From Deferrisoma camini S3R1 (GTDB lineage Bacteria > Desulfobacterota > Deferrisomatia > Deferrisomatales > Deferrisomataceae): 64,000 nt of DNA. Made by a program: the position numbers and the translations under genes. This document shows, piece after piece, positions 1 through 64,000 of this stretch. The first letter of the stretch is position 1. Every line of letters begins with the position of its first letter. The notes beneath the pieces are model-generated. The model was not told the origin of the DNA. It searched no databases and saw only the letters and a list, made by a program, of their open reading frames with translations. The stretch is taken from contig NZ_JAFN01000001.1 of NCBI RefSeq assembly GCF_000526155.1, forward strand, positions 1,368,501 through 1,432,500, written 5' to 3'.

Positions 1-1212
1 GTCGGAGACGATCTCCACGGGGATCGAGCGCCGGCCGTGCCGGAGCTCGACCCGGGTGCCGGGCGGCAGGGGCTCGCCCACCCGGACGAACCCGCAGCAA
101 AGCCCCCGGGGGGTGAACCCGGCGGGACGGTTGGGGCTCGCCACGCTCACGATCCGTCCCTCGACCCGGTCGATGCCCATGTCGGTGGCGCAGGTGAGCA
201 CGGTGCCGAGCTCCCGGCCCGATCCGCTGCGCACCGAGGCCCCGGAAGGGACCTTCCGCGGGTCGAACCCGGCAAAGGGCAGGGTCCACGCCGCGTCCAC
301 GGCCGCCTCGATCGCCGCCCGGCCCAGGAACTCCTTGGTGTAGCCGGTGCCCCCTGGCCCCAGCGGCAGGACGCGGGTCCAGGGGTTTCGCACGAAGGGC
401 CAGTCGCCGAGGTCCTGGTGCGCCAGGGGAAGGACCGCCCCGGTGCGCAGGCTGTCCCGGGCCGCCAGCCCGCAGGGGAGGAGCCCCCGGCCCTCCCCTG
501 CCTCCACGAGGTCGGCCCAGATCGTCGGCGCCCGGCGCGCCTCCACGTAGAGCTCGAACCCGAACTCGCCGGTATAGCCGGTGCGCGACAGGAGGACCGG
601 GGTGCCGTCGTGCCACCGCACCTGCCCGGCCTCCGGGGCCTTGGGGTCGAAGTGCCCCCGGAACCGGAAGTAGCCCAGGTCCTGGAACGCCCGGTCGGGG
701 TCGGCCAGGAGGGGCTCGAGCACCCGCGCCGCACCGGGGCCCTGCACGTCGATCTTGCCCAGCCGGTCCGTGAGGTCCGCGATCCCAGCCCCCGGCCCGG
801 GCGCGTGGGCCGCCAGGTGGGCGGCCACCCGGGGGCCCATGCCCGCGTTCACCACCACCAGGAACCGGTCCGGGGAGAGGCCGTAGACCACGGCGTCGTC
901 CACCACGTGGCCCCGGGCGTCCAGAAAGACGCCGTAGGTGCACCGCGGGGGGTCTGCGGGGGGAAGGAGCGCCCCGAGGTCCCGGGTGTGGCAGCGCTGG
1001 AGCAGCCCGAAGGCCCCCGGGCCCGACACGGTCAGCACGGCCATGTGGCTCGTGTCGAACACGCCCACGGCCGTGAGCACAGCCAGGTGCTCGGCCCGGG
1101 CCCCGGCCGGGTACCACAGGGGCATCTCGTACCCGGCGAACTCGGCCGGGTTCGCGCCGTGCCGGCGGTGCCACTGCCCGAGAACCGTGTGCCGGGCCAC
1201 GGCCGCCCTCAC
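1..1212 (-). CDS. gcvT: Aminomethyltransferase, glycine cleavage T-protein family (C-terminus outside window)
   Basis: Reading on the minus strand, the frame is open from a GTG at 1212 to the window edge (404 codons). It begins with an RHTVLGQWH segment and a FAGYEMP motif like GcvT N-termini, has VVDDAVVY near residues 103-110 and the T-protein signature SRTGYTGEFGFE near 209-220. GcvT transfers the aminomethyl carbon of glycine to tetrahydrofolate in the cytosol. The GTG overlaps the stop of the upstream Lrp gene (GTGA), so the two are translationally coupled; a second in-frame GTG lies at 1200. Oddity: the usual RDTLRLEAG-type segment reads RDSLRTGAV here and the following region diverges, so it may act on another methylamine or folate substrate. 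Family assignment is firm, exact substrate is not. Confidence 0.78.
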   Translation of the reverse strand, partial: MRAAVARHTVLGQWHRRHGANPAEFAGYEMPLWYPAGARAEHLAVLTAVGVFDTSHMAVLTVSGPGAFGLLQRCHTRDLGALLPPADPPRCTYGVFLDARGHVVDDAVVYGLSPDRFLVVVNAGMGPRVAAHLAAHAPGPGAGIADLTDRLGKIDVQGPGAARVLEPLLADPDRAFQDLGYFRFRGHFDPKAPEAGQVRWHDGTPVLLSRTGYTGEFGFELYVEARRAPTIWADLVEAGEGRGLLPCGLAARDSLRTGAVLPLAHQDLGDWPFVRNPWTRVLPLGPGGTGYTKEFLGRAAIEAAVDAAWTLPFAGFDPRKVPSGASVRSGSGRELGTVLTCATDMGIDRVEGRIVSVASPNRPAGFTPRGLCCGFVRVGEPLPPGTRVELRHGRRSIPVEIVSD

Positions 1213-1724
1213 AGCACGTAGGGGACCCGGCCCCGCACGTGGTGGTACACCACCCAGGTCTCGGTGGACTGGATGTCTGGGATCTTGGCCACCTCCTCGG
1301 TGTAGAACCGCTTGATCGTCAGCTCGTCGTTGAGGAGCACCGTGAGGATCAGGTCGTACTGGCCGGTCACCACGGCCACCGACACGACCCCCCTCAGCCG
1401 TCCGAACTCCTCGGCCTTCTCGACCAGCCTCACCGTCTTGAGCTTGACCCCCACCAGCACCAGGAAGTGGTTGGGGACGGTGTAGGGGTCCACCGTGCCC
1501 GTGATCTCCAGGATGCCGGCCCGCTCCATGCGGCGCACACGGGCGCGCACCGTGTTCTCGGTGACCCCGAGCGCGGCGGCGATCTCCCGGAACGACTTCC
1601 GGCCGTCCCTCAGGTGGCGGACGATCGCGAGGGCGAGCTCGTCCACGTGGATGTCGCGGGGACCGGGGGTGGGCTTGCGGGCCGAGGCTGCGGTGGGGGG
1701 GAAGGTGGGCTCTCGTGCGGACAC
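1209..1724 (-). CDS. Lrp/AsnC-family transcriptional regulator
   Basis: A 171-residue protein with an N-terminal winged helix-turn-helix (about residues 28-75; recognition segment around GVTENTVRARVRRME) and a C-terminal RAM effector domain (about 85-165) that ends in YHHVRGRVPYVL. Members bind amino acids as octamers and switch nearby metabolic genes. A tail of about 22 residues precedes the HTH. The GTG start has GGGAGG upstream. The gene overlaps the GcvT-family gene by 4 bases, so the likely target is its own operon and glycine or one-carbon metabolism; that is inferred from position. The ligand cannot be read from the sequence. Confidence 0.9.
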   Translation of the reverse strand: MSAREPTFPPTAASARKPTPGPRDIHVDELALAIVRHLRDGRKSFREIAAALGVTENTVRARVRRMERAGILEITGTVDPYTVPNHFLVLVGVKLKTVRLVEKAEEFGRLRGVVSVAVVTGQYDLILTVLLNDELTIKRFYTEEVAKIPDIQSTETWVVYHHVRGRVPYVL

Positions 1725-1765
1725 CGCGATCCTCCCGATGGGGCGGCAGGGAAGCGTTCGGTGTC

Positions 1766-1793
1766 AGGCTAGCACGTCTTCGGGATCCGTCAA
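1766..1793 (-). promoter_or_regulatory. Putative sigma-70 promoter of the lrp-gcvT operon
   Basis: On the minus strand TTGACG (1793-1788) is followed after 16 bases by TAGCCT (1771-1766), preceded by TGC as an extended -10 (TGn). It lies about 40 bases upstream of the Lrp GTG. The adjacent A/T-rich stretch (1795-1820) with GATCGATC-like symmetry would suit Lrp autoregulation, which is a guess. Confidence 0.5.
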
Positions 1794-1898
1794 TGATCGA
1801 TCCGAAAAATGATGAAAAAATCGGTGAGATGGCTGGCAGGAGCTAAAAAGCTCATTTGCAAGGGGAGAAAGGGATTCGCCGCCCGGCGGAGCCGCTCC

Positions 1899-2393
1899 TC
1901 AGCCGAGCAGGAGCACCCCGAAGCACAGGAACCGGCCGCCCGGCCGGGGATCGATGCCGTGGCGCTCCAGGGCCTCGAGCACCGCCACCCCGCAGGCCTC
2001 GAGCGAGGGGAACGCTCCGGTCGGATGGCGGCACGCCCGGGTGTCGCACGCCTCGCACAGGTCGCAATGGCCGGCGCCCAGGGCGGCGGCCTTCCAGTGG
2101 CCGGCCCGGAACGCCTCGGACCGCAACTCCCGCAGCACCCGGTTCACCCCGGGGTGGTCGGCCGCAGCCACCCACAGGCCGCTCCGGTACTCCGAGAGCA
2201 TCCGCTCGGTCAACTCCAGCTCCGGCGCGTGGGGCGGGCAGGTGAGCCACCGGCCGTGGTCCGGGCAGCCGTACCGGCAGTGGAACCGCACCCAGGCACG
2301 CACCGGGATCCGGGCCGGATCGGCCGGCCACACCCCCAGGGCCCCCAGCTCGAGCGCCCGCTCCGCCAGGACCTCCGCGGCGTCGCCCCTCAT
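1899..2393 (-). CDS. DUF2284 family predicted metal-binding protein
   Basis: A 164-residue cytosolic protein. It has nine cysteines, mostly in family-typical spacing: CRYGC at 39/43, C52 before PP, CDLCEAC at 110/113/116, C121, C134 and C157. DUF2284 proteins are predicted to bind metal or an iron-sulfur cluster through these cysteines; no reaction is established to my knowledge. The ATG at 2393 was chosen because GGAGGTG lies just upstream and the frame further upstream is proline/arginine-rich and non-protein-like. It is transcribed away from the globin-PsiE gene and has no clear operon partner. Confidence 0.8.
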   Translation of the reverse strand: MRGDAAEVLAERALELGALGVWPADPARIPVRAWVRFHCRYGCPDHGRWLTCPPHAPELELTERMLSEYRSGLWVAAADHPGVNRVLRELRSEAFRAGHWKAAALGAGHCDLCEACDTRACRHPTGAFPSLEACGVAVLEALERHGIDPRPGGRFLCFGVLLLG

Positions 2394-2442
2394 CCCCACC
2401 TCCCCGGGGCCACCACCGGGCTCCCGCAACTCGGCGCCAGCA

Positions 2443-2590
2443 GGGTGCGAGCGAGGCCGGCCAGGGGGTTCGCCGCGCGGGCAAGAGACACGGGGGTTGG
2501 TTCCATCACGGCTCCGTGCAACGGCACTTCGCGGTCCCGACGCGGCAGGCGCTGCACCGCACGAGACCCAACGGGCCGAAGGCCCAGACC
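2443..2590 (-). repeat. Dispersed repeat family R1, copy C (degenerate)
   Basis: Lies in the 391-base gap between the DUF2284 gene and the globin-PsiE gene (2394-2784), where no gene is convincing. Read on the minus strand it aligns by eye at about 70 % with the copies at 13345-13512 and 31886-32060: GTGCAGCGCCTGCCGCGTC, then ATGGAACCAAC, then CGCGCGGCGAA. It includes GGGCCGAAGGCCC (2573-2585), the hairpin core also found in the leader arrays. Confidence 0.55.
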
Positions 2591-2784
2591 TCCTTGTAGC
2601 ATCGGGCCCGGCGGCCGCACAAGGCCGGCGCCCCGGCCGGCCCCCGGCTGGATTGACCCGCCGCGGCCGCCGAGGGTAGCTTGCCCGAATCGGGGCCCCG
2701 GCGGCCGGCCGTCGGAGAGACGCGCCCGCTTCGCCTGGGGGCCGGACGATTCCACCCGGCGGCCCGGAAACCGGAGGAGGACCC

Positions 2785-3687
2785 ATGGAGCCCGTGGAGA
2801 AGATGCTCGACCACTACCGGTACGGACCGGCCGACGAGGCCAACCGGGAGCGGCTGCGCGCCCTGCTCCTCCCCGAGGCCGACCGGTTCGCGGAGGCGCT
2901 GTTCGGCTACATGGCCTCCGACCCCTACACCCTGTCGTTCTTCCCCACCGAGGAGGCGGTGCGGAGGCGCAAGGCCATCAGCCGAACCTGGTTCCAGGCC
3001 CTTCTGACCGACCCCCTGGACGAGCACCACCTGAAGCGTCTCCACCGGGCCGGCAAGACCCACCTGGACATCGGGCTGCCCGGCCACTACGTGAGCGCCG
3101 CCATGAGCTTCGTGCGCGGCTACTGCCACGAGCGGGTGGCCGCCCTGGCGGCCGACCCCGACGAGGCTCGGGCCCTCACGGCCACCCTGGACAAGCTCCT
3201 CGACCTGAATCTCGACGTCATGACCGAGGCGTACCGCGAGGAGGAGCTGCGCCGGGTGTTCCTGTCGAAGCGCACCGAGACGGCCCTGATCCGCTGGGTC
3301 GAGCGGCTGACCCACGGGCTGAACCTGCTCCTGGTGGTGGGGCTCGTGGCCATGACCGGGGCCATCGCCGCCCTGTTCGTGTCGGACGTGATCCAGGTGC
3401 CCGGGGGCCGGCTCGACGTGGGGGTGGTCAAGGCCCTGGGTTCGCTCCTCATCCTGTGGATGATGATTGAGCTGCTCCACGCCGAGGTGCGCTACCTCCG
3501 GGGAGGCCGGTTTACCCTGAGGGTGTTCCTGGAGCTGGCCCTGGTGGCGTTCATCCGAAAGCTGTTCGTGGCGGCCCTGGAGAAGTCCGACCCCGTGGAC
3601 TTCGGCCTGATCCTGGCGAGCCTGCTCGTCCTCGGGGCCCTGTTCTTCCTGATGGCCCGGACGGATCGCCAGGAAGGCGCGGACTGA
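2785..3687 (+). CDS. Globin-coupled (protoglobin-like) domain fused to a PsiE-family membrane domain
   Basis: A 300-residue protein in two parts. Residues 1-165 resemble the sensor globin of globin-coupled proteins; H93 in the THLDIGLPGHY segment fits the proximal haem histidine, and the surrounding helix pattern (HRAG before, AAMSFV after) matches the family. Residues about 170-295 carry four hydrophobic segments and the PsiE-like stretch IELLHAEVRYLRGGRF around 225-241. PsiE (phosphate-starvation-inducible E) is a membrane protein of unknown role. The fusion suggests a membrane protein gated by haem-bound gas (O2, NO or CO); that is inference. The ATG has GGAGGAG 7 bases upstream. It stands alone between divergent and unrelated neighbours. 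Confidence 0.82.
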   Translation: MEPVEKMLDHYRYGPADEANRERLRALLLPEADRFAEALFGYMASDPYTLSFFPTEEAVRRRKAISRTWFQALLTDPLDEHHLKRLHRAGKTHLDIGLPGHYVSAAMSFVRGYCHERVAALAADPDEARALTATLDKLLDLNLDVMTEAYREEELRRVFLSKRTETALIRWVERLTHGLNLLLVVGLVAMTGAIAALFVSDVIQVPGGRLDVGVVKALGSLLILWMMIELLHAEVRYLRGGRFTLRVFLELALVAFIRKLFVAALEKSDPVDFGLILASLLVLGALFFLMARTDRQEGAD

Positions 3688-3743
3688 CCCCCCGGCCCGG
3701 CGGGGAACCGCCGGTTCGATGTCTTCGGTCCGACGTTTCGGCC

Positions 3744-3772
3744 TTGACACAGGGGGCCGAAGCTGGTATCTG
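3744..3772 (+). promoter_or_regulatory. Probable sigma-70 promoter of the large lipoprotein gene
   Basis: TTGACA (3744-3749), 17-base spacer, TATCTG (3767-3772), followed by an A-rich stretch. It is in the 275-base gap 3688-3962 and points at the gene starting at 3963, leaving a leader of about 180 bases. The rest of the gap shows no gene. Confidence 0.6.
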
Positions 3773-3962
3773 CACCAAAAACCTACCCCACAACCCTTTC
3801 CATACACCCTAAGAGCTAGGGTTCGCGACAGGGTGCACCCCTCTTCTCTCTAGCCGCCCGCCTTCCCTTCGGTGGGGACGAGCGCAGCAACCCCCCTCGC
3901 AGCGGCGTCCCCTCCCGGTCCCCAGGGGTCGCCGGAACCCCCTCCGGGACCGGGAGGGCACC

Positions 3963-6900
3963 ATGTGGACGGCGCGGATCGCGGCAAGACGCGGGTTCTG
4001 GCTCTGGACGGCGCTGCTCCTCGCCGCGTCGGGGTGCGGGGGAACCGCCGGGGGGACCGGATCCGGCCCGGCGGCGGACGACGCAGCCCCACGGGTCCTG
4101 CGCGCCGAGGCCCTCTCCCCCGAGGAGGTCCTGGTCGTCTTCGACGAGGCACTGAACCCCTGTGCGGCCGACGCCGCCAACTTCTCGGTCACACCGGAAC
4201 TGACGATCACCGGCGCCGTCCTGGTGGACGGGGGCACGGCGGTACGCCTGGGGACCGGCAGGCAGGTGCCGGGGCTCGAGTACCAGGTCGAGGCGGCGGG
4301 GTGGGACCGGAACGGGGACGGCCGAATCGACGAGCGGGACGGCGTGGTTCTCGACCTCGCCGGCCAACCGGTGGATCCGGTTCGCTGCCGCGCCACCTTC
4401 CGCGGGGCCGGAGCCCCGGACGGCGAGGGGCCGAGGCTGGTGAGCGCCGTGGCCACCGGCAACACCGAGGTGCTGGTCACGTTCAGCGAGGCGGTGCGGG
4501 GTGGGATGGAGGGTGCGGAGAACCCCTCCCACTACCGGATCTCGGCGCCCCTGCCCCCTTCCGCCGGCCGGCGGTCGGCCCGGGCGGTCGTGATGGTGCG
4601 CAGCGCCACCCTGATCCTGCCCGGCCGCACGACGGACCGCCTCACGACGTGGTCGCAGTCGGACCTCGAGTACACCCTGACGGTGACCGGCATCCAGGAC
4701 CTGGCGGGAAACCCCCTGGCGCCGCCGGAGATGTTCGTCGTGCCGAGCACGGTGCGGTTCGCGGGAATGCCGCCGGGGCCCGGCGACCTCACCGACGAGG
4801 ACCTGGACGGGGTGCCCGACTCGGTCGAACAGCGGGGCTGGCTCGTCACCGTGCGCGGGGCGGACGGTGAGCCGACGCAGCGGGAGGTGAACGCAGACCC
4901 CGAGGCCGCGGACACGGACGGCGACGGCGTCACCGACCGCGAGGAGTGGACCTACCTGCTCGATCCGCGCCTGCCGGACACGGACGGCGACGGGGTCGAG
5001 GACTGGGAGGAGCTCAACCGGACCTACAGCGATCCCCTCGCCCGGGACACGGACCGGGACGGCCTGGACGACGGGCTCGAGGTCGGCACCTTCGGCACCT
5101 CGCCGGTGCTGGCCGACACGGACGGCGACGACCTGGACGACTACCAGGAGCTGTACGTGCGGGGGGAACGGTACGACCCCCTCGTGGCCGACCTGCCCCG
5201 GATCACGGTGACCTATTCCACCCCGCCGGCCGTGTACATGGTGACCGATGTGGGCACCACGGACGAGAGGAGCTTCGGCACCCGGATCGCCCAGACCGTG
5301 ACGGAGTCGGTGACCATGGGACAGACCGACTCCCTCACCAACCAGCGCACCACCCGGAACTCGCAGGAGATCGCGACGACCGTCGGGATCAACCTGGGCG
5401 ACATCACGAACCTGGGCGTGCCGAGGGGCACGCTCGAGGTCTCGGGCAAGCTCTCGTGGTCCCAGGGCACGATGAACGAGCGCAGCCAGTCGTGGAGCCA
5501 GGACAAGTCCCGGGCCGCGGCCCGGGCGGTGGAGGAGTACGAGGACTACGCCAGGAGCAGCACCGTGCGCACGACCGGGGGCCGGGTGACCGGGGGGATC
5601 AAGCTCGAGAACACCGGCGGGGTGTCGGTGACGATCCGGTCCCTGGTGGTCAACGTGAAGGTCCCCGACTGGAGCCGGCCGGGGGCCTACCGGGTGGTGG
5701 CGGCGGTCCGGCCGGAGCTGGTGGGGGAGCTGACCCTGGGGCCCGGCGACGTGAGCGGCGAGATCTTCGTGTCCACGGGAGAGCGGGACCTGACCGTGGC
5801 CCAGGCCCGCGAGGTGCTGCTCAACGCCGGCTCGGTGCTGTTCGAGGTGTCCAGCATCGCCCTCACCGACGAGAACAACCGCAGCTTCACCTACAAGACC
5901 GAGCAGACCGTCTCCCAGACCGCGCTCGTGGCGATCGACTACCAGGGGCGCGGGGGGCGGCCGCTCGAGCGCTACATGGTGGCCACCAACCTCGTCCACA
6001 CCGGGCCCAGGGCCTTCGCGGGGGTCACCCTAGGCGAGGTGTTCGACTACTTGGGCATCCCCTTCGAACAGTTCGACGCCGGCGCCGTGAGGAGCATCCG
6101 GGGCCTGGAGACCCGGTCCCGGCAGGAGGGGTTCTGGTTCGTGCTCACTTCGAGCCCCTCGGTCCGGCCGGGGGGCTCGGCCGCCTTCCGCGACATCGTC
6201 CTGAAGGCCGGCGACTGGATCCAGGTGGCGTACCTCACCGACGTGGACGGTGACGGCCTGTTCACCCGCGAGGAGTACCTGTACGGCACCGACGACACCC
6301 AGGTGGACACGGACGGGGACGGCATCTCGGACTACGACGAGCTCAAGACGGGGTGGTGGGTCCCGGTCCTCGCCCGGACCGTCTACCCCAATCCCCTCCA
6401 CGCCGGGGACTACGACGGGGACGGTCTGGACGACCCTGCCGAGCGGTCGATCGAGACCGACCCCCGAAACGCCGACACCGACGGCGACGGGGTGTCCGAC
6501 AGTGACGACGCGTACCCGAACGTCCCCAACCCCTCCCCCACGGACTTCACAGCGGTGGTGGGGGAGGACCCGGACGACGCGGTGCTCCTTTCGTGGGAGA
6601 TCCCGGACGAGTACGCGGGGGTCCTCGTCCTTCGCCAGGCCAACGCCCCCGTGCGGTCCCGGCCGGTGAACGGCGAGACGTACGCCCTCGGCGACGTGGT
6701 GGGCGACGCCGTGGTGGTCTACTCGGGCGCGGACGGCTCGGTCGAGGACCCCGGCCTGAACCGGAGGACCACCTACCACTACCGGCTCTTCCCCTACGAC
6801 GCGTCCCACGGCTACGGGCCGTCCGCGTCGCGATCGGCCACCACCGGCCCCGGCCCGCTCCCCGACCCCACCGCCGCGAACACCCGGGTGGAGGCCGACG

Positions 6901-8141
6901 AAGCGAGAGCCTGGATCCAGGTCTCGTGGGCCGTGCCCGGCGACGATCGGGTCGAGGGGGTGCTCGTCCTGAGGGACGAGGCTCCGGTGGTCACCCGGCC
7001 CATCGACGGGGCGTCCCACGAGGTGGGCGGGTACATCGACGACGCCAAGGTCGTCTACGTGGGCGACAACGCCACGTTCTCGGACGAGGACGTGGAGCCG
7101 GACACCACCTACTTCTACCGGCTGTACTGCTTCGACGCCGACCGCGCCTACTCCGCGGGGGTGCCGGTGACCGCGACCACGGACGACGGTAACTCCACGG
7201 TCCGGGTGACCATGGAGGCCGTGAGGCTGGTCCGGAACGAAGACGCCGGCAACAAGAGCGAACTGTACTGGAAGTTCTGGATCGAGACCGAGGACGGGCG
7301 CACCTACACGATCGACGACCCGGAGGACGGTTATCTGGCCAAACTGGAAGAGGGCCACGAAAAAGGCATCCACAAGACGGTCGAGTTCCAGATGGACAAC
7401 CGACGGAAGTTCTGGGTGCTGGGCTGGATGAAGGAGGAGGACGACTGGCCGGATCCGGACGACTCCATGGGCTCGGACAAGCAGGAGTGGGCCTACGACA
7501 TTCGATCGAGGCGCTGGGAGGGGGCCGACGGTCAGAGCACCGCCGGCGAGCTGCGCTTTTCGCGCGAGGGCGTGGCCGTGGCCCGGTACACCACGATCAC
7601 GCTGGACAGTCTGCTCACCGTCACGGCCGGCTCCGCCGCAGGGCTGGGGGGCCGGGCCGATCCCGGAGCCCGGGATCACGAGATCCAGCAGATGACCTGG
7701 ACCGTGGACTACGGTTCGGTGCTGGTGACCGGGGTGCAGGTGTCCGGGGTGGCTCCGGCGGACGGCGTGGAGCGGATCCACCTGTACGAAGACGAGGGGA
7801 CCAAGGGAGTGTACGACCCCGGCGTCGACCGGCCGCTGGGGCCCCCCGCCGTGTGGAGCGACCAGGGATCCGCGTTCGTCGCTTCCGGCTGGAGCTACCG
7901 CCTCGAGCCCGGCTACGACCGGCAGGGGGCGGCCACGCCGCGGGCCGTCGACGTCCTGGTCACGGTGGACACGGCCCCCGACGCCGCTGCCGTGGATCCC
8001 CTGGTCTCCCAGGTGGAGTTCATCCGGCTGGGGATCGGCAGCGTGGTGGGTCCCCCCCTCCCCTCCGAGCCGTTCTGGATCGAGGCGGCTCCCGAGAGCC
8101 CGCCCGCCCCGGCGGCGCGCCGGGGGACGGGACGGGAGTGA
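3963..8141 (+). CDS. Large modular surface lipoprotein with calcium-binding TSP3-type repeats
   Basis: A 1392-residue protein. The signal peptide ends in a lipobox (LLLAASGC, C25), so it is a lipoprotein. Residues about 45-275 hold two Ig-like (Big/SbsA-type) segments. Two blocks of thrombospondin type-3-like repeats with DTDGDGxxD loops lie at about 280-396 and 759-850 and should bind calcium. Between them (about 400-755) is a beta-rich, Thr/Ser/Gln-rich domain I cannot name. Two fibronectin-III-like modules follow (about 860-1075), then an unassigned C-terminal region. Such architecture is typical of cell-surface or adhesive proteins. It ends 8 bases before the convergent cheX gene, appears monocistronic and has its own promoter. 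The function is not known. Confidence 0.85.
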   Translation: MWTARIAARRGFWLWTALLLAASGCGGTAGGTGSGPAADDAAPRVLRAEALSPEEVLVVFDEALNPCAADAANFSVTPELTITGAVLVDGGTAVRLGTGRQVPGLEYQVEAAGWDRNGDGRIDERDGVVLDLAGQPVDPVRCRATFRGAGAPDGEGPRLVSAVATGNTEVLVTFSEAVRGGMEGAENPSHYRISAPLPPSAGRRSARAVVMVRSATLILPGRTTDRLTTWSQSDLEYTLTVTGIQDLAGNPLAPPEMFVVPSTVRFAGMPPGPGDLTDEDLDGVPDSVEQRGWLVTVRGADGEPTQREVNADPEAADTDGDGVTDREEWTYLLDPRLPDTDGDGVEDWEELNRTYSDPLARDTDRDGLDDGLEVGTFGTSPVLADTDGDDLDDYQELYVRGERYDPLVADLPRITVTYSTPPAVYMVTDVGTTDERSFGTRIAQTVTESVTMGQTDSLTNQRTTRNSQEIATTVGINLGDITNLGVPRGTLEVSGKLSWSQGTMNERSQSWSQDKSRAAARAVEEYEDYARSSTVRTTGGRVTGGIKLENTGGVSVTIRSLVVNVKVPDWSRPGAYRVVAAVRPELVGELTLGPGDVSGEIFVSTGERDLTVAQAREVLLNAGSVLFEVSSIALTDENNRSFTYKTEQTVSQTALVAIDYQGRGGRPLERYMVATNLVHTGPRAFAGVTLGEVFDYLGIPFEQFDAGAVRSIRGLETRSRQEGFWFVLTSSPSVRPGGSAAFRDIVLKAGDWIQVAYLTDVDGDGLFTREEYLYGTDDTQVDTDGDGISDYDELKTGWWVPVLARTVYPNPLHAGDYDGDGLDDPAERSIETDPRNADTDGDGVSDSDDAYPNVPNPSPTDFTAVVGEDPDDAVLLSWEIPDEYAGVLVLRQANAPVRSRPVNGETYALGDVVGDAVVVYSGADGSVEDPGLNRRTTYHYRLFPYDASHGYGPSASRSATTGPGPLPDPTAANTRVEADEARAWIQVSWAVPGDDRVEGVLVLRDEAPVVTRPIDGASHEVGGYIDDAKVVYVGDNATFSDEDVEPDTTYFYRLYCFDADRAYSAGVPVTATTDDGNSTVRVTMEAVRLVRNEDAGNKSELYWKFWIETEDGRTYTIDDPEDGYLAKLEEGHEKGIHKTVEFQMDNRRKFWVLGWMKEEDDWPDPDDSMGSDKQEWAYDIRSRRWEGADGQSTAGELRFSREGVAVARYTTITLDSLLTVTAGSAAGLGGRADPGARDHEIQQMTWTVDYGSVLVTGVQVSGVAPADGVERIHLYEDEGTKGVYDPGVDRPLGPPAVWSDQGSAFVASGWSYRLEPGYDRQGAATPRAVDVLVTVDTAPDAAAVDPLVSQVEFIRLGIGSVVGPPLPSEPFWIEAAPESPPAPAARRGTGRE

Positions 8142-8149
8142 GCCGGCGA

Positions 8150-8659
8150 TCAGGCCTTGCTCAGGCGGATCGTGGTGGAGAACAGCCGCTCCTTTGCGAA
8201 CACGATCGGGAGGCCCTCGAGCTCGAACTCCACGGACACCGTCTGGAACCCGCGGAACGAGTACACCTGGTAATCGGCGCCCACGATCATCGAGGGGCAG
8301 GAGATGTGGGTGATGCCGTAGCGATCGCCGCTCAGCTCCCCCTTGATCCGGCCCGCGATGATGTTGGTGATCTCGGCGGCCGCGTCGAACACGTCGGCGC
8401 TGTACCCGTCCACCTCGGCCCCCAGGAACTGCCGGGCCAGGAAGAGCACTCCCTCCCGGGAGAGGTGCAGGGTCACGGTGCCGTTCCGGCGGCCCACCAG
8501 CCCCACCACCACGGCGATCTCCTGGCCCCTGGGGCCCACCGTGGACCAGCCCACCGGCCGGGGGTCGAGCCCGGCCATCTGGAAACCGGCCTTGGTGCTG
8601 CGAACCACGGCGTCCAGGAGGTGGGGATCCACCTCGATCGAGAACTCTTTCATGGACAT
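8150..8659 (-). CDS. cheX: CheX/CheC-like chemotaxis phosphatase
   Basis: A 169-residue protein of the CheC/CheX/FliY fold. The CheX-type active helix is visible as AAEITNIIAGRIK with E96 and N99, the residues that position water to dephosphorylate CheY-P in the family. It is cytosolic. It stands alone between the lipoprotein gene and an MBL-fold gene, far from the che cluster at 45-64 kb, and is distinct from the second CheX at 45200-45670. A second ATG lies two codons downstream (8653). No cheY partner is adjacent. Confidence 0.82.
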   Translation of the reverse strand: MSMKEFSIEVDPHLLDAVVRSTKAGFQMAGLDPRPVGWSTVGPRGQEIAVVVGLVGRRNGTVTLHLSREGVLFLARQFLGAEVDGYSADVFDAAAEITNIIAGRIKGELSGDRYGITHISCPSMIVGADYQVYSFRGFQTVSVEFELEGLPIVFAKERLFSTTIRLSKA

Positions 8660-8734
8660 CGCTCCCGAAACAGGTTGGCGTCTCCCAGCCCGTTTCGGGT
8701 CGCGGGGGGCGGGACTTGAGGGAGCTCGGCCGGC

Positions 8735-9619
8735 TCAGGCGGGGCGGCCGGGGGTCTCGGCCTCCCGGCTCCGCCGGATCAGGAGCCCCACGCACATCCG
8801 GATGTTCGTCGGGCTGTAGCAGGTGAGCTCGTCCCGGTACACCTGGGCGAAAAGGCGCTGCGCCAGGTCCTCGTCCGAGCCCCGGTGGGCGAGCACCCGC
8901 TCCCGCAGGGCCTCGGCAGCGGCCCGGGCCGCTGCCACCGCCTCGCGGGCGGCTGGCCCGGTCAGGGCGCCCAGGTGCCCGAGGCCCAGCACCTCGGGGC
9001 CCCAGGCCCGGATCCGCTCCAGGGTGTCCTGGTACGGCCCGTACCCGGTGAAGTACAGGGGCATGAACCCGCCGCGGCCGTACCGAAAGCCCAGGCAGTC
9101 CGACACGAACAGGGCGCCCCGTTCCGGCACGCCGGCCACCAGGTTGCCGGGGGCATGGCCCCCTGCCACCCACAGCTCCAGGGTCAGCCCGCCCAGGTCG
9201 ATCCGGGCCCCCTCCCCCACCTCCCGCGCCCCGGACAGGTCCGGCGGCCCCCCGAGCGCGGGGCGGGCCACCGCCTCCCCCCGCGAAGCCAGGGCCTCGG
9301 CCATGTACCGGTCCTCCGCCACGAACCCGGCCGCGGCCTTGGGGTGCGCCACGAACCCCGGCGCGCCCGGCCCCACGACCACCTCGGCCCCGGGGAACCG
9401 CTCCCGCAGGGCCCCCAGACCGCTCAGGTGGTCGGTGTGGGGGTGGGTCACCACGAGCAGGTCCGGAGCCACGCCCAGGGCTTCCAGCTCGCCGACCAGC
9501 CGGGGGGCCACGGCCGAGATGCCCACCTCGACCAGGGCCACCCGGTCCGCGCCCCGCACCAGGTACGCGTTGAACAGGGGATGCCCCAGCTCCCAGATGC
9601 TCTCGCACAGCCGTTTCAC
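8735..9619 (-). CDS. MBL-fold metallo-hydrolase (glyoxalase II-like)
   Basis: A 294-residue metallo-beta-lactamase-fold protein. The metal motif THPHTDHLSG gives H59, H61, D63 and H64; later ligands are suggested by GGHAPGN, SDCLGF and GLGHLGA. These bind two metals that activate water for hydrolysis. Residues 200-294 form a helical extension. The GTG at 9619 is preceded by an almost perfect Shine-Dalgarno (GGAGGTGATC). The substrate is not apparent. It is followed on the same strand by cheX after a 75-base gap, so cotranscription is possible but not evident. Confidence 0.85.
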   Translation of the reverse strand: MKRLCESIWELGHPLFNAYLVRGADRVALVEVGISAVAPRLVGELEALGVAPDLLVVTHPHTDHLSGLGALRERFPGAEVVVGPGAPGFVAHPKAAAGFVAEDRYMAEALASRGEAVARPALGGPPDLSGAREVGEGARIDLGGLTLELWVAGGHAPGNLVAGVPERGALFVSDCLGFRYGRGGFMPLYFTGYGPYQDTLERIRAWGPEVLGLGHLGALTGPAAREAVAAARAAAEALRERVLAHRGSDEDLAQRLFAQVYRDELTCYSPTNIRMCVGLLIRRSREAETPGRPA

Positions 9620-9673
9620 GGGGGATCACCTCCGATCGTAAGGCCTTTGGTTGTGCCTTGGGCCCAGGCCGCC

Positions 9674-10615
9674 TCACGCACCACCAAGGCGCTTGGCCTC
9701 CAGGGCCCGGACCATGTCGGTGAGGGTGGCGTAGTGGGGCACGGGGATGCCCAACCGCTCCGCGTAGGCCACGACCCGCCCGCCCAGGTACTCGATCTCG
9801 GTGGGCCGGCCGGCCTCGAGGTCGTGGCACATGGAGTCCTTGTGGACCCCGGCCTTCTCCAGGTAGGCCACGGCCTGGGAGAGGTACTCCTCGCCCAGGT
9901 CGTAGCCCAGGGCCCGGGCCACGGCCAGCACCTCGCGGAAGCACGCGTCCGCCACCCGCCGGCTGGCCGGCAGCGTGAGGGCCTCGCGCAGGGTCAGGTC
10001 GGCCAGGGCGCAGATCGACGCCATGGTGCACTTCATGACCATCTTCCTCCACACGAACCGCCCCACGTCCTCCACCGCCTCGGTGGCCAGGCCGCCCCCG
10101 GAGAGCCGTTCCGCGAGCTCCCGGGCCACGTCGGCGCCCTCGGGCAGCACCGGGCCCAGGTGGTTCGGGGGGTTGAAGAACGCCACCCGCACCTCGCCCG
10201 GCCCCTGCCGGGCGCAGCCGTAGTTGAGCACCATGCGAAACGCGTTGGCCTTTCCGAACGCCTCGGCCACGTCGTCCTCGGTGCCCAGACCGTTCTGGCA
10301 GCTCACCACGGGAACCCCGGCCGGCAGCACGGCCGCCAGCTCCGAGAGCACCCGGGGCAGGCTGTAGGTCTTGGTGCACAGGAACACGGCGTCGGGCCCG
10401 TGCCGGGCCAGCTCCGCCACCCCCACGGCCACATTGCGCACCCGCACCCGTTTCTCGACCGCCCCGCTCACCCGGATGCCGTCGCGCCGCAGGGCCTCCG
10501 CCGTTTCCGGCCGGGAGACCACGCAAACCGCGTCGGGCGCCGTCTCCGCCAGGGCGGCCGCGAGAACCGCGCCCGTGGCCCCCACCCCCACCACCGCTGG
10601 TCTTCGAACCGCCAT
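9674..10615 (-). CDS. panE: 2-dehydropantoate 2-reductase (ketopantoate reductase) family protein
   Basis: A 313-residue protein with an N-terminal NADPH-binding Rossmann fold (GVGATG at residues 10-15) and a C-terminal ApbA/PanE helical domain. The WRKMVMKC segment carries the family catalytic lysine, and SCQNGLG is also typical. PanE reduces ketopantoate to pantoate in coenzyme A synthesis; paralogs of this family act on other 2-keto acids, so the role is less sure than the fold. The ATG at 10615 has AAGGAG 7 bases upstream; that Shine-Dalgarno belongs to the conserved end of the repeat array at 10633-10688. Confidence 0.82.
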   Translation of the reverse strand: MAVRRPAVVGVGATGAVLAAALAETAPDAVCVVSRPETAEALRRDGIRVSGAVEKRVRVRNVAVGVAELARHGPDAVFLCTKTYSLPRVLSELAAVLPAGVPVVSCQNGLGTEDDVAEAFGKANAFRMVLNYGCARQGPGEVRVAFFNPPNHLGPVLPEGADVARELAERLSGGGLATEAVEDVGRFVWRKMVMKCTMASICALADLTLREALTLPASRRVADACFREVLAVARALGYDLGEEYLSQAVAYLEKAGVHKDSMCHDLEAGRPTEIEYLGGRVVAYAERLGIPVPHYATLTDMVRALEAKRLGGA

Positions 10616-10632
10616 GGACACGCTCCTTTCCA

Positions 10633-10688
10633 GTAACTTCGGTCGTCGGTCTACGGTTAACGGTCGTCGGTCTCGGGCCTTCGGCCCG
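10633..10688 (-). repeat. Leader array: 7-bp tandem units plus hairpin core, upstream of panE
   Basis: Read on the plus strand: GTAACTTC (10633-10640), then five 7-bp units of the form CGGTCNN, then CGGGCCTTCGGCCCG (10674-10688), a perfect stem with a TTC loop. In the sense of panE the order is hairpin, units, GAAGTTACTGG, AAGGAG, start codon. The same arrangement recurs at 15126, 21206 and 46070. Confidence 0.8.
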
Positions 10689-10725
10689 CTGGGCGGCTCT
10701 CGAGCCGCGCCGAAGCTTGGGGGGT

Positions 10726-11649
10726 TCAGGAATCGACGACGCGCTCGGCCTCCTGGCCCGGGCGGTTCACCAGGATCATGCCGGCGCTCACCAGCCCCAG
10801 GGCCAGGAACACCCCGGCCGTGAGGGGCTCCTTCAGGATCAGGGCCCCGCTCACCAGCACCCCGAACACCGGCGTGAAGAACGTGAACCCGGCCAGCAGG
10901 CTCACGGGGTAGCGCTGCACCAGCTCGAACCACACCAGGTAGCTCAGGAACGCCACCACGATGCACTGGTAGGCCAGGGCCCAGAGCCCTGCGGCAGACA
11001 CCCCGCGCACCGGCTGGGGCTCCCACAGGAGGCTCAACAAAAACAGGAACGGCGCCGAGAACGCCACCTGGTAGAACAGGGTCTGCAGGGGCACGGCCAC
11101 CGGAGTCAGGAACCGCTTGATGTACAGGGTGGTGGCGCCCCACAGGGCGCCGGCACCCAGGAGCATCAGGTCCCCGGGCAGGGTGCGCAGGGTCACCTCG
11201 CCCCAGTCCTTGCCGAACAGGACCACCACGCCGGCGAACGCCAGCACCAGGCCCAAGGCCTTGCGGCGGTTCATGGGGTCGTGCCGGAGAAGGTAGTGGG
11301 CCCCCAGGGCCGTGAAGAACGGCTGGGTGTAGAGGAACACGTAGGCCCGGGAGGCGTACGTAAAGTTCAGCCCGAAATAGATCGCGGCGAACTCGGCGCC
11401 GAACATGAGGCCCACCGCCAACCCGTGGCCCAGGGCGACCCGGCTCGGGAACGACGGGATCCCTGCCAGGGCCATCCAGCCCCACAGGCACACGGAGGCC
11501 ACGGCCGAGCGTACGCCGGCCATGAACAGGGGGGCGAGGTCGCGGCCCGCGATCTTGATCGCGGCCATGTTCGCGCCCCAGATCAGGGACAGGACGATCA
11601 GGATGGCCACCGGGCCCCAGGGGAGCTGGCGACGGTGTGCCGGGGTCAT
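10726..11649 (-). CDS. DMT superfamily transporter (EamA family)
   Basis: A 307-residue membrane protein with about ten hydrophobic segments in two EamA repeats (about residues 12-145 and 155-292). The first repeat has LSLIWGANMAAIK, the second ends in EPLTAGVFLALGLVSAG, both typical of the family. Members export or import small metabolites across the inner membrane; the substrate cannot be inferred. The ATG overlaps the stop of the upstream MFS gene (ATGA), so it belongs to the marR-MFS-EamA operon. Confidence 0.88.
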   Translation of the reverse strand: MTPAHRRQLPWGPVAILIVLSLIWGANMAAIKIAGRDLAPLFMAGVRSAVASVCLWGWMALAGIPSFPSRVALGHGLAVGLMFGAEFAAIYFGLNFTYASRAYVFLYTQPFFTALGAHYLLRHDPMNRRKALGLVLAFAGVVVLFGKDWGEVTLRTLPGDLMLLGAGALWGATTLYIKRFLTPVAVPLQTLFYQVAFSAPFLFLLSLLWEPQPVRGVSAAGLWALAYQCIVVAFLSYLVWFELVQRYPVSLLAGFTFFTPVFGVLVSGALILKEPLTAGVFLALGLVSAGMILVNRPGQEAERVVDS

Positions 11650-12890
11650 GGCTCGTCCGCAGAGGCGCGGGGAAGCCCCAGCGACAGCACCGCCCCCACC
11701 ACGGAAACGGCCGCCGCCAGCCAGAACGCCCCCACGAACCCGCCGGTGTGGTCCGCCACCGCCCCGCCCACGGCCGGCCCCAGGGCCTGGCCGATGCCGA
11801 AGAACAGGGTGATGAACCCCAGGCACGCCGGCGCCAGCCGCGGGCCCACGTAATCGCCGGCCGCGGCGGCCGTTATGGTGGGCACGCTCCAGGCCGTCAC
11901 CCCGAACACCACGGCCGACAGGTACAGCCCCGGTCGGCCGGAGCTCACCGCGTACACCCCGTAGGCGAAGGCGAGCACCGCGTAGGCCAACGCCGTGGCT
12001 CGGGGGCGGCCGATCCGGTCCGAGATGCCTCCCCACAGCAGCCCGCAGAAGGTGCTCAGCCCCCCCACCAGGGCCCAGAGCCCCCCGGCCTCGCCCGGGC
12101 CGAGGCCGCGCTGCTTCACCAGGTAGGCCACGAAGAAGGTCACGTAGATGATGTACGAGAACCCGTACATGAAGTACACCAGCCCCAGGTACCACACCCG
12201 GCCCTGACGGTACACCTGCCCCCACTGGAACGGCGCCGGCCGGCCGGCCCTGGCCGGGGGGGCCTCCTCCGCCGACACGGCCCCGATCGGCGCCAGGCCC
12301 ATCTCGCCGGGGCTGGTGCGCAGCAGGGCGGCCGCCACGGCCGCGATGCCGAGCACGGCCGCGCCCAGCACGAACCATGCGGTGCGCCACCCCTCGGCCC
12401 CCCCGGCCCGGAGGATCGGGGGCACCACCAACCCCGCGATCATGGTGCCGGCCCCGATACCCGCGGTCACGATGCCGGTGGCCAGGCCCCGCAGCCGCAC
12501 CGAGAACCAGGCCGCGCCCAGGGCCATGGCCGGCACGTAGGCCGCGCCGTTGCCGAGCCCCGTCAGGGTGCGCATGGCCAGGGCGAACCCGAACGCCCGG
12601 GCCGCCCCCATGCCGGCCAGGGTCAGGGCCATCAGCACCAGGGCCGCGGCGATCACCCGCCGGGGCCCGAACCGCGCCGCCAGCACCCCGCCCACCAGGG
12701 CCATGACCAGGTACCCCACGAAGTTGCCCATCTCGAGGAGCCCCAGCTGGGTGTAGGTGAACCCCAAGCCGTCCTTCATGGCCGGCAGGATCAGGGTGTA
12801 AGACATGCGGCCGAACCCGTGGGCCCCGATGGTGACCAGGAGCCCGGTCCCGATGACGATCCACCCGTAGTGCAGGCGCCGATCACCCAT
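11646..12890 (-). CDS. MFS transporter
   Basis: A 414-residue major facilitator with about 12 membrane segments. The loop between segments 2 and 3 is GVLAARFGPRRV, matching the MFS signature, and GGISDRIGRPRA fills the equivalent loop in the second half. The N-terminus HYGWIVIG resembles oxalate/formate-antiporter-like and YbfB-like carriers. It overlaps marR by 8 bases upstream and the EamA gene by 4 bases downstream. A MarR regulator plus two different carriers suggests a substrate- or drug-responsive export operon; the substrate is unknown. Confidence 0.9.
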   Translation of the reverse strand: MGDRRLHYGWIVIGTGLLVTIGAHGFGRMSYTLILPAMKDGLGFTYTQLGLLEMGNFVGYLVMALVGGVLAARFGPRRVIAAALVLMALTLAGMGAARAFGFALAMRTLTGLGNGAAYVPAMALGAAWFSVRLRGLATGIVTAGIGAGTMIAGLVVPPILRAGGAEGWRTAWFVLGAAVLGIAAVAAALLRTSPGEMGLAPIGAVSAEEAPPARAGRPAPFQWGQVYRQGRVWYLGLVYFMYGFSYIIYVTFFVAYLVKQRGLGPGEAGGLWALVGGLSTFCGLLWGGISDRIGRPRATALAYAVLAFAYGVYAVSSGRPGLYLSAVVFGVTAWSVPTITAAAAGDYVGPRLAPACLGFITLFFGIGQALGPAVGGAVADHTGGFVGAFWLAAAVSVVGAVLSLGLPRASADEP

Positions 12891-13305
12891 GGGCGTCCTC
12901 CTCCAGCTTGGCTACCACCTGCTGGACCACCCGCCTCTCCTCGGGCGTGAGCCGGGAGAGGAAGGTCGCGTTCGTCTCCTCGTACACGGCCCGGAGGCGG
13001 GCCTCCAGCTCCCGGGCCCGGGCCGTGAGCCGCACCACGAACGACCGCCCATCCGAGGGGTTCTCGACCCGCTCCACCAGCCCGTCCCGCTCCAGGCGGT
13101 CCAGGATCCCGGTGAGGGTGGACTTGTCCATGGCCACCCGGGCCCCGAGCTCCGACACCGTGACCCCATCGCCGTCGAACAGGGCGATCAGCAGGAAGAA
13201 CTGGGGCTGGGTGATCCCCAGGGGCTCCAGCCGCTCCCGGTAGGCCCGGGCCATGGCCCGGGTGGCCTTGCCCAGGGCGAAGCACAGGCATTCCTCCAGT
13301 CGCAT
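12883..13305 (-). CDS. MarR-family transcriptional regulator
   Basis: A 140-residue winged-helix protein. The DNA-binding helix is within VTVSELGARVAMDKSTLTGILDR-type sequence (about residues 50-72), followed by the wing RVENPSDGRSFVVRLT (about 80-95). MarR dimers repress neighbouring genes until a small ligand binds. It is the first gene of the operon with the MFS and EamA carriers (8-base overlap with MFS). Its ATG is preceded by A-rich AAGGGG. A stretch identical to the lptF leader (CCTAGCTTCCCAGCC) lies about 15-30 bases upstream. Confidence 0.9.
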   Translation of the reverse strand: MRLEECLCFALGKATRAMARAYRERLEPLGITQPQFFLLIALFDGDGVTVSELGARVAMDKSTLTGILDRLERDGLVERVENPSDGRSFVVRLTARARELEARLRAVYEETNATFLSRLTPEERRVVQQVVAKLEEDAHG

Positions 13306-13344
13306 GAGCGTGCCCCTTTTTTCGGCTGGGAAGCTAGGCGGTCG

Positions 13345-13512
13345 GGCGGCTCCTTAGCCCGCCGCGCAGCGCGTCGAACGCTCGCACCGTGAAACCGTTC
13401 GTCTCCGGTAGGATCGCCATGAAACCACCGCCGGTGCCCCGAGCCTGCGCGGCGAATCTCATGCCCGGCTTCGCGCGCGGCCGGAGGCATGCTCCTTGCC
13501 CCTCCCTCCGGG
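13345..13512 (+). repeat. Dispersed repeat family R1, copy A
   Basis: An imperfect copy, read on the plus strand, of the element also present at 31886-32060 (minus) and 2443-2590 (minus). Shared landmarks are GCCGCGCAGCGC, CGCCATGAA, CCTGCGCGGCGAATCTCA and CGGCCGGAGGCA. It occupies the gap upstream of marR and runs into the 3' end of the next MFS gene, whose last 17 or so codons (GRGKEHASGRARSRA region) are repeat sequence. Confidence 0.75.
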
Positions 13513-14805
13513 AAAAGCGAGCCTGTTTTGTTGCCGGGTCCAAGGCCGGTGGCGTGGGATCGCCAGGCTCAGCACGGCGGCTGCCGCCGACAGCCCCAAG
13601 GCCAAGGCCAGCACCGCTCGGTAGGAGCCGAACCGGTCGAAGGCCGCGCCCCCTACGAACGCGCCCAGTCCACCCGACGCGTGATGGACCAGGATCACCA
13701 CCCCGGTGAGGAGGGCGATGCGCTCCACGCCGTAGCGGTTGCGCACGAGCACCGCGGTGATGGGCGCCGACGCCATGAACGAAAAGCCGTACAGCACCGC
13801 GAACCCCACGGCCGCCCCCAGCCCCGGAAGCACGAGCACCCCTGCGAAGATCGCCACCCGCAGGGCGAACGAGGCCGCAAGGGGGACGCGCTCGTCCACG
13901 CGGTCCGAGAGCCAACCCGACAGAAGCACCCCGAAGAACGACGCCGCCCCCATCACGGCCTTCACGGTCCCTCCCCCGAGGAGTGACCCGCCCCGGTCCA
14001 GGAGCAGGGGCACCACGTGGAGGTCCACCAGGAAGTCCGTGAACCCGCACACCGCGAACACCGCGCAGATCACCCAGAACCCCCGGCTCGCCATGGCGGC
14101 TCCGGCGGCCAGCTCCGCGGGCTCGGCCCGGCCCGGGGCCGAGGGTTCCGGGTGGGGCCTGCTCCCCACCCGGGACAGGCCCAGGTCCTCGGGGCGGTCG
14201 CGGACCAGGACCCAGGCCGCTCCCACGGCCACCGCCGTGAGCAACCCCAGCCCCCGCAGGGCCCACCGCCAGCCCAAGACCTCGGTGGCCCAGGCCACGG
14301 GGGTGAGGAGCGCCAGCTGGCCGGCAGCGATTCCGGCGAACCCCAGCGACATCAGGGTGCCCGTGCGCGAGGCGAACCAGCGCCCCACCACGGTGGCGAG
14401 CAGCGTGGGCCCCAGCCCCCCGAACCCCACGCCAGCCAGGACGCCGTACCCCAGCACGAGCTGCCACAGGGAGTGCCCGTACGACGAGAGGATCACGCCG
14501 ACCACCAGCGCGGCCCCGAACACCCCCAGGAGCCGTCGGGGCCCCACCCGATCGTACAGCAGGCCCGAGACCGGCAGGGTGAGGGCGAAGAAGACCATGT
14601 TCACCGAGTACGCCCAGGAGCCCGCGGCCCGGGTCCACCCGAACTCCTCGAGCATGGGCCGGAACAGCACGCCGTACGAGAACCGCAGGGCCCCCAGGGC
14701 GAACAGCACGAACACCACGCTGCCGAGGACGATCCAACCCCGGTGGATCCGTCGCCCACCGGCCCCCACGGCCGCCCCCTGCGCACCTGTCGCCGACTCC
14801 GTCAC
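13459..14805 (-). CDS. MFS transporter with repeat-derived C-terminal tail
   Basis: About 448 residues with 12 predicted membrane segments. MFS loops are visible as GLLYDRVGPRRLLG in the first half and GWLSDRVDERVP in the second. The N-terminal IHRGWIVLGSVVF resembles monocarboxylate/oxalate-formate-type carriers. The GTG at 14805 was chosen because GGAGG lies 5 bases upstream; an ATG at 14832 directly abuts the repeat box GAAGTTAC and has no Shine-Dalgarno of its own. The last codons lie inside repeat R1 copy A and are hydrophilic and arginine-rich, so the original stop was probably lost when the repeat arrived. The substrate is unknown. Confidence 0.82.
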   Translation of the reverse strand: MTESATGAQGAAVGAGGRRIHRGWIVLGSVVFVLFALGALRFSYGVLFRPMLEEFGWTRAAGSWAYSVNMVFFALTLPVSGLLYDRVGPRRLLGVFGAALVVGVILSSYGHSLWQLVLGYGVLAGVGFGGLGPTLLATVVGRWFASRTGTLMSLGFAGIAAGQLALLTPVAWATEVLGWRWALRGLGLLTAVAVGAAWVLVRDRPEDLGLSRVGSRPHPEPSAPGRAEPAELAAGAAMASRGFWVICAVFAVCGFTDFLVDLHVVPLLLDRGGSLLGGGTVKAVMGAASFFGVLLSGWLSDRVDERVPLAASFALRVAIFAGVLVLPGLGAAVGFAVLYGFSFMASAPITAVLVRNRYGVERIALLTGVVILVHHASGGLGAFVGGAAFDRFGSYRAVLALALGLSAAAAVLSLAIPRHRPWTRQQNRLAFPGGRGKEHASGRARSRA

Positions 14806-14832
14806 CCCGTCCTCCGTTCCGGCAACCTCCAT

Positions 14833-14875
14833 GTAACTTCGGTCGTCGGTCGTCAGTCGTTGGTCGCTGGTCGAA
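14833..14875 (-). repeat. Leader array of 7-bp units at the MFS gene start
   Basis: GTAACTTC (14833-14840) followed on the plus strand by units CGGTCGT, CGGTCGT, CAGTCGT, TGGTCGC, TGGTCGA. In the sense of the MFS gene the array ends in GAAGTTAC exactly at the potential ATG 14832. The hairpin core seen in other copies is replaced by CTCGACTCGGAGTCGAG (14879-14895), itself a palindrome. Confidence 0.75.
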
Positions 14876-14892
14876 AGCTCGACTCGGAGTCG

Positions 14893-14935
14893 AGGGGGGG
14901 CCTGGTGGAGAGGCGCGTGCGGCTCCCACCTCGAT
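14893..14935. repeat. G-rich dispersed element R2, copy 1
   Basis: GGGGCCTGGTGGAGAGGCG followed by CGTGCGGCTCC. One of six intergenic copies of a sequence with the shape GGGGGCATGGGGCCTGG, CGGAGCGCCG, GTGCGGCC (others near 15291, 21314, 33124, 37446 and 46150). Confidence 0.5.
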
Positions 14936-14985
14936 CCTCTACCCTTGCTGCCCGGTCCCGAAGGGGGATCGGTAGACGATGGCCC

Positions 14986-15015
14986 AAAATATTCCGCATA
15001 CAAACTTCTCGTCAA
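14986..15015 (-). promoter_or_regulatory. Possible promoter upstream of the MFS gene
   Basis: In an A/T-rich island (14982-15045) that stands out in this genome, the minus strand has TTGACG (15015-15010), 18 bases, TATTTT (14991-14986). It points at the MFS gene at 14805, about 180 bases downstream, through the repeat array. Confidence 0.4.
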
Positions 15016-15031
15016 CACAAAAATGGTTTTG

Positions 15032-15044
15032 CCGTTTCAAACGG
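15032..15044. promoter_or_regulatory. Possible operator palindrome
   Basis: CCGTTTCAAACGG, a perfect 6-base inverted repeat with one central base, 17 bases upstream of the -35 box at 15010-15015. Its position suits a regulator site; no binding protein can be named. Confidence 0.35.
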
Positions 15045-15125
15045 AATCGAGCGGACCATCGTGTCGAGGGGGCATGGGGGGTGAGGCCCACGACTCCGGG
15101 GCCGGAGGGCAGGGGGGCCTTTCCA

Positions 15126-15222
15126 GTAACTTCGGTCTGCGGTCGTCGGTCGACGGTCTTCGGTCGGGGCCTTCGGCCCGCTAGAAGGCTGGAAGGCTAG
15201 GAGGCCAGAAGGCTAGAAGGAC
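15126..15222. repeat. Composite repeat: 7-bp array, hairpin core, 8-bp array
   Basis: GTAACTTC (15126-15133), five CGGTCNN units, GGGCCTTCGGCCC (15167-15179), then an 8-bp array of GCTAGAAG-like units (15180-15222). This copy is not next to a start codon. It lies in the 661-base gap 14806-15466 between the MFS and DUF169 genes, which holds only repeats and the promoter-like island. Confidence 0.75.
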
Positions 15223-15288
15223 TGAAAACCTCCTTGATCTCCCAGCGTTCCGAGCACGACCACGCCCCTTTGGCGCCACCTCACCGGC

Positions 15289-15457
15289 CCGGAGGGCAAG
15301 GGGCTTGGTGGAGCGCCGGTCGTGGCCGTATCAGGGGCCAGGGTTCAGAGGACAGTAGACAGAAGAGCTATAGGAGCGATTCTCCCCTGTATTCTGTCCA
15401 CCGACTCCTGATTCCTGAAATGCGGGCCCCTTGCCCTTCGGCGGCAACGCCCCGGAC
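15289..15457. repeat. Long palindromic element R3, copy 1
   Basis: Outer arms CCGGAGGGCAAGGGG (15289-15303) and CCCCTTGCCCTTCGG (15427-15441) pair at 14 of 15 positions; inner arms TTCAGAGGACAGTAGACAG and CTGTCCACCGACTCCTGA pair loosely. The right side continues into GGCAACGCCCCGGACC, also present at the right end of the copy at 46144-46348. It lies just downstream of the DUF169 stop, so it could act as a terminator or be a small mobile element. Confidence 0.7.
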
Positions 15458-15466
15458 CAACGGACG

Positions 15467-16285
15467 TTACTCGTCCCGTTGTAGGTCCTCGGAGGGGGCT
15501 GACGATGCTTCCCCGGGGGGCGGCTCCTCCAGCTCGTAGTACTTCTCCGGCATCCTGGGCTCGTTCAGGGCCGCCAGGTTCGGCACCGGATATCGGAACG
15601 CTCCGGCGCTGCGCACGTACTCGAGCCCCTCGGCTACCCGTTCGAGCTCCGCATACGGCACCGCGAACGACATCTCGTGGTCCTGGGTGCCGGCGAACAC
15701 CCGCTCGCCCGGGCCGGGAACCAGGTAGGTGCTCTCGCCCGACTGCACCACCCCCGCCAACCACGTGGCGCACCCGAGCCGCCCCGAGCTCACCGAGCGG
15801 ATGCCGGTGCCCTTGCCGTAGTTCGCCCCCTGGATCAGGGTGAGGATCTGGGCGGGGTTGCCGTAGACCACGGCCAGGTCCGGCCGGAACGGGCACCGAT
15901 CCAGGGGGGCCAACCAGATGCCGGGGTATCGGCCTGCGGGCCAGCGCGGGTACGCGGCCTCCATGGCCCGGCCGCACTCTGGATCGGACTGGTAGTATCC
16001 CGCCACGGTGCCGTCCAGGAAGCGCTCGGCATCCACGTAGCCCATGAACACCTTGGGCAAGGGGCAGCCGTGGTCCTCGGCCGCGAACACCATCGTCCAG
16101 CCCAGGGTCCGGGCCGCGGTCATGCCCTGGCACACGGTGAGCCGCCGCTTCAGGTCCTGGAGGGGCCGCCGGGCCTTGGGGGGCGGCGTCTCTCCGGGAG
16201 CCGCGAGCTTCACCCCCACCGGCCGGGTCGTCGGCCGCACCGCGGTCTCCACGGCCTCCAGGAACGATCGGACCCGTTCGTCCAT
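15467..16285 (-). CDS. DUF169 domain-containing protein
   Basis: A 272-residue protein of the DUF169 (PF02596) family. Family features are PVGVKLA near the N-terminus, a CQGMTAART segment (about residues 50-58), AEDHGCPLP (about 67-75), PDLAVVYGNPAQILTLIQG and GLGCATWL-like LGCATWLAG. The cysteines at CQG and GCP are conserved in the family and may bind metal. No enzymatic role is established to my knowledge. The ATG at 16285 follows GGGAGGTG at 7 bases; a GTG six bases further upstream is less well placed. The next gene upstream on the same strand is a small PepSY-type membrane protein, 40 bases away, so the two are probably cotranscribed. Confidence 0.85.
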   Translation of the reverse strand: MDERVRSFLEAVETAVRPTTRPVGVKLAAPGETPPPKARRPLQDLKRRLTVCQGMTAARTLGWTMVFAAEDHGCPLPKVFMGYVDAERFLDGTVAGYYQSDPECGRAMEAAYPRWPAGRYPGIWLAPLDRCPFRPDLAVVYGNPAQILTLIQGANYGKGTGIRSVSSGRLGCATWLAGVVQSGESTYLVPGPGERVFAGTQDHEMSFAVPYAELERVAEGLEYVRSAGAFRYPVPNLAALNEPRMPEKYYELEEPPPGEASSAPSEDLQRDE

Positions 16286-16325
16286 CCTCACACCTCCCGT
16301 GTTCGAGGGGGGCGGCCGGCCCGCC

Positions 16326-16670
16326 TCACGGTCCGGCCGCGCGCTTCTCGTGCCTACGACGCAGCCGCTGCCGCACCCGGTCGTTGATGGAGAACCCGGT
16401 GATCACCAGCCAGATCAGCCCCAAGGCGAGCGCCGTGTGGTAGATCGCGCCGAGCGGGCCGCCGCCGTAGTGCACGTTCACGAACAGCCAGTCCCACATC
16501 TTCAGGCTCTCGGGAACCCGGCTCGCGTCGATCAGGGCCCCCACCCTCGCGTGGAACCCCAGCAGCCACTCGATGCTCAGAAACAGCCCGCTCACCGCCT
16601 GGAGGAGCACCAGCGCGCCGATCCCCACTCCGACGCGGCGGTGCCATTTTCGAAGGGTGGGTTCGTCCAT
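16326..16670 (-). CDS. Small PepSY-associated membrane protein
   Basis: A 114-residue inner-membrane protein. It starts with LRKWHRRVGVGIGALVLLQAVSGLFL (a KWHR-x-VG helix typical of PepSY-associated transmembrane proteins) at about residues 6-31, and has a second hydrophobic segment near 76-94 (IYHTALALGLIWLVITGF). H10 and H77 could be haem or metal ligands, as in related small membrane subunits; this is a guess. It lies just upstream of the DUF169 gene and downstream of a long palindrome. Confidence 0.7.
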   Translation of the reverse strand: MDEPTLRKWHRRVGVGIGALVLLQAVSGLFLSIEWLLGFHARVGALIDASRVPESLKMWDWLFVNVHYGGGPLGAIYHTALALGLIWLVITGFSINDRVRQRLRRRHEKRAAGP

Positions 16671-16714
16671 CGTAGTCTTCTCCCTCCCCCACGGCCCTCG
16701 GGCCCGGCCCTCTC

Positions 16715-16937
16715 ATGCCAAGTCGCATTCGAAGCCAGCGATTTGGGGGCCGTTGGCCCGGAGCGCTACGGCCGAGCCGTTCAAGCCGCTCGGCGCAGGG
16801 GAGCGCCCGCGGCGCGTGCTCTCACGCGCCGCAGCGGACCGAGCCGTAGCGGCTTCGGCGAGGCCGTCTTTTCCGGCCGAGGACCACCGGCCCCCAAATC
16901 GCCCCTCCATGAACTCATCTTGATCGCAAATCGGCAT
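16715..16937. repeat. 223-bp imperfect palindrome, MITE-like
   Basis: A near-complete inverted repeat filling the gap between the PepSY-type gene and smc (16671-17012, no gene). The ends are ATGCC and GGCAT. Arms GCGATTTGGGGGCCGTTGG (16738-16756) and CCACCGGCCCCCAAATCGC (16884-16902) pair at 18 of 19 positions. The centre has GCGGCGCGTG, CTCT, CACGCGCCGC, a perfect 10-base stem, within a GCTACGGC/GCCGTAGC stem. The left end contains AGTCGCATTCGAAGCC, a motif shared with neighbouring and distant elements. Confidence 0.75.
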
Positions 16938-16945
16938 CACGCCGG

Positions 16946-17006
16946 GTTGCGTTCAAAGCCATTGGCCCCTTGCCCCGTCCCCGAGGGCTCCCGGTTCGAA
17001 CGCAAC
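16946..17006. repeat. Inverted repeat at the 3' end of smc
   Basis: GTTGCGTTC (16946-16954) and GAACGCAAC (16998-17006) are a perfect 9-base inverted pair that begins 6 bases beyond the smc stop. The flanks (CCGG, AAAGCC; GGTTC, TCGG) extend the match. The arms match the end motif of the element at 31856-32076. Confidence 0.6.
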
Positions 17007-17012
17007 TCGGTA

Positions 17013-20000
17013 TCAGGCCGCCTCGGCCGGGGCGTCCGGGGTCAGGCGCACCGACAGCACCCGGCTCACCCCGGCCTCGGGCATGGTGACCCCGTAGAGG
17101 TGGTCCGCCGCCTCCATGGTGGAGCGGTTGTGGGTGATGATCACGAACTGGGAGCGGCCCTTGAGCTCGGTGAGGAGCTGGGTGAACCGGCCGATGTTCG
17201 CCTCGTCCAGGGGCGCGTCCACCTCGTCGAGGATGCAGAACGGGCTCGGCTTCACCTCGAAGATGGCGAAGATCAGGGCCACGGCGGTCAAGGCCTTCTC
17301 TCCGCCGGATAGCAGGCTGATGTGCTGGGGCCGCTTTCCGGGCGGCCGGGCCACGATGTCGATGCCGGTGGCGAGCAGGTCGTCCGGGTCGGTGAGCACC
17401 AGCTCGGCCTCGCCGCCCCGGAACAGCTTCGGGTACAGGTCGCGGAACGCCCGGCTCACCCTCTCGAAGGTCTCGCCGAAGCGCTTGCGGCTCTCGCGGT
17501 CGATCTTCCGGATCGCCTCCTGGAGCGACGCCAGGCTTCCCTCCAGGTCCTGGCGCTGGCGCTCCAGGAACTCGAACCGCTCCTTGCGCTCCTCGTACTG
17601 CTCGATGGCCAGGAGGTTCACCTCCCCGAAGGTGGCGATCTTGCGGTCGAGCTCCGCGAGCCGGTCCTGGGCGACCGCCGGGTCGAACCCCTCCGGCAGC
17701 CCCTGCCGGTCGGCCTGTTCGATGTCGTCCCCGGTCTTCTCACGGAACCGGTCGGCCAGCCCCCGCACCTCCACCTCGCGCTCCCGGAGCTCCAGCGACG
17801 CGCGGTTGTGGGCGTCCTGCGCCTCGGCCAGCCGCCGGCGCGCCTCCGCCAGGGCCTTCTCGCCCTCGGCCACCCGGGTGCGGGCGGCATCCAGGGCGTC
17901 GGCCACCTCCCGGGCCGAGGCCTCGGCCGTCTCCAGCTCCCGCCGGGCCACGTCCAGGAAGGCCAGCACCTGGCGCAGCTCCTCCGCCCGTTCGCCCCGC
18001 TCCCGACGGCAGCGCTCGGCCTCCTGGGCGAGCCGCTCCCGCCTGCGGGCCACGTTGTCGAGGCTGGCATCCAGGGTGCGGATCCGCTCCACGAGCCCGG
18101 CCCGGCGCTGGCGGTCCGCAGCCTCCTGCACCCTCTGCTGGGTCACCCGGGCGCCCAGGGTGCGGGCCCGCTCCCGGAGCTCCTCCACCTCGGCTTCCAG
18201 GGCCTCGACCTGCTCCTCGAGCCGCCGGTGCCGCTCGGCCGCATCCAGGCGCTCCGCCTCGAGCCGCTGGCGCTCCGACCGGAAGGTCTCCACGGCCTCG
18301 GCCAGCTCCTCCCGCTCGAACGCGAGGCCCTCGCACCGCTCCACCAGGCGGTCCCGCCGGTCGGCCAGCCGTTCCAGGTCGCGGCCCAGGTGCACCACCT
18401 GCAGGTCCCTGCGGTGGGCCTCCTCCCGCGCCGCCTCCAGCTCGGCCGCCAGGCGCTCGGCCTCCCGGTCCAGCTCCGCCACCTCGGCCTCGGCCGCCTC
18501 CAGCGCCGCCCCCAGCTCCTGCACCGACCGGCGCAGCTCCCGGATCTCCCGGTTCTTCCGCAGCAGGCCCGCCTGCTCCCCGGCCTTCACCCCGCCCGAG
18601 ATCACCCCCTCGGGGGTCACGGTGTCCCCCTCCAGGGTCACCAGGGTGGCCCGCATGCCGTTCTGGCGCCACAGGGCCACGGCGTGCTCCAGGGTCTCCA
18701 CCACGAACACGTCACCCAGCAGCCCCCGGGCGAAGGCCTCGTAGCCCTCGGCCACCTCCACCAGATCCAGGAGCGGCCCCAGGGACCCGGGCGCGCCCGA
18801 GGCCGGGAACACCGGCGCTGCCGCCGGCCGAAGCTCCACCGGGGCGAAGCTCGACCGGCCCACCCGCCGCGCCTTGAGGTGCGCCACGGCCTCCAGCCCC
18901 CGGTCCGGGTCCTCCACGATCACGTACTGGAGCCGCTCCCCCAGGGCGGCCTCCAGGGCGGCCTCGTACTCGGGAGGGGCCGTGAGGATGTCGGCCACCA
19001 CGCCGCGCACCCCGTTTCGACCCGAGGCCGCGGCCTGGGTCAGCACCTCCCGGACCCCCTCGGCGTACCACTCGAACCGGTTCTTGAGCTGCTCCAGGCT
19101 CTGGAGCCGGGACTCGTCCGCGTGCAGCCGGCGCCGCAGCTCCTCGGCCTTCCGGCCCGCCCCGTCCCGGCGGCCGCGCAGGACCCGCAGCGCCTCCTCC
19201 GTACGCTCCCGGTCCTGCCGGGCCTCGTCCCGCTCGGCCTCGGCCCGGGCCAGCTCGGCCCGCCGGAGCTCGATCTCCGCCTCCACCTCCCCCAGCCGCT
19301 CCCGGGCCTCGGCCTCGGTGCGGTTCGACTCGGACAGCCGGCGCTGGGCGTCCGCCTCCTGACGCGCCGCGTGGTCCAGACCGTGGCCCAGCCGGGTCAC
19401 CTCGGACAGGACATCCAGGGCCTCCCGCCGCCGGCCCTCCAGGGCCCGCTCGGCCTCCCGCTGGGCCTCCAGCACCGTCTCGTGCTCGGCCTCCAAGGTC
19501 TCCAGGGTGCCGTCCCGCCGCTCCAGGCTGGCCTCCAGCTCGGCCAGCTCGGCCCGGGCGGCCTCGGCCTCGCCGGTCAGCTCCTCCTGCCGGCCCTCCA
19601 GGTCGGCCGCCTCGGCCTCGGCGGCCCGGGCCCGCTCGGCCAGCTCGTCGATGCCCCGCCGGAGGAACGCGACCCGCTCCTCGGCCTGGGCGATCCGGCT
19701 TCGGCCCTCGTACACGGCCTTCTGCACCCCCTCCAGGCCCTTCTCCCGATCGAGCAGGCCCAGCTTGGCCTGCTCCACCTCGGCCTCGACCCGGCTCACG
19801 CCGGCGTGGGCCTCCACCAGGCGCCCCTCGAGCTCGGTCACCCGCGCCCCGGCGGCGGCCTCCTGCTCCCGGAGCTCCCGCCACCGGTGCACCAGCAGGT
19901 GGCGCTCCACCTCCCGGCGTTCGGCCCTCACCCTGCGGAACGCCTCCGCCCGGGCGGCCTGGCGTTTCAGGGCGTTCATCTCCCGGCGCACCTCGCCGAT

Positions 20001-20591
20001 CACGTCGCCGATCCGCTCCAGGTTCTGGCGCACGTGCCCCATCTTGCGCTGGGTCTCCTCCTTGCGGGACCGGAACTTGGTGATGCCCGCGGCCTCCTCG
20101 ATCAGAAACCTCCGCTCCTCGGGTTTGGCCGCCAGGATCGCGTCGATCCGCCCCTGCTCCACCACCGAGTAGGCGCGCCGTCCCACGCCGGTGTCCATGA
20201 ACAGCTCCATGATGTCCCGGAGCCGGCACGGGATCTTGTTGATCAGGTACTCGCTCTCCCCCGAGCGGTGGAGCCGGCGGGTGATCGCCACCTCGTGATA
20301 CCGGCCGAACTTGTCCGGCAGGGCGCCCTCGACCTCGGTGAGGGTGAGGGTGACCTCGGCCATGCCCAGGGGCTTTCGGGAGTCGCTGCCGGCGAAGATC
20401 ACGTCGGCCATGGTGTCGCCCCGCAGGCCCTTGGCGCTGGTCTCGCCCATGACCCAGCGGATGGCGTCGATGATGTTGGACTTGCCGCACCCGTTGGGCC
20501 CCACCACGGCGGTGATGCCGTCGTGGAACACGATCTGGGTGGGTTCGGGAAAGGTCTTGAAGCCGCAGAGTTCGAGCTTTTTGAGCTTCAT
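17013..20591 (-). CDS. smc: Chromosome segregation protein SMC
   Basis: A 1192-residue ATPase of normal SMC length. Walker A is GPNGCGKSN (residues 31-39). Long Glu/Arg/Ala-rich coiled coils run about 165-510 and 675-1020, with the hinge about 520-660. The C-terminal head has LLSGGEKAL (starting at 1093) and Walker B with D-loop FCILDEVDAPLD (about 1116-1128). SMC dimers, with ScpAB, load on and compact newly replicated DNA. No scpA/scpB is adjacent. The start MKLKKLELCGFKTF is the family-standard N-terminus. The upstream gap to the next gene is 168 bases and may hold its promoter. Confidence 0.97.
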   Translation of the reverse strand: MKLKKLELCGFKTFPEPTQIVFHDGITAVVGPNGCGKSNIIDAIRWVMGETSAKGLRGDTMADVIFAGSDSRKPLGMAEVTLTLTEVEGALPDKFGRYHEVAITRRLHRSGESEYLINKIPCRLRDIMELFMDTGVGRRAYSVVEQGRIDAILAAKPEERRFLIEEAAGITKFRSRKEETQRKMGHVRQNLERIGDVIGEVRREMNALKRQAARAEAFRRVRAERREVERHLLVHRWRELREQEAAAGARVTELEGRLVEAHAGVSRVEAEVEQAKLGLLDREKGLEGVQKAVYEGRSRIAQAEERVAFLRRGIDELAERARAAEAEAADLEGRQEELTGEAEAARAELAELEASLERRDGTLETLEAEHETVLEAQREAERALEGRRREALDVLSEVTRLGHGLDHAARQEADAQRRLSESNRTEAEARERLGEVEAEIELRRAELARAEAERDEARQDRERTEEALRVLRGRRDGAGRKAEELRRRLHADESRLQSLEQLKNRFEWYAEGVREVLTQAAASGRNGVRGVVADILTAPPEYEAALEAALGERLQYVIVEDPDRGLEAVAHLKARRVGRSSFAPVELRPAAAPVFPASGAPGSLGPLLDLVEVAEGYEAFARGLLGDVFVVETLEHAVALWRQNGMRATLVTLEGDTVTPEGVISGGVKAGEQAGLLRKNREIRELRRSVQELGAALEAAEAEVAELDREAERLAAELEAAREEAHRRDLQVVHLGRDLERLADRRDRLVERCEGLAFEREELAEAVETFRSERQRLEAERLDAAERHRRLEEQVEALEAEVEELRERARTLGARVTQQRVQEAADRQRRAGLVERIRTLDASLDNVARRRERLAQEAERCRRERGERAEELRQVLAFLDVARRELETAEASAREVADALDAARTRVAEGEKALAEARRRLAEAQDAHNRASLELREREVEVRGLADRFREKTGDDIEQADRQGLPEGFDPAVAQDRLAELDRKIATFGEVNLLAIEQYEERKERFEFLERQRQDLEGSLASLQEAIRKIDRESRKRFGETFERVSRAFRDLYPKLFRGGEAELVLTDPDDLLATGIDIVARPPGKRPQHISLLSGGEKALTAVALIFAIFEVKPSPFCILDEVDAPLDEANIGRFTQLLTELKGRSQFVIITHNRSTMEAADHLYGVTMPEAGVSRVLSVRLTPDAPAEAA

Positions 20592-20717
20592 CCGGGCCCG
20601 TCCGGCGTCAGGGGAACTCGTGACGCCGGCATGCTACGAAAACCCGGGGGGGATGTAAAGAAAAAACACAATCCAATGTGGATCACACCGACGCATGCAC
20701 AAGATATTGTGCCCACC

Positions 20718-20742
20718 CCCGGCCCGGCCCCGCCGGGCCGGG
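20718..20742 (-). terminator. GC-rich hairpin after the 144-residue protein gene
   Basis: CCCGGCCCGG (20718-20727), CCCCG loop, CCGGGCCGGG (20733-20742): a perfect 10-base stem about 20 bases beyond the stop at 20760. There is no U-tract, so it is terminator-like rather than a standard terminator. A second small palindrome, GCACAA-GATA-TTGTGC, follows at 20697-20712. Confidence 0.45.
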
Positions 20743-20759
20743 CCGGGGCGCCGCGCAGA

Positions 20760-21194
20760 TCAGAACGCGCCGAGCTGGCACGAGGAGATCTTGATGCCGA
20801 GCGCCTCGCACGCCGAGGAGACCGCCATCTTCGAAACGCCCCGCTCCCCGGCGATCCGCCAGGCGCTGGCGCAGGGGAGCCGGCCGTCCACCAGGCTGGA
20901 GCGGATCGCGGCCTCGAGCTCCGGGTCCACCGAAGCGGCCGGCTCCACGATGCTGCGCTTGGGCGGGTACCCGAACAGCCCCAGTTGGCACCTCACGATC
21001 GTCACCTCGAGGCAGTCGATCGCCAGGCCCACCTCCGAGGGGCTCACGTTCTTCTCCGCGGCGATCTCGAACGCGGCGGCGCAGCCGATCTCGTTCCCCT
21101 CGGCCCGCTCCTGAACGGCGTCGGTCACCTCGGGGATCGGCCTGCGCTCGGGGGGGTGCTTCTTCGCGAACTTGCCCTTGTCCAGGTGTGTCAT
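20760..21194 (-). CDS. Conserved-looking 144-residue protein with an internal duplication
   Basis: Not recognised. Residues 37-75 and 107-144 are repeats of each other: CAAAFEIAAEKNVSPSEV against CASAWRIAGERGVSKMAV, and VRCQLGLF against SSCQLGAF. Each copy looks like a helix-turn-helix (GVSKMAVSSACEALGI resembles a recognition helix) ending in a CQLG motif. Cysteines at 38/108, 61/129 and 69/139 are matched between copies, suggesting a structural or metal role. It is cytosolic with a Lys/Pro-rich N-terminus. The ATG has AAGGAG 6 bases upstream, which lies at the end of a leader array. A DNA-binding role is inference. Confidence 0.7.
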   Translation of the reverse strand: MTHLDKGKFAKKHPPERRPIPEVTDAVQERAEGNEIGCAAAFEIAAEKNVSPSEVGLAIDCLEVTIVRCQLGLFGYPPKRSIVEPAASVDPELEAAIRSSLVDGRLPCASAWRIAGERGVSKMAVSSACEALGIKISSCQLGAF

Positions 21195-21205
21195 CGCGGT
21201 CTCCT

Positions 21206-21267
21206 TGAAGCTTCGGTCGTCGGTCTACGGTCATCGGTCTACGGTCATCGGTCGGGCCTTCGGCCCG
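21206..21267 (-). repeat. Leader array of 7-bp units upstream of the 144-residue protein
   Basis: GAAGCTTC (21206-21213, a variant of GAAGTTAC) followed on the plus strand by six CGGTCNN units and CGGGCCTTCGGCCCG (21253-21267). In the sense of the gene: hairpin, units, box, AAGGAG, ATG. Confidence 0.78.
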
Positions 21268-21313
21268 GTGGACGGCTAGGCTGCGCGGCCCTCGAACCGC
21301 GCCAAAGCTCGGG

Positions 21314-21352
21314 GGGCATGGGGCCTGGCGGAGCCCCGGACGCGCCCCCCAA
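21314..21352. repeat. G-rich dispersed element R2, copy 3
   Basis: GGGGGGCATGGGGCCTGGCG followed by GAGCCCCGGACGCG. It sits 40-80 bases beyond the resB stop and is preceded by CTCGAACCGCGCCAAAGCTC, which is nearly the same as at 46124-46144. Confidence 0.6.
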
Positions 21353-21390
21353 ATGCTTACCCGCATCCTCTCGAATCGTCAACCCGAACG

Positions 21391-22389
21391 TCAGATCCGC
21401 GCGAAGTACACCGCGGCCGCCCACAGGGTTCCCAGGGTCAGCAGGGCCGCCCCCACCATCACGAACCACACCCCCGGGTCCTGGTGCACGTTGTAGACGC
21501 CGTTGGGCTCCAGGTCCAGGTCCACCAGGCGCAGGCCCAGGCCGCCGGCTCGCACCGGCCCCATGCCCGGGGACAGGAACGCCCGGCCGCCGCCCCCTTG
21601 ACCGCCCCGCACCTCCACCAGCACCCCCGGGCCGAAGTACGGCCCCCAACGCTGCCCAGGGCTCAGGGCCCCCCGCACGGCCACCGTCACACCCTGGGCC
21701 ACCTCGGCCTCGGCGCCCACGGCCACCTCCACGCTCCCCCGGGTGGTGGCGATGCGGGCCGATCGGATCACGGTCTGGACCCCTTGGGGGTAGACCACGG
21801 TGGTGCCCGCGATCAGGGGGCGGTTGGTGCGCACGTCGCCCTCGGCCACCTTTTCCCCTCCCCGCCACAGGCTCACCCGGGTCTGGACGTCCCAGGGGCG
21901 TCCGTCGGGCCCGGCCACGGTGTCCACGGCCTCGACCCGAAGGCGGTAACCGGTGTCGGGCACCTCGGCCTCGCCCCCCACCGCCACCCGCACCCCTTGG
22001 GCGCGTGCGCCGAACCCGCTGCCCAGCACGAACCCGGCGAAGATGAGCAGAAACCCCAGGTGAACCAGCACCTCGGCCGCCCCCCGCCACCCCCGGCGGC
22101 GGCGCCAGAGCCAGTTGAGGGTGCACAGCAGCAGGCTCGCCACCACCAGGTACGTGAGGCCCACCAGGCCGTACACCCACCAGGAGCCGGGCCACTGGGC
22201 CGGCGCGGCCTCCCGCAGCCACACGTTGAACGGCACGGCGTCCATCTTCATCCAGAACCGCGGATCGGCCCGGTAGGCCAGGATGGACCCGACGGCCAGA
22301 TCCAGGCACCACAGCACGCTCAGCACCACGAACGTGCCCGGCGCCACGGCCAGGTCCCACACGGCTCGCCCCACTCTTCGAATGCCCAT
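21391..22389 (-). CDS. resB: ResB-like cytochrome c biogenesis protein
   Basis: A 332-residue membrane protein of the ResB/Ccs1 family. Hydrophobic segments lie at about residues 15-40, 72-95, 112-135 and 305-328, with a large extracytoplasmic domain between (about 138-300) where GVRVAVGGEAEVPDTGYRLRV begins a beta-rich region. ResB/Ccs1 works with CcsA/ResC to deliver haem to apocytochrome c outside the membrane (system II). It lies immediately downstream of ccsA with a 32-base gap. The ATG at 22389 starts the predicted cytoplasmic N-terminus; longer versions of the frame are arginine/glycine-rich and not protein-like. Confidence 0.85.
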   Translation of the reverse strand: MGIRRVGRAVWDLAVAPGTFVVLSVLWCLDLAVGSILAYRADPRFWMKMDAVPFNVWLREAAPAQWPGSWWVYGLVGLTYLVVASLLLCTLNWLWRRRRGWRGAAEVLVHLGFLLIFAGFVLGSGFGARAQGVRVAVGGEAEVPDTGYRLRVEAVDTVAGPDGRPWDVQTRVSLWRGGEKVAEGDVRTNRPLIAGTTVVYPQGVQTVIRSARIATTRGSVEVAVGAEAEVAQGVTVAVRGALSPGQRWGPYFGPGVLVEVRGGQGGGGRAFLSPGMGPVRAGGLGLRLVDLDLEPNGVYNVHQDPGVWFVMVGAALLTLGTLWAAAVYFARI

Positions 22390-22421
22390 GCTCGCGCTCC
22401 GCTCTCCCCGACCCCTCCGAC

Positions 22422-23201
22422 CTACCGCAGGGGGTGCGAGGTCTCGAACAGCAGCCCCAGCCCGAGAAAGGTGAACAGCACCAGACCGAACCCGGCCACG
22501 GACAGGGCGTTCAACCGCCACCCCTGCCACGCCGGCCGGTGGCGCACGTGGATCACCCCCGAGTAGAAGAACCACACAATGGTGGACCACAGCCCCTTGA
22601 TCCGCCAGGTCCAGTAGGAACCCCAGGCCAGGTAGGCCCACAGGCTGCCGGCCACCATGCACCAGGTGAACAGCAGGTACCCCAGGTACAGGCACTCGTC
22701 CAGCATGCGGCGGTCCTCCCCCAGGGCCGACCCGGGCACCCCGGCGAACCGGTACACCCCCACCAGGGCGGCCAGGCCGAACAGGCCGTAGGCCGCGAAC
22801 GAGGTGGCCACGTGGATCAGGAAGAGCGGCGTGTCCAGGGCCGGGCTCAGGGGCTGGAGGTCCATGGAGCCGGCCGAAGCCCCGGCCAGGGACGCGGCGC
22901 CCAGGGCCAGCGCTCCGGGCAGGAGGCCCCTAGCCCGGTAGCGCCACCCAAGATACAACGCCATTCCCACGAGCCAAACCGCCAAAAAGTGAAGCGTGGA
23001 GAACAGGCCTGTTACCGGCAGATACCCCACCTTCCCCCACCGAGCCGCCAGCAGAACCACCTGCGCGACCCATCCCAGGGCCGCCAAGCCGACGCCGGCC
23101 CGTCGGAGCCGCTCCGCCCGCCAACCCGCCAGGCACAGCAGCGCCGCCAGCGCGTAACACCCCAGGGCGACGTAATGGGCCATCCGCGTGAACTCGAGCA
23201 T
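22422..23201 (-). CDS. ccsA: CcsA/ResC-like cytochrome c assembly protein
   Basis: A 259-residue integral membrane protein with about eight hydrophobic segments, as expected for CcsA/ResC haem handling proteins. The tryptophan-rich motif is [13 protein letters not shown] (residues 193-205). In typical family members this reads close to WGxYWxWDPKETW, so the acidic D and E are replaced here by R and G. Possible haem-ligand histidines are H71, H130, H218 and H221. It has GGAGGAG upstream of the ATG. It pairs with resB to form the system II haem transporter. Confidence 0.85.
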
Positions 23202-23358
23202 GTTCTCCTCCGGTTCCCGAACGAGGCGAGACCGATCTTACAGGGCCTGGGGCGGCCATAGCCAGCCGCGGACCACCAAACGCCGTTTCTTGACACCCCT
23301 GCCCCGGTGTGTCATTCATACGGTCGCAGCGCCCTTTGCCGGGGAAAAGGTGGAGCCC

Positions 23359-24150
23359 ATGGGACACACCGCAAGCCATTGGTCGCCGAACGAGCTTCGC
23401 CAAGCGATCCGTTCGGGACGGTGGCGGGGGCCCACGGCGGGGCTGTGCCCCGGCTACACCCAGGTGAACCTGGTGATCCTTCCCCAGAGCCTCGCCTTCG
23501 ACTTCCTCCTGTTCTGCCAGAGAAACCCCAAGCCCTGCCCCGTTCTCGAGGTGCTCGAGCCCGGCCGGACCGAGCCCCGGCGCTCGGCCCCCGGCGCGGA
23601 CGTACGCACGGACTGCCCGGCGTACCGGGTGTTCCGGGGGGACCGGGTCACCCCGGCGGACGACGTGCGGGATCTGTGGCGGCCCGACCTCGTCACGTTC
23701 CTGTTGGGGTGCAGCTTCACCTTCGAGGCCGCCCTGCTCGAAGCCGGGGTGCCGGTGCGCCATCTGGAGCTGGGGTGCAACGTGCCCATGTTCGTCACGT
23801 CGGTGCCGTGTGAGCCGGCTGGCGTATTCCGGGGAAACCTGGTGGTCACCATGCGGCCGATCCCCTCGGACCTGGTGCCGAAGGCCGTGACCGTGACCGC
23901 CCGGTTCCCGGGCGTGCACGGCGCGCCGGTCCACGTGGGCAACCCCGAGCGCCTGGGCATCCGCGACCTGGGAGCGCCGGACTTCGGCGACCCGGTGGAG
24001 ATCCGGCCCGGCGAGGTACCGGTGTTCTGGGCCTGCGGTGTGACGCCCCAGGTGGCGCTCCGCAACGCCCGGCCGGAGCTGGCCATCACCCACGCGCCGG
24101 GCCAAATGCTGGTCACGGACGTGCTGGACCGGAGCCTGGCGGTGTTCTGA
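23359..24150 (+). CDS. DUF1445 family putative hydro-lyase / D-glutamate cyclase-like protein
   Basis: A 263-residue protein of the DUF1445 family. Recognisable segments are [46 protein letters not shown], and near the C-terminus [29 protein letters not shown]-like sequence. Bacterial members are annotated as hydro-lyases; the related mitochondrial enzyme converts D-glutamate to 5-oxo-D-proline. Here it heads the strand that carries a Liv importer and 5-oxoprolinase, which supports a link to 5-oxoproline or glutamate chemistry. The ATG at 23359 follows GGTGGAG. TTGACA at 23291 could be a -35 box but has no good -10. Confidence 0.85.
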
Positions 24151-24215
24151 GCGATCCCCCGGGGGAGCACAGCCCCTGAAACGGCGGCCACGTCCGCCGG
24201 AAAGGAGAGAGGATC

Positions 24216-25535
24216 ATGGGACGCAAGGGGAAGAGAACGGTGGTCACGCTGCTCGCGGCTCTCGTCGCCCTCGCGCTGCCGGCCGGGCCCGGCCGGGCGG
24301 CCGAGAAGGTGGTGAAGATCGGGGTCATCTACCCCCTGACCGGGGGGGCTGCCGCGGCCGGAAGGGAGCTGCGGGCCGGGGTGGAGCTGGCCGCGGACAT
24401 CATCAACAACGTGATGCCCGGCATCGACATGGAGATGGCCAAGTCCGCCGGGATCCCCGGGCTCGGGGGCGCGAAGATCCAGCTCCTGATCCGGGACCAC
24501 GAGGGCAACCCCACCCTGGGGGCCGACCTGGCCAAGAAGCTGATCCTCGACGACAAGGTGGACGGCATCCTGGGCTGCTACCACAGCTCGGTCACCAAGA
24601 CCGTGAGCGCCGTGTGCGAGCAGTACGGCGTGCCGATGATCAACGGCTCGTCCACCTCGCCGGCCCTGACCGAGCGCGGGTTCAAGTGGTTCTGGCGCAC
24701 CACCCCCCACGACCGTTGGTTCACCAAGGACCTGTTCGAGCTGCTCAAGGGGCTGACCGAGGGCAAGGTCCGGGGCGTGCCGGCCGTGCCCAAGGAGGAG
24801 ATCGGCACCATCGCCTCGGCCTGCGAGAAGACCGAGTGGGGTTCCCACGTATCGGGCCTGATCAAGGAGCTGGCCGACCAGTACGGGTTCAAAGTGCGCA
24901 AGTCGCTCCTGTACGCGGCCAAGTCCGCGGACCTCTCCAGCGAGGTCCGGTCGCTGAAGGCGTCCCGAGCCGGCGTGTACCTGTTCGCGTCCTACACCTC
25001 GGACGCCATCCTCATGGTGAAGACCCTCAAGGCCCAGCGGGCCGCGCCCAAGGTGATCTGGGGCCAGGACGCCGGATTCGAGAAGCCCGAGTTCCGAAAG
25101 ACCCTCGGCGACGACATCGTCGGGGTGCTCACCCGCACCGTGTTCCTGCCCAAGGTGGCCGACGTGAAGAAGGTGGCCGGCCAGGTGAACGCCCTGTACA
25201 AGAAGCGCACCGGCCACGACCTGGGCGGGGCCTCGGCCCGGGCGTTCACGGGTCTGCAGGCCTGGTATCACGTGCTCAACAAGGCCGGTTCCACCGACCC
25301 GGCCGCGATCCAGAAGGCGGCCAACGAGATCGTGATCCCCGGGTCCGAGCTGGTGGTGCCGTGGGCCGGGATCGACTTCCAGAACACCGGCTCCGAGATG
25401 GGCCAGAACGTGCTGGGATCGGGGCTGATCGGCCAGTACCAGAAGAACGACAAGGGCGAGATCGTGCTGGAGATCGTGTACCCCTTCGACCTCGCCACGG
25501 CGGACATGATCTACCCGTTCCCTGGGTGGAAGTAG
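24216..25535 (+). CDS. Branched-chain amino acid-type ABC transporter substrate-binding protein
   Basis: A 439-residue periplasmic-binding protein of the LivJ type (Peripla_BP_6). A signal peptide ends near GRAAEKV (about residue 28-29), and the mature protein starts with VVKIGVIYPLTGGAAAAG, the family N-terminal strand. It contains DHEGNP, GCYHSSVT and NGSSTSPALTERG, which line the ligand cleft in relatives. It delivers substrate to the LivH/LivM permease encoded just downstream. It begins 65 bases after the DUF1445 gene with GGAAAGGAGAG upstream. The substrate is not fixed by the sequence; neighbouring pxpABC suggests 5-oxoproline or a related compound. Confidence 0.9.
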   Translation: MGRKGKRTVVTLLAALVALALPAGPGRAAEKVVKIGVIYPLTGGAAAAGRELRAGVELAADIINNVMPGIDMEMAKSAGIPGLGGAKIQLLIRDHEGNPTLGADLAKKLILDDKVDGILGCYHSSVTKTVSAVCEQYGVPMINGSSTSPALTERGFKWFWRTTPHDRWFTKDLFELLKGLTEGKVRGVPAVPKEEIGTIASACEKTEWGSHVSGLIKELADQYGFKVRKSLLYAAKSADLSSEVRSLKASRAGVYLFASYTSDAILMVKTLKAQRAAPKVIWGQDAGFEKPEFRKTLGDDIVGVLTRTVFLPKVADVKKVAGQVNALYKKRTGHDLGGASARAFTGLQAWYHVLNKAGSTDPAAIQKAANEIVIPGSELVVPWAGIDFQNTGSEMGQNVLGSGLIGQYQKNDKGEIVLEIVYPFDLATADMIYPFPGWK

Positions 25536-25615
25536 GGCGGCGCTCCGGCAGGTCCCTTGCCCCCCGATCGGGGGCGTGAGAGCGTCTATCTTGTCGCCGG
25601 GCAAACAACTGGGGT

Positions 25616-25650
25616 CCGCACGCGGAGGGGCAGGGTCTCTCCGCGTGCGG
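25616..25650 (+). promoter_or_regulatory. Intercistronic hairpin between the binding protein and permease genes
   Basis: CCGCACGCGGAG (25616-25627) and CTCCGCGTGCGG (25639-25650) form a perfect 12-base stem with an 11-base loop. A 14-base palindrome CCCCCGATCGGGGG lies at 25561-25574. Such structures often protect the upstream mRNA or limit read-through so that the binding protein is made in excess; that role is inferred. Confidence 0.6.
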
Positions 25651-25662
25651 AGGAGGTCTTGG

Positions 25663-25725
25663 ATGCAGCGATTGGGTCGTCGATCTTCGGTCTCTAGTTT
25701 CCAGTCTCTAGTCTCTAGCCTCTAG
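25663..25725 (+). CDS. Possible 20-codon leader ORF upstream of livH
   Basis: ATG at 25663 has an excellent Shine-Dalgarno (GGAGGAGGT, 25648-25656) and reads 20 codons through the 7-bp repeat to a TAG at 25723-25725, 10 bases before the livH ATG. livH itself has no Shine-Dalgarno in the 20 bases upstream, so it may depend on reinitiation after this leader. The peptide is Ser/Arg/Leu-rich and unlikely to have its own function. Confidence 0.4.
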   Translation: MQRLGRRSSVSSFQSLVSSL

Positions 25726-25733
25726 CCTCTAGC
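25671..25733 (+). repeat. 7-bp tandem array abutting the livH start
   Basis: Nine units in register, from GGGTCGT, CGATCTT, CGGTCTC through TAGTTTC, CAGTCTC, TAGTCTC to TAGCCTC twice and TAGCCC, ending 2 bases before the livH ATG. The first units match the CGGTCNN type, the last the CTAGNNN type, so this array joins the two classes. Confidence 0.8.
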
Positions 25734-25735
25734 CC

Positions 25736-26650
25736 ATGGACATCCTCGTCAGCTCGGTGGTGGCCGGAGTCCTGATCGGGATGGTGCTGGCCCTGGTGGC
25801 CCTGGGCCTCACCATCATCTTCGGGGTGATGGACATCGTGAACTTCGCCCACGGCGAGTTCCTGATGCTGGGTATGTACACCGGGCTCCTCACGGCCAAC
25901 GCCACCGGCATGGATCCGCTGCTGGGCATCCCGGTGGCGGCCGTGGTGGGGTACCTGCTGGGAGTCGCCTGCTACTGGGGGTTCATCCGGTTTCTGCTGC
26001 GCGGCCCCATGGTGGCCCAGCTGCTCGGCACCTTCGGGCTCATGCTGCTGCTGCGCAACCTGGCGCTGCTGCTGTTCGGGTCCGAGGACCGGGGCGTGAA
26101 CGCCGGGCTCCTGGTGGGCAAGAGCGTGGACTTCGGCATGGGCGTGATCGTGCCGGCCACGAAGCTGGCCGCGGCCGCGCTCTCGCTGGTGTCGTTCGTG
26201 GGGGTGTGGCTGCTGATGAACCGCACCCGGGTGGGCAAGGCGCTCACGGCCACGGCCTTGAACGCCCAGGCCGCCCGGTACATGGGGATTCCGACCGAGC
26301 GGATGAACGCCCTGGCCTGGGGCATCGGCGGCGCCACGGTCACGATCGCAGGGGCGTTGATCGTGAACTTCTGGTCGGTGAACCCCTATGTGGGCCTGCT
26401 GTTCACCATGATCGCCTTCACCATCGTGGCCCTCGGCGGCTTTGGGAGCGTGCCCGGGGCGCTGGCGGCCGGGATCGTGGTGGGGCTCCTGATGGAAATC
26501 CCTGGCATCTGGGACTCCGTTGCCTACGCCACCGAGTGGGACTGGATGATGGACGTGCCCGTCACGTCCTTCAAGTACACCTTCGTCTACCTGGCCTACT
26601 TCGTGATCATGGTGGTTCGCCCCCGGGGACTGTTCGGATGGAAGCACTGA
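25736..26650 (+). CDS. livH: Branched-chain amino acid-type ABC transporter permease, LivH
   Basis: A 304-residue inner-membrane permease with about eight membrane segments. The family signature is clear: the N-terminal segment VALGLTIIFGVMDIVNFAHGE (residues 20-40) and, near 227-250, the EAA-like ALGGFGSVPGALAAG loop. It forms the channel with LivM. The start is unusual because no ribosome-binding site precedes the ATG; a 7-bp repeat array occupies that place. It overlaps livM by 13 bases. Confidence 0.93.
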   Translation: MDILVSSVVAGVLIGMVLALVALGLTIIFGVMDIVNFAHGEFLMLGMYTGLLTANATGMDPLLGIPVAAVVGYLLGVACYWGFIRFLLRGPMVAQLLGTFGLMLLLRNLALLLFGSEDRGVNAGLLVGKSVDFGMGVIVPATKLAAAALSLVSFVGVWLLMNRTRVGKALTATALNAQAARYMGIPTERMNALAWGIGGATVTIAGALIVNFWSVNPYVGLLFTMIAFTIVALGGFGSVPGALAAGIVVGLLMEIPGIWDSVAYATEWDWMMDVPVTSFKYTFVYLAYFVIMVVRPRGLFGWKH

Positions 26651-27648
26651 GAGCCGCGTTCGACTTCTCGGACTTCCGGCCCACGGAGAGGTGGGTCTCC
26701 CGGGTCGTGGCCGCGTTCTTGCTGGCGTTCCCGCTGCTGCCGGTGTCGTCCTTCGCCACGGCCACCATGATCCAGTTCCTGATGTTCTCCCTGTACGGCA
26801 TGGGCTGGAACACCATCGGCGGCTACGGCGGCCAGGTGGACCTGGGCAAGGCCCAGTACGTGGGCATCGGCGCCTACACCACGGCCGTGGCCCTGATCCG
26901 GTGGGACGTGCCGTTCTGGGTGTCCATGCCGGTGGGCATGGGGTTTGCGGTGCTGTGGTCGTTCGCCATCGGTTACCCCCTGTTCCGGCTGAGGGGGCAC
27001 TACTTCGCCATCGCCACGATCGCGGCCTCCCTGGTGCTCAAGGACCTGTTCGAGGTGTGGGACTTCGTGGGCGCGGCGCGGGGCCTCGAGATCCCGGCCC
27101 ACCGGTTCCCCACGCCAGACTTCGTGCGCCTGATCTTCAAGGAGGACGTGTACTACTACTACGTGCTCCTGGCTTTCTTCTTCGGCGGCGTCCTGTACAT
27201 GAACGCGTTCCGCAAGTCGCGGCTGGGCTACCAACTGCGGCTGATCAAGGACAACGAGGACATGGCCCGGTCGCTGGGGATCAACGTCCACTGGGCCAAG
27301 GTGAAGACCTATGCCATCGCCACGGCGTTCGTCAGCATGGTGGGCTCGTTCCACGCCTGCTACATCAAGAACATCGAGCCCGAAGACACCATGAGCCTGG
27401 ACCTGTCGATCCTGATCGCCCTCATGGCCATGCTGGGCGGGGCGGGGTCGCTATGGGGGCCGATCATCGGGGCCGGCATCCTGATCCCGCTCAAGAGCTA
27501 CTTCAAGGAGTGGTTCGGGGCCCGAGCGGGGCTGGTGGGCATGGACCTGATCCTGTACGCCCTGATCATCATGGTGGTATCGGCGGCAGAGCCCCGGGGC
27601 ATCTGGGGCCTGGTGGAGCGGTACCGGGCCCGCAAGGAGTCGGCCTGA
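26638..27648 (+). CDS. livM: Branched-chain amino acid-type ABC transporter permease, LivM
   Basis: A 336-residue inner-membrane permease with about ten hydrophobic segments. Family features include GYGGQVDLGKAQYVGIGAYT (about residues 61-80), LRGHYFAIATIA (about 118-129) and the loop GGAGSLWGPIIGA (about 266-278) that contacts the ATPases. It pairs with LivH. The ATG at 26638 lies inside the end of livH (13-base overlap); longer versions of the frame overlap livH far more and are out of its code. The stop overlaps the livG start (TGATG). Confidence 0.93.
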   Translation: MEALRAAFDFSDFRPTERWVSRVVAAFLLAFPLLPVSSFATATMIQFLMFSLYGMGWNTIGGYGGQVDLGKAQYVGIGAYTTAVALIRWDVPFWVSMPVGMGFAVLWSFAIGYPLFRLRGHYFAIATIAASLVLKDLFEVWDFVGAARGLEIPAHRFPTPDFVRLIFKEDVYYYYVLLAFFFGGVLYMNAFRKSRLGYQLRLIKDNEDMARSLGINVHWAKVKTYAIATAFVSMVGSFHACYIKNIEPEDTMSLDLSILIALMAMLGGAGSLWGPIIGAGILIPLKSYFKEWFGARAGLVGMDLILYALIIMVVSAAEPRGIWGLVERYRARKESA

Positions 27649-28400
27649 TGCCCGCGCTCCTGGAGGTGACGGAGCTCACCAAGGAGTTTGGGGGGCTCCG
27701 GGCCAACGACGGGATCTCCTTCACCGTGGAGGCAGGGGAGATCCTCGGACTGATCGGCCCGAACGGGGCCGGCAAGACCACCCTGTTCCATTGCATCACG
27801 GGGTTCCACCGGCCCGAGCGGGGGACCGTGCGGTTCGACGGCCGGGACGTCACCGGCCTGCCGCCCCACCGGATCGCCCGCATGGGCATGGCCAGGACGT
27901 TCCAGACCTATGTGGCCGGGGGGGACCTGACGGTGCTGGAGACCGCCATGGTGGGGTGCTTCTCCCGCACCGCCTCCCCGTCCCGGGCCCGGAGCCGCGC
28001 CCGGGAGATCCTGGGGTTCCTGGGCCTTGCGGGCCTGGCAGACCTGCCGATCCGCGACCTGCCCGTGGCCGGCCAGAAGAGGGTGGCCCTGGCCACCGCC
28101 CTGGGGACCGAGCCGAAGCTCCTCCTTCTCGACGAGGTGGCCGCCGGCCTCAACCCGGGCGAGATCGGGGAGCTGATGGACGCGATCCGCCACGTGCACC
28201 GGGAGCAGGGGGTGACCCTGATCGTGATCGAGCACGTGATGGAGCTGGTGATGAACCTGAGCGACCGGGTGCTGGTGCTCGACTCGGGGCGGGTGATCGC
28301 CCAGGGCCTGCCCCACGAGGTGGCCCACGACCCGGCCGTGATCCGGGCCTACCTGGGCGAGAAGTACGCGGCCCGGTACCTGGAGGAGGCGTCACCGTGA
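27648..28400 (+). CDS. livG: ABC transporter ATPase, LivG
   Basis: A 250-residue ATPase. Walker A is GPNGAGKTT (residues 37-45), Walker B with following residues is LLLLDEVAAGLN (about 161-172). The ABC signature is degenerate: VAGQKRVALATAL rather than LSGGQ-type, as is common in LivG. It ends in AYLGEKYAARY, the usual LivG C-terminus. It hydrolyses ATP to drive the LivHM permease together with LivF. TGATG overlap with livM and GTGA overlap with livF show tight coupling. Confidence 0.94.
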   Translation: MPALLEVTELTKEFGGLRANDGISFTVEAGEILGLIGPNGAGKTTLFHCITGFHRPERGTVRFDGRDVTGLPPHRIARMGMARTFQTYVAGGDLTVLETAMVGCFSRTASPSRARSRAREILGFLGLAGLADLPIRDLPVAGQKRVALATALGTEPKLLLLDEVAAGLNPGEIGELMDAIRHVHREQGVTLIVIEHVMELVMNLSDRVLVLDSGRVIAQGLPHEVAHDPAVIRAYLGEKYAARYLEEASP

Positions 28401-29113
28401 GCGCGCCGCTCCTGACCGTTCGCGGCCTGGTGGTGCGCTACGGCAAGCTCGCCGTCCTCCACGGGATCGACCTGGAGGTGCTTCCCGGCGAGACCGTGTG
28501 CGTGGTGGGCGCCAACGGGGCCGGCAAGTCTACCCTGCTCAAGGCGATCATGGGTGCGGCCCCGGTGTCGGAGGGCGAGATCCGGTTCGACGGCAAGCCG
28601 GTGGCCGGGCTGGCCACGGAGGAGGTCGTGTCCCGGGGGCTCGTGTACGTGCCCGAGGGGCGCATGCTGTTCGGCCCGCTGTCGGTGGAGGAGAACCTGA
28701 GGCTTGGGGCCTACGTGGTGCGGGACGAGCGGCGCGTGCAGGAGAACCTGGAGCGGGTGTACGCCCTGTTTCCCCGGCTGAAGGAGCGGAGGCAGCAGGC
28801 GGCCGCCACCCTTTCCGGGGGCGAGCAGCAGATGGTGGCGATCGGCCGCGGCCTGATGTCGGGCCCGAAGGTTCTGATGCTCGACGAGCCCTCGTTGGGG
28901 CTCGCCCCCAAGCTGGTGGACGAGGTGCTGGAGACGGTGGACACCCTGAAGGCCCAGGGCATGACGATCCTGCTCGTGGAGCAGACCGTGCGCGAGGCCC
29001 TGGAGATCGCCGACCGGGGGTACGCGCTCCAGTCCGGCCGGATCGTGGCGAGCGGCCCGGGGCGGGACCTCCTGGAGGACGACCGGCTCCGCAGCGCCTA
29101 CCTGGGCCTGTGA
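28397..29113 (+). CDS. livF: ABC transporter ATPase, LivF
   Basis: A 238-residue ATPase. Walker A GANGAGKST (residues 38-46), signature LSGGEQQMVAIGRGL (about 138-152), Walker B and D-loop LMLDEPSLGLAP (about 159-170), switch histidine replaced by the LivF-typical Q in LLVEQTV. The GTG start overlaps the livG stop (GTGA). It completes a five-gene importer. The C-terminal SAYLGL is typical for LivF. After its stop comes a repeat and then pxpA. Confidence 0.94.
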   Translation: MSAPLLTVRGLVVRYGKLAVLHGIDLEVLPGETVCVVGANGAGKSTLLKAIMGAAPVSEGEIRFDGKPVAGLATEEVVSRGLVYVPEGRMLFGPLSVEENLRLGAYVVRDERRVQENLERVYALFPRLKERRQQAAATLSGGEQQMVAIGRGLMSGPKVLMLDEPSLGLAPKLVDEVLETVDTLKAQGMTILLVEQTVREALEIADRGYALQSGRIVASGPGRDLLEDDRLRSAYLGL

Positions 29114-29118
29114 TCACC

Positions 29119-29166
29119 AAAACTTTCAAGAGGGTTGCCGTAGTGCGGGGTGGGGGACTGGTTCCC
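29119..29166 (+). repeat. Dispersed repeat R4, copy 1
   Basis: Contains GTTGCCGTAGTGCGGGGTGG followed by GGGACTGGTTCCC. It matches, on the opposite strand, 33296-33342 with few mismatches. It lies in the 137-base gap between livF and pxpA. Confidence 0.7.
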
Positions 29167-29250
29167 TTGTGAACGCCGGGGATCTGACAATAGTTCCGTT
29201 GGTATTAGCAGTAACTTGGTCCAGAACACGCTTGCGGAGGTGCGGGTGCC

Positions 29251-30033
29251 ATGCGATCGGTGGATCTCAACGCGGACATGGGAGAAGGGTTCGGGGCCTA
29301 CCGCAAGGGGGACGACGCGGGGCTGATGGGCACGGTGACCTCGGCCAACATCGCCTGCGGGTTCCACGCCGGGGACCCCCACGTGATGCACAGGACCGTG
29401 GAGCTGTGCGCCGAGCACGGGGTGGCTGCCGGGGCCCACCCGGGGTATGCGGACCTGCTGGGGTTCGGCCGCCGGCCCGTGGAGGCCGCCCCCGACGAGG
29501 TGTACGACTGGGTGCTGTACCAGGTGGGCGCCCTCGACGCGTTCCTGCGGGCCCGGGGCCTGCGCCTGCAGCACGTGAAGCCCCACGGCGCCCTCTACAA
29601 CCGGGCGGCCGGGGATCCGGACCTGGCCCGGGCGGTGGCCCGGGCGGTGCGGGACTACGACCCGGACCTGATCCTCCTGGGCCTGGCGGGGTCCGAGCTG
29701 GAGCGGGCGGCCCGGCAGCTCGGAGTGCGCGTGGCCCGCGAGGCGTTCCTGGACCGCGCCTACCGGCCGGACGGCACCCTGGTCCCCCGCTCCGTTCCCG
29801 GTGCCGTGCTCACCGATCCGGAAGAGGTGGCGGCCCGGGCGGTGCGCATGGTGACCCGGGGAACCGTGGACACGATCGACGGAGGCGAGATCGAGGTGCA
29901 GGCCGAGTCGTTCTGCGTGCACGGCGACAGCCCCGGCGCGGTGGAGCTGGCCCGGGCGGTCCGCAGCGCGCTCGAGGCCGCCGGGGTGCGGGTGGCCCCC
30001 CTGTCCGAGATCGTCGGGGGGCTCACGGCGTGA
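29251..30033 (+). CDS. pxpA: 5-oxoprolinase subunit A (LamB/YcsF family)
   Basis: A 260-residue cytosolic protein. The family N-terminus VDLNADMGEGFG (residues 4-15) is followed by ANIACGFHAGDP (about 33-44), GVAAGAHPGYADLLGFGRR (about 57-75) and VKPHGALYN (about 110-118). PxpA, with PxpB and PxpC, cleaves 5-oxo-L-proline to L-glutamate using ATP. GGAGGTG lies 8 bases before the ATG. Its stop overlaps the pxpB GTG (GTGA). Confidence 0.95.
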   Translation: MRSVDLNADMGEGFGAYRKGDDAGLMGTVTSANIACGFHAGDPHVMHRTVELCAEHGVAAGAHPGYADLLGFGRRPVEAAPDEVYDWVLYQVGALDAFLRARGLRLQHVKPHGALYNRAAGDPDLARAVARAVRDYDPDLILLGLAGSELERAARQLGVRVAREAFLDRAYRPDGTLVPRSVPGAVLTDPEEVAARAVRMVTRGTVDTIDGGEIEVQAESFCVHGDSPGAVELARAVRSALEAAGVRVAPLSEIVGGLTA

Positions 30034-30734
30034 CCCCGGCCCCCTGGCAGCGGCCGCGGATCCTGCCCTGCGGGGAGACGGCCCTCACCGTGGAGGTGGG
30101 CGATGCGATCGCGCCCGAGATCCACGAGCGGGTGGTGGCGCTGGCCCGGGCGCTCGAGGGGATCCGGGGCGTGATCGCCCGCGTGCCCACCTACCGATCG
30201 GTGTTCGTGGAGTACGATCCGCTGGAGGTCTCGTACGAGGCCCTGGCGCTCGAGGTGGAGCGGGCCTGGTCCGACCTCACCCGCAGCCCGCCCCGCGCCT
30301 CTTCCCCGCGGGTGATCGAGATCCCCGTCTGCTACGATCCCGAGTTCGGCCCCGACCTGGCGGAGGTGGCCCGGCGCCACGGTCTGACCCCGGCCGAGGT
30401 GGTGGAGATCCACACCGCCCCCGCCTATCGGGTGTACATGCTGGGGTTCATGCCGGGGTTCCTGTTCCTGGGGGGGCTCTCCCCCCGGATCCACACCCCC
30501 CGCCGGGCCGAGCCCCGGGCCCGGGTACCGGCCGGCTCGGTGGGGATCGCCGGCCCCCAGACCGGGGTGTACTCCCTGGACAGCCCGGGCGGGTGGCAGA
30601 TCATCGGCCGGACCCCCCTGCGCATGTTCGACCCCCAACGCCAGCCCCCGGCCCGGGCCGTGCCCGGCATGGGCGTACGGTTCCGCCCCATCGACGCGGC
30701 CACTTTCCGCGCGATGAAAAAGAGCAAAACGTGA
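30030..30734 (+). CDS. pxpB: 5-oxoprolinase subunit B
   Basis: A 234-residue protein of the allophanate hydrolase subunit 1 / KipI-like family. Typical segments are LPCGETALTVEVGD near the N-terminus, VCYDPEFGPDLAEVARRHGL (about residues 93-112), VYMLGFMPGFLFLGGL (about 132-147), PRRAEPRARVPAGSVGIAG, and SPGGWQIIGRTP (about 184-195). It forms the 5-oxoprolinase complex with PxpA and PxpC. The GTG at 30030 overlaps the pxpA stop, and its own stop overlaps the pxpC GTG. Confidence 0.94.
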   Translation: MTPAPWQRPRILPCGETALTVEVGDAIAPEIHERVVALARALEGIRGVIARVPTYRSVFVEYDPLEVSYEALALEVERAWSDLTRSPPRASSPRVIEIPVCYDPEFGPDLAEVARRHGLTPAEVVEIHTAPAYRVYMLGFMPGFLFLGGLSPRIHTPRRAEPRARVPAGSVGIAGPQTGVYSLDSPGGWQIIGRTPLRMFDPQRQPPARAVPGMGVRFRPIDAATFRAMKKSKT

Positions 30735-31714
30735 AGACCCGACCTATACTGCGCATCCGAAGACCCGGCCCCCTCACCACGGTCCAGGATCACGGCCGGT
30801 GGGGGTTCCAGCACCTGGGCGTGCCGGTGTCCGGCGCCATGGACCCCCTCTCGTTCCGGGTGGCGAACGCCCTGGTCGGCAACCACTGGACCGCGGCCGT
30901 GCTGGAGATCACCCTGGGGGGGTTCGAGGCCGAGTTCCTCGGCCCCACGGCCGCGGCCCTGGCCGGGGGGGACCTGGGGTTCGAACTGGACGGGACCCCC
31001 CTGGGGCCCGGGACCTCGTTCCGGGCCGAGGCCGGGTCGGTCCTGAGGACGAAGGGCCGGCCGCGGGGGTGCCGGGCCTATCTGGCCGTGGCCGGCGGGT
31101 TCGCCGTGCCGGAGGTGCTGGGCAGCCGGTCCACGTACCTGCCCGCCCGTTTGGGAGGCCTGGAGGGGCGGGCCCTCCGGCAGGGGGACGAGCTCCGGGC
31201 CTACGGGCCGCCCTTTCCCCCGGGATGGGGCCCGGGGCGCCGAGCGCCGCCGGAGCTGCTCTCTCCCCTCCCCCCACCCGGCGAGCCGATCCGGCTCCGG
31301 GTCGTCCTCGGCCCCCAGGCGGACCGGTTCACGCGGAGCGGGCTGCACACGTTCCTGGCGGAGCGGTTCGAGGTGTCGCCCCAGGCCGACCGCATGGGCT
31401 ACCGCCTGGAAGGCCCCCGGATCGAGCACGCCGGCCCGGCCGACATCCTCTCGGACGGCATCGCCTGGGGCGCGGTGCAGGTGCCGGCCCACGGCCGGCC
31501 CATCGTGCTCATGGCCGACCGCCAGACCGCGGGAGGCTACCCCAAGATCGCTACCGTGGTGCGCACCGACATCCCGGCCCTGGCCCAGGCGGTGCCCGGC
31601 GACCCCGTGACCTTCGAGGCGGTCTCCCTGTGGGAGGCCAGGGAGCAGCTGGCGTGGCAGGCCCTCCGGTTGCGCCGGTGGGCCGAGGGAAGCTGGGAGG
31701 CTGGGGGGCTGTGA
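30731..31714 (+). CDS. pxpC: 5-oxoprolinase subunit C
   Basis: A 327-residue protein of the allophanate hydrolase subunit 2 / KipA-like family. The N-terminus RRPGPLTTVQDHGRWGFQHL (residues 10-29) and following GVPVSGAMDP are diagnostic; QADRMGYRLEG (about 216-226), ILSDGIAWGAVQVPA (about 236-250) and ADRQTAGGYPKIA (about 260-272) are also family motifs. It contributes to the ATP-dependent ring opening of 5-oxoproline. The GTG start overlaps the pxpB stop. The gap that follows (31715-32090) holds a repeat element and no gene. Confidence 0.94.
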   Translation: MKTRPILRIRRPGPLTTVQDHGRWGFQHLGVPVSGAMDPLSFRVANALVGNHWTAAVLEITLGGFEAEFLGPTAAALAGGDLGFELDGTPLGPGTSFRAEAGSVLRTKGRPRGCRAYLAVAGGFAVPEVLGSRSTYLPARLGGLEGRALRQGDELRAYGPPFPPGWGPGRRAPPELLSPLPPPGEPIRLRVVLGPQADRFTRSGLHTFLAERFEVSPQADRMGYRLEGPRIEHAGPADILSDGIAWGAVQVPAHGRPIVLMADRQTAGGYPKIATVVRTDIPALAQAVPGDPVTFEAVSLWEAREQLAWQALRLRRWAEGSWEAGGL

Positions 31715-31855
31715 GGCGGCGGGGTCCTGACGCCGAGGCCCCGGACCAACGCGAGATCCCCTTCCCGCTGTCCCATCCCTTGCCTGTTCGTCCCGGCGCG
31801 CTATGAATGGGGAGGCGCGTTGATTTTTTTCGTTCCGCGGATGCGGATACCGGGT

Positions 31856-32076
31856 GATACCAAGTTGCCATCCATCGGATCCGTATCCGGGGGCGGGGCA
31901 AGGGACCTGCCTCCGGCCGGGCGCGAAGCCAGGCATTGAGATTCGCCGCGCAGGCACGGGGCGGGGGAGCTGGCTTCATGGCAACCCGTTGGAATCCGCA
32001 CCTTTTCGCAGTCCAGACGCCGGAGGCGCTGCGCGGCGAGCCAGGGGGCCGATAGCTTTGAATGCAACTTGGGGAT
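31856..32076. repeat. Element with 9-bp terminal inverted repeats containing R1 copy B
   Basis: CCAAGTTGC (31860-31868) and GCAACTTGG (32064-32072) bound about 210 bases. The interior 31886-32060, read on the minus strand, matches R1 copies A and C. Just inside the right end is GCTTTGAATGCAACTT, which matches the AGTYGCRTTCRAA motif at 16719-16735, 16946-16958 and 16998-17006. This looks like a small non-autonomous mobile element; mobility is inferred from structure and copy number. Confidence 0.65.
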
Positions 32077-32090
32077 GAGAGGTTCTCGTC

Positions 32091-32573
32091 ATGGTTCGGA
32101 GGGGAGTTGCCGGTCTGGCCGCGGTCCTGGTCTGGACGGCCGTCGCGGCCGGGTTCAGCAAGAAACCGGTGTACATCGACCCGGCCCTGGGCGGGTGGGT
32201 GGCCCCGCTCCAGACCCTGTGCTTCCAGGCGGGGTGCGGGGAGCTGTATTATGTGGCCGGGGTGTGGCTGGAGCCGGGGGGCGACCTGGTGGTCCTGAGC
32301 CGGGCCAAGGTCACCTTCCGGCGGTTCGATCGACGCAGCCTGGGGCGGTTCGCCCAGCGGCTGGCCCGGGCCCTGGGCCCCACCGTGGCGGCCCTCCACC
32401 GGCAGGGCCGGCTCCGCGACGTGGTCCTGATCTTCTACTGCCCCCAGCTCAAGGGCAACGTGATCACCCTGGAGGTGTACGAGTCGCGGCTGCCGGCCTC
32501 GGCGTTCGAGGGGGCCGGCCCGGTGCCCCTCAAGGTGGTGGAGCGCCGTTCGTGGGTGCTGCCCCCGCCGTGA
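32091..32573 (+). CDS. Secreted protein of unknown function
   Basis: A 160-residue protein I do not recognise. A signal peptide is likely (MVRRGVAGLAAVLVWTAVAAG, residues 1-21). The mature part has two cysteines close together (C44, C49) that could form a disulfide and a pattern of alternating strands and a helix (RRFDRRSLGRFAQRLARALG). It begins 15 bases after the end of the element at 31856-32076, with GAGAGG upstream. The next gene, 33 bases downstream, is a cupredoxin lipoprotein, so both are probably exported products of one transcript. Confidence 0.65.
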   Translation: MVRRGVAGLAAVLVWTAVAAGFSKKPVYIDPALGGWVAPLQTLCFQAGCGELYYVAGVWLEPGGDLVVLSRAKVTFRRFDRRSLGRFAQRLARALGPTVAALHRQGRLRDVVLIFYCPQLKGNVITLEVYESRLPASAFEGAGPVPLKVVERRSWVLPPP

Positions 32574-32605
32574 CGGTCCCCTGGACACAGGAGGAGTTCC
32601 CCCCG

Positions 32606-33079
32606 ATGGCGAGCACGACGAAGGTATGGTTGGCGGCCGGCCTCTTGGGGCTGGCCGGCTGCATCCCGGCTGGATATGTGAAGGACCCCACCCCCTGGGT
32701 CCAGGAGGCGAACTGGGCCGAGGCCCAGACCCTGCGGCTCGAGCTGGCCGAGTATCGCCTCTCGCCGCAGGTGCTGGTGCTCCGGGAAGGCCTGTCCTAC
32801 GTCCTGGAGATCGTGAACACCGGCCGGGAGACCCATTCCTTCTCCGCTCCGGAGTTCCTCAAGGCCGTGGCGGCCCGGAAGGCCGAGGTGCCCGAGGTGG
32901 CCGAGGTCCGGGCCTGGCGGTTCACCGCGTTCCAGCTCGCACCGGGGCGGTCGGTGCGCCTGTCGTTCGTGGCCGTGAGGCCCGGTACCTATCCCGTGGC
33001 CTGCACCCAGCCCGGCCACGCCGACCGGGGCATGCGCGGGGCGGTCCAGATCGAGAAGACGCCGGCCGGGGGCGACTGA
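32606..33079 (+). CDS. Cupredoxin-like lipoprotein
   Basis: A 157-residue exported protein. The signal ends in a lipobox (GLLGLAGC, C19). The C-terminal half is a cupredoxin fold: H77 in RETHSF and the loop C133-x4-H138-x4-M143 in VACTQPGHADRGM supply a complete type-1 copper site (His, Cys, His, Met). Such proteins carry electrons or bind copper at the cell surface. GGAGGAG lies 9 bases upstream of the ATG. Copper binding is predicted from residues only. Confidence 0.8.
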   Translation: MASTTKVWLAAGLLGLAGCIPAGYVKDPTPWVQEANWAEAQTLRLELAEYRLSPQVLVLREGLSYVLEIVNTGRETHSFSAPEFLKAVAARKAEVPEVAEVRAWRFTAFQLAPGRSVRLSFVAVRPGTYPVACTQPGHADRGMRGAVQIEKTPAGGD

Positions 33080-33123
33080 TCACCCCTCCAACTAGGGCTC
33101 CTCAGGGCTCGTGCCTCCCTCCT

Positions 33124-33168
33124 CGAGGAGTGCGGGGGGGTCTGGCGGAGCGCCGGGTGCGGCCCCTC
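33124..33168. repeat. G-rich dispersed element R2, copy 4
   Basis: GAGTGCGGGGGGGTCTGGCG then GAGCGCCGGGTGCGGCCCCT. It lies between the convergent cupredoxin and mgtC genes (gap 33080-33351), with R4 copy 2 further along. Confidence 0.5.
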
Positions 33169-33295
33169 AGCTCGCCGCGCCCCCGAATGTCGGGACCGCC
33201 ACCGGCCTCCGGGGGTTCCGCTATCGCCGACTGAATCGACGGACAGACAACGGCATGAGAAGGCGCGGCGACCGGATGCTGCACTCGCGCCCGGC

Positions 33296-33342
33296 CGGAG
33301 CCAGGCCCCCACCCCGCGCTACGGCAACACTTTCGAAGGGTT
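33296..33342 (-). repeat. Dispersed repeat R4, copy 2
   Basis: Read on the minus strand it has TTGCCGTAGCGCGGGGTGGG then GGCCTGGCTCCG, matching the copy at 29119-29166. It ends about 10 bases beyond the mgtC stop. Confidence 0.7.
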
Positions 33343-33351
33343 TAGGCAGAG

Positions 33352-34020
33352 CTACTCCAGGATCTGCCCCAGGTCCCACAGGATGCCCCGGTGGGAGGGG
33401 TGGCGGGCGCAATAGGTGAAGCGGATGCGGGTGCCGCCCTCGCAGCTCTCGATCCGGTCCACCCGGGTGGGCCACTGGGCGCTCTCGAGCACCGCTTCGA
33501 GGCGGGCCAGGGCCACGGGCCGGTCCGATCCCAGCACCACCTCCACCGTGCGCATGTCGCACGGCCCCATGAGGCGTTTTTCCACCCGGCCCAAGGCCAC
33601 CAGGGTGGCCACCGTCATCACGGCGGTGATCAGGCCGATGAGCCAGTACCCCATCCCCACCATCACCCCGATGGCGGCCACGAGCCAGATCGTGGCCGCC
33701 GTGGTCAGCCCCACCACCCCCCTACCGCTCCGCAGGATCGCGCCGGCCCCGATGAACCCCACCCCGCTCACGATCTGGGCCGCGATCCGGGTGGACTCCT
33801 GGGGAGCGTGGGCCACGAACTTGGCCATGAACTCCGAGCCCATGGTGAACAGGGCGGCTCCCAGGCAGATCAGGATGTTGGTGCGCAGCCCTGCCGGCTT
33901 CCCCTTCCACTCCCGCTCCGCCCCCACCAACGCCCCGCACAAGAACGCCACCGCCATGCGGCCGGCCACGGGCAGCAGGATCATCTGGAACTCGGGTCTC
34001 AGCAAGGGCATGGGATCCAT
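33352..34020 (-). CDS. MgtC/SapB family membrane protein
   Basis: A 222-residue inner-membrane protein. The MgtC signature is clear: GALVGAEREWKGKPAGLRTN (residues 26-45) then ILICLGAALF, and SGVGFIGAGAILR (about 80-92), with about five membrane segments before a cytosolic C-terminal domain (about 145-222) of the ACT-like type found in longer MgtC proteins. Family members are linked to Mg limitation and inhibition of F-type ATP synthase; which role applies here is open. The ATG at 34020 follows GGAGG at 7 bases. It is divergent from the alpha/beta hydrolase gene. Confidence 0.9.
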   Translation of the reverse strand: MDPMPLLRPEFQMILLPVAGRMAVAFLCGALVGAEREWKGKPAGLRTNILICLGAALFTMGSEFMAKFVAHAPQESTRIAAQIVSGVGFIGAGAILRSGRGVVGLTTAATIWLVAAIGVMVGMGYWLIGLITAVMTVATLVALGRVEKRLMGPCDMRTVEVVLGSDRPVALARLEAVLESAQWPTRVDRIESCEGGTRIRFTYCARHPSHRGILWDLGQILE

Positions 34021-34175
34021 GGGGCGCCTCCGGTTCGAGGGGTTCCCGGCTCGTTCCTCCCCTTGGAATCTTAGCCTGGGATCGTGTAGTTTGGAAATCA
34101 CCGGGCGAGCGGTTTCCATCCGAACCGATCCGGGAACCCCCTTTCGACGTTCCGGCGGACGCTGCGGAGGGCACC

Positions 34176-34913
34176 ATGGAGACACGGATCCAGGGCGCAG
34201 GGCCGGCGCTCGTGCTGATCCCCGGCCTGGGCTGCGACGACCGTCTGTGGCTTCCGGTGGGGGAGCGTCTGGCCGGGGAGTTCCGGGTGGTGTACCCCAG
34301 CGTGTGGGGCCGCGGGTCCCTGGCTAGGGTGGCCGAGGAACTGGGGGAGGTGCTCGACCGGATCGAGGCGCCCCGGGCCTTCGTGGCCGGGCTGTCCATG
34401 GGCGGCTACATCACCTTCGAGCTCCTTCGGCGCCGGGCCGACCGCATCGCCGCGGCCGCCCTGGTGGACACCACCGCGTTCGGCGACACTCCGGAGCGTC
34501 GGGTCAAGAGGGACCAGGTGCTCGACCTGATCCGGCGGGGCGGGTTCGAACAGGTGCTCGAGACCTTCGCGGCGAGCGTGCTGGCGCCTTACCACCGGGA
34601 GGGCCCGCTCCGGGATCTGGTGGTCGAGATGGGCCGCGCCGTGGGGCCGGAGGCGTTCGCCGCCGACGCGGCCGCCATCCGGGACCGGGGCTCGTACGAG
34701 GACGTGCTGGAGCGGGCGGATCTGCCGCTCCTGTTCGCCGCGGGCGCGGACGACCCGCTCACTCCGCCCGAGGTGGCCGAACGGATGAGCCGCCTGGCTC
34801 GGCAGGGCCGGCACGCCGTGATCCCCCGGGCGGGGCACCTGAGCCCCCTGGAGAACCCCGAGGCCACGGCCCGGGTGCTCGGCGAGTTCTTCGGCCGGGG
34901 GGAGCGGCCGTGA
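34176..34913 (+). CDS. Alpha/beta hydrolase
   Basis: A 245-residue cytosolic enzyme. The nucleophile elbow is AGLSMGG (S74), the acid is probably in AGADDPLTPP (about residue 192) and the catalytic histidine is in RAGHLSPLE (H221). LVLIPGLGCDDRLW (about residues 12-25) forms the oxyanion-hole strand. It is closest to small esterase/carboxylesterase-type hydrolases; the substrate is unknown. Its stop overlaps the GTG of the J-protein gene (GTGA), so these and the zinc-ribbon gene form one operon. Confidence 0.9.
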   Translation: METRIQGAGPALVLIPGLGCDDRLWLPVGERLAGEFRVVYPSVWGRGSLARVAEELGEVLDRIEAPRAFVAGLSMGGYITFELLRRRADRIAAAALVDTTAFGDTPERRVKRDQVLDLIRRGGFEQVLETFAASVLAPYHREGPLRDLVVEMGRAVGPEAFAADAAAIRDRGSYEDVLERADLPLLFAAGADDPLTPPEVAERMSRLARQGRHAVIPRAGHLSPLENPEATARVLGEFFGRGERP

Positions 34914-35686
34914 AGGATTACTACGCGGTCCTGGGGGTCTCGCCCGAGGCCACCGCCGAGGAGATCCGAAGGGCCTACCGCCGCAGGGCGTTCGAGCTGC
35001 ACCCGGACCGCAACGGCGGCAGCCCCGAGGCAGAGGAGGCGTTCAAGGAGCTCACCGAGGCCTATGCGGTGCTCGCCGACCCGACCCGCCGCCGAAGCTA
35101 CGACGCGGCCCGGGCCGGCCGGCCGACACCGGGCGGAGCCGACTTCCGCCCCGAGGACCTCTTCGCCGACCTGTTCCGGCACCCGGTGTTCGGGGCGTTC
35201 CTGCGGCAGATGGCCGAGGAGTTCCGGCGCCAGGGCCTCCGGTTCGACGAAGGGTACCTCCGCAGGGTGTTCCACGCGCCCGGCGGCGGGGTGTTCTTCG
35301 GCGGGTTCGTGTTCGTGGGGCCCCTGGGCGGCTGGTTCCGTGCCTTCGAGCGGGCCCCACGGAGGTTCCCGGGCCCGCACAGCCGGGCCAGGGCGCTTCC
35401 CAAGCGGCCCGGGGTGCTGGGTCGGATCCTCCGGAAGGCCCTTCCCCGGCCGGCCTCCCCCGGCCCGGTGGAGTACCGGCTTCCGGTGCCCCCCGAGGTG
35501 CGGCGTGCCGGCGGAACCGTGGAGGTGGCCGTGCCGGGCCCCCGGGGCATGGAGCGGCTTCGGGTGCGCATCCCGGCCGGAGCCCGGCCGGGCCTGAGGC
35601 TGCGCATCCGGGGCAAGGGCCCCGGCAAGGCCGGAGCCCGAGGCGACCTCCTCCTGAAGATCTCGGACCCCCCTTCCCCCTGCTGA
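34910..35686 (+). CDS. J-domain co-chaperone lacking a zinc finger (CbpA/DnaJ-like)
   Basis: A 258-residue protein. The J domain (residues 3-68) has the HPD motif at 31-33 that stimulates DnaK. A short glycine/phenylalanine-rich stretch (about 118-143, GGGVFFGGFVFVGPLGGWF) follows a linker, and residues about 185-255 form a single beta-rich client-binding domain (RVRIPAGARPGLRLRIRGKG). There is no cysteine zinc finger, so it is a shortened type-II-like DnaJ. The GTG overlaps the hydrolase stop. The next gene encodes a tandem zinc-ribbon protein, which could supply a client or a trans-acting zinc module; that is speculation. Confidence 0.88.
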   Translation: MKDYYAVLGVSPEATAEEIRRAYRRRAFELHPDRNGGSPEAEEAFKELTEAYAVLADPTRRRSYDAARAGRPTPGGADFRPEDLFADLFRHPVFGAFLRQMAEEFRRQGLRFDEGYLRRVFHAPGGGVFFGGFVFVGPLGGWFRAFERAPRRFPGPHSRARALPKRPGVLGRILRKALPRPASPGPVEYRLPVPPEVRRAGGTVEVAVPGPRGMERLRVRIPAGARPGLRLRIRGKGPGKAGARGDLLLKISDPPSPC

Positions 35687-35698
35687 AGGACAGGTCCC

Positions 35699-36883
35699 AT
35701 GCGCATCTCGCTCACCGCTGCCGTGCAGCCCCGCGAGGTTCCGTGCCGGGTTCCGGGGTGCCGGAACACCTGGACCCAGACCGCGGAGGACATCCTCCAC
35801 GCCCTCCGCCGGGGGCAGAGGGAGCCGCCCAAACGCATGTGCGCCCGGTGCGAGGCCCTGTACCGGGACATCACCGAGCAGGAGGTTCCCTGCGAGCGGC
35901 CTGGGTGCGGGGGAACGGTCCGGCTGGGCCGGTTCCAGCAGCTGGTGTGGCAGGTGCGGGGCCGTCGGCCCCGGGAGCTCCTGTGCGAGGAGTGCCGGTC
36001 CGAGGCCGCGGCCCAGGATGCGGTGGAGGTGCCCTGCCGGGTCCCTGGGTGCTCGGGCCGGTGGCTGTGGAAGCCGGAGGAGCGCCTCGCCTGGGGTAGG
36101 GACAAGCCGCCGGCCCGCATGTGCCCGGACTGCTACCGCACCTACCGGGAGCTGGAGGACGTGCCCCGGCCGTGCAAGGTCCCCGGGTGCTCGGCCACGG
36201 TGGTGTACCGGCGATTCGACCAGCTGGCGGACCGCAAGGCCGGCCGGCGGCCTCCCCAGCGCATGTGCCCGTCGTGTGCCGAGCGGCTGCGGGAGCTCCA
36301 AGACCGGCCGGTCCCGTGCTCCGTGCGCGGATGCGACGGCACCTGGACCTGGACCCGGTTCTCCCAGCTCGCCGCCGAGAGGAGGGGGCTCGGTCCCGAG
36401 CCCCCGCGCCGGCGCTGCGCCCGGTGCCAGGAGGAGCTCCAACGGCTCCAGGACCGCACCATGCCGTGCCGGGTGAACGCGTGTGACGGCACCTGGGTGT
36501 ACACCGCGGTCCAACAGCTCTCGGACCTGCGCCGCGGCCGCAAGCCGCCCCGGCGGCTGTGCCCCGATTGCCTGGAGCGGGTGAACAGCCTGGAGGATCG
36601 TGAGGTGCCCTGCCGGCAGGAGGGGTGCGACGGCACCTGGACCTTCACGCGGTTCGACCAACTCCTCCACGAGCGCACGGGCCGGCCCCAGCCCCGAAGG
36701 CTGTGCGCCCGGTGCGAGGCCTTCCTGAAGGACCACCCCCCCGTGGACGTGCCGTGCCGGATCTGCGGTACGCCGATGCTCTGGACCAGCGAGGCCCAGC
36801 TCATGGCCGAGCTGGGCCTGTGGGTGAAACCCGACCTGTGCGGGGAGTGCAAGGCTCGGGAGGTCCGGCAGGGCGCCGGATAG
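35699..36883 (+). CDS. Tandem zinc-ribbon protein, eight repeats
   Basis: A 394-residue protein made almost entirely of eight repeats of about 45-50 residues. Each begins with PCxxxxC followed by a short W-rich strand (as in CDGTWTWTRFSQL), a basic loop with RRGxxPPRR, and a CxxC pair (MCARC, LCEEC, MCPDC, MCPSC, RCARC, LCPDC, LCARC, LCGEC). The last repeat has PCRICG instead of PCxxxxC. The four cysteines per unit suggest one zinc each, eight in all. I do not recognise a described family with this number of units. It lies 12 bases after the J-protein, with GGACAGG upstream, and is in that operon. Confidence 0.8.
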   Translation: MRISLTAAVQPREVPCRVPGCRNTWTQTAEDILHALRRGQREPPKRMCARCEALYRDITEQEVPCERPGCGGTVRLGRFQQLVWQVRGRRPRELLCEECRSEAAAQDAVEVPCRVPGCSGRWLWKPEERLAWGRDKPPARMCPDCYRTYRELEDVPRPCKVPGCSATVVYRRFDQLADRKAGRRPPQRMCPSCAERLRELQDRPVPCSVRGCDGTWTWTRFSQLAAERRGLGPEPPRRRCARCQEELQRLQDRTMPCRVNACDGTWVYTAVQQLSDLRRGRKPPRRLCPDCLERVNSLEDREVPCRQEGCDGTWTFTRFDQLLHERTGRPQPRRLCARCEAFLKDHPPVDVPCRICGTPMLWTSEAQLMAELGLWVKPDLCGECKAREVRQGAG

Positions 36884-36895
36884 CCGAAGGCCCGA

Positions 36896-37339
36896 TCAAT
36901 CCCCGCCGGAGAGGTTTGCCTGCCGCCACGCCGCGGCGAACCGGTCCAGCACCTCCCGGGCCAAGGGGGTCGGGTCGTCCGCCTCGCGGTCCGTGGCGAC
37001 CTCCATCCAAGTGGACTGCTCCGCGCACAGCAAGGGATCGCGCTCCAGGCACATGGGCTGGATGAGCACCAGCCCGGCGGACCACCCGCCGTCCGCCGGC
37101 ACCAGGTCCAGCCGAAGCCGCTCCCGGGCGGAGGGGTCCGGGCGGACGCCCAGGTCCCGTAGGGTGCGGAGCAGCTCCACCTCGGCCTCCACCGGATCCG
37201 GGGCCGCCTCCGCGGCCACCTCCACCGCCACGGCCGAGAGCCCGCCGAGCCCCCATGCCCGGGCCGGGCCCGCGCCGGCCGACACCACCCCCAGAACCAC
37301 CCCCAGGATCCAAGCTCTGCGCACCGTCTGCCTCCTCAT
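36896..37339 (-). CDS. Secreted protein of unknown function
   Basis: A 147-residue protein with a cleavable signal (residues 1-28, ending GPARA) and a mature part I do not recognise. It has a central acidic helix region (EVAAEAAPDPVEAEVELLRTLRDLGVRP) and two cysteines (PMCLERDPLLCAEQ). The ATG at 37339 is preceded by GGAGGCAG on the minus strand. It converges with the zinc-ribbon gene 12 bases away. No partner is clear: the ClC gene ends 147 bases upstream on the same strand. Confidence 0.65.
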   Translation of the reverse strand: MRRQTVRRAWILGVVLGVVSAGAGPARAWGLGGLSAVAVEVAAEAAPDPVEAEVELLRTLRDLGVRPDPSARERLRLDLVPADGGWSAGLVLIQPMCLERDPLLCAEQSTWMEVATDREADDPTPLAREVLDRFAAAWRQANLSGGD

Positions 37340-37445
37340 CCGGGTTGGCCGCAGGAGAACGTTCTTCCTACGGATCGGCAGATCGAGCCGCGGGCTTGAT
37401 ACTCCGAAACCGGCGGGCAAACAGGCGCGCTCCCTTCCTGCTCTG

Positions 37446-37485
37446 GGGGGCAAGGGGCCTGCCGGGGAGCCGGGCGCGGGTCCCC
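37446..37485. repeat. G-rich dispersed element R2, copy 5
   Basis: GGGGGGCAAGGGGCCTGCCG then GGGAGCCGGGCGCGGGTCCC, immediately beyond the ClC stop (37486). It is the only notable content of the gap 37340-37485. Confidence 0.5.
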
Positions 37486-39282
37486 TCACACCTCCGCGTA
37501 CAGGCCCTTTCGGTGCTCGAGCTCCCGGGTGTAGCGGGCCAGGACCGAGCGGCGGGACAGCATGTACAGGACCCGTCCGGGGTCGTCCGGGTCCACCACG
37601 GGGATCTCCTCGAGCCCCCGGCTGGAGAGCTTCCGGAGCACCTGGGAGAGGGGTTCGTCGGGCGTGGCCGTGACGACCCGGGGCACGGCGATGTCCCGGG
37701 CGATCACCAGATTGGGGGGCAGATCCTCGTTCAGGATGCGGCGGATGTCGTTGACCGAGAAGATGCCGGTCATCCGGCCCTGGCGGTCCACCACCGGGTA
37801 GTAAGCCGTGTCGGCCGCGGCGATGCACTCGAGGATCCGGGGCAGGGGCATGTCCTCGGCCACCAGGGTGGGGGGCCGGCCCTGCTCCCCCAGGTCGCGG
37901 ACCCGGATCCCCTCCAGCACGTCCACCACCAGGTCGCCCAGGTGGGCCGGGGAGTCCACCCTTCCGGGCACCTGCTTCTCGTAGATGGTGGTCGCCCGGG
38001 CCGTGAGCATGGCCACCACCGACACCAGCATCAGCGGGGCCAGCAGGCCGTAGTCGCCCGTGAGCTCGCTGACCATGATCAGGGTGGCCACCGGTGTGTT
38101 CGACACCCCGGCGAAGAACCCGGCCATGCCCACCAGCACGTAGGCCCGGGGGTCCTGGACCAGGGCGGGAAACAGCGCGTCGGCCGTGGCGCCGAAGGCG
38201 CCGCCGAGCATGGCCCCGATCACCAGGCTCGGAGCGAACACCCCCCCGGACCCTCCGGACGAGATGGTGAGGCTCGTGGCCACCACCTTGGCCAGACACA
38301 CCACCAGCATCACCCACAGGGCCATGTGCCCCCGCAGCGCCGCCTGGATCCACCCGTATCCCGAACCCAGCACCTGGGGAACCGCCAGGGCCAGGGCGCC
38401 CAGGGCCAGCCCGCCGATCACCGGCTTCCACATGGCCGGCACCGGCACCCGGTGGAACAGGTCCCGGGTGGCGTAGAACACCCGCACGTACACCATGCCC
38501 AGCAGGGCACAGGCCACGGCCAATCCGAGGAAGACCAGCAGCTCGGGGGGATAGGTGAACCGGAACCGGGGGGTCTGGAGAAGCGGCTCCCACCCGGTCA
38601 CGGCCCCGAACAGCGAGTACGCCACGATCGACGAGATGATGGCCGGGATGAGCCCCTCGTGCTCGAACTCGGGGTTCTGGTACAGCACCTCCACGGCGAA
38701 CAGGGCCCCGCCCAGGGGGGCCCGGAAGGTCGCCCCGATGCCGCCGGCCATGCCGGCCACCAGGAGTACCCGCCGGTCGGCCGGGGTGAGCCCCAGGCGG
38801 GTGGCCAGGAACGAGCCGAACCCCGCCCCGATCTGGGCGATGGGTCCTTCCCGGCCGGCCGAGCCGCCGGTGCCGATGGTGGCGGCCGAGGCCAGGGTCT
38901 TCACGATGGGCACCCGGGCCCGGATGAGCCCCCCCTTGTTGTGGAAGGCATCGATGGCGCCGTCGGTGCCGTGGCCCTCGGCCTCGGGCGCGAACGTGTA
39001 GACCAGCCACCCGGACACCAGCCCTCCCAACGCCGGGATGAACGCCAGGAACCACCGGAACGACATGGCCAGGGAGTCGACCCGGGGGCCGTGGGCCACC
39101 CCCTCCTCCGGGGGCACATACCCGGCGAGGTCCCGCAGGAAGAACGCGCCCGCGTAGTTGGTGGCGTAGTAGAACACGATGGCCCCGGCCCCGGCCACCA
39201 CCCCTACCAGGGCACTCAGGGCCACCCACCGCCCCAGGGTGGGCAGGGTCAGACGCTTCGGAAGGGCCCGGAGGAGCCTCAC
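37486..39282 (-). CDS. ClC-type chloride channel/antiporter with C-terminal CBS domains
   Basis: A 598-residue membrane protein. The ClC selectivity motif is GTGGSAGREGP (residues 137-147), with gating glutamate E146; GGVFAPSL-type sequence (SGGSGGVFAPSLV) forms the second filter part. The first motif is GHGTD (104-108) in place of GSGIP. Two CBS domains (about 460-590; around VRDLGEQGRPPTLVAED and VIARDIAVPRVVTATPDEPLS) probably sense adenine nucleotides. It moves chloride or similar anions through the inner membrane, perhaps exchanging for protons. The GTG start overlaps the tagI stop (GTGA). The mix pyrD-tagI-ClC looks like a chance operon. Confidence 0.92.
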   Translation of the reverse strand: MRLLRALPKRLTLPTLGRWVALSALVGVVAGAGAIVFYYATNYAGAFFLRDLAGYVPPEEGVAHGPRVDSLAMSFRWFLAFIPALGGLVSGWLVYTFAPEAEGHGTDGAIDAFHNKGGLIRARVPIVKTLASAATIGTGGSAGREGPIAQIGAGFGSFLATRLGLTPADRRVLLVAGMAGGIGATFRAPLGGALFAVEVLYQNPEFEHEGLIPAIISSIVAYSLFGAVTGWEPLLQTPRFRFTYPPELLVFLGLAVACALLGMVYVRVFYATRDLFHRVPVPAMWKPVIGGLALGALALAVPQVLGSGYGWIQAALRGHMALWVMLVVCLAKVVATSLTISSGGSGGVFAPSLVIGAMLGGAFGATADALFPALVQDPRAYVLVGMAGFFAGVSNTPVATLIMVSELTGDYGLLAPLMLVSVVAMLTARATTIYEKQVPGRVDSPAHLGDLVVDVLEGIRVRDLGEQGRPPTLVAEDMPLPRILECIAAADTAYYPVVDRQGRMTGIFSVNDIRRILNEDLPPNLVIARDIAVPRVVTATPDEPLSQVLRKLSSRGLEEIPVVDPDDPGRVLYMLSRRSVLARYTRELEHRKGLYAEV

Positions 39283-39797
39283 GGCCGTCCCCCGGCCGCG
39301 TGGCAGTGGGGGTCGTGGGGAAGCGGAAGCCGGCCCGCGCTCTCCAGCAGGCTCCTCACCAGCACGGGGCCCAGGAACCGGAACCGCCTCCGGAACGCCC
39401 GGACCACCCCGGCCTCCCCCTCCGAGGCCATCAGCCGGTCCACCCACGCCCCGAACCCGGGCCCCTCGGCCACGGCCTGCCGGAAGGCCCGGGCGTTCGC
39501 CACCACCGCCTCCAGCTTCCTCCGATTGCGGATCATGCCGGGCGCGGCCAGGGCCTGCTCGATCCGGTCGGCGTCCCAACGGGCCAGGGCCTCGGGCTCG
39601 AACCCCTCCAGGGCCCGACGCAGGGCCTCTCTCCGGTGGAGGACCAGCCGCCAGGACAGCCCGGCCTGGAACACCTCGAGGCACAGGAGCTCGAACCACG
39701 CCCGGTCGTCCCCGGGGTCGCGGCCCCACTCCTCGTCGTGGAACCTCCGGGCCAGGGCGTCGTCGCCCACCCAGTCGCAGTAGGCAGCCGGCGTCAC
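39279..39797 (-). CDS. tag: DNA-3-methyladenine glycosylase I
   Basis: A 172-residue repair enzyme. Zinc ligands typical of TAG are at C7 (AYCDW), H20 (RFHDEEWG) and the C-terminal H161 and C165 (LPHDPHC). ELLCLEVFQAGLSW (about residues 36-49) holds the base-pocket glutamates; RNRRKLEAVVANARA is also typical. It excises 3-methyladenine from alkylated DNA. The GTG overlaps the pyrD stop and the stop overlaps the ClC GTG, so all three are cotranslated. It is slightly shorter than E. coli Tag. Confidence 0.9.
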   Translation of the reverse strand: MTPAAYCDWVGDDALARRFHDEEWGRDPGDDRAWFELLCLEVFQAGLSWRLVLHRREALRRALEGFEPEALARWDADRIEQALAAPGMIRNRRKLEAVVANARAFRQAVAEGPGFGAWVDRLMASEGEAGVVRAFRRRFRFLGPVLVRSLLESAGRLPLPHDPHCHAAGGRP

Positions 39798-40729
39798 GGC
39801 CCCACCCGGAAGGTTCCGATGAACTCCCCCACCCCGGCGTACCCCCTCTCCCCCAGGTACCGTGCGATGCCGTCCGCGATCTCCACGGCGGCCCAGGGTC
39901 GCACGAAGTTCACCGTGCCCACCTGAACGGCCCGGCAGCCCAGGCACAAAAACTCCAGGGCGTCCCGGGCGTCCCAGATGCCCCCCATGCCGATCACGGG
40001 CGCGTCCACTGCCTGAAGCACCTCCCACGCCAGGCGCAGGGCCACCGGCTTGATGGCCGGGCCCGAGAGCCCGCCCGTGACGTTGGCCAGGGCCGGCCGC
40101 CGGCTCTCCAGGTCCACGGCCATGGCCGGGATCGTGTTGATCAGGCTCAGGATGTCGGCGCCGGCCGCCACGGCGGCCTCGGCCAGGGGGCGGACGTCCG
40201 CCACGTTGGGGCTCAGCTTCACGATCAGGGGCAGGTCCGTGGCCCGGCGCACACCCTCCACCACCCGGCCCAGCAGGCCCGGGTCGGTGCCGAACGCGAT
40301 CCCGCCGGCCTTCACGTTGGGGCACGATACGTTCACCTCGAGGGCCGCGATCCCCTCCACCCGGTCCAGCTCGGATGCGCAGGCCTCATACTCCTCCACG
40401 GTGTTGCCGAAAAAATTAACGATGACCGGGGTCCCCAGGTCCCGCAGGAACGGCATCTTCTCCCGGGCGAAGGCGGCGACCCCCACGTTTTGCAGGCCGA
40501 TGGCGTTGATCATGCCGGCCCGGGTCTCCACGATGCGGGGGGGAGGGTTGCCGTCGCGGGGTTGCAGGCTCAGGCCTTTGACCACGATGGCGCCGATGCG
40601 CCGGAGGTCCGCGAACGGCGCGAACTCCTCGCCGTACCCGAACGTGCCCGACGCCGTGATCACGGGATTCCGGAGCTCCAGGGGCCCCACTCGGACGGAC
40701 AGATCGACGCGGGAAGGGATGGCAGGCAT
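39794..40729 (-). CDS. pyrD: Dihydroorotate dehydrogenase, class 1
   Basis: A 311-residue flavoenzyme. LRNPVITASGTFGYG (residues 19-33), VKGLSLQPRDGNPPPRIVET (50-69), INAIGLQN and EVNVSCPNVK with C136 are class 1 features; C136 is the catalytic base. The class 1B form uses NAD through PyrK, but no pyrK is adjacent, so the electron acceptor is unresolved. It oxidises dihydroorotate to orotate in pyrimidine synthesis. The ATG at 40729 matches the family N-terminus; an alternative lies at 40747. A strong promoter is at 40770-40799. Confidence 0.92.
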   Translation of the reverse strand: MPAIPSRVDLSVRVGPLELRNPVITASGTFGYGEEFAPFADLRRIGAIVVKGLSLQPRDGNPPPRIVETRAGMINAIGLQNVGVAAFAREKMPFLRDLGTPVIVNFFGNTVEEYEACASELDRVEGIAALEVNVSCPNVKAGGIAFGTDPGLLGRVVEGVRRATDLPLIVKLSPNVADVRPLAEAAVAAGADILSLINTIPAMAVDLESRRPALANVTGGLSGPAIKPVALRLAWEVLQAVDAPVIGMGGIWDARDALEFLCLGCRAVQVGTVNFVRPWAAVEIADGIARYLGERGYAGVGEFIGTFRVGP

Positions 40730-40769
40730 GGCAGACCGTTTGCACACGAGGACAGGGGAGGGACGGCGG

Positions 40770-40799
40770 ATTCTAGACAGGGCGGTCCCCGGGGGTCAA
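40770..40799 (-). promoter_or_regulatory. Promoter of pyrD-tag-ClC
   Basis: On the minus strand TTGACC (40799-40794), 18 bases, TAGAAT (40775-40770). It ends about 40 bases before the pyrD start and is back to back with the promoter at 40816-40844. Confidence 0.7.
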
Positions 40800-40815
40800 G
40801 GAGCCCACGGCGTCT

Positions 40816-40844
40816 TTGACCGTGCCGGATCGGGCCACTATACT
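40816..40844 (+). promoter_or_regulatory. Promoter of the zinc phospholipase C-like gene
   Basis: TTGACC (40816-40821), 17 bases, TATACT (40839-40844). It is the best sigma-70 match in the window and leaves a leader of about 62 bases before the ATG at 40914. That leader contains GCCCGGCACCGCGCCGGGGC, a small hairpin. Confidence 0.75.
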
Positions 40845-40913
40845 TCGGGCGGCCGAACGCCACGACCCGACGACTCCCCGGCCCGGCACCGCGCCGGGGC
40901 ACGGACACACCCC

Positions 40914-41909
40914 ATGACGAAAGCGACCCGGATCCTGGCCGCTGCCGCGGCCGTGGTCCTGTTGATCCCTGCCGCGGCCCTGGCCTGGGGCCCGGCCACC
41001 CACCTCGAGATCGGAACGAGGGTCCTCGAGAACCTGCCCCTCCTGCCGGCCGCCCTGCAGGCGCTGCTGCGGGTGCACCCCCTGGACTTCCTGTACGGGT
41101 CCATCGCGGCGGACATCGTGGTGGCCAAGCGGCTCACCCACTACCTGCGTCACTGCCACCGTTGGACCGTGGGGTTGGAGGTGCTGTCCCGCGCCAGACG
41201 CCCCAGCCAGGAGGCGTTCGCCTGGGGCTACCTGGCCCACCTGGCCGCGGACGTGGTGGCCCACAACTACTTCGTACCGTTCAAGACGATCCTGAGCTTC
41301 CCCACCCGGGCCATGAACCACGCCTACTGGGAGGTGCGGTTCGACACCCACGCCCCCCGGGAGGTGTGGCAGATCCCCTACCGGATCAGCCGGGAGATGC
41401 ACCAGGACAACGACGAGCTCCTGAAGTCGGTGTTGAGCCGGACGCTCCTGTCGTTTCAGACCAACAAGGTCATTTTCAACAGCGTGGTCCTGATGGGCCG
41501 GTTCCGGGGGTGGCACGAGATCATCCGCCAGTCCATGGGCCAGTCGCGGGTGGTCCTGGATCCGGAGCGGGTGGCCCGGTACAAGGACCTGTCCCTGAAC
41601 GCGGTCCTGGCCTATCTGATCGACCGGGAGGAGGCGTGGTGCTTCCGGGCCGATCCCACCGGCCACCAGAGCCTGAAGGCCGCGGGCCTGATCCGGGCCC
41701 ACCTGCGGCGGCTGTACCGCCGCGGGCGGCTCTCCCGTCAGGCCTTCCGCGACGTGCTCGAGCGGTATCGGCCGCACCTGGAGGCGAGCATCTATGCCGA
41801 GCCGTCGGCCGCGGACCTGGTGGAGACGGCTCTTGCGTACGTGGAGGCGGCAGGGGACGCGGCCGAACCGGCCGGCCGGCACACCGCCCTGCCCGCAGCA
41901 GGACCGTAA
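40914..41909 (+). CDS. Exported zinc-dependent phospholipase C-like protein
   Basis: A 331-residue protein. A signal peptide ends at ALA (residue 24), so the mature protein starts with W25, as zinc phospholipases C do (N-terminal Trp as metal ligand). Further candidate ligands are H30, D67, H76, H82, and the HLAADVVAH set H109, D113, H117. The fold matches the Zn_dep_PLPC family of the three-zinc type. Residues 140-331 are helical and not recognised. It probably acts on phospholipids or an unknown phosphate ester outside the cytoplasm. It is monocistronic with its own promoter and converges with deoC. Confidence 0.85.
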   Translation: MTKATRILAAAAAVVLLIPAAALAWGPATHLEIGTRVLENLPLLPAALQALLRVHPLDFLYGSIAADIVVAKRLTHYLRHCHRWTVGLEVLSRARRPSQEAFAWGYLAHLAADVVAHNYFVPFKTILSFPTRAMNHAYWEVRFDTHAPREVWQIPYRISREMHQDNDELLKSVLSRTLLSFQTNKVIFNSVVLMGRFRGWHEIIRQSMGQSRVVLDPERVARYKDLSLNAVLAYLIDREEAWCFRADPTGHQSLKAAGLIRAHLRRLYRRGRLSRQAFRDVLERYRPHLEASIYAEPSAADLVETALAYVEAAGDAAEPAGRHTALPAAGP

Positions 41910-41921
41910 AGGGAGGGGGAA

Positions 41922-42590
41922 TCAGGGGGCCGACTCCATGGCCTGCCGGAAAATGGCTCCGGCGGACGAGGTGCCGAGCCGGTCCGCCCCCGCAGCCAGG
42001 AGCTCCCGCGCCTGCTCCAGGGTGCGGATCCCGCCGGAGGCCTTCACCCCGCAGCGGCCTCCGGCCACCTGCCGCAGCACGCGCACGTCCCCGACGGTGG
42101 CTCCGCGGGGGCCGAACCCGCTGGAGGTCTTCAGGAAGTCCGCCCCGGCGCCCAGGGCCAGGGCGGCCGCCTCCCGGAGCTTCGGGGGCGTGAGATGTCC
42201 GGTCTCCAGGATCACCTTGAGGGTCCGGTCGCCCGCGGCCTTGCGGAGATCCTTCAGCTCGGCGACCACCGCCCGGTAACGCCCCTCGAGGAACCAGCCC
42301 AGGTTCCACACGGCGTCCACCTCGTGGGCGCCCGCGGCCACGGCCTCGTCCACCTCGGCCGCCTTGCACCGGGGGGTCTGGGTCCCCAGCGGAAACCCCA
42401 CCACCGTGACGACCCGGACCCCGGTCCCCGCCAACCACCCCAGGGCCTCCCCCACTCGGCACGGGCTCACGCACACGCCGTGGAGGCCGAGCTCCGCCGC
42501 CTCGCGGCACAGGGCCTCCACCTCGGCGGCACCGGCCACCGGGGACAGCAGGGTGGACTCCAGGGCTCGGCGAAGGCGGTCCGGCTCCAT
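41922..42590 (-). CDS. deoC: Deoxyribose-phosphate aldolase
   Basis: A 222-residue class I aldolase of the usual length. The Schiff-base lysine is K154 in DFLKTSSGFG; K183 (CGVKASGGI) and D92 (EVDAVWN) are the other conserved catalytic residues. It cleaves 2-deoxyribose 5-phosphate into glyceraldehyde 3-phosphate and acetaldehyde. The N-terminal motif normally DHTLL reads ESTLL here. The ATG at 42590 matches the family start; a frame reaching 42659 adds a proline-rich tail. It is not next to other nucleoside genes. Confidence 0.92.
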   Translation of the reverse strand: MEPDRLRRALESTLLSPVAGAAEVEALCREAAELGLHGVCVSPCRVGEALGWLAGTGVRVVTVVGFPLGTQTPRCKAAEVDEAVAAGAHEVDAVWNLGWFLEGRYRAVVAELKDLRKAAGDRTLKVILETGHLTPPKLREAAALALGAGADFLKTSSGFGPRGATVGDVRVLRQVAGGRCGVKASGGIRTLEQARELLAAGADRLGTSSAGAIFRQAMESAP

Positions 42591-42756
42591 GGGAACTCCG
42601 GCAAGGGGTAGGCGGATCACGGGTCCAAGAACGGTATCACCCCACCCCGCCGGACTCAACCACGGCCCGGCCCGTCTGGCGCCGGCCGGGCCAAATCCGG
42701 TAGCCTGGGGCGGGGCACGATCCCGACGGAAGCCTCCGCCGGCCCTTGCGGGGCCG

Positions 42757-42898
42757 TCTAGAGACTAGAAACTAGACCATGCCCCCCGAGGCCGTTAGCT
42801 GACGCCAAAGAGGCGTGGGTAGCTTGGAACGATATGAAATCAGATAGGTTTTCAAGCGTCCTAGCTTCCCAGCCTCCTAGCGTCCTAGCGGAAGTTAC
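42757..42898 (+). repeat. Leader arrays upstream of lptF
   Basis: First CTAGAGA, CTAGAAA, CTAGACC units (42757-42778), then unit-like CCTAGCTTCCCAGCC, TCCTAGC, GTCCTAGC (42858-42890) ending in the box GAAGTTAC (42891-42898), TGGG and AAGGAG. CCTAGCTTCCCAGCC also occurs upstream of marR (about 13321-13336, minus). It fills the gap 42591-42922 between deoC and lptF; no promoter was seen there. Confidence 0.75.
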
Positions 42899-42922
42899 TG
42901 GGAAGGAGCTTGCCGCGAACCC

Positions 42923-44065
42923 ATGAAGGTCCTGGATCGATACCTCCTGCGATCGGCGCTCCCCGCCCTGGGGGTGAGCCTGGTGGTGCTCGCCTTCGTG
43001 CTGGTCATGCACCGGATGTTCCTCCTGTCGGACCTGGTCGTGGCCCGGGGGGTGCCGTTGTCCACGGTGGGTCGGCTCATGGCCCTGGCCCTGCCCGCCC
43101 TCCTTCCGATCCTCCTGCCCGTGAGCCTGCTGGTGGCCGTGCTCCTGACCACGGGGCGCCTGAGCCTGGACCACGAGGCCGTGGCCATGCGCGCCTCGGG
43201 GGTGAGCCTGGCCCAGAACCTGCGCCCCCTGATCTGGCTGAGCGCCGGGGTCACGGCGGTGGCCGCGGCGGTGAGCCTGTGGGGCCAACCCGCCGCGGCC
43301 CGGGCCTTCCGCCAGGAGCTCTACGACGCGGTCAAGAACCGGGTGGGGCTCACGGCCGAGGCCGGCACCTTCACCGAGGTGGCGCCCGGCATCACCCTGT
43401 TCGCCGGCGACACCCGAGACGGGGGCAAGGAGCTGGCCGACCTGTTCCTGGTGGTGGACCGCGGGGGGAAGGGCCCCCTGTGGGTCACGGCCCAGCGGGG
43501 CCGGCTCTGGACCGAGGGGCGGCGCCTGTTCCTGGACCTGGAACGGGGGGAGGTTCACGAGTACGAGGGGCCCGGCACCCCGTACCGGAGGATCGGCTTC
43601 CGGCGGTACCGGGTCACCCTGCCGATCCCCGGCGTCTCCCCCGATCTGGACGTGGAGGAGCTCCCCACGGCCCGGCTCTGGGCGGCCGCGACCAACGGCG
43701 ACCGGGCCGCCCGGCTGGAGATGCACCGCCGGCTCGCCCTTCCGGCCGGATGTCTCGTCCTGGGGGTGCTGGGGGCGTGTCTCGGGTTCCACCACTCCCG
43801 GTTCGGCCAGGGCCGGGGCTACGTGCTGGGGCTGGGGGTGCTGCTCCTGTACTACGGGCTCCTCACGGTGTCCCGGGCCCTGGGGAAGGCCTCCTCCGTG
43901 CCCCCGGAGGCGGCGGTCTGGGCGCCCCAGGTCCTTCTGTGGGGGCTTGCGGCGTTCGCCTTCGCCCGCAAGAACCAGGAGCGACCGCTCCCGCTGGAGG
44001 AGGGGCTGGGCGCGGCGTGGGACGGCGTGGTCCGCCGGCTCCGGGCCCGGGAGGGCCGGCCGTGA
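42923..44065 (+). CDS. lptF: Lipopolysaccharide export permease LptF
   Basis: A 380-residue YjgP/YjgQ-family permease. Three hydrophobic segments are at about residues 12-30, 50-75 and 95-115, a periplasmic beta-jellyroll-type domain (about 125-270) follows, and three more segments end near 360. DRYLLRSALPALGVSLV at the N-terminus is typical. LptF, with LptG and LptB2, extracts lipopolysaccharide from the inner membrane. Its Shine-Dalgarno AAGGAG is part of the leader repeat and is 14 bases from the ATG, longer than normal. The stop overlaps the lptG GTG. Confidence 0.92.
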   Translation: MKVLDRYLLRSALPALGVSLVVLAFVLVMHRMFLLSDLVVARGVPLSTVGRLMALALPALLPILLPVSLLVAVLLTTGRLSLDHEAVAMRASGVSLAQNLRPLIWLSAGVTAVAAAVSLWGQPAAARAFRQELYDAVKNRVGLTAEAGTFTEVAPGITLFAGDTRDGGKELADLFLVVDRGGKGPLWVTAQRGRLWTEGRRLFLDLERGEVHEYEGPGTPYRRIGFRRYRVTLPIPGVSPDLDVEELPTARLWAAATNGDRAARLEMHRRLALPAGCLVLGVLGACLGFHHSRFGQGRGYVLGLGVLLLYYGLLTVSRALGKASSVPPEAAVWAPQVLLWGLAAFAFARKNQERPLPLEEGLGAAWDGVVRRLRAREGRP

Positions 44066-45144
44066 CCGTGGTGAGCCGGTACCTGGCCCGGCGGTTCTGG
44101 GGCCTGTGGTGGCCGGTGGCGGGCGGGTTCCTGGGGCTCTTCCTCGTGGTGGAGGCGTTCGAGAAGCTCCGCCTGATCCTCAAGTACTCCCCCCGGGCCG
44201 CCGACATGGCCCTGTTCTTCGCGGCCCGGGTTCCCTGGATGCTGACCCAGATCCTCCCCATGAGCGGGCTCCTGGCCGCCGCCTTTGCCGTGGCCGGGCT
44301 CGTCCGCCGGGGGGAGCTGGCCGCCCTCCGGGCCGGGGGCCTCTCGTTGGCCCGGTTGAGCGTCCCGTTCGTGGCCTCGGGGCTCCTGCTCGCGGTCGGT
44401 CACGCGGGGCTCCAGGAGCTCGTGGCCCCGCGGGGGTTCGCCCTGGCCCGGCAGGTCAAGAACGTACGGATCAAGGGCCGATCCGAGGCCTCGCTCGTGC
44501 GCACCACCGACCTGTGGCTGCGGGTACCGGGGGGCTTCGTCCACGTGGATCGCCTGGACCCGAGGACCATGACGCTGACCGGCGTTCAGATCGCCCGGGT
44601 CCAGGGGGGACGCATGCGCGAGCGGGTGAGCGCCCGAACGGGTCGATGGGACGGCAGGGGGTGGGTGCTCGAGTCCGTGGAGGCGCGGCGGTTCCGCCCC
44701 GACGGCACGTTCGAGACCGAGCGACTGGAGCGAAGCCGGCGGGACCTGGGCCTCACCCCCCGGGACCTCACCGTGGAGAAGGTGCCCATGGACGCGATCA
44801 CCTGGCGGGAGCTTCGGCGCCGCATCGAGCGGAACCGGCGCCGCGGGTTCGACACCCTGGACCTGGAGGTGGGCTTGTGGGCCAAGACTGCCCTCCCTGC
44901 CGCCACGGCCCTTCTGCCTCTGCTGGCCTTCTCCCTGGGGGTGGGTGGGCCCCCCCGAGGCACGGGGGTCCGGGGGGTGCTGACGGCCCTGGCGGCGGCC
45001 GTGGCGTTCGGCCTGGCCCAGGCGGTGAGCCTCTCGCTGGGCCGGACCGGCGCCGTGCCCCCGCCCCTGGCCGCCTGGGCCCCGCCCGTGGCCTTCGCGC
45101 TGCTCGCCTGGTGGACCCTGCGCCGGGCCGAAACGTCCTCCTGA
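44062..45144 (+). CDS. lptG: Lipopolysaccharide export permease LptG
   Basis: A 360-residue YjgP/YjgQ-family permease and partner of LptF. The N-terminus VSRYLARRFW fits the coupling helix, with membrane segments at about residues 15-35, 50-75 and 95-115, a periplasmic domain (about 125-265) and three C-terminal segments. The GELAALRAGGLSLARL loop is a family motif. The GTG at 44062 overlaps the lptF stop (GTGA). No other lpt gene is in the window. Confidence 0.92.
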   Translation: MTVVSRYLARRFWGLWWPVAGGFLGLFLVVEAFEKLRLILKYSPRAADMALFFAARVPWMLTQILPMSGLLAAAFAVAGLVRRGELAALRAGGLSLARLSVPFVASGLLLAVGHAGLQELVAPRGFALARQVKNVRIKGRSEASLVRTTDLWLRVPGGFVHVDRLDPRTMTLTGVQIARVQGGRMRERVSARTGRWDGRGWVLESVEARRFRPDGTFETERLERSRRDLGLTPRDLTVEKVPMDAITWRELRRRIERNRRRGFDTLDLEVGLWAKTALPAATALLPLLAFSLGVGGPPRGTGVRGVLTALAAAVAFGLAQAVSLSLGRTGAVPPPLAAWAPPVAFALLAWWTLRRAETSS

Positions 45145-45199
45145 CTCTTCACGCACGGGGCCGTGTTCAGACGGATCTTTGCTCGGATGCGGGCCGCCA

Positions 45200-45670
45200 C
45201 TACCGTGCGTCGAACTTCAGGGCCGCCTGGACCCAGAAAGGGGTGCCCATCGCGTGAAACGGAATCACCAGAACCGGCTGATCGCTCTGATACAAGATCT
45301 GGTGACGGGGCCCCACGGCCAGGGTTGGTACGCTCAACTGAAACGAGATCCCCATCTTCGCGTACTCGCGCTTCACCCCTCCGGTCACGATGTTGGCCAG
45401 CTCCCCCACCGCGTCGGGGATGCCGGGATCGTCGTCCAGCACGGTCTCCCCCACCAGGGCCTCGCACAGTCTCCGGGCCAGGGACAAGGGGAACGACAAC
45501 GCCACGGCCCCCTTCACGTCCCCGGTGATCCCGATCAGGCCGCTTACGTCGGCTCGCGCCACGAACTGACGTTCCAGGTCGGGGCGCCCCCGCACCACCT
45601 CGAGCCCCGCCATCGTCCGCAAAGCCTCCACCGTGGCCGAGATGAACGGGTTGATGAGTCGGACATCCAC
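45200..45670 (-). CDS. cheX: CheX-like chemotaxis phosphatase
   Basis: A 156-residue protein. INPFISATVEALRTMAG (residues 6-22) and the active helix VGELANIVTGGVK (88-100) with E90 and N93 are diagnostic of CheX, which removes phosphate from CheY-P. It starts 1 base after the stop of a single-domain receiver (45672-46055), so the pair is coupled and probably functional partners. It is distinct in sequence from the CheX at 8150-8659. It converges with lptG. Confidence 0.9.
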   Translation of the reverse strand: MDVRLINPFISATVEALRTMAGLEVVRGRPDLERQFVARADVSGLIGITGDVKGAVALSFPLSLARRLCEALVGETVLDDDPGIPDAVGELANIVTGGVKREYAKMGISFQLSVPTLAVGPRHQILYQSDQPVLVIPFHAMGTPFWVQAALKFDAR

Positions 45671-45671
45671 C

Positions 45672-46055
45672 CTACTCCTCCCTGATCTCTTCTCCCAGCA
45701 GCCGATTCACGCTCTCCAGAAGCTGTGCCCGCCGGAACGGCTTTCGCAACGTCTCCACCCGACCCAGGGCCTGGGCGGTGCTCAGAAAGTTCAGATTCCC
45801 GCTCTTGCCGCCCCCCGAGATCGCGAGCACCGGCGCCGACGGGTCGATCTTCCGGATCTCCATGATCAACGACAGCCCCCCCCGGCCCGGCATGAGGATG
45901 TCGGTCACCGTCAGGTCCGGCCGCATCTCCCGGAACCGTTCGACCCCCTCGTTGCCGTCGGCCGCCTCCACCACCTCGTGCCCGGCCCGTCGCAGGACCT
46001 GGCTCAGCATCCCCCGGACCTCCACCTCGTCGTCCACCACGAGTATCCTCGCCAT
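45672..46055 (-). CDS. Single-domain response regulator (CheY-like)
   Basis: A 127-residue receiver domain. Acidic pocket D8 and D9, phosphoacceptor D52 (VTDILMP), conserved Thr/Ser position filled by S79 in LAISGG, and the lysine in LRKPFRRAQL are all present. There is no output domain, so it acts by binding a partner, probably the flagellar switch or the adjacent CheX phosphatase. GGGAAGAGG precedes the ATG and comes directly after the repeat box at 46070-46077. Confidence 0.92.
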   Translation of the reverse strand: MARILVVDDEVEVRGMLSQVLRRAGHEVVEAADGNEGVERFREMRPDLTVTDILMPGRGGLSLIMEIRKIDPSAPVLAISGGGKSGNLNFLSTAQALGRVETLRKPFRRAQLLESVNRLLGEEIREE

Positions 46056-46069
46056 GGTTCCTCTTCCCG

Positions 46070-46125
46070 GTAACTTCGGGCCTTCGGCCCGCTAGGCGGC
46101 TAGGCAGCTAGGCGGCCAGGCGGCT
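46070..46125 (-). repeat. Leader array upstream of the receiver gene
   Basis: GTAACTTC (46070-46077), then CGGGCCTTCGGCCCG (46077-46091) with no 7-bp units between, then an 8-bp array CTAGGCGG, CTAGGCAG, CTAGGCGG, CCAGGCGG (46091-46123). In the sense of the receiver gene the order is array, hairpin, GAAGTTAC, Shine-Dalgarno, ATG. Confidence 0.78.
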
Positions 46126-46143
46126 CTCGAACCGCGCCAAAGC

Positions 46144-46348
46144 CCGGGAGGCATGGGGGCTGCTGGAGAGCCGCGTGCGGCCATACCAGCTGTCAGAATT
46201 CAGAGGACGGTAGACAGGGGGAAGTCTCCCATCTCACTTTCTGTAGAGCTTCGCGCATCGTGGGAGGCGCCCTACGCTTCTGTCCTCTGTCCTCCGGACC
46301 CTGGCTCCTGAACGGCAGGCCCCATGCCCCCGGCAACGCCCCGGACCT
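46144..46348. repeat. Long palindromic element R3, copy 2
   Basis: Outer arms CCGGGAGGCATGGGGGCTG (46144-46162) and CAGGCCCCATGCCCCCGG (46316-46333) pair almost completely; inner GAGGACGGTAGACAG (46204-46218) and CTGTCCTCTGTCCTC pair loosely. It ends with GGCAACGCCCCGGACC, as does the copy at 15289-15457. Its left part is also a copy of the G-rich element R2. It fills the 301-base gap before the kinase stop at 46357; no gene is present. Confidence 0.7.
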
Positions 46349-46356
46349 CACACGCC

Positions 46357-49300
46357 TCACGACGGGGTTCGCCCGATCACCCGGTGCACGGTTCGTTCCA
46401 GTTCTGCCACGGTCACCGGTTTCGTCAACCGAGCGTCCGCGGAACCCCGTCGGTCTCCGTCGTCCACGGTCCCTGAGATCAGAATCACGGCCACGCTCGG
46501 GTGGTCGCGCTTCACCCGCTGGGCCAGGGCCGCCCCGCTCATCCCGGGCATCAGATCGTCCGTGACCACCACGTCGAACGCCCCTTGCCGGAGCCTCTTC
46601 AGCGCCTCCTCACCCGATTCCGCCACCTCCACCTGGTGCCCCCGCAGCCTCAAGGTTTCCACGAGGGCCTTTCCCACCTCGGGGTCGTCGTCCACCACCA
46701 GCACGCGCAGCGCCGGGGCGTCCGTTTCCGGCGTTCCACCGGGCTCCGACTCGGCCCGGCCGGCCCGGCGTGGCAGGGTGATGCAAAAGCGGGTGCCGGA
46801 CCCGGCGGAAGACGTGACGATCACCTCCCCGCCGTGGCGTTCCACGATCGCCCGCACCATGGCGAGGCCCAGGCCCGTGCCCTCGCCGGGCGCCTTGGTG
46901 GTGAAGAAGGGGTCGAAGATCCGGGCCCGGAGGTCCGGCGGAATCCCCGGCCCGTCGTCCTGTACCCAGATCTTCACCCAACCGTCCGCGCACTCCACCC
47001 CCACCTCCACCGTGCCCGCCTGTCCCACGGCCTGCACGGCGTTCACCACCAGGTTCATGAGGGCCTGGTTCAGCTCGGAGGCGTCCCCTTCCACCATGGC
47101 GTGGCTCGGGGCCCCCGCCTCCCGCAGCACCACCCCCGGCGGCGCGCCCGACCGGGCCAGCCCCACGACCTCGCGCACCACCATGCCGACGTCCACCGGG
47201 CCCTCGTGCCTGGGTTGCCTCCCGCTGAAGGTCAGGATCCGGCGCACCAGATCCCGGGCCCGCATCACGGCCCTCTCCATCCGGGCCACCACCCGATCGA
47301 GCCGTTCGTCCCCCCTGGTGCGCGCCCTCAGGATCTCCAGGTTCCCCAGGAACGCCATCAGAAGGTTGTTGAAGTCGTGGGCCACCCCCCCCGCCAGCAC
47401 CCCCAGGGCCTCCATTTTCTGGGCCTGGGCCAGCTGGGTCTCCATCTCGACCTGTTCGGTCACGTCCCGCCGGACCACCACCCGGCACCGCTCCCCGGGC
47501 CGGACCTCCACCTCCCCCACGGTCACGTCGTGCACCGCGGCCGTGCCGTCGGCCCGCTCCACCTCCACCCGGCCTTGCCATACCTTGCCCCCGGCCAGGG
47601 CCGCGTCCACCTCGGCCGGGTCCGGACCGGCCCCGGCAGGGACATCCCAGTACGGGGCTCCCAGGGCCTCCGCCCTGGGCACGCCGCACAGCCGCTCGTA
47701 GGCGGGGTTCAGGTAGATCAAATTCCCCACGGGGGTCGCGAGGGCCAGCCCGTCGTGGGACTGCTCCACCGCGGCGGACAGCATGGCCCGCTCCCGTTCC
47801 CCGCAGACCCGCTCCGTGATGTCGCGGTAGGTGAGCAGGAACCCGCCGTCCGGCAACCGCGCCGCGAACGCCTCCACCTCCCGGCCGTCCCGGCGGGGGG
47901 TGTGGATCGGCACCACCGGCCCGGGCCGCGAGAGGTCCTCGATCCGCCGTCGGACCAGCGCGTCCGCCGTGAGGGGATCGTACAGCCCTTTCCGGGCCAC
48001 CTCCCGGATCAGGTCCCCCACGGTGGGCCGACGCTCCAGAAACGAGGGGGGCAGCCCCCAGAGCTCCACGAAAGGCCTGTTGTAATACCGCACCCTTCGG
48101 TCGGAATCGAGGATGAGAACCGCCTCGTCCAGGTGATCCAGCACCCATCCCAGGAACGCCTCCCGCCGCCGCACCTCCTGCTCGGCCCGCACCCGGTCGG
48201 ACACATCCCGCCCCTGTAGGAGCACCACTTCCCTGCCCCCGAACCGGGTGATCCGGCTCCGCACGTCCAGATGGCGCGGCGGGTCCCCATGAACCCGGAC
48301 CGTAAGGGGGGAGGGATCCCCCTGTTTCGCCCGCTCCAGCAGGGTGGCCACGGCCGAGGGCGGCAGGTACGAACGCAGGTCCCGTCCGGCGGGGATCTCT
48401 CCGAGGAGCCGGCGAGTCTCCCGGTTCAAGGCCACGATCCGGCCGGCGCGGTCCGCGAGCACCATGGGGTCGACCGCCAGCTCGAACACCTCCCGGAACC
48501 GCGCCTGTTCCCGGTTCTGGTCCACGGCGGCCACCATGGCCCGCAGGGCCCTGCGCACCCCCACCAGCTCGGCGTAGGGAGCGTCCTCGGCCACGGTGCC
48601 CAGGGTGGGGTCCTCGGCCACGGCCGCGGCCTCGCTCGCCAACGCCGCCAACGGGCCGGCCACCCGCTCGGAGACCACCGAAGCGGCGACCCAGGCCAGC
48701 CCGAGGGCGACTGCCAGGCCGGCCGCCACAACCAGGGCGAGGCGACGACGGTTCTGGGTCAGGGCGCCCGGGTCGGTGGCCCGGACCACGGCCGGCATGC
48801 CGGGCACGGGCCTGGGATCCCCCGGCCTCCCGCACACCCACACCACCCGGCCGCCTTTGCGCACCCCCAGCCCGGGGCCGTCGCGGCCGCCCACCTCGTT
48901 GCAGAGGGTCGTGTCCCTCGTGAGGTCGTACACCCCCCAGGCTTCGCCCAGAACCCGATCGCCCCTGCGGATCGGCTGCTGGAACACCCACCGGGGCGGC
49001 GATGCCGTGCCGGCCAAGGCCTGCTCCGGAGCCCACGGCAGGTCCTGTCCCGCCAGCACCCGGCCCTCGGCCGTTCTCACCCCGAACACGGCCCCCCCGG
49101 ACGGCGGGGCTTCCCGCCGCAGCACCTCCCTCAGCCGGGCCTCCGGCCCGATCAGGAGCCCCACCCGCACCCCGTTGTCCTCGGCCAGGCGCCGAACCTG
49201 GTCCCTCACCGAACTCAATCGCGCTCGGAGCACGGCCTGGGTCCGGGCCAACTCGGCCTGCTCGCGCTCCTCGAACTCGGCCCGTAACGCCCCCACCAGC

Positions 49301-49410
49301 GGGAAGTACACGGCCAGCCCCAACGCGAGCGCGGCCAGGGCCGCCATCCCCAGAAACCACCGGACCAGCACCCGCCGCACCGGCGGTCTGCGATCCCCGC
49401 CCAGGATCAT
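46357..49410 (-). CDS. Hybrid sensor histidine kinase with three PAS domains and a C-terminal receiver
   Basis: A 1017-residue membrane kinase. A membrane segment near residues 18-38 and another near 205-228 enclose a periplasmic sensor region. Then come a HAMP-like linker, PAS domains near 295-410, 425-545 and 550-665, the dimerisation domain with H678 ([11 protein letters not shown]), the ATPase ([30 protein letters not shown]) and a receiver (about 885-1010; [11 protein letters not shown]). Periplasmic input is passed to the fused receiver. The ATG overlaps the stop of a substrate-binding protein gene (ATGA), so the two are coproduced. It is a paralog of the kinase at 50459-54718. Confidence 0.9.
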
Positions 49411-50462
49411 GGTTTCCGGGCCTCCTCCCACCCGATCACCTCGTCCGCGGCCAAGAGCACGTCCTCCGGGATCCGGATGCCCAGCTCCCGGGCCCGAGCC
49501 AGGTTGAACACCAGCCGGACCCGCTCGGCCTCCTCCAGGGGAATCTCGGCGGCCGGCGTGCCCCGCAAGATCCTCGCAACCATCCGGCCCGCCTGGGCGC
49601 CCATGGCCGCGAAGTCCACCGAGACCCCCCCGAACAGGCCGGCCCGAAGGAACCCCACGTTGATCGGGATGCTGGGATGGCGGGACTCCCGGGCGGTCCA
49701 GGGGAGGATCTCGGCCGCGGTGCGGGTCTTCCCGTCCGCACCGGACAGGCGAAGCGCCGCCGGGTACAGCACCAACCGCTCGGCCGACCGGTTCAGGCGC
49801 CTCACCAGCTCCTGGTACGCCTCCCAGGTCTCCACCACGTGCAGCTCCAAGGGCACGGGCAGGACCTCGTCCTCCAGCTCCTGCAGGACCTGGGCCCGAA
49901 TCGCCTCCCCCGTGGGCGACCGGTCCCCCAGGAACACCACCCGAGCCGTGTCCGGCACCAGCCGGCAGTGGGCCCGCACCGCATCCACGAAATGGAGCTT
50001 CTCGTACACCCCCGTCACGTTGGCCCCGGGCCGGGAGCGGGTGGCGAAGAACCGCATGGTGCGGTTCAGGCGGTCCAGGGGGGTGTTGACCCCGGAGAAC
50101 ACCACCGGCAGCTCGGTGCCCACGAGCGCCGCCCCAACGGTGCGGAAGGCGTTGTCGTCCAGGGTCACCACCACGTCGGGTCGGAACGCCCGCAGGGCTG
50201 CCAGGGCCTCCCTGCCCCGCCGGGCCACCGCCTCCGGCGCGGTGTAGCGCCGCTTGGTCTCCATGTAGAACACCCCCACCTCCAGGTTCCGACCGGGCAC
50301 GAACCCCTCGTCCTCCAGGGCCTGCACGAGCCCGTCGTGCTGGGGCTGGCCGCACACGTGGCCGGCGCCGTAGCTGTGCACCACGAACACCCGGGCCGCC
50401 ACCACCGGCCCCGCTCCCCACAGGGCCAGGAGCCCCGCAGCGACCCACCGCCTCCACCTCAT
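49407..50462 (-). CDS. ABC-type substrate-binding protein (ABC_sub_bind family)
   Basis: A 351-residue exported protein. A signal peptide (MRWRRWVAAGLLALWGAGPVVAA) precedes ARVFVVHSYGAGH and a two-lobed binding fold; RPDVVVTLDDNAF, LPVVFSGVNTPL and GANVTGVYEK are family-type segments (PF04392, as in TrpX). No permease or ATPase gene is nearby. It lies between two hybrid kinases and overlaps both by 4 bases, so its likely job is to carry ligand to their periplasmic domains rather than to import it. That role is inferred from position. Confidence 0.87.
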   Translation of the reverse strand: MRWRRWVAAGLLALWGAGPVVAARVFVVHSYGAGHVCGQPQHDGLVQALEDEGFVPGRNLEVGVFYMETKRRYTAPEAVARRGREALAALRAFRPDVVVTLDDNAFRTVGAALVGTELPVVFSGVNTPLDRLNRTMRFFATRSRPGANVTGVYEKLHFVDAVRAHCRLVPDTARVVFLGDRSPTGEAIRAQVLQELEDEVLPVPLELHVVETWEAYQELVRRLNRSAERLVLYPAALRLSGADGKTRTAAEILPWTARESRHPSIPINVGFLRAGLFGGVSVDFAAMGAQAGRMVARILRGTPAAEIPLEEAERVRLVFNLARARELGIRIPEDVLLAADEVIGWEEARKP

Positions 50463-53400
50463 CCCTCGCCTCCTGTCTCCGCTGTTGCGGGTCGTTCCCC
50501 CTGCCGGGGGCCGAGCACCGCCGCCAGAGCCCGAGCCAGCTCGCCCGCGGTAAAGGGTTTGAGCATCACCTGGACGCCTCCGAGCCGCTCGGCCGCCCTG
50601 CGGGTCTCCTCCCGCTCGAACCCCGTGCAGACCACGGCCGCCAGTCCGGGTCGGATCTGCCGGACCCGCTCCAGGAACTCGGTGCCGTCCATCCCAGGCA
50701 TGGCCTGGTCCGTGACCACGGCGTCGAAGCCGGCGGGGTCGGCCTCGATCGCCTCGATCGCGTCTGCCGGGTGGCCGAACACCTCGGGCCGGTACCCTTT
50801 GGACGTCAGCACCTCGGCCAGGATCTCGGCCACGGATGGATCGTCGTCCACCACCAGGATCCGCTCCCCGTTGCCGCAGGGCCCGGGGGTCCCGTCGGGG
50901 GCACCCGCGGCCTGCCGCGGCACGAACACGTGGAACGTGGTGCCCTGTCCGGGCTTGCTGTGCACCTCCACCGCCCCGCCCCACGACGCCACGATGCCGT
51001 GGACCATGGCCAGGCCGAGGCCGGTGCCCTGGCCCACCCCCTTGGTGGTGAAGAATGGGTCGAAGATTCGGGGCAGCACCTCGGGGGAGATGCCGCACCC
51101 GTTGTCCGACACGGTGATCCGCAGGTACGCGCCGGGCACCAGGCCCGGCCTCCCCCGGGCCAGCGCCTCGTCCACCTCGGCATCCCGCACCGACACCTCC
51201 ACCCGGCCCCCCTTGTCTCCGAGGGCCTGCGCAGCATTGGTGACCAGGTTCACCACCACCTGCTGGACCTGCACCGGGTCCACCACCGCACGGTCGTCCC
51301 CCACCGCCCACCGGCACACCAGCTCCACGTCGGGCCCCAGACCAGAACGAAGCAGGTCCAGGGCCTCGTCCAGCACCCAGCACAACCGGACGGGGCGGGG
51401 GTCGCCCTCTGCCTCGCGGCCGAAGGCCAACATCCGGGCCACCAGGGCCGCGGCCCGGTCCACCGCCGCCAGGACCCGCTTCAGGTTCTGACGGGCCTGG
51501 GGGGAGCGCACGTCGTCCATGGCGAGCTCCAGGTACCCCGTGACCGCCGTCAGGATGTTGTTGAAGTCGTGGGCGATGCCGCTGGCCAGCGTGCCCAGGG
51601 ACTCCAGCTTCTGGGCCTGGCGGACCTGCCGCTCCAGCAGTACCTCCTGGGTCACGTCCCGGGCCACCACCACGGCGCCGCCGCCCCCGCCGCGCAACGG
51701 CGTGACCGACAGGTCCAGCTCCCGGGATCCGGCCCCGTCGGCGGCGGCCAGGGATCGCCGGAACCGTCGCGGCGACTCCTCCGGTGCGGGCACCTCTCCA
51801 ATCAGCTCGGTCACCCGGGTGCCGTTTCCGATGATCCTGCGGAACGCGGGGTTCGCGTGCCGGATCCGCCCCTGCCCGTCCACCACGGCGATCCCCTCGG
51901 CCGCCTGCTCCACGGCCGCGTCCAGCCGGGCACGGCCCGCCTCGGCCTCCTTGAGATCGGTGAGATCCTGCAGGGTCTCCAGCACCGCCCGGATCCGTCC
52001 CCGGCCGTCGCGGATCGGCACCGCGTCGAACACGATGAACCGGCGACGGCCGTTGACGCGGTCGAACCAGCCCTCGGCCCGCAGCCCGTCCGGGCTCAGG
52101 GGGGACGGGCCCCAGTTCTCGTAGTACCGGCCGGCCTCGCTGCTCCGCCCCCTCAGAACGAGGTCGGCCAGGGTGGGGCGGGGATGGGCGTAGAACGCGA
52201 CCCAGGCGTCCCGGGTGCCCACCATGCGCGAGGCGGGAACCCCGGTCAGCAGCTCGGCGGCCCGGTTCCACACCCGGATGCTGCCGTCCGCGTCCAGCAC
52301 GAACGCGCCCACGGCCAGCGACGCCACCAGGCTCTCGGCGAACTCCTTCTCGGCCCGCAGGCGGTCGCCGGAGGTGCGCTCCACGGTCACGTCCCGCAGG
52401 ATCCCCATCCGGCGGGACCCGTCGCCTCCGGCCAACCGGGCCAGGGTCACCCGGTAGTGCCGGCCGTCCCGGGGGCTGCGCCACTCGCCGGTCCACGGCT
52501 CCGGCCCGGGGTCCCGGCACCACGAGCACGGGGCGGTCAGGCCGTGGACCGCGGCGTAACAGGGCTCACCCCGGGGGTCCCGGCCGCAACGAGCCACCAT
52601 CGCAGGGTTCGCGTACTCCACCACCCCTTCGGCACCCCGGATGTACACCGGGTCGGGCAGCGCCTCGAGCATGCCCCGGAACCGCTCCTCCTGCTCCCGC
52701 AGCTCCGCGAGCACCCGCTCCCGATCGGTCACGTCCCGGTAGGACACCAGGACCCCCCCGTCGGGCAGGCCCACGGCCACCGCCTCCACGATCCGACCGT
52801 CCCGCCGCGGGGCGAGGTACTCCACCCGCTTGCCCTGCCGGGCCTCCTCCATCTGGCGCATGCGCTGCCGGACGAGCTCCTCCACCTCGTCCGGAGGATA
52901 GATCCCCTCGTTGCACACCCACCGGACCATCTCCTCCAGGGTGGGCCCCGGCCACAACACGTCCTCCGGCACCCCCCAGAGCTCCCGGACCCGTTGGTTG
53001 TAGTACCGGATCCGGTGGTCCGGACCGAGGAGCACGAGGCCGTTGTCCGAGTGCTCGAGCACGGTCTCCAGGATCCGGGCCGTGTCCCGGGACTGCCTCG
53101 CCTGCTCCGCCACCGCGGTCACGTCCCGCAGGGCCAAGAGGAGCGCCCGGTGTCCACGGAACCCGATGTCGGCGCGGGACACCTGGAGCCAGACCGGCCC
53201 GGCCGGGATCTCCAGGCAGACCACGCCCCCTTCCTCCGGACCGGACAGCAGGTCCCACAGCCGCTCCCCGGCCCGGCCGTCCAGCAACTCCGCCACCGAC
53301 GCGTTCTCAAGGCTCTCCGGGGCGCGGCCGAACAGCATGCTGGCGCGACGGTTGGCCCACAGGACCCTCCGCTCCATCGGGTCCACCACCATCACGGGGT

Positions 53401-54718
53401 CGGGCGCTGCGTCCAGGACCTTCTTCAGCCGCCCTTCGAACCGCGCCCGCTCGTGCCGGCGAACCCGCCGGCGCTCCCAAAACGCGAATCCCGCAGCGGC
53501 CGAGGCCACCGCGGCCAGGGTCAGGGCCATCCCCAGGCCCCGGGCCCGGGCTCGCGGGGCCGTCCAAGGGGGAACCCGCACCCCCACGTCTTCCAGCCCC
53601 TCCACCGGGTGCCAGACCCCCTTTCCCGGTCCGACCCGGTAGCCGCCCGGTGGAAGAGGTCGGCACGCCACCACCCGCCCGATCTCCGCGCCGAACACGT
53701 CCCGAACCGGAGCGGCGGCGCACACCGTGTCCCCCGCCACCCACGCACCCCCGGCCGCGGGCGCTCGCCCCGGCAGGCTCGGCCCCACCAACCGCCGGCC
53801 GGCCGCGTCGAACAGGGTCCAGGGCCCCTCCGGGGGCAGCCCCGGGTCCCCGCCCCTCCCCAGGGCGGCCCGCACCCCCGCCCTCTGGGCTGCGCTCTCG
53901 GCCTCGGCCTGCACCGCCCTCGCCTGGGCGGCGACGGCCGAGGCCCAGGCCCGGGCGAGCCGCTCGGCCTGCGCCTCGGCCCGGGCGCTCTCCCAGCGCC
54001 CCAACCCCTCGGTCCCGATCCACCCCAACCCCATCAGCGCCACCAGCGCCACCGCAGCCGCCCGGGACGCGGCCGGCCGGCCCTCGGCCCGGGCCAGGGC
54101 GTGGCCCCGCGCCCACACCCCGGCGGCCATCAGCCCGGCGAAAACGCCCCGTACTCCCCACACCGGCACCCCGCACCACGCCCCGAACGCCTCTTCGTTC
54201 CAAACCGCGGCGGGGATCCAGGGCGCCCCGGGTCCCACGAGCCCCGAGGCCAGGGCGAAGCCGGCCAGCCCCACCGCCAGCAGCCCCAACCCCTGGGGGC
54301 GGTCGGCCCGGGCCCAGGTGCGCGCCGTGGACCAGGCGGCCGCCGCGCCCACGGGCAGCGCCAGGGTGTAGGTCCACACCGCCTCCGAACCGGCTCCGCG
54401 CCCCCCGACCGCTCCCGCGAGAAGGCCGGCTCCCACGAGCGCGGCCCACCCCCCCCACCGGCCCGGGGCAGCATACACGGCCAGGGCCACCCACGAGGCC
54501 ACCCACAGGCCCAGGGACAGAGCTCCCCACCCCCCGTGCGCGGGAATCAGCTCCACCCATTCGTGCAGCCCGTGGAGCACCCCGAACGCCGCGAGCCACT
54601 CCCAACGCACGCCGGTCCGGTCCCTCCCGTGCACCACCGTGCATCCCAAGGCGGCCAGCCCCAAGAGAAGACCGTAGAGGAACCGGAGATAGTCGGCCTG
54701 CGTCACGAGCCAGCTCAT
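50459..54718 (-). CDS. Hybrid sensor histidine kinase with multi-span membrane sensor and five PAS domains
   Basis: A 1419-residue protein. Residues 10-240 contain about seven or eight hydrophobic segments, followed by a predicted extracytoplasmic loop (about 245-395) and one more segment (about 397-415). Five PAS domains follow (starting near 430, 550, 675, 795 and 930). The third has a cysteine cluster (CYAAVHGLTAPCSWC) that could bind a metal or cofactor. H1050 (GIAHDFNN) is the phosphorylated histidine, then ATPase motifs ([30 protein letters not shown]) and a receiver (about 1285-1405; VVTDQAMPGMDG). It overlaps the binding protein gene by 4 bases. The cheR start lies 26 bases upstream. 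Confidence 0.9.
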   Translation of the reverse strand: MSWLVTQADYLRFLYGLLLGLAALGCTVVHGRDRTGVRWEWLAAFGVLHGLHEWVELIPAHGGWGALSLGLWVASWVALAVYAAPGRWGGWAALVGAGLLAGAVGGRGAGSEAVWTYTLALPVGAAAAWSTARTWARADRPQGLGLLAVGLAGFALASGLVGPGAPWIPAAVWNEEAFGAWCGVPVWGVRGVFAGLMAAGVWARGHALARAEGRPAASRAAAVALVALMGLGWIGTEGLGRWESARAEAQAERLARAWASAVAAQARAVQAEAESAAQRAGVRAALGRGGDPGLPPEGPWTLFDAAGRRLVGPSLPGRAPAAGGAWVAGDTVCAAAPVRDVFGAEIGRVVACRPLPPGGYRVGPGKGVWHPVEGLEDVGVRVPPWTAPRARARGLGMALTLAAVASAAAGFAFWERRRVRRHERARFEGRLKKVLDAAPDPVMVVDPMERRVLWANRRASMLFGRAPESLENASVAELLDGRAGERLWDLLSGPEEGGVVCLEIPAGPVWLQVSRADIGFRGHRALLLALRDVTAVAEQARQSRDTARILETVLEHSDNGLVLLGPDHRIRYYNQRVRELWGVPEDVLWPGPTLEEMVRWVCNEGIYPPDEVEELVRQRMRQMEEARQGKRVEYLAPRRDGRIVEAVAVGLPDGGVLVSYRDVTDRERVLAELREQEERFRGMLEALPDPVYIRGAEGVVEYANPAMVARCGRDPRGEPCYAAVHGLTAPCSWCRDPGPEPWTGEWRSPRDGRHYRVTLARLAGGDGSRRMGILRDVTVERTSGDRLRAEKEFAESLVASLAVGAFVLDADGSIRVWNRAAELLTGVPASRMVGTRDAWVAFYAHPRPTLADLVLRGRSSEAGRYYENWGPSPLSPDGLRAEGWFDRVNGRRRFIVFDAVPIRDGRGRIRAVLETLQDLTDLKEAEAGRARLDAAVEQAAEGIAVVDGQGRIRHANPAFRRIIGNGTRVTELIGEVPAPEESPRRFRRSLAAADGAGSRELDLSVTPLRGGGGGAVVVARDVTQEVLLERQVRQAQKLESLGTLASGIAHDFNNILTAVTGYLELAMDDVRSPQARQNLKRVLAAVDRAAALVARMLAFGREAEGDPRPVRLCWVLDEALDLLRSGLGPDVELVCRWAVGDDRAVVDPVQVQQVVVNLVTNAAQALGDKGGRVEVSVRDAEVDEALARGRPGLVPGAYLRITVSDNGCGISPEVLPRIFDPFFTTKGVGQGTGLGLAMVHGIVASWGGAVEVHSKPGQGTTFHVFVPRQAAGAPDGTPGPCGNGERILVVDDDPSVAEILAEVLTSKGYRPEVFGHPADAIEAIEADPAGFDAVVTDQAMPGMDGTEFLERVRQIRPGLAAVVCTGFEREETRRAAERLGGVQVMLKPFTAGELARALAAVLGPRQGERPATAETGGEG

Positions 54719-54743
54719 GAAGGCGTCGCCTCCGGTGCAGGGG

Positions 54744-55619
54744 TTACGGGTCGGTCCTCACGTAATAGACATGTCGCAGGTGTCTTCGGGCCGTGAAGCG
54801 CTGGGTCACCCCGGTGAGGAACTCCGACGCCCCGATCAGGAGCGCTCCCCAAGGCTCCAAGGAGTCGGCCAACCGTTCGTAGAGGTTTTTGCGGTCTTCC
54901 GGCTTGAAGTAGATGGCCACGTTGCGGCACAGGACGATGTCGAACCGGCCCAGGAACCCGAACGGCTCCAGCAGGTTGAGCTTCTTGAACTGGCACATGG
55001 CCCGGATCTCGTCCGAGATCTTCCAGGTGGAGTGCCCCACCTTTTGGAAGTACCGGTCGCGGATGCCGGGGGGCAGACCGCGCTCCACCTCGAAGGCGCT
55101 GTACTTTCCGGCGCTCGCCCGACCCACCGCCGCGCTGGAGATGTCGGTTCCCAGGATCTTCACGGACACCCCCGGTGCGTGCTGGAGCACCTCGTGGCAC
55201 ACGATGGCCACGCTGTACACCTCCTGCCCGAACGAGCACGCGGCGCTCCAGATCCGGATGGTGGGTCTCAGCCCCCCCACCGCGCCGGAGGTCTTACGGT
55301 CGATCAGATCGGGCAGCAGCTTGTAGCGCAGCAGGTCGAACGGACCGGTGTCCCGGAAGAACAGGGTCTCGTTCGTGGTCATGGCGTCCACGAACCGGTG
55401 AACCAGGCTCTTGCTCCGGTCCTGCTTGAGGCGGTACAGGAACTCGCTGTAGGACGCGCATCCGAGCTCCTCGAGCATGTGCCCCAGGCGGGTCTCGACC
55501 AGGTATGCCTTGCCCGGGTCCAGGTGGATCCCGGACACCTCGTACAGGTACTGGGCCAGAACCTGGAACTCGGAAGGGGTCAGGCGGGGCTTCGCCGCCT
55601 TTGCGGCCTCGGCCCCCAT
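54744..55619 (-). CDS. cheR: Chemotaxis protein methyltransferase CheR
   Basis: A 291-residue protein with an N-terminal helical domain (about residues 12-85, TNETLFFRD at about 82-90) and a SAM-dependent methyltransferase domain. The SAM loop is SAACSFGQEVYS, where the usual SxGEE reads SFGQE; ILGTDISSAAV and DIVLCRNVAIYF are further motifs. It methylates glutamates of the MCPs. The ATG overlaps the cheB stop (TGATG); a GTG one codon upstream is also possible. It is part of a run cheA-mcp-mcp-mcp-cheW-cheB-cheR. Confidence 0.94.
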   Translation of the reverse strand: MGAEAAKAAKPRLTPSEFQVLAQYLYEVSGIHLDPGKAYLVETRLGHMLEELGCASYSEFLYRLKQDRSKSLVHRFVDAMTTNETLFFRDTGPFDLLRYKLLPDLIDRKTSGAVGGLRPTIRIWSAACSFGQEVYSVAIVCHEVLQHAPGVSVKILGTDISSAAVGRASAGKYSAFEVERGLPPGIRDRYFQKVGHSTWKISDEIRAMCQFKKLNLLEPFGFLGRFDIVLCRNVAIYFKPEDRKNLYERLADSLEPWGALLIGASEFLTGVTQRFTARRHLRHVYYVRTDP

Positions 55620-56734
55620 CACGCCCTCTCTCCGCACGCCCAACGGGCCTCCCCGGGCTCAGCCGCCGCCACGATGGCGTCGGCCAGCCGGTCCAGGGGC
55701 ACCACCCGGTCCACCACCCCGGCCTCCACGGCGCACCCCGGCATGCCCCACACCACCGAGGTCGCCTCGTCCTGGACGAGGGTTCGGCAACCGTTTCGCT
55801 TCATGTGCTCCAGCCCCTCGGTTCCGTCCCGGCCCATGCCGGTCATCACCACGCCCACGGCCCGCCCGGCAAAGTGGTGGGCCACCGACCGGAACAGGTA
55901 GTCCACGCTGGGCCGCACGGCGTGCTCGGGCGGATCCCGGGTCAGCCGGACGATCCGGCTCAGGCCGTCCACCCCGGCCACCACCTTCATGTGCAGGCCG
56001 CCCGGCGCGATCAGGATCCGCCCGGGTTCCAAGGCCTCGCCGTCCCGGGCCTCCCTCACCTCGAGGGGGCACTTCCGGTCCAGGCTCTCGGCCAGCGAGG
56101 CCGTGAACATCGGGGGCATGTGTTGGACCACCAGGACCGGCGCCCGAAACCCTTTGGGGATCCCGGGCAAGAGCCGGGCCAGGGCGTTCGGGCCGCCGGT
56201 GGACACCCCGATGGCCACCACGTCGGCTCCCTCCCAACGGGCGGGGGCCCGCACCGGCGCCACCCGGGGCGGCACCCGTTTCGCCGGCCGGCGGACGGCC
56301 CGCGCCCGCAGGGCCCGACGGGCCCGGAACGCCTCGATCCGGCGCTTCAGCTCCTGGACGAGCACCGCCCGGTTGACCTTGGCCGAGGCCTCCTGGGGCT
56401 TGGGAACGAAGTCGAAGGCCCCCAGCTCCAGGGCCTGCATGGTTAAGGCGCCGCCCCTCTGGGTCAGGGTGCTCACCATGATCGCCGCCGTGTCCGGGCA
56501 GGTCTCGGGCAGCCGCCGCAGCACCTCGAGCCCGTCCATGACCGGCATCTCCAGGTCCAGGGTCATGAGATCGGGCCGCAGGTTCTGGGCCTTGGCCAGG
56601 GCGATCTTTCCGTTGGCCGCGGTGCCCACCACCTCGACCCCCGGGATCGACTCCAGGGCCTCGGTCACCAGCTTGCGGTAGACGATGGTGTCGTCCACCA
56701 CGAGGACCCGGATCGGCGGCTGGGTCGGGATCAC
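55619..56734 (-). CDS. cheB: Chemotaxis response regulator protein-glutamate methylesterase CheB
   Basis: A 371-residue protein. The receiver (residues 1-120) has D14/D15 and phosphoacceptor D60 (TLDLEMPVMDG). A basic linker (about 130-165) leads to the methylesterase domain with the catalytic triad S178 (GVSTGGP), H205 (VVQHMPP) and D303 (GMGRDG). It removes methyl groups from MCP glutamates or deamidates glutamines when phosphorylated by CheA. The GTG at 56734 overlaps the cheW stop. Confidence 0.96.
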   Translation of the reverse strand: MIPTQPPIRVLVVDDTIVYRKLVTEALESIPGVEVVGTAANGKIALAKAQNLRPDLMTLDLEMPVMDGLEVLRRLPETCPDTAAIMVSTLTQRGGALTMQALELGAFDFVPKPQEASAKVNRAVLVQELKRRIEAFRARRALRARAVRRPAKRVPPRVAPVRAPARWEGADVVAIGVSTGGPNALARLLPGIPKGFRAPVLVVQHMPPMFTASLAESLDRKCPLEVREARDGEALEPGRILIAPGGLHMKVVAGVDGLSRIVRLTRDPPEHAVRPSVDYLFRSVAHHFAGRAVGVVMTGMGRDGTEGLEHMKRNGCRTLVQDEATSVVWGMPGCAVEAGVVDRVVPLDRLADAIVAAAEPGEARWACGERA

Positions 56735-57177
56735 GTCTCCTCTCCCAGCACGGCGTCCACGTCCAGGATGCCCACCAGGGCACCGTCGGTGCGCAACACG
56801 CCCTGGAACGCCGTGCCCCGGATGCCCCCCAGGTTGGCCGGGGCGGGCGCCACCGTCTCGAGGTCCACGTCCACCACGTCCGCAATCCGGTCGACCAGCA
56901 GCCCCACCGGCTCCCCCTGGGACTGGACGATCACGTTGCGGGTCTCGTCCGTGAACCGGGTGCTCCCGAGCCCCAGCTTGGCCGCCAGGTCCACCACGGT
57001 GACCACCCGCCCCCGCAGGTTCATCACCCCGAGAACGTAGGGGGGCGACAACGGCACGGGTGTGGCATCCACCTGCCGGTTGATCTCCTGCACGCAGCGG
57101 ATGTCCACGCCGCACAGGGCCTCACCGATCCAGAAGGTGCACACCTGATCCGGTGCTTTCTTTTCCTGTTCCGCCAT
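56731..57177 (-). CDS. cheW: Chemotaxis coupling protein CheW
   Basis: A 148-residue SH3-like coupling protein that links MCPs to CheA. CTFWIGEALCGVDIRCVQEI and VLGVMNLRGRVVTVVDL are typical. RNVIVQSQGEPVGLLVDRIADV (about residues 80-101) is the interaction strand. It lies 25 bases downstream of the first MCP gene and its stop overlaps cheB. The ATG has GGAGGCC 6 bases upstream. Confidence 0.95.
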   Translation of the reverse strand: MAEQEKKAPDQVCTFWIGEALCGVDIRCVQEINRQVDATPVPLSPPYVLGVMNLRGRVVTVVDLAAKLGLGSTRFTDETRNVIVQSQGEPVGLLVDRIADVVDVDLETVAPAPANLGGIRGTAFQGVLRTDGALVGILDVDAVLGEET

Positions 57178-57202
57178 CGAACTGGCCTCCTTGAGCAGAG
57201 CG

Positions 57203-58897
57203 TCACACCTTGAACCGGGCCATCAGCGCCTGGAGATCGCCGGCCAGGCGGCTCAGGTCCTCGGCCGCGGCCTGGACCTGGCTGGTGGAGTTCGACATTT
57301 CGCTGGCCGCCTGGTTCACGTCGGCGATCTCCCGGGCGACGTCCCGGCTCACCTCGGCGGTCTGCGCCACGTTCGTGTTCACCTCTTCCACGCCCTGGGC
57401 CGCCTGGGTCACGTTGTCCGCGATCTCCCGGGCCGTGGACGACTGCTCCTCCACCGCGGCCGCGATCGTCGTCACGATCTCGTTCACCTCCTCGATCACC
57501 CGGGTGATCTCCCCGATCTCGGTCACCGTGGCCGACGTGGACCCCTGGATCCCCTCGACCCGCTCCCGGATCTCGCCGGTGGCCTCCGCGGTCTGCCGGG
57601 CCAGCTCCTTGATCTCGTTGGCCACCACCGCGAACCCCTTTCCGGCCTCGCCCGCCCGGGCCGCCTCGATCGTGGCGTTCAGGGCCAGCAGCTTGGTCTG
57701 CTCGCTGATCTCGTTGATCGTCTCGGTGACCTTGCCGATCAGCTGGGCCGCCTTGCCCAGCTCCCCGACCCGCTCGGAAGCGCTCCGGGCCACGGTGACC
57801 GCCTGAGCGGTGACGGTGCTCGCCTTCTCCGTGTTCTGGGCGATCTCGCGGATCGTGGAGGTCATCTGCTCCACCGCAGTGGAGATCACCCCCAGGTTGG
57901 TGGTGGCCTGCTCCATGGCCGCCGCCACGTTGGCCATGTTCGAGCTCATCTCCTCGGCCGCGGCCGCCACCGTGTTGGACCGGCCGAACATCTCGTCCGC
58001 CCCCTGGGACATCTGGGCCGCCAGCTCGCTCATCCCCTGGGACGAACGGCCCAGCACCTCGGCGCTCTCCTTCACCTCACGGATCATCTGCTGCATGCTC
58101 TCCATGAACCGGTTCACCGATCCGGCCATGGTGTTCAGCTCGTCCTTACCGTTCACCGCGAGGCGTTTGGTGAGGTCCCCTTCACCGGTGGCGATGTCGT
58201 CCAACACGGCCCCCATGCGTCGAATGGGGCTTGCCAGCCACCTGGCCATCCAGGCGCCCGTGCCCAGGGCCGCCACCATGGCGAGCACCGCGAGGAGCAG
58301 CGACGTACGCCTCGTCTTCTCCGAGACCGAGATCGCCTCCTCCGAGTGCTCCTTCAGCTTTCGCTCCGCAAAGGCCGCCAGCCGATCCAGCTCCTGCCCG
58401 AGCCGGTGCGTGGCATCCTTGTAGCGGGCCATCAGACGGTTCGCCTCCTGAGGGGAGATCTCCCCCTTCATGGCTTCGGCGGCCACGCTCTTGGCGCCCT
58501 TCGCATAGGCCGACAGGTTGTCCCTCAGCGTCGCGATGAGCTGTCGCTGTTCCCCTGTGAAACCGAGCGCCGGGTGAGCGGCGTGCTCCTCCAACTCCCC
58601 GAGCAGCCGGCTCAGCAAGTCCAGGTTCGCCTCGAACTTTTTCAGGTATTTCTCCTGTTTCTCACGGGTTCCGATGTTCAACAACAGATCCTTCTCGTAG
58701 CGCCGCAGCATGAGGTTGCTCCGCGCCGCTTTGCCCGCATCGATGGCGAACTCGGCCACCAACGCGCCCTCCACCGAGTCATTCTTTGCCGTTGTCATGC
58801 CGGACAGGCACACGAAGAGGGGGACAGCCAGCAAGACGATGACCAGACCGAAGGTCAGAAGGAACTTCCCCGCAACCGGGATGTCTCTCCATTTCAT
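57203..58897 (-). CDS. Methyl-accepting chemotaxis protein with helical-bundle sensor domain
   Basis: A 564-residue MCP. Membrane segments at about residues 12-33 and 200-220 enclose a periplasmic sensor (about 35-198) that is largely helical, like four-helix-bundle ligand domains. A HAMP domain follows ([29 protein letters not shown]) and then the signalling bundle with hairpin tip [23 protein letters not shown]-type residues (about 385-405). There is no C-terminal CheR/CheB pentapeptide. The signalling half is almost identical in DNA to that of the next MCP gene upstream. Confidence 0.94.
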
Positions 58898-58926
58898 CGC
58901 GAACCTCACCTTTCCGTCCGGTCCCC

Positions 58927-58994
58927 GGCCAGGGCGCCGAACGACCGTGGGAGCGCGGTAGGAGCCGCGGCCGGGCCGTTCCGGTGCCCTGGCC
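58927..58994 (-). promoter_or_regulatory. Intercistronic stem between two MCP genes
   Basis: GGCCAGGGCGCC (58927-58938) and GGTGCCCTGGCC (58983-58994) pair at 11 of 12 positions with a 44-base loop, in the 128-base gap 58898-59025. It may be a processing or termination signal. Confidence 0.4.
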
Positions 58995-59025
58995 GCAGCC
59001 CCCGCCGAATCAGAACCCAGTGGCA

Positions 59026-61185
59026 TCACACTTTGAACCTGGCCATGCGTTCCTGCAGATCGTCGGCCCCCCGGCTCAGGTCCTCGGCCGCGGCCTGGAC
59101 CTGACTGGTGGAGTTCGACATCTCGCTGGCCGCCTGGCTCACGTCGGCGATCTCCCGGGCGATGTCCCGGCTCACCTCGGCGGTCTGCGCCACGTTCGTG
59201 TTCACCTCTTCCACGCCCTGGGCCGCCTGGGTCACGTTGTCCGCGATCTCCCGGGCCGTGGACGACTGCTCCTCCACCGCGGCCGCGATCGTCGTCACGA
59301 TCTCGTTCACCTCCTCGATCACCCGGGTGATCTCCCCGATCTCGGTCACCGTGGCCGACGTGGACCCCTGGATCCCCTCGACCCGCTCCCGGATCTCGCC
59401 GGTGGCCTCCGCGGTCTGCCGGGCCAGCTCCTTGATCTCGTTGGCCACCACCGCGAACCCCTTTCCGGCCTCGCCCGCCCGGGCCGCCTCGATCGTGGCG
59501 TTCAGGGCCAGCAGCTTGGTCTGCTCGCTGATCTCGTTGATCGTCTCGGTGACCTTGCCGATCAGCCGCGCCGCCTCCCCCAGCTCCCCGACCCGCTCGG
59601 AAGCGCTCCGGGACACCGTGACCGCCTGAGCGGTGACGGTGCTCGCCTTCTCCGTGTTCTGGGCGATCTCGCGGATCGTGGAGGTCATCTGCTCCACCGC
59701 GGTGGAGATCACCCCCAGGTTGGTGGTGGCCTGCTCCATGGCCGCCGCCACGTTGGCCATGTTCGAGCTCATCTCCTCGGCCGCGGCCGCCACCGTGTTG
59801 GACCGGCCGAACATCTCGTCCGCCCCCTGGGACATGTGGCTCGCAAGCTCGGTGAGGCCCTTTGACGACCGGCCCACCTCCTCGGCGTTCTCCTTCACCT
59901 CGCGGATCATCTCCTGCATTTTGCCCACGAAGGTGTTGAACCACCGGGACATCTCCCCGAGTTCATCCTGGCTCTGTATCTCGATGCGCTTCGTGAGATC
60001 CCCTTCGCCCTCGGCCACGTCCTTGAGCATGGCCGTGGTGTTCCGGATGGGCTGCGAGAACCTCCGGGCCAGCACGAAGGTCAGCACGCCCGCGATCAGG
60101 GTCACCAAGGCGATGGCCCCCACCTGGGTCCAGATCGACCTATGGACCCGGTCCTCGATCCGCCGGCCGACCGCGGCCACCTCTGCCTCCACGTCGTCCA
60201 CGTACACGCCGGTGCCGATGACCCATCCCCAGGGCTTGAACAACTTCACGTACGACAGTTTCTGAACCGGCTCGTCACTCCCCGGCTTGGGCCAGTAGTA
60301 GGGAACATACCCTTCCCCGTTCTCGCGGCACACCCGGACGAACTCCCGGAAAATGTACGTTCCCTTTTTGTCCTGGAGACCGGACAGATCCTTTCCGTTC
60401 AACGACGGCTTGATGGGGTGCATCAGCACCACCGAGTTCATGTCGTTGACCCAGAAGTAGTCGCTGCCGTCCTTGCCGTAGCGCATGTCCGCGATGACGC
60501 GAAGAACGTCCTGCTGGATCTCTTCCTCGGCCGCCTCCAGGTACACGCCGGTGCCGATGATCCAGCCCCAGGGTTTGAACAGCTTCACGTACGAGAGCTT
60601 GGGCACCGGCTGGTCGCTGCCCGGCTTGGGCCACATGTAGTCCACGAACCCGGCGCCTTCGGGAGAGGACTGGCACGCCTTCACGAACTCCACGAACAGC
60701 TTCTTGCCGTTCACGTCCTGCAGGTCCGAGAGGTTCTTGCCGTCGAGCTGGGGCTTGATCGGGTGCATGATCATCATGTAGTTGACGTCGTTGATCCAAA
60801 AGTACCCCGACTTCCCGTACCGAAGCCCCTTGACCACCTCCTTGGCCTTCTCCTTCTTCTGGGTCTCGTCCAGGTTCGGGTCGTTGTACACGGACTCGAT
60901 GGCCGTGTAGGCCGTATCCACAAGCTCCTGGAGCCGGTCCCGGTACAGCTCGGCGATCTTCTTCGGGTCCCTGGCGTCCTGGTAGGCCTGGCGGACCACC
61001 GCCTCCACCCCCCGAACCAGGTCCTTGAGCTTCTCCTTCTTCGCCTCCATCATTCGCGCCCGGACCTCCCGGATCTCGGTCTGGCCGCTCTCCCGGAGGG
61101 CCATGGAGCTGGTGATCGCCGTGATGGCCCCCAACGCCACCACCCCCGCGACCGCCAGCACCGTCATTTTTCCTGCGATGTTCAT
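59026..61185 (-). CDS. Methyl-accepting chemotaxis protein with two tandem Cache domains
   Basis: A 719-residue MCP. A membrane segment at about residues 8-30 is followed by a double Cache-type (dCache/sCache_2) sensor. The two repeats carry the same pattern: [23 protein letters not shown] near 126-148 and [18 protein letters not shown] near 235-252, each ending in [19 protein letters not shown]. A second segment is at about 355-375, then HAMP and the signalling bundle. Cache receptors bind small organic acids or amino acids. The C-terminal half is nearly identical in DNA to the neighbouring MCP at 57203-58897. Confidence 0.95.
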
Positions 61186-61224
61186 GTCGATTCTCCTGGT
61201 TGTGTCGTTTCCGTAAACCCGGAC

Positions 61225-63357
61225 CTATACCTGGAATCGGGCCACCAGCCTCGAAAGGCTCCGGGCCGTCTCCACCAGCTGCTCCATCTGCTCCCGCACG
61301 CCGTCGGCCTCGCGGCTGGCCCGTTCCACGGCCTCGGCCACGCCGGACAGATCCCGGGACACCTGCCGCGATCGGTCCGTGACCCCGGTCACCTGCCGGG
61401 CCGAGGCGTCCAGCTCGCCCGCCGCCTCGCCCACTCCGTCGGCGATGTGCTTCGTGGTCACCGACTGCTCTTCGACGGCCGCCGCGATGCCGGCCACCAC
61501 CTCCTCCACCTGGGCGATGCCCTGGGCCACGGACTCGATGTCCGCGCTGGTGGCCTGGGTGGATCCCACGATGGCCTCGATGCGCTCCCGGATCTGCTCG
61601 GTGGCCTCGGCGGTCTGCCGGGCCAGCTCCTTGATCTCGTTGGCGACCACCGCGAACCCCTTGCCCGACTCCCCGGCCCGGGCCGCCTCGATGGTGGCGT
61701 TCAGGGCGAGCAGCCGGGTCTGCTCGCTGATCTCGTTGATCGTCTGGGTGACCGAGGCGATCCGGTCGGCCGCTTTGGTGAGGTTCGCCACGCGCTCCGT
61801 GGCCTGCCGGGCCTGGGTCACCGCCCCGGTGGTGGTCTGCCGGGCCGTCTCGGTGCTCTTGGCGATCTCTCCGATGGTGTCGGCCATCTGGCGGGTGGCA
61901 TCGGCCACGTCGGCAAGGGTGGAGTTCGCCGAGTTGACCCGTCCGTCCACCTCCTCCAGGGAGTCGGCCAGCTCTCCCGTGCCCCCTGCCATGGCCCCCG
62001 TCTCCCGGGCCGACCGCCCCACCGCGTCTGCGATCTGGCCCACGGCGCCCGAGGTCCCTTCGGACACCTGGGCCACCCGTTGCGAGGCGGTCTTCACCCC
62101 CTCGACCACGACCCGGACCTTGTCGAGGAACAGGTTGAACCAGTGGGCCATGCGGTCGAACTCGTCCACCTCGTAGGAGCGGGCCTTGGCGTACACGGGG
62201 CACTCCCGGCAGTCGGAGACCTTTCCGTCCAACACCTCCCGGCACCGCACGTTCTCTTCAAGGGGCTGCATGGTGCCCGAGTGGCTCCAGCAGGGGTCGT
62301 CCACCCCGTACGAGGGGCAGTCCTCGGCACCGCAGTTCCACACCTCGGAGCACACCGGAACCCGGTAGGGCAGCCGGCGGGTGAGGTCGCCCTCGCCCTG
62401 GGCCATGTCCTTCAAGATGTCCACGGTGCGGTTCAAGGCCCGGGTGGTCGCCGTACCGAGCCAAAGCAGTACGCCCAGGAGCACCGCCCCGACCACGACC
62501 GAGCCGCCCGCGGTGCTCATGCGGGTGCGCCGGGCCGACGCCTCGGCCTCGGCCCGGGCCGTCGTGACCAGGCTCGCCACGGCTTCCTTGGCATCGCGGG
62601 CCCGGCCCTTCACCTCCTCCAGGGACCGGCCGATCGCTTCCTCGGCCCGCCACACCGCCACCGCCTCGTCCGCCATGCGGGTGAAGGCCTCCCGGTACCG
62701 CTCCACCGTCTCACCCAGCGTCTCGGAGGCGTTGCCCTTGTAGTCCTCCATTTTCTGGTCCCGGAGCTTGGAGACCAGCACGTCGAGGTCCTCGCCGAAC
62801 TTCTGGATGAGCCCGGGGTCACGGTGCAGGAAGAGGTTCTTGGCGTCCTCCCGGCACGGCACCAACGCCTCGCGGAGGTACGAGAACCACCGGACCTTCT
62901 CGGCCAGCTCCTCCTCCACGGCCGCGAACTCCTTGCGGGTGCCCTCCTCCGGGCCGAACCCCAGCTGCTCCATTCCGTCGGCCCACCCGCTCAGGTCACC
63001 GGCCAACCGTCCCACGGCCTGGGACAGACCCGACAGGGCCGAGGCCAACGGGCCGGCGGCGCCCTGGGCCACCGAGTCCAGGTCCGCCCGGACCCCGTCC
63101 CGCACCTCGGCCACGTTCGACCGGAAGGCTTCGATCTTGTCGGAGGTCATGTGGGTGACCTCCGAGGCGATCCGCAGGGCCGCGATCTCGGCGTCCGCCA
63201 CCGCCCGGAGGGCCTCGGTGGCCCCCCCCACCTGGCGTACCCGGGCCCCCACCGCCGTGAGCCCCACCGATGCCGCCACCGTGATCCCCGCCATGCCCAC
63301 CACGGCCACCCCCACCGACACCCACACCTTTTGGCGAAACGACAGGCGCCACCTCAT
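61225..63357 (-). CDS. Methyl-accepting chemotaxis protein with a cysteine-rich insertion near HAMP
   Basis: A 710-residue MCP. Membrane segments lie at about residues 10-32 and 284-304, enclosing a long helical periplasmic sensor. After the HAMP-like helix [13 protein letters not shown] comes an insertion of about 65 residues with seven cysteines ([37 protein letters not shown]; about 330-392), resembling C-x6-C ... CP-x-Y clusters known in other signalling proteins. The signalling bundle follows. The ATG overlaps the stop of the cheA-like gene (ATGA). Its signalling half is clearly different from the other two MCPs, so it did not take part in their exchange. Confidence 0.92.
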
Positions 63358-64000
63358 GCGTATTCCTCCGTGCGCAGAATGCGGGCCACGCTGGCCAGGA
63401 GCTCGTCCCGGTCCAGCTTCACCTGGTAGTCGGTCACCCCAGCCTCCCGGCCCCTGGCGATGTCCTCGTCCTCCGCCAACGTGGTTAGCGCGACCACCGG
63501 CAGGTGCCGGAACCGCTCGTCGGCCCGGATCTTGCGGGTCAGGGCCAGTCCGTCCATGTTGGGCATCTCGATGTCGGTGACCACGGCATCGATCCTCTCC
63601 CCTTCCCGGCACAGGATGTCCCACGCCTCCTGGCCGTCCTCCGCCTCGAGCACCGCGTAGCCGGCCTCACGGAAGAACCCGGCCACCTGCCCCCGGAAAA
63701 AGGCCGAGTCCTCCGCCACGAGCAGGGTGGCCCCTTCCCGGGCGTCGGTCTCCTCGGCCTCGTACGCCTGGAACCAGTCCGGGTAGGAACGGCGGGCCAC
63801 GTCCACCACGTCCACCACCAAAACCGTCTCGCCTTCGATCACCGTGGATCCCGCGATGCCCGCCTGGACCAGGGTCTCCCGGTCCACCTCGATGCGCCCC
63901 TGGTACGCGTCCACCGGGCCGGTGGCCAGCAGGCCCGCCGATCGGCCCGGCAGCCGCACCACGAGCACCACCGGCTCGGCGTCCTCGTCGGGCACCCCCA
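63354..64000 (-). CDS. cheA: Chemotaxis kinase CheA C-terminus with fused receiver (N-terminus outside window)
   Basis: The frame is open to the window edge. The first 60 or so residues match the CheW-like P5 domain of CheA ([39 protein letters not shown]). A PDWF-containing linker follows, typical of CheA-receiver hybrids, then a receiver with EDSAFFRGQ, phosphoacceptor Asp in [12 protein letters not shown], Thr in ALTT and Lys in [11 protein letters not shown] CheV (CheW-receiver) protein would look similar; the P5-like sequence and PDWF linker favour CheA. Its stop overlaps the MCP start. Confidence 0.72.

Follow-up and report, generated by a model that had tools for sequence, protein, structure and literature searches.

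An undescribed family of tandem four-cysteine proteins in Myxococcota and beside a finger-less J-protein gene in Deferrisoma camini

The window, a 64,000-nucleotide stretch of DNA from Deferrisoma camini, contains three tightly spaced genes on the positive strand. The first, at 34176 to 34913, encodes a PcaD-like alpha/beta hydrolase that matched Abhydrolase_6 with an E value of 1.8e-14 and TIGR02427 with an E value of 3.4e-33, the latter below the cut-off of that model. Its end overlaps by 4 bases the start of the second gene (34910 to 35686), which begins with GTG and encodes a class B-like J-protein of 258 aa with a J domain (DnaJ, E = 8.8e-26; HPD at residue 31) and one partial DnaJ_C domain (E = 2.5e-6). 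The third gene, referred to here as the zinc gene, follows on the same strand at 35699 to 36883, begins with ATG, and encodes a 394-aa protein composed of tandem four-cysteine units predicted to bind zinc, eight units and 32 cysteines in all. The original prediction of a J-protein lacking the DnaJ zinc finger 12 bases from the zinc gene was accurate, as the J-protein has a single cysteine and no CxxCxGxG motif.

The units, all on the positive strand, lie at 35735 to 35881 (unit 1, PCx4C...CxxC), 35882 to 36025 (unit 2), 36026 to 36163 (unit 3), 36164 to 36307 (unit 4), 36308 to 36457 (unit 5), 36458 to 36601 (unit 6), 36602 to 36745 (unit 7), and 36746 to 36868 (unit 8, CxxC...CxxC, zf_Tbcl-like). 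In the protein, they start at residues 13, 62, 110, 156, 204, 254, 302, and 350, respectively, and comprise 45 to 50 residues with four cysteines apiece, so that all 32 cysteines lie inside units. The second cysteine pair is CxxC throughout, and the knuckle is PCx4C in units 1 to 7 and PCxxC in unit 8. Thus, the eightfold architecture that had been proposed was confirmed, and the proposed repeat, PCxxxxC...CxxC, describes the first seven units and not the eighth.

This architecture is conserved. In 38 complete eight-unit proteins from four lineages, 30 of the 32 cysteine columns were invariant, and the remaining two were occupied by cysteine in 36 and 37 of the proteins; the eight-unit pattern is therefore not due to chance. 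The consensus of units 1 to 7, compiled from 225 unit copies, is VPCRxxGCxxTWTWxRxxQLxAxxxGKxxPPxRMCxxCxxxFxxLxDR, with W14 found in 91%, Q22 in 81%, and the arginine preceding the second CxxC in 69% of them. The tryptophan, glutamine, proline, and arginine residues located between the near-invariant cysteines were likewise conserved across units, as expected of a module that folds and not of one that simply stores metal in a loose chain. Among three congeners, the dN/dS of the zinc gene was 0.07 to 0.27, and values for neighboring genes were similar.

An AlphaFold2 model built from eight aligned sequences had a mean pLDDT of 87.0 for the whole zinc protein. In this model, every unit consists of two strands and a helix followed by a loop and then a second helix, which begins at the second CxxC. 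This layout agrees with the one described for treble clefs (PMC4999995), and the predicted secondary structure was consistent with a treble clef in all eight units. The pTM of the whole protein was 0.47, which leaves the placement of the units relative to one another unsettled; units 5 and 6 modeled alone yielded a pLDDT of 93.5 and a pTM of 0.73. Fold searches of the PDB with Foldseek, using the whole model and the two-unit model, returned no significant match, whether to a treble clef or to any other fold. The best PDB row for the two-unit model, HPV E7 CR3, had a Z score of only 2.4 and was rejected as not meaningful. A viral structure library produced weak matches annotated as putative zinc-ribbon, HNH, and treble clef proteins, with a one-unit rmsd of 1.9 A.

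No model in Pfam, NCBIfam, PHROGs, or PADLOC and no PDB sequence covered the zinc protein, plasmids and viral contigs contained no relative of it, and the literature search found no description of the family. These results agree with the original prediction, which recognized no described family. The closest approach to a known family was found when profile searches were run unit by unit: unit 8 alone matched PF13451 (zf_Tbcl) with an E value of 6.8e-4 and 20 bits, below the 24-bit gathering cut-off. The whole protein scored 13.5 bits against the same cut-off, and units 1, 6, and 7 scanned singly did not match PF13451. The CxxC...CxxC ligand spacing of zf_Tbcl is found only in unit 8, the other seven being Cx4C. 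In profile comparisons, for which the PF13451 profile was built from four sequences, unit 8 aligned with PF13451 at a probability of 92%, and units 1 to 7 reached 94% with unit 8 and 34% with PF13451. Thus, the tie to a known family runs through unit 8, and units 1 to 7 are diverged relatives at most. The module of the zinc protein is of a known kind, but the family that it builds has not been described.

We then evaluated the distribution of this family in a genome search that sampled two phyla. The phylum-wide searches scored four candidates per genome, and the presence counts are lower bounds. In the phylum of the window, the zinc gene was found in at least 3 of 395 sampled genomes, all from one genus and 94% identical. 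A single-protein scan of genome contigs revealed full-length relatives with 30 to 42% identity in Myxococcota assemblies. Full-length eight-unit homologues were found in 10 of 14, 17 of 18, and 9 of 13 genomes of three myxobacterial orders (A, B, and C), and a six-unit form with about 24 cysteines was found in 24 of 29 genomes of a fourth (order D). Together, 60 of the 74 genomes searched in the four orders carry the family. The six-unit proteins of order D (L107 to L114 and L211 to L225) are diverged and have long disordered N termini, often rich in R and G, and acidic Ala/Ser-rich linkers. Eight-unit genomes carried one copy of the gene, save for G789, which has two (L180 and L181), and G809, whose two matches seem to be the two parts of a single gene that is broken across contigs. 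A 187-aa protein encoded at L115 (7834 to 8394) has zinc units and a disordered tail and is weakly related to the C-terminal units (E = 4e-7).

In an unrooted maximum-likelihood tree, the long branch of the window's genus grouped next to orders B and C and apart from order A, with a support of 99. The simplest reading, which we consider the most likely, is that this genus gained the zinc gene, perhaps by transfer from Myxococcota. When units were compared across lineages, their position was kept in 14 of 24, 72 of 144, 32 of 64, and 37 of 72 cases, as opposed to the 1 in 8 expected by chance. Unit 8 contributes much of this signal, so the comparison gives partial support to an array whose order was fixed long ago.

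The order hydrolase, J-protein, zinc gene was found in all three congeners. The original prediction described the zinc protein as coupled to the J-protein and named absence of linkage in relatives as a refuting result. We ran this check, and linkage was absent outside the genus: a tblastn search with one J-protein query (E value cut-off of 1e-4) of about 580 kb flanking 44 zinc-gene loci of other lineages, several of them on contigs that end near the zinc gene, revealed no relative of the window J-protein, nor was one found at 15 further order D loci. Conversely, relatives of the J-protein occur in the window's order without the zinc gene, and two of those genomes (G005 and G008) carry the hydrolase and J-protein genes as a pair (44 to 48% and 34 to 49% identical). 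This pair of hydrolase and finger-less J-protein genes, conserved in other genomes of the order, lies at L138 (3751 to 5299) and L140 (7450 to 8970). Since the pair exists without the zinc gene in the same order, the zinc gene most likely joined an older pair. Linkage limited to three genomes of one genus amounts to one evolutionary event and does not support coupling as a functional rule. Adjacency to the J-protein does not define the family and arose either by accident within one genus or by recruitment at a late stage. A single genome can thus hint, through adjacency, at a partnership with a chaperone that finds no support in relatives.

These findings also weaken the proposal that the zinc protein supplies, in trans, a replacement for the finger missing from the J-protein. 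Apart from adjacency in one genus, this idea could draw on ZnJ2, a stand-alone DnaJ-type finger protein of chloroplasts (PMC5818400). However, the units lack CxxCxGxG, class B J-proteins without a finger are ordinary (PMC12799103), and the source genome encodes at least two other J-proteins that are class A DnaJ with a full CxxCxGxG finger. Given the missing linkage outside the genus, we regard a finger in trans as highly improbable.

In Myxococcota, the neighborhoods of the zinc gene differed by lineage, and no neighbor gene was common to all of them. In order A, a same-strand gene lies 20 to 160 bases upstream in 8 of 10 loci, and both of those checked encode MtaB-type methylthiotransferases (mtaB). 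In order B, the zinc gene is divergent from the trigger factor gene (tig), which is followed by clpP and clpX, and a NUDIX gene follows. In order C, clpX is found 3.3 to 3.5 kb downstream, beyond a VWA-domain gene in four loci, and the intervening gene is on the opposite strand. The VWA-domain gene has a lipoprotein-like product (L185 6247 to 7968, L136, and L187 to L188). In order D, a cdsA-type gene lies upstream in several loci, its identity having been checked in one. The proximity of clpX in both orders B and C is suggestive, although the arrangements differ. Because the neighbors vary by lineage and include a metal exporter and cdsA, guilt by association is a weak guide here.

The metal exporter in question, ArsP_2, is encoded 76 to 239 bases before the zinc gene in six of eight order C loci. 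It could signify that the protein stores or buffers zinc or another soft metal, about eight ions per chain, as its 32 cysteines would allow. Yet a metal gene adjoins in one order only, and cysteines make up just 8% of the residues, with W, Q, P, and R strongly conserved between them. A metal store thus appears quite unlikely.

The neighborhoods could also reflect a scaffold or adaptor in protein quality control, whose partners would be the J-protein and DnaK in the window's genus and trigger factor or ClpXP in other lineages. The 12-base distance to the preceding J-protein gene in each of the three congeners, the adjoining tig-clpP-clpX cluster of order B, the clpX gene of order C, and the four-cysteine zinc domain of ClpX itself are all in line with such a role. 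However, neither tig-clpP-clpX nor clpX is found beside the zinc gene in orders A and D, the genes are divergent in order B and separated by an opposite-strand gene in order C, and relatives of the J-protein work without the zinc protein. Nor would a scaffold need basic loops or tracts of lysine and arginine. We therefore view this role as possible, if rather unlikely.

Those basic features would suit a binder of nucleic acid. Complete eight-unit proteins from Z and from orders A, B, and C had a pI of 8.2 to 9.4, ORFs with doubtful starts aside. Order B proteins contain runs of five to nine K/R residues inside the loop of unit 7, and order D proteins contain K/R runs of 6 to 14 before a CxxC in addition to their R/G-rich N termini. 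In order D, acidic tails lower the overall pI of several proteins to 5.2 to 6.2, which counts against binding to nucleic acid. RGG enrichment was rejected as direct evidence of RNA binding, as RG dipeptides were clearly above the shuffled expectation only in two or three order D proteins, and the argument is based on the poly-K/R tracts instead. Basic charge, K/R runs, and tryptophan-bearing hairpins together favor nucleic acid binding, one of the options listed in the original prediction and the function best supported by the basic loops and polybasic tracts. Judging from these sequence features, we give roughly even chances that the protein is a nucleic-acid-binding array, probably for RNA or the ribosome. 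The preference for RNA over DNA is weaker and derives from neighbors whose products have tRNA or the ribosome as their site of action, namely, mtaB in order A and tig in order B.

A zinc array that reads or coats DNA, as a regulator or a nucleoid protein, would share the tandem units and the basic charge, and an array of eight would be long enough for an extended site. Such a protein seems unlikely, as it has no sensory or oligomerization domain and no conserved target gene nearby, and its units differ weakly among positions, position identity being about half kept across lineages.

In the likeliest reading, the zinc protein is a stable rod or string of eight small zinc-folded units. Each unit would hold one zinc ion by four cysteines, two in the beta-hairpin knuckle and two at the start of the helix, like a treble-clef finger. 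The unit consensus places a basic loop right before the second CxxC and the tryptophans on the hairpin, and the array could lay these loops and aromatic residues along a nucleic acid, likeliest an RNA (structured RNA, tRNA, or the ribosome). The protein would act as a constitutive housekeeping binder. In the window's genus, its gene would have been inserted behind the hydrolase/J-protein pair and is probably cotranscribed with both.

The unnamed family spans most genomes of four Myxococcota orders, and none of the libraries searched has a curated model that matches it. To our knowledge, few bacterial proteins repeat one zinc module eight times in a fixed array. Binding to RNA or the ribosome, if true, would add a factor of a new type to those associated with translation in this group. 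A broader proposal, which we consider unlikely, gives the protein a housekeeping role in several myxobacterial orders, where it would be nearly universal and present in single copy. Its eight or six zinc modules, in fixed order, would bind ribosomes or tRNA and connect translation with protein quality control; an unrelated genus would later have received the gene and wired it to a J-protein.

Parts of the locus resemble known systems. The J-protein shares with class B J-proteins of the CbpA/Hdj1 type a J domain with HPD, a DnaJ_C domain, and the lack of a zinc finger, which places it in that class, although DnaJ_C was matched only partly, at 72 of 152 positions. The zinc protein resembles the central finger of DnaJ (PF00684, four CxxCxGxG) in its four-cysteine zinc sites and its location near a J-protein gene but differs in predicted fold and spacing, has no CxxCxGxG, and has no Pfam match. 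With zf_Tbcl (PF13451), a probable treble clef of small bacterial proteins, unit 8 shares the spacing CxxCG...W...Q...G...P..C..CR over 39 aligned columns; in related genomes, members of PF13451 contain a single such unit in about 100 to 130 aa, as opposed to eight in the zinc protein. Treble clef fingers, which occur in tandem in LIM and nuclear receptor DNA-binding domains, have in common a knuckle, a hairpin, and a helix start, with two ligands each from the knuckle and the helix start (PMC4999995), a tandem layout that the zinc protein is predicted to resemble. Compared with treble clefs in general, the zinc protein stands out by carrying eight near-identical copies of its unit in one bacterial protein, an arrangement conserved across orders.
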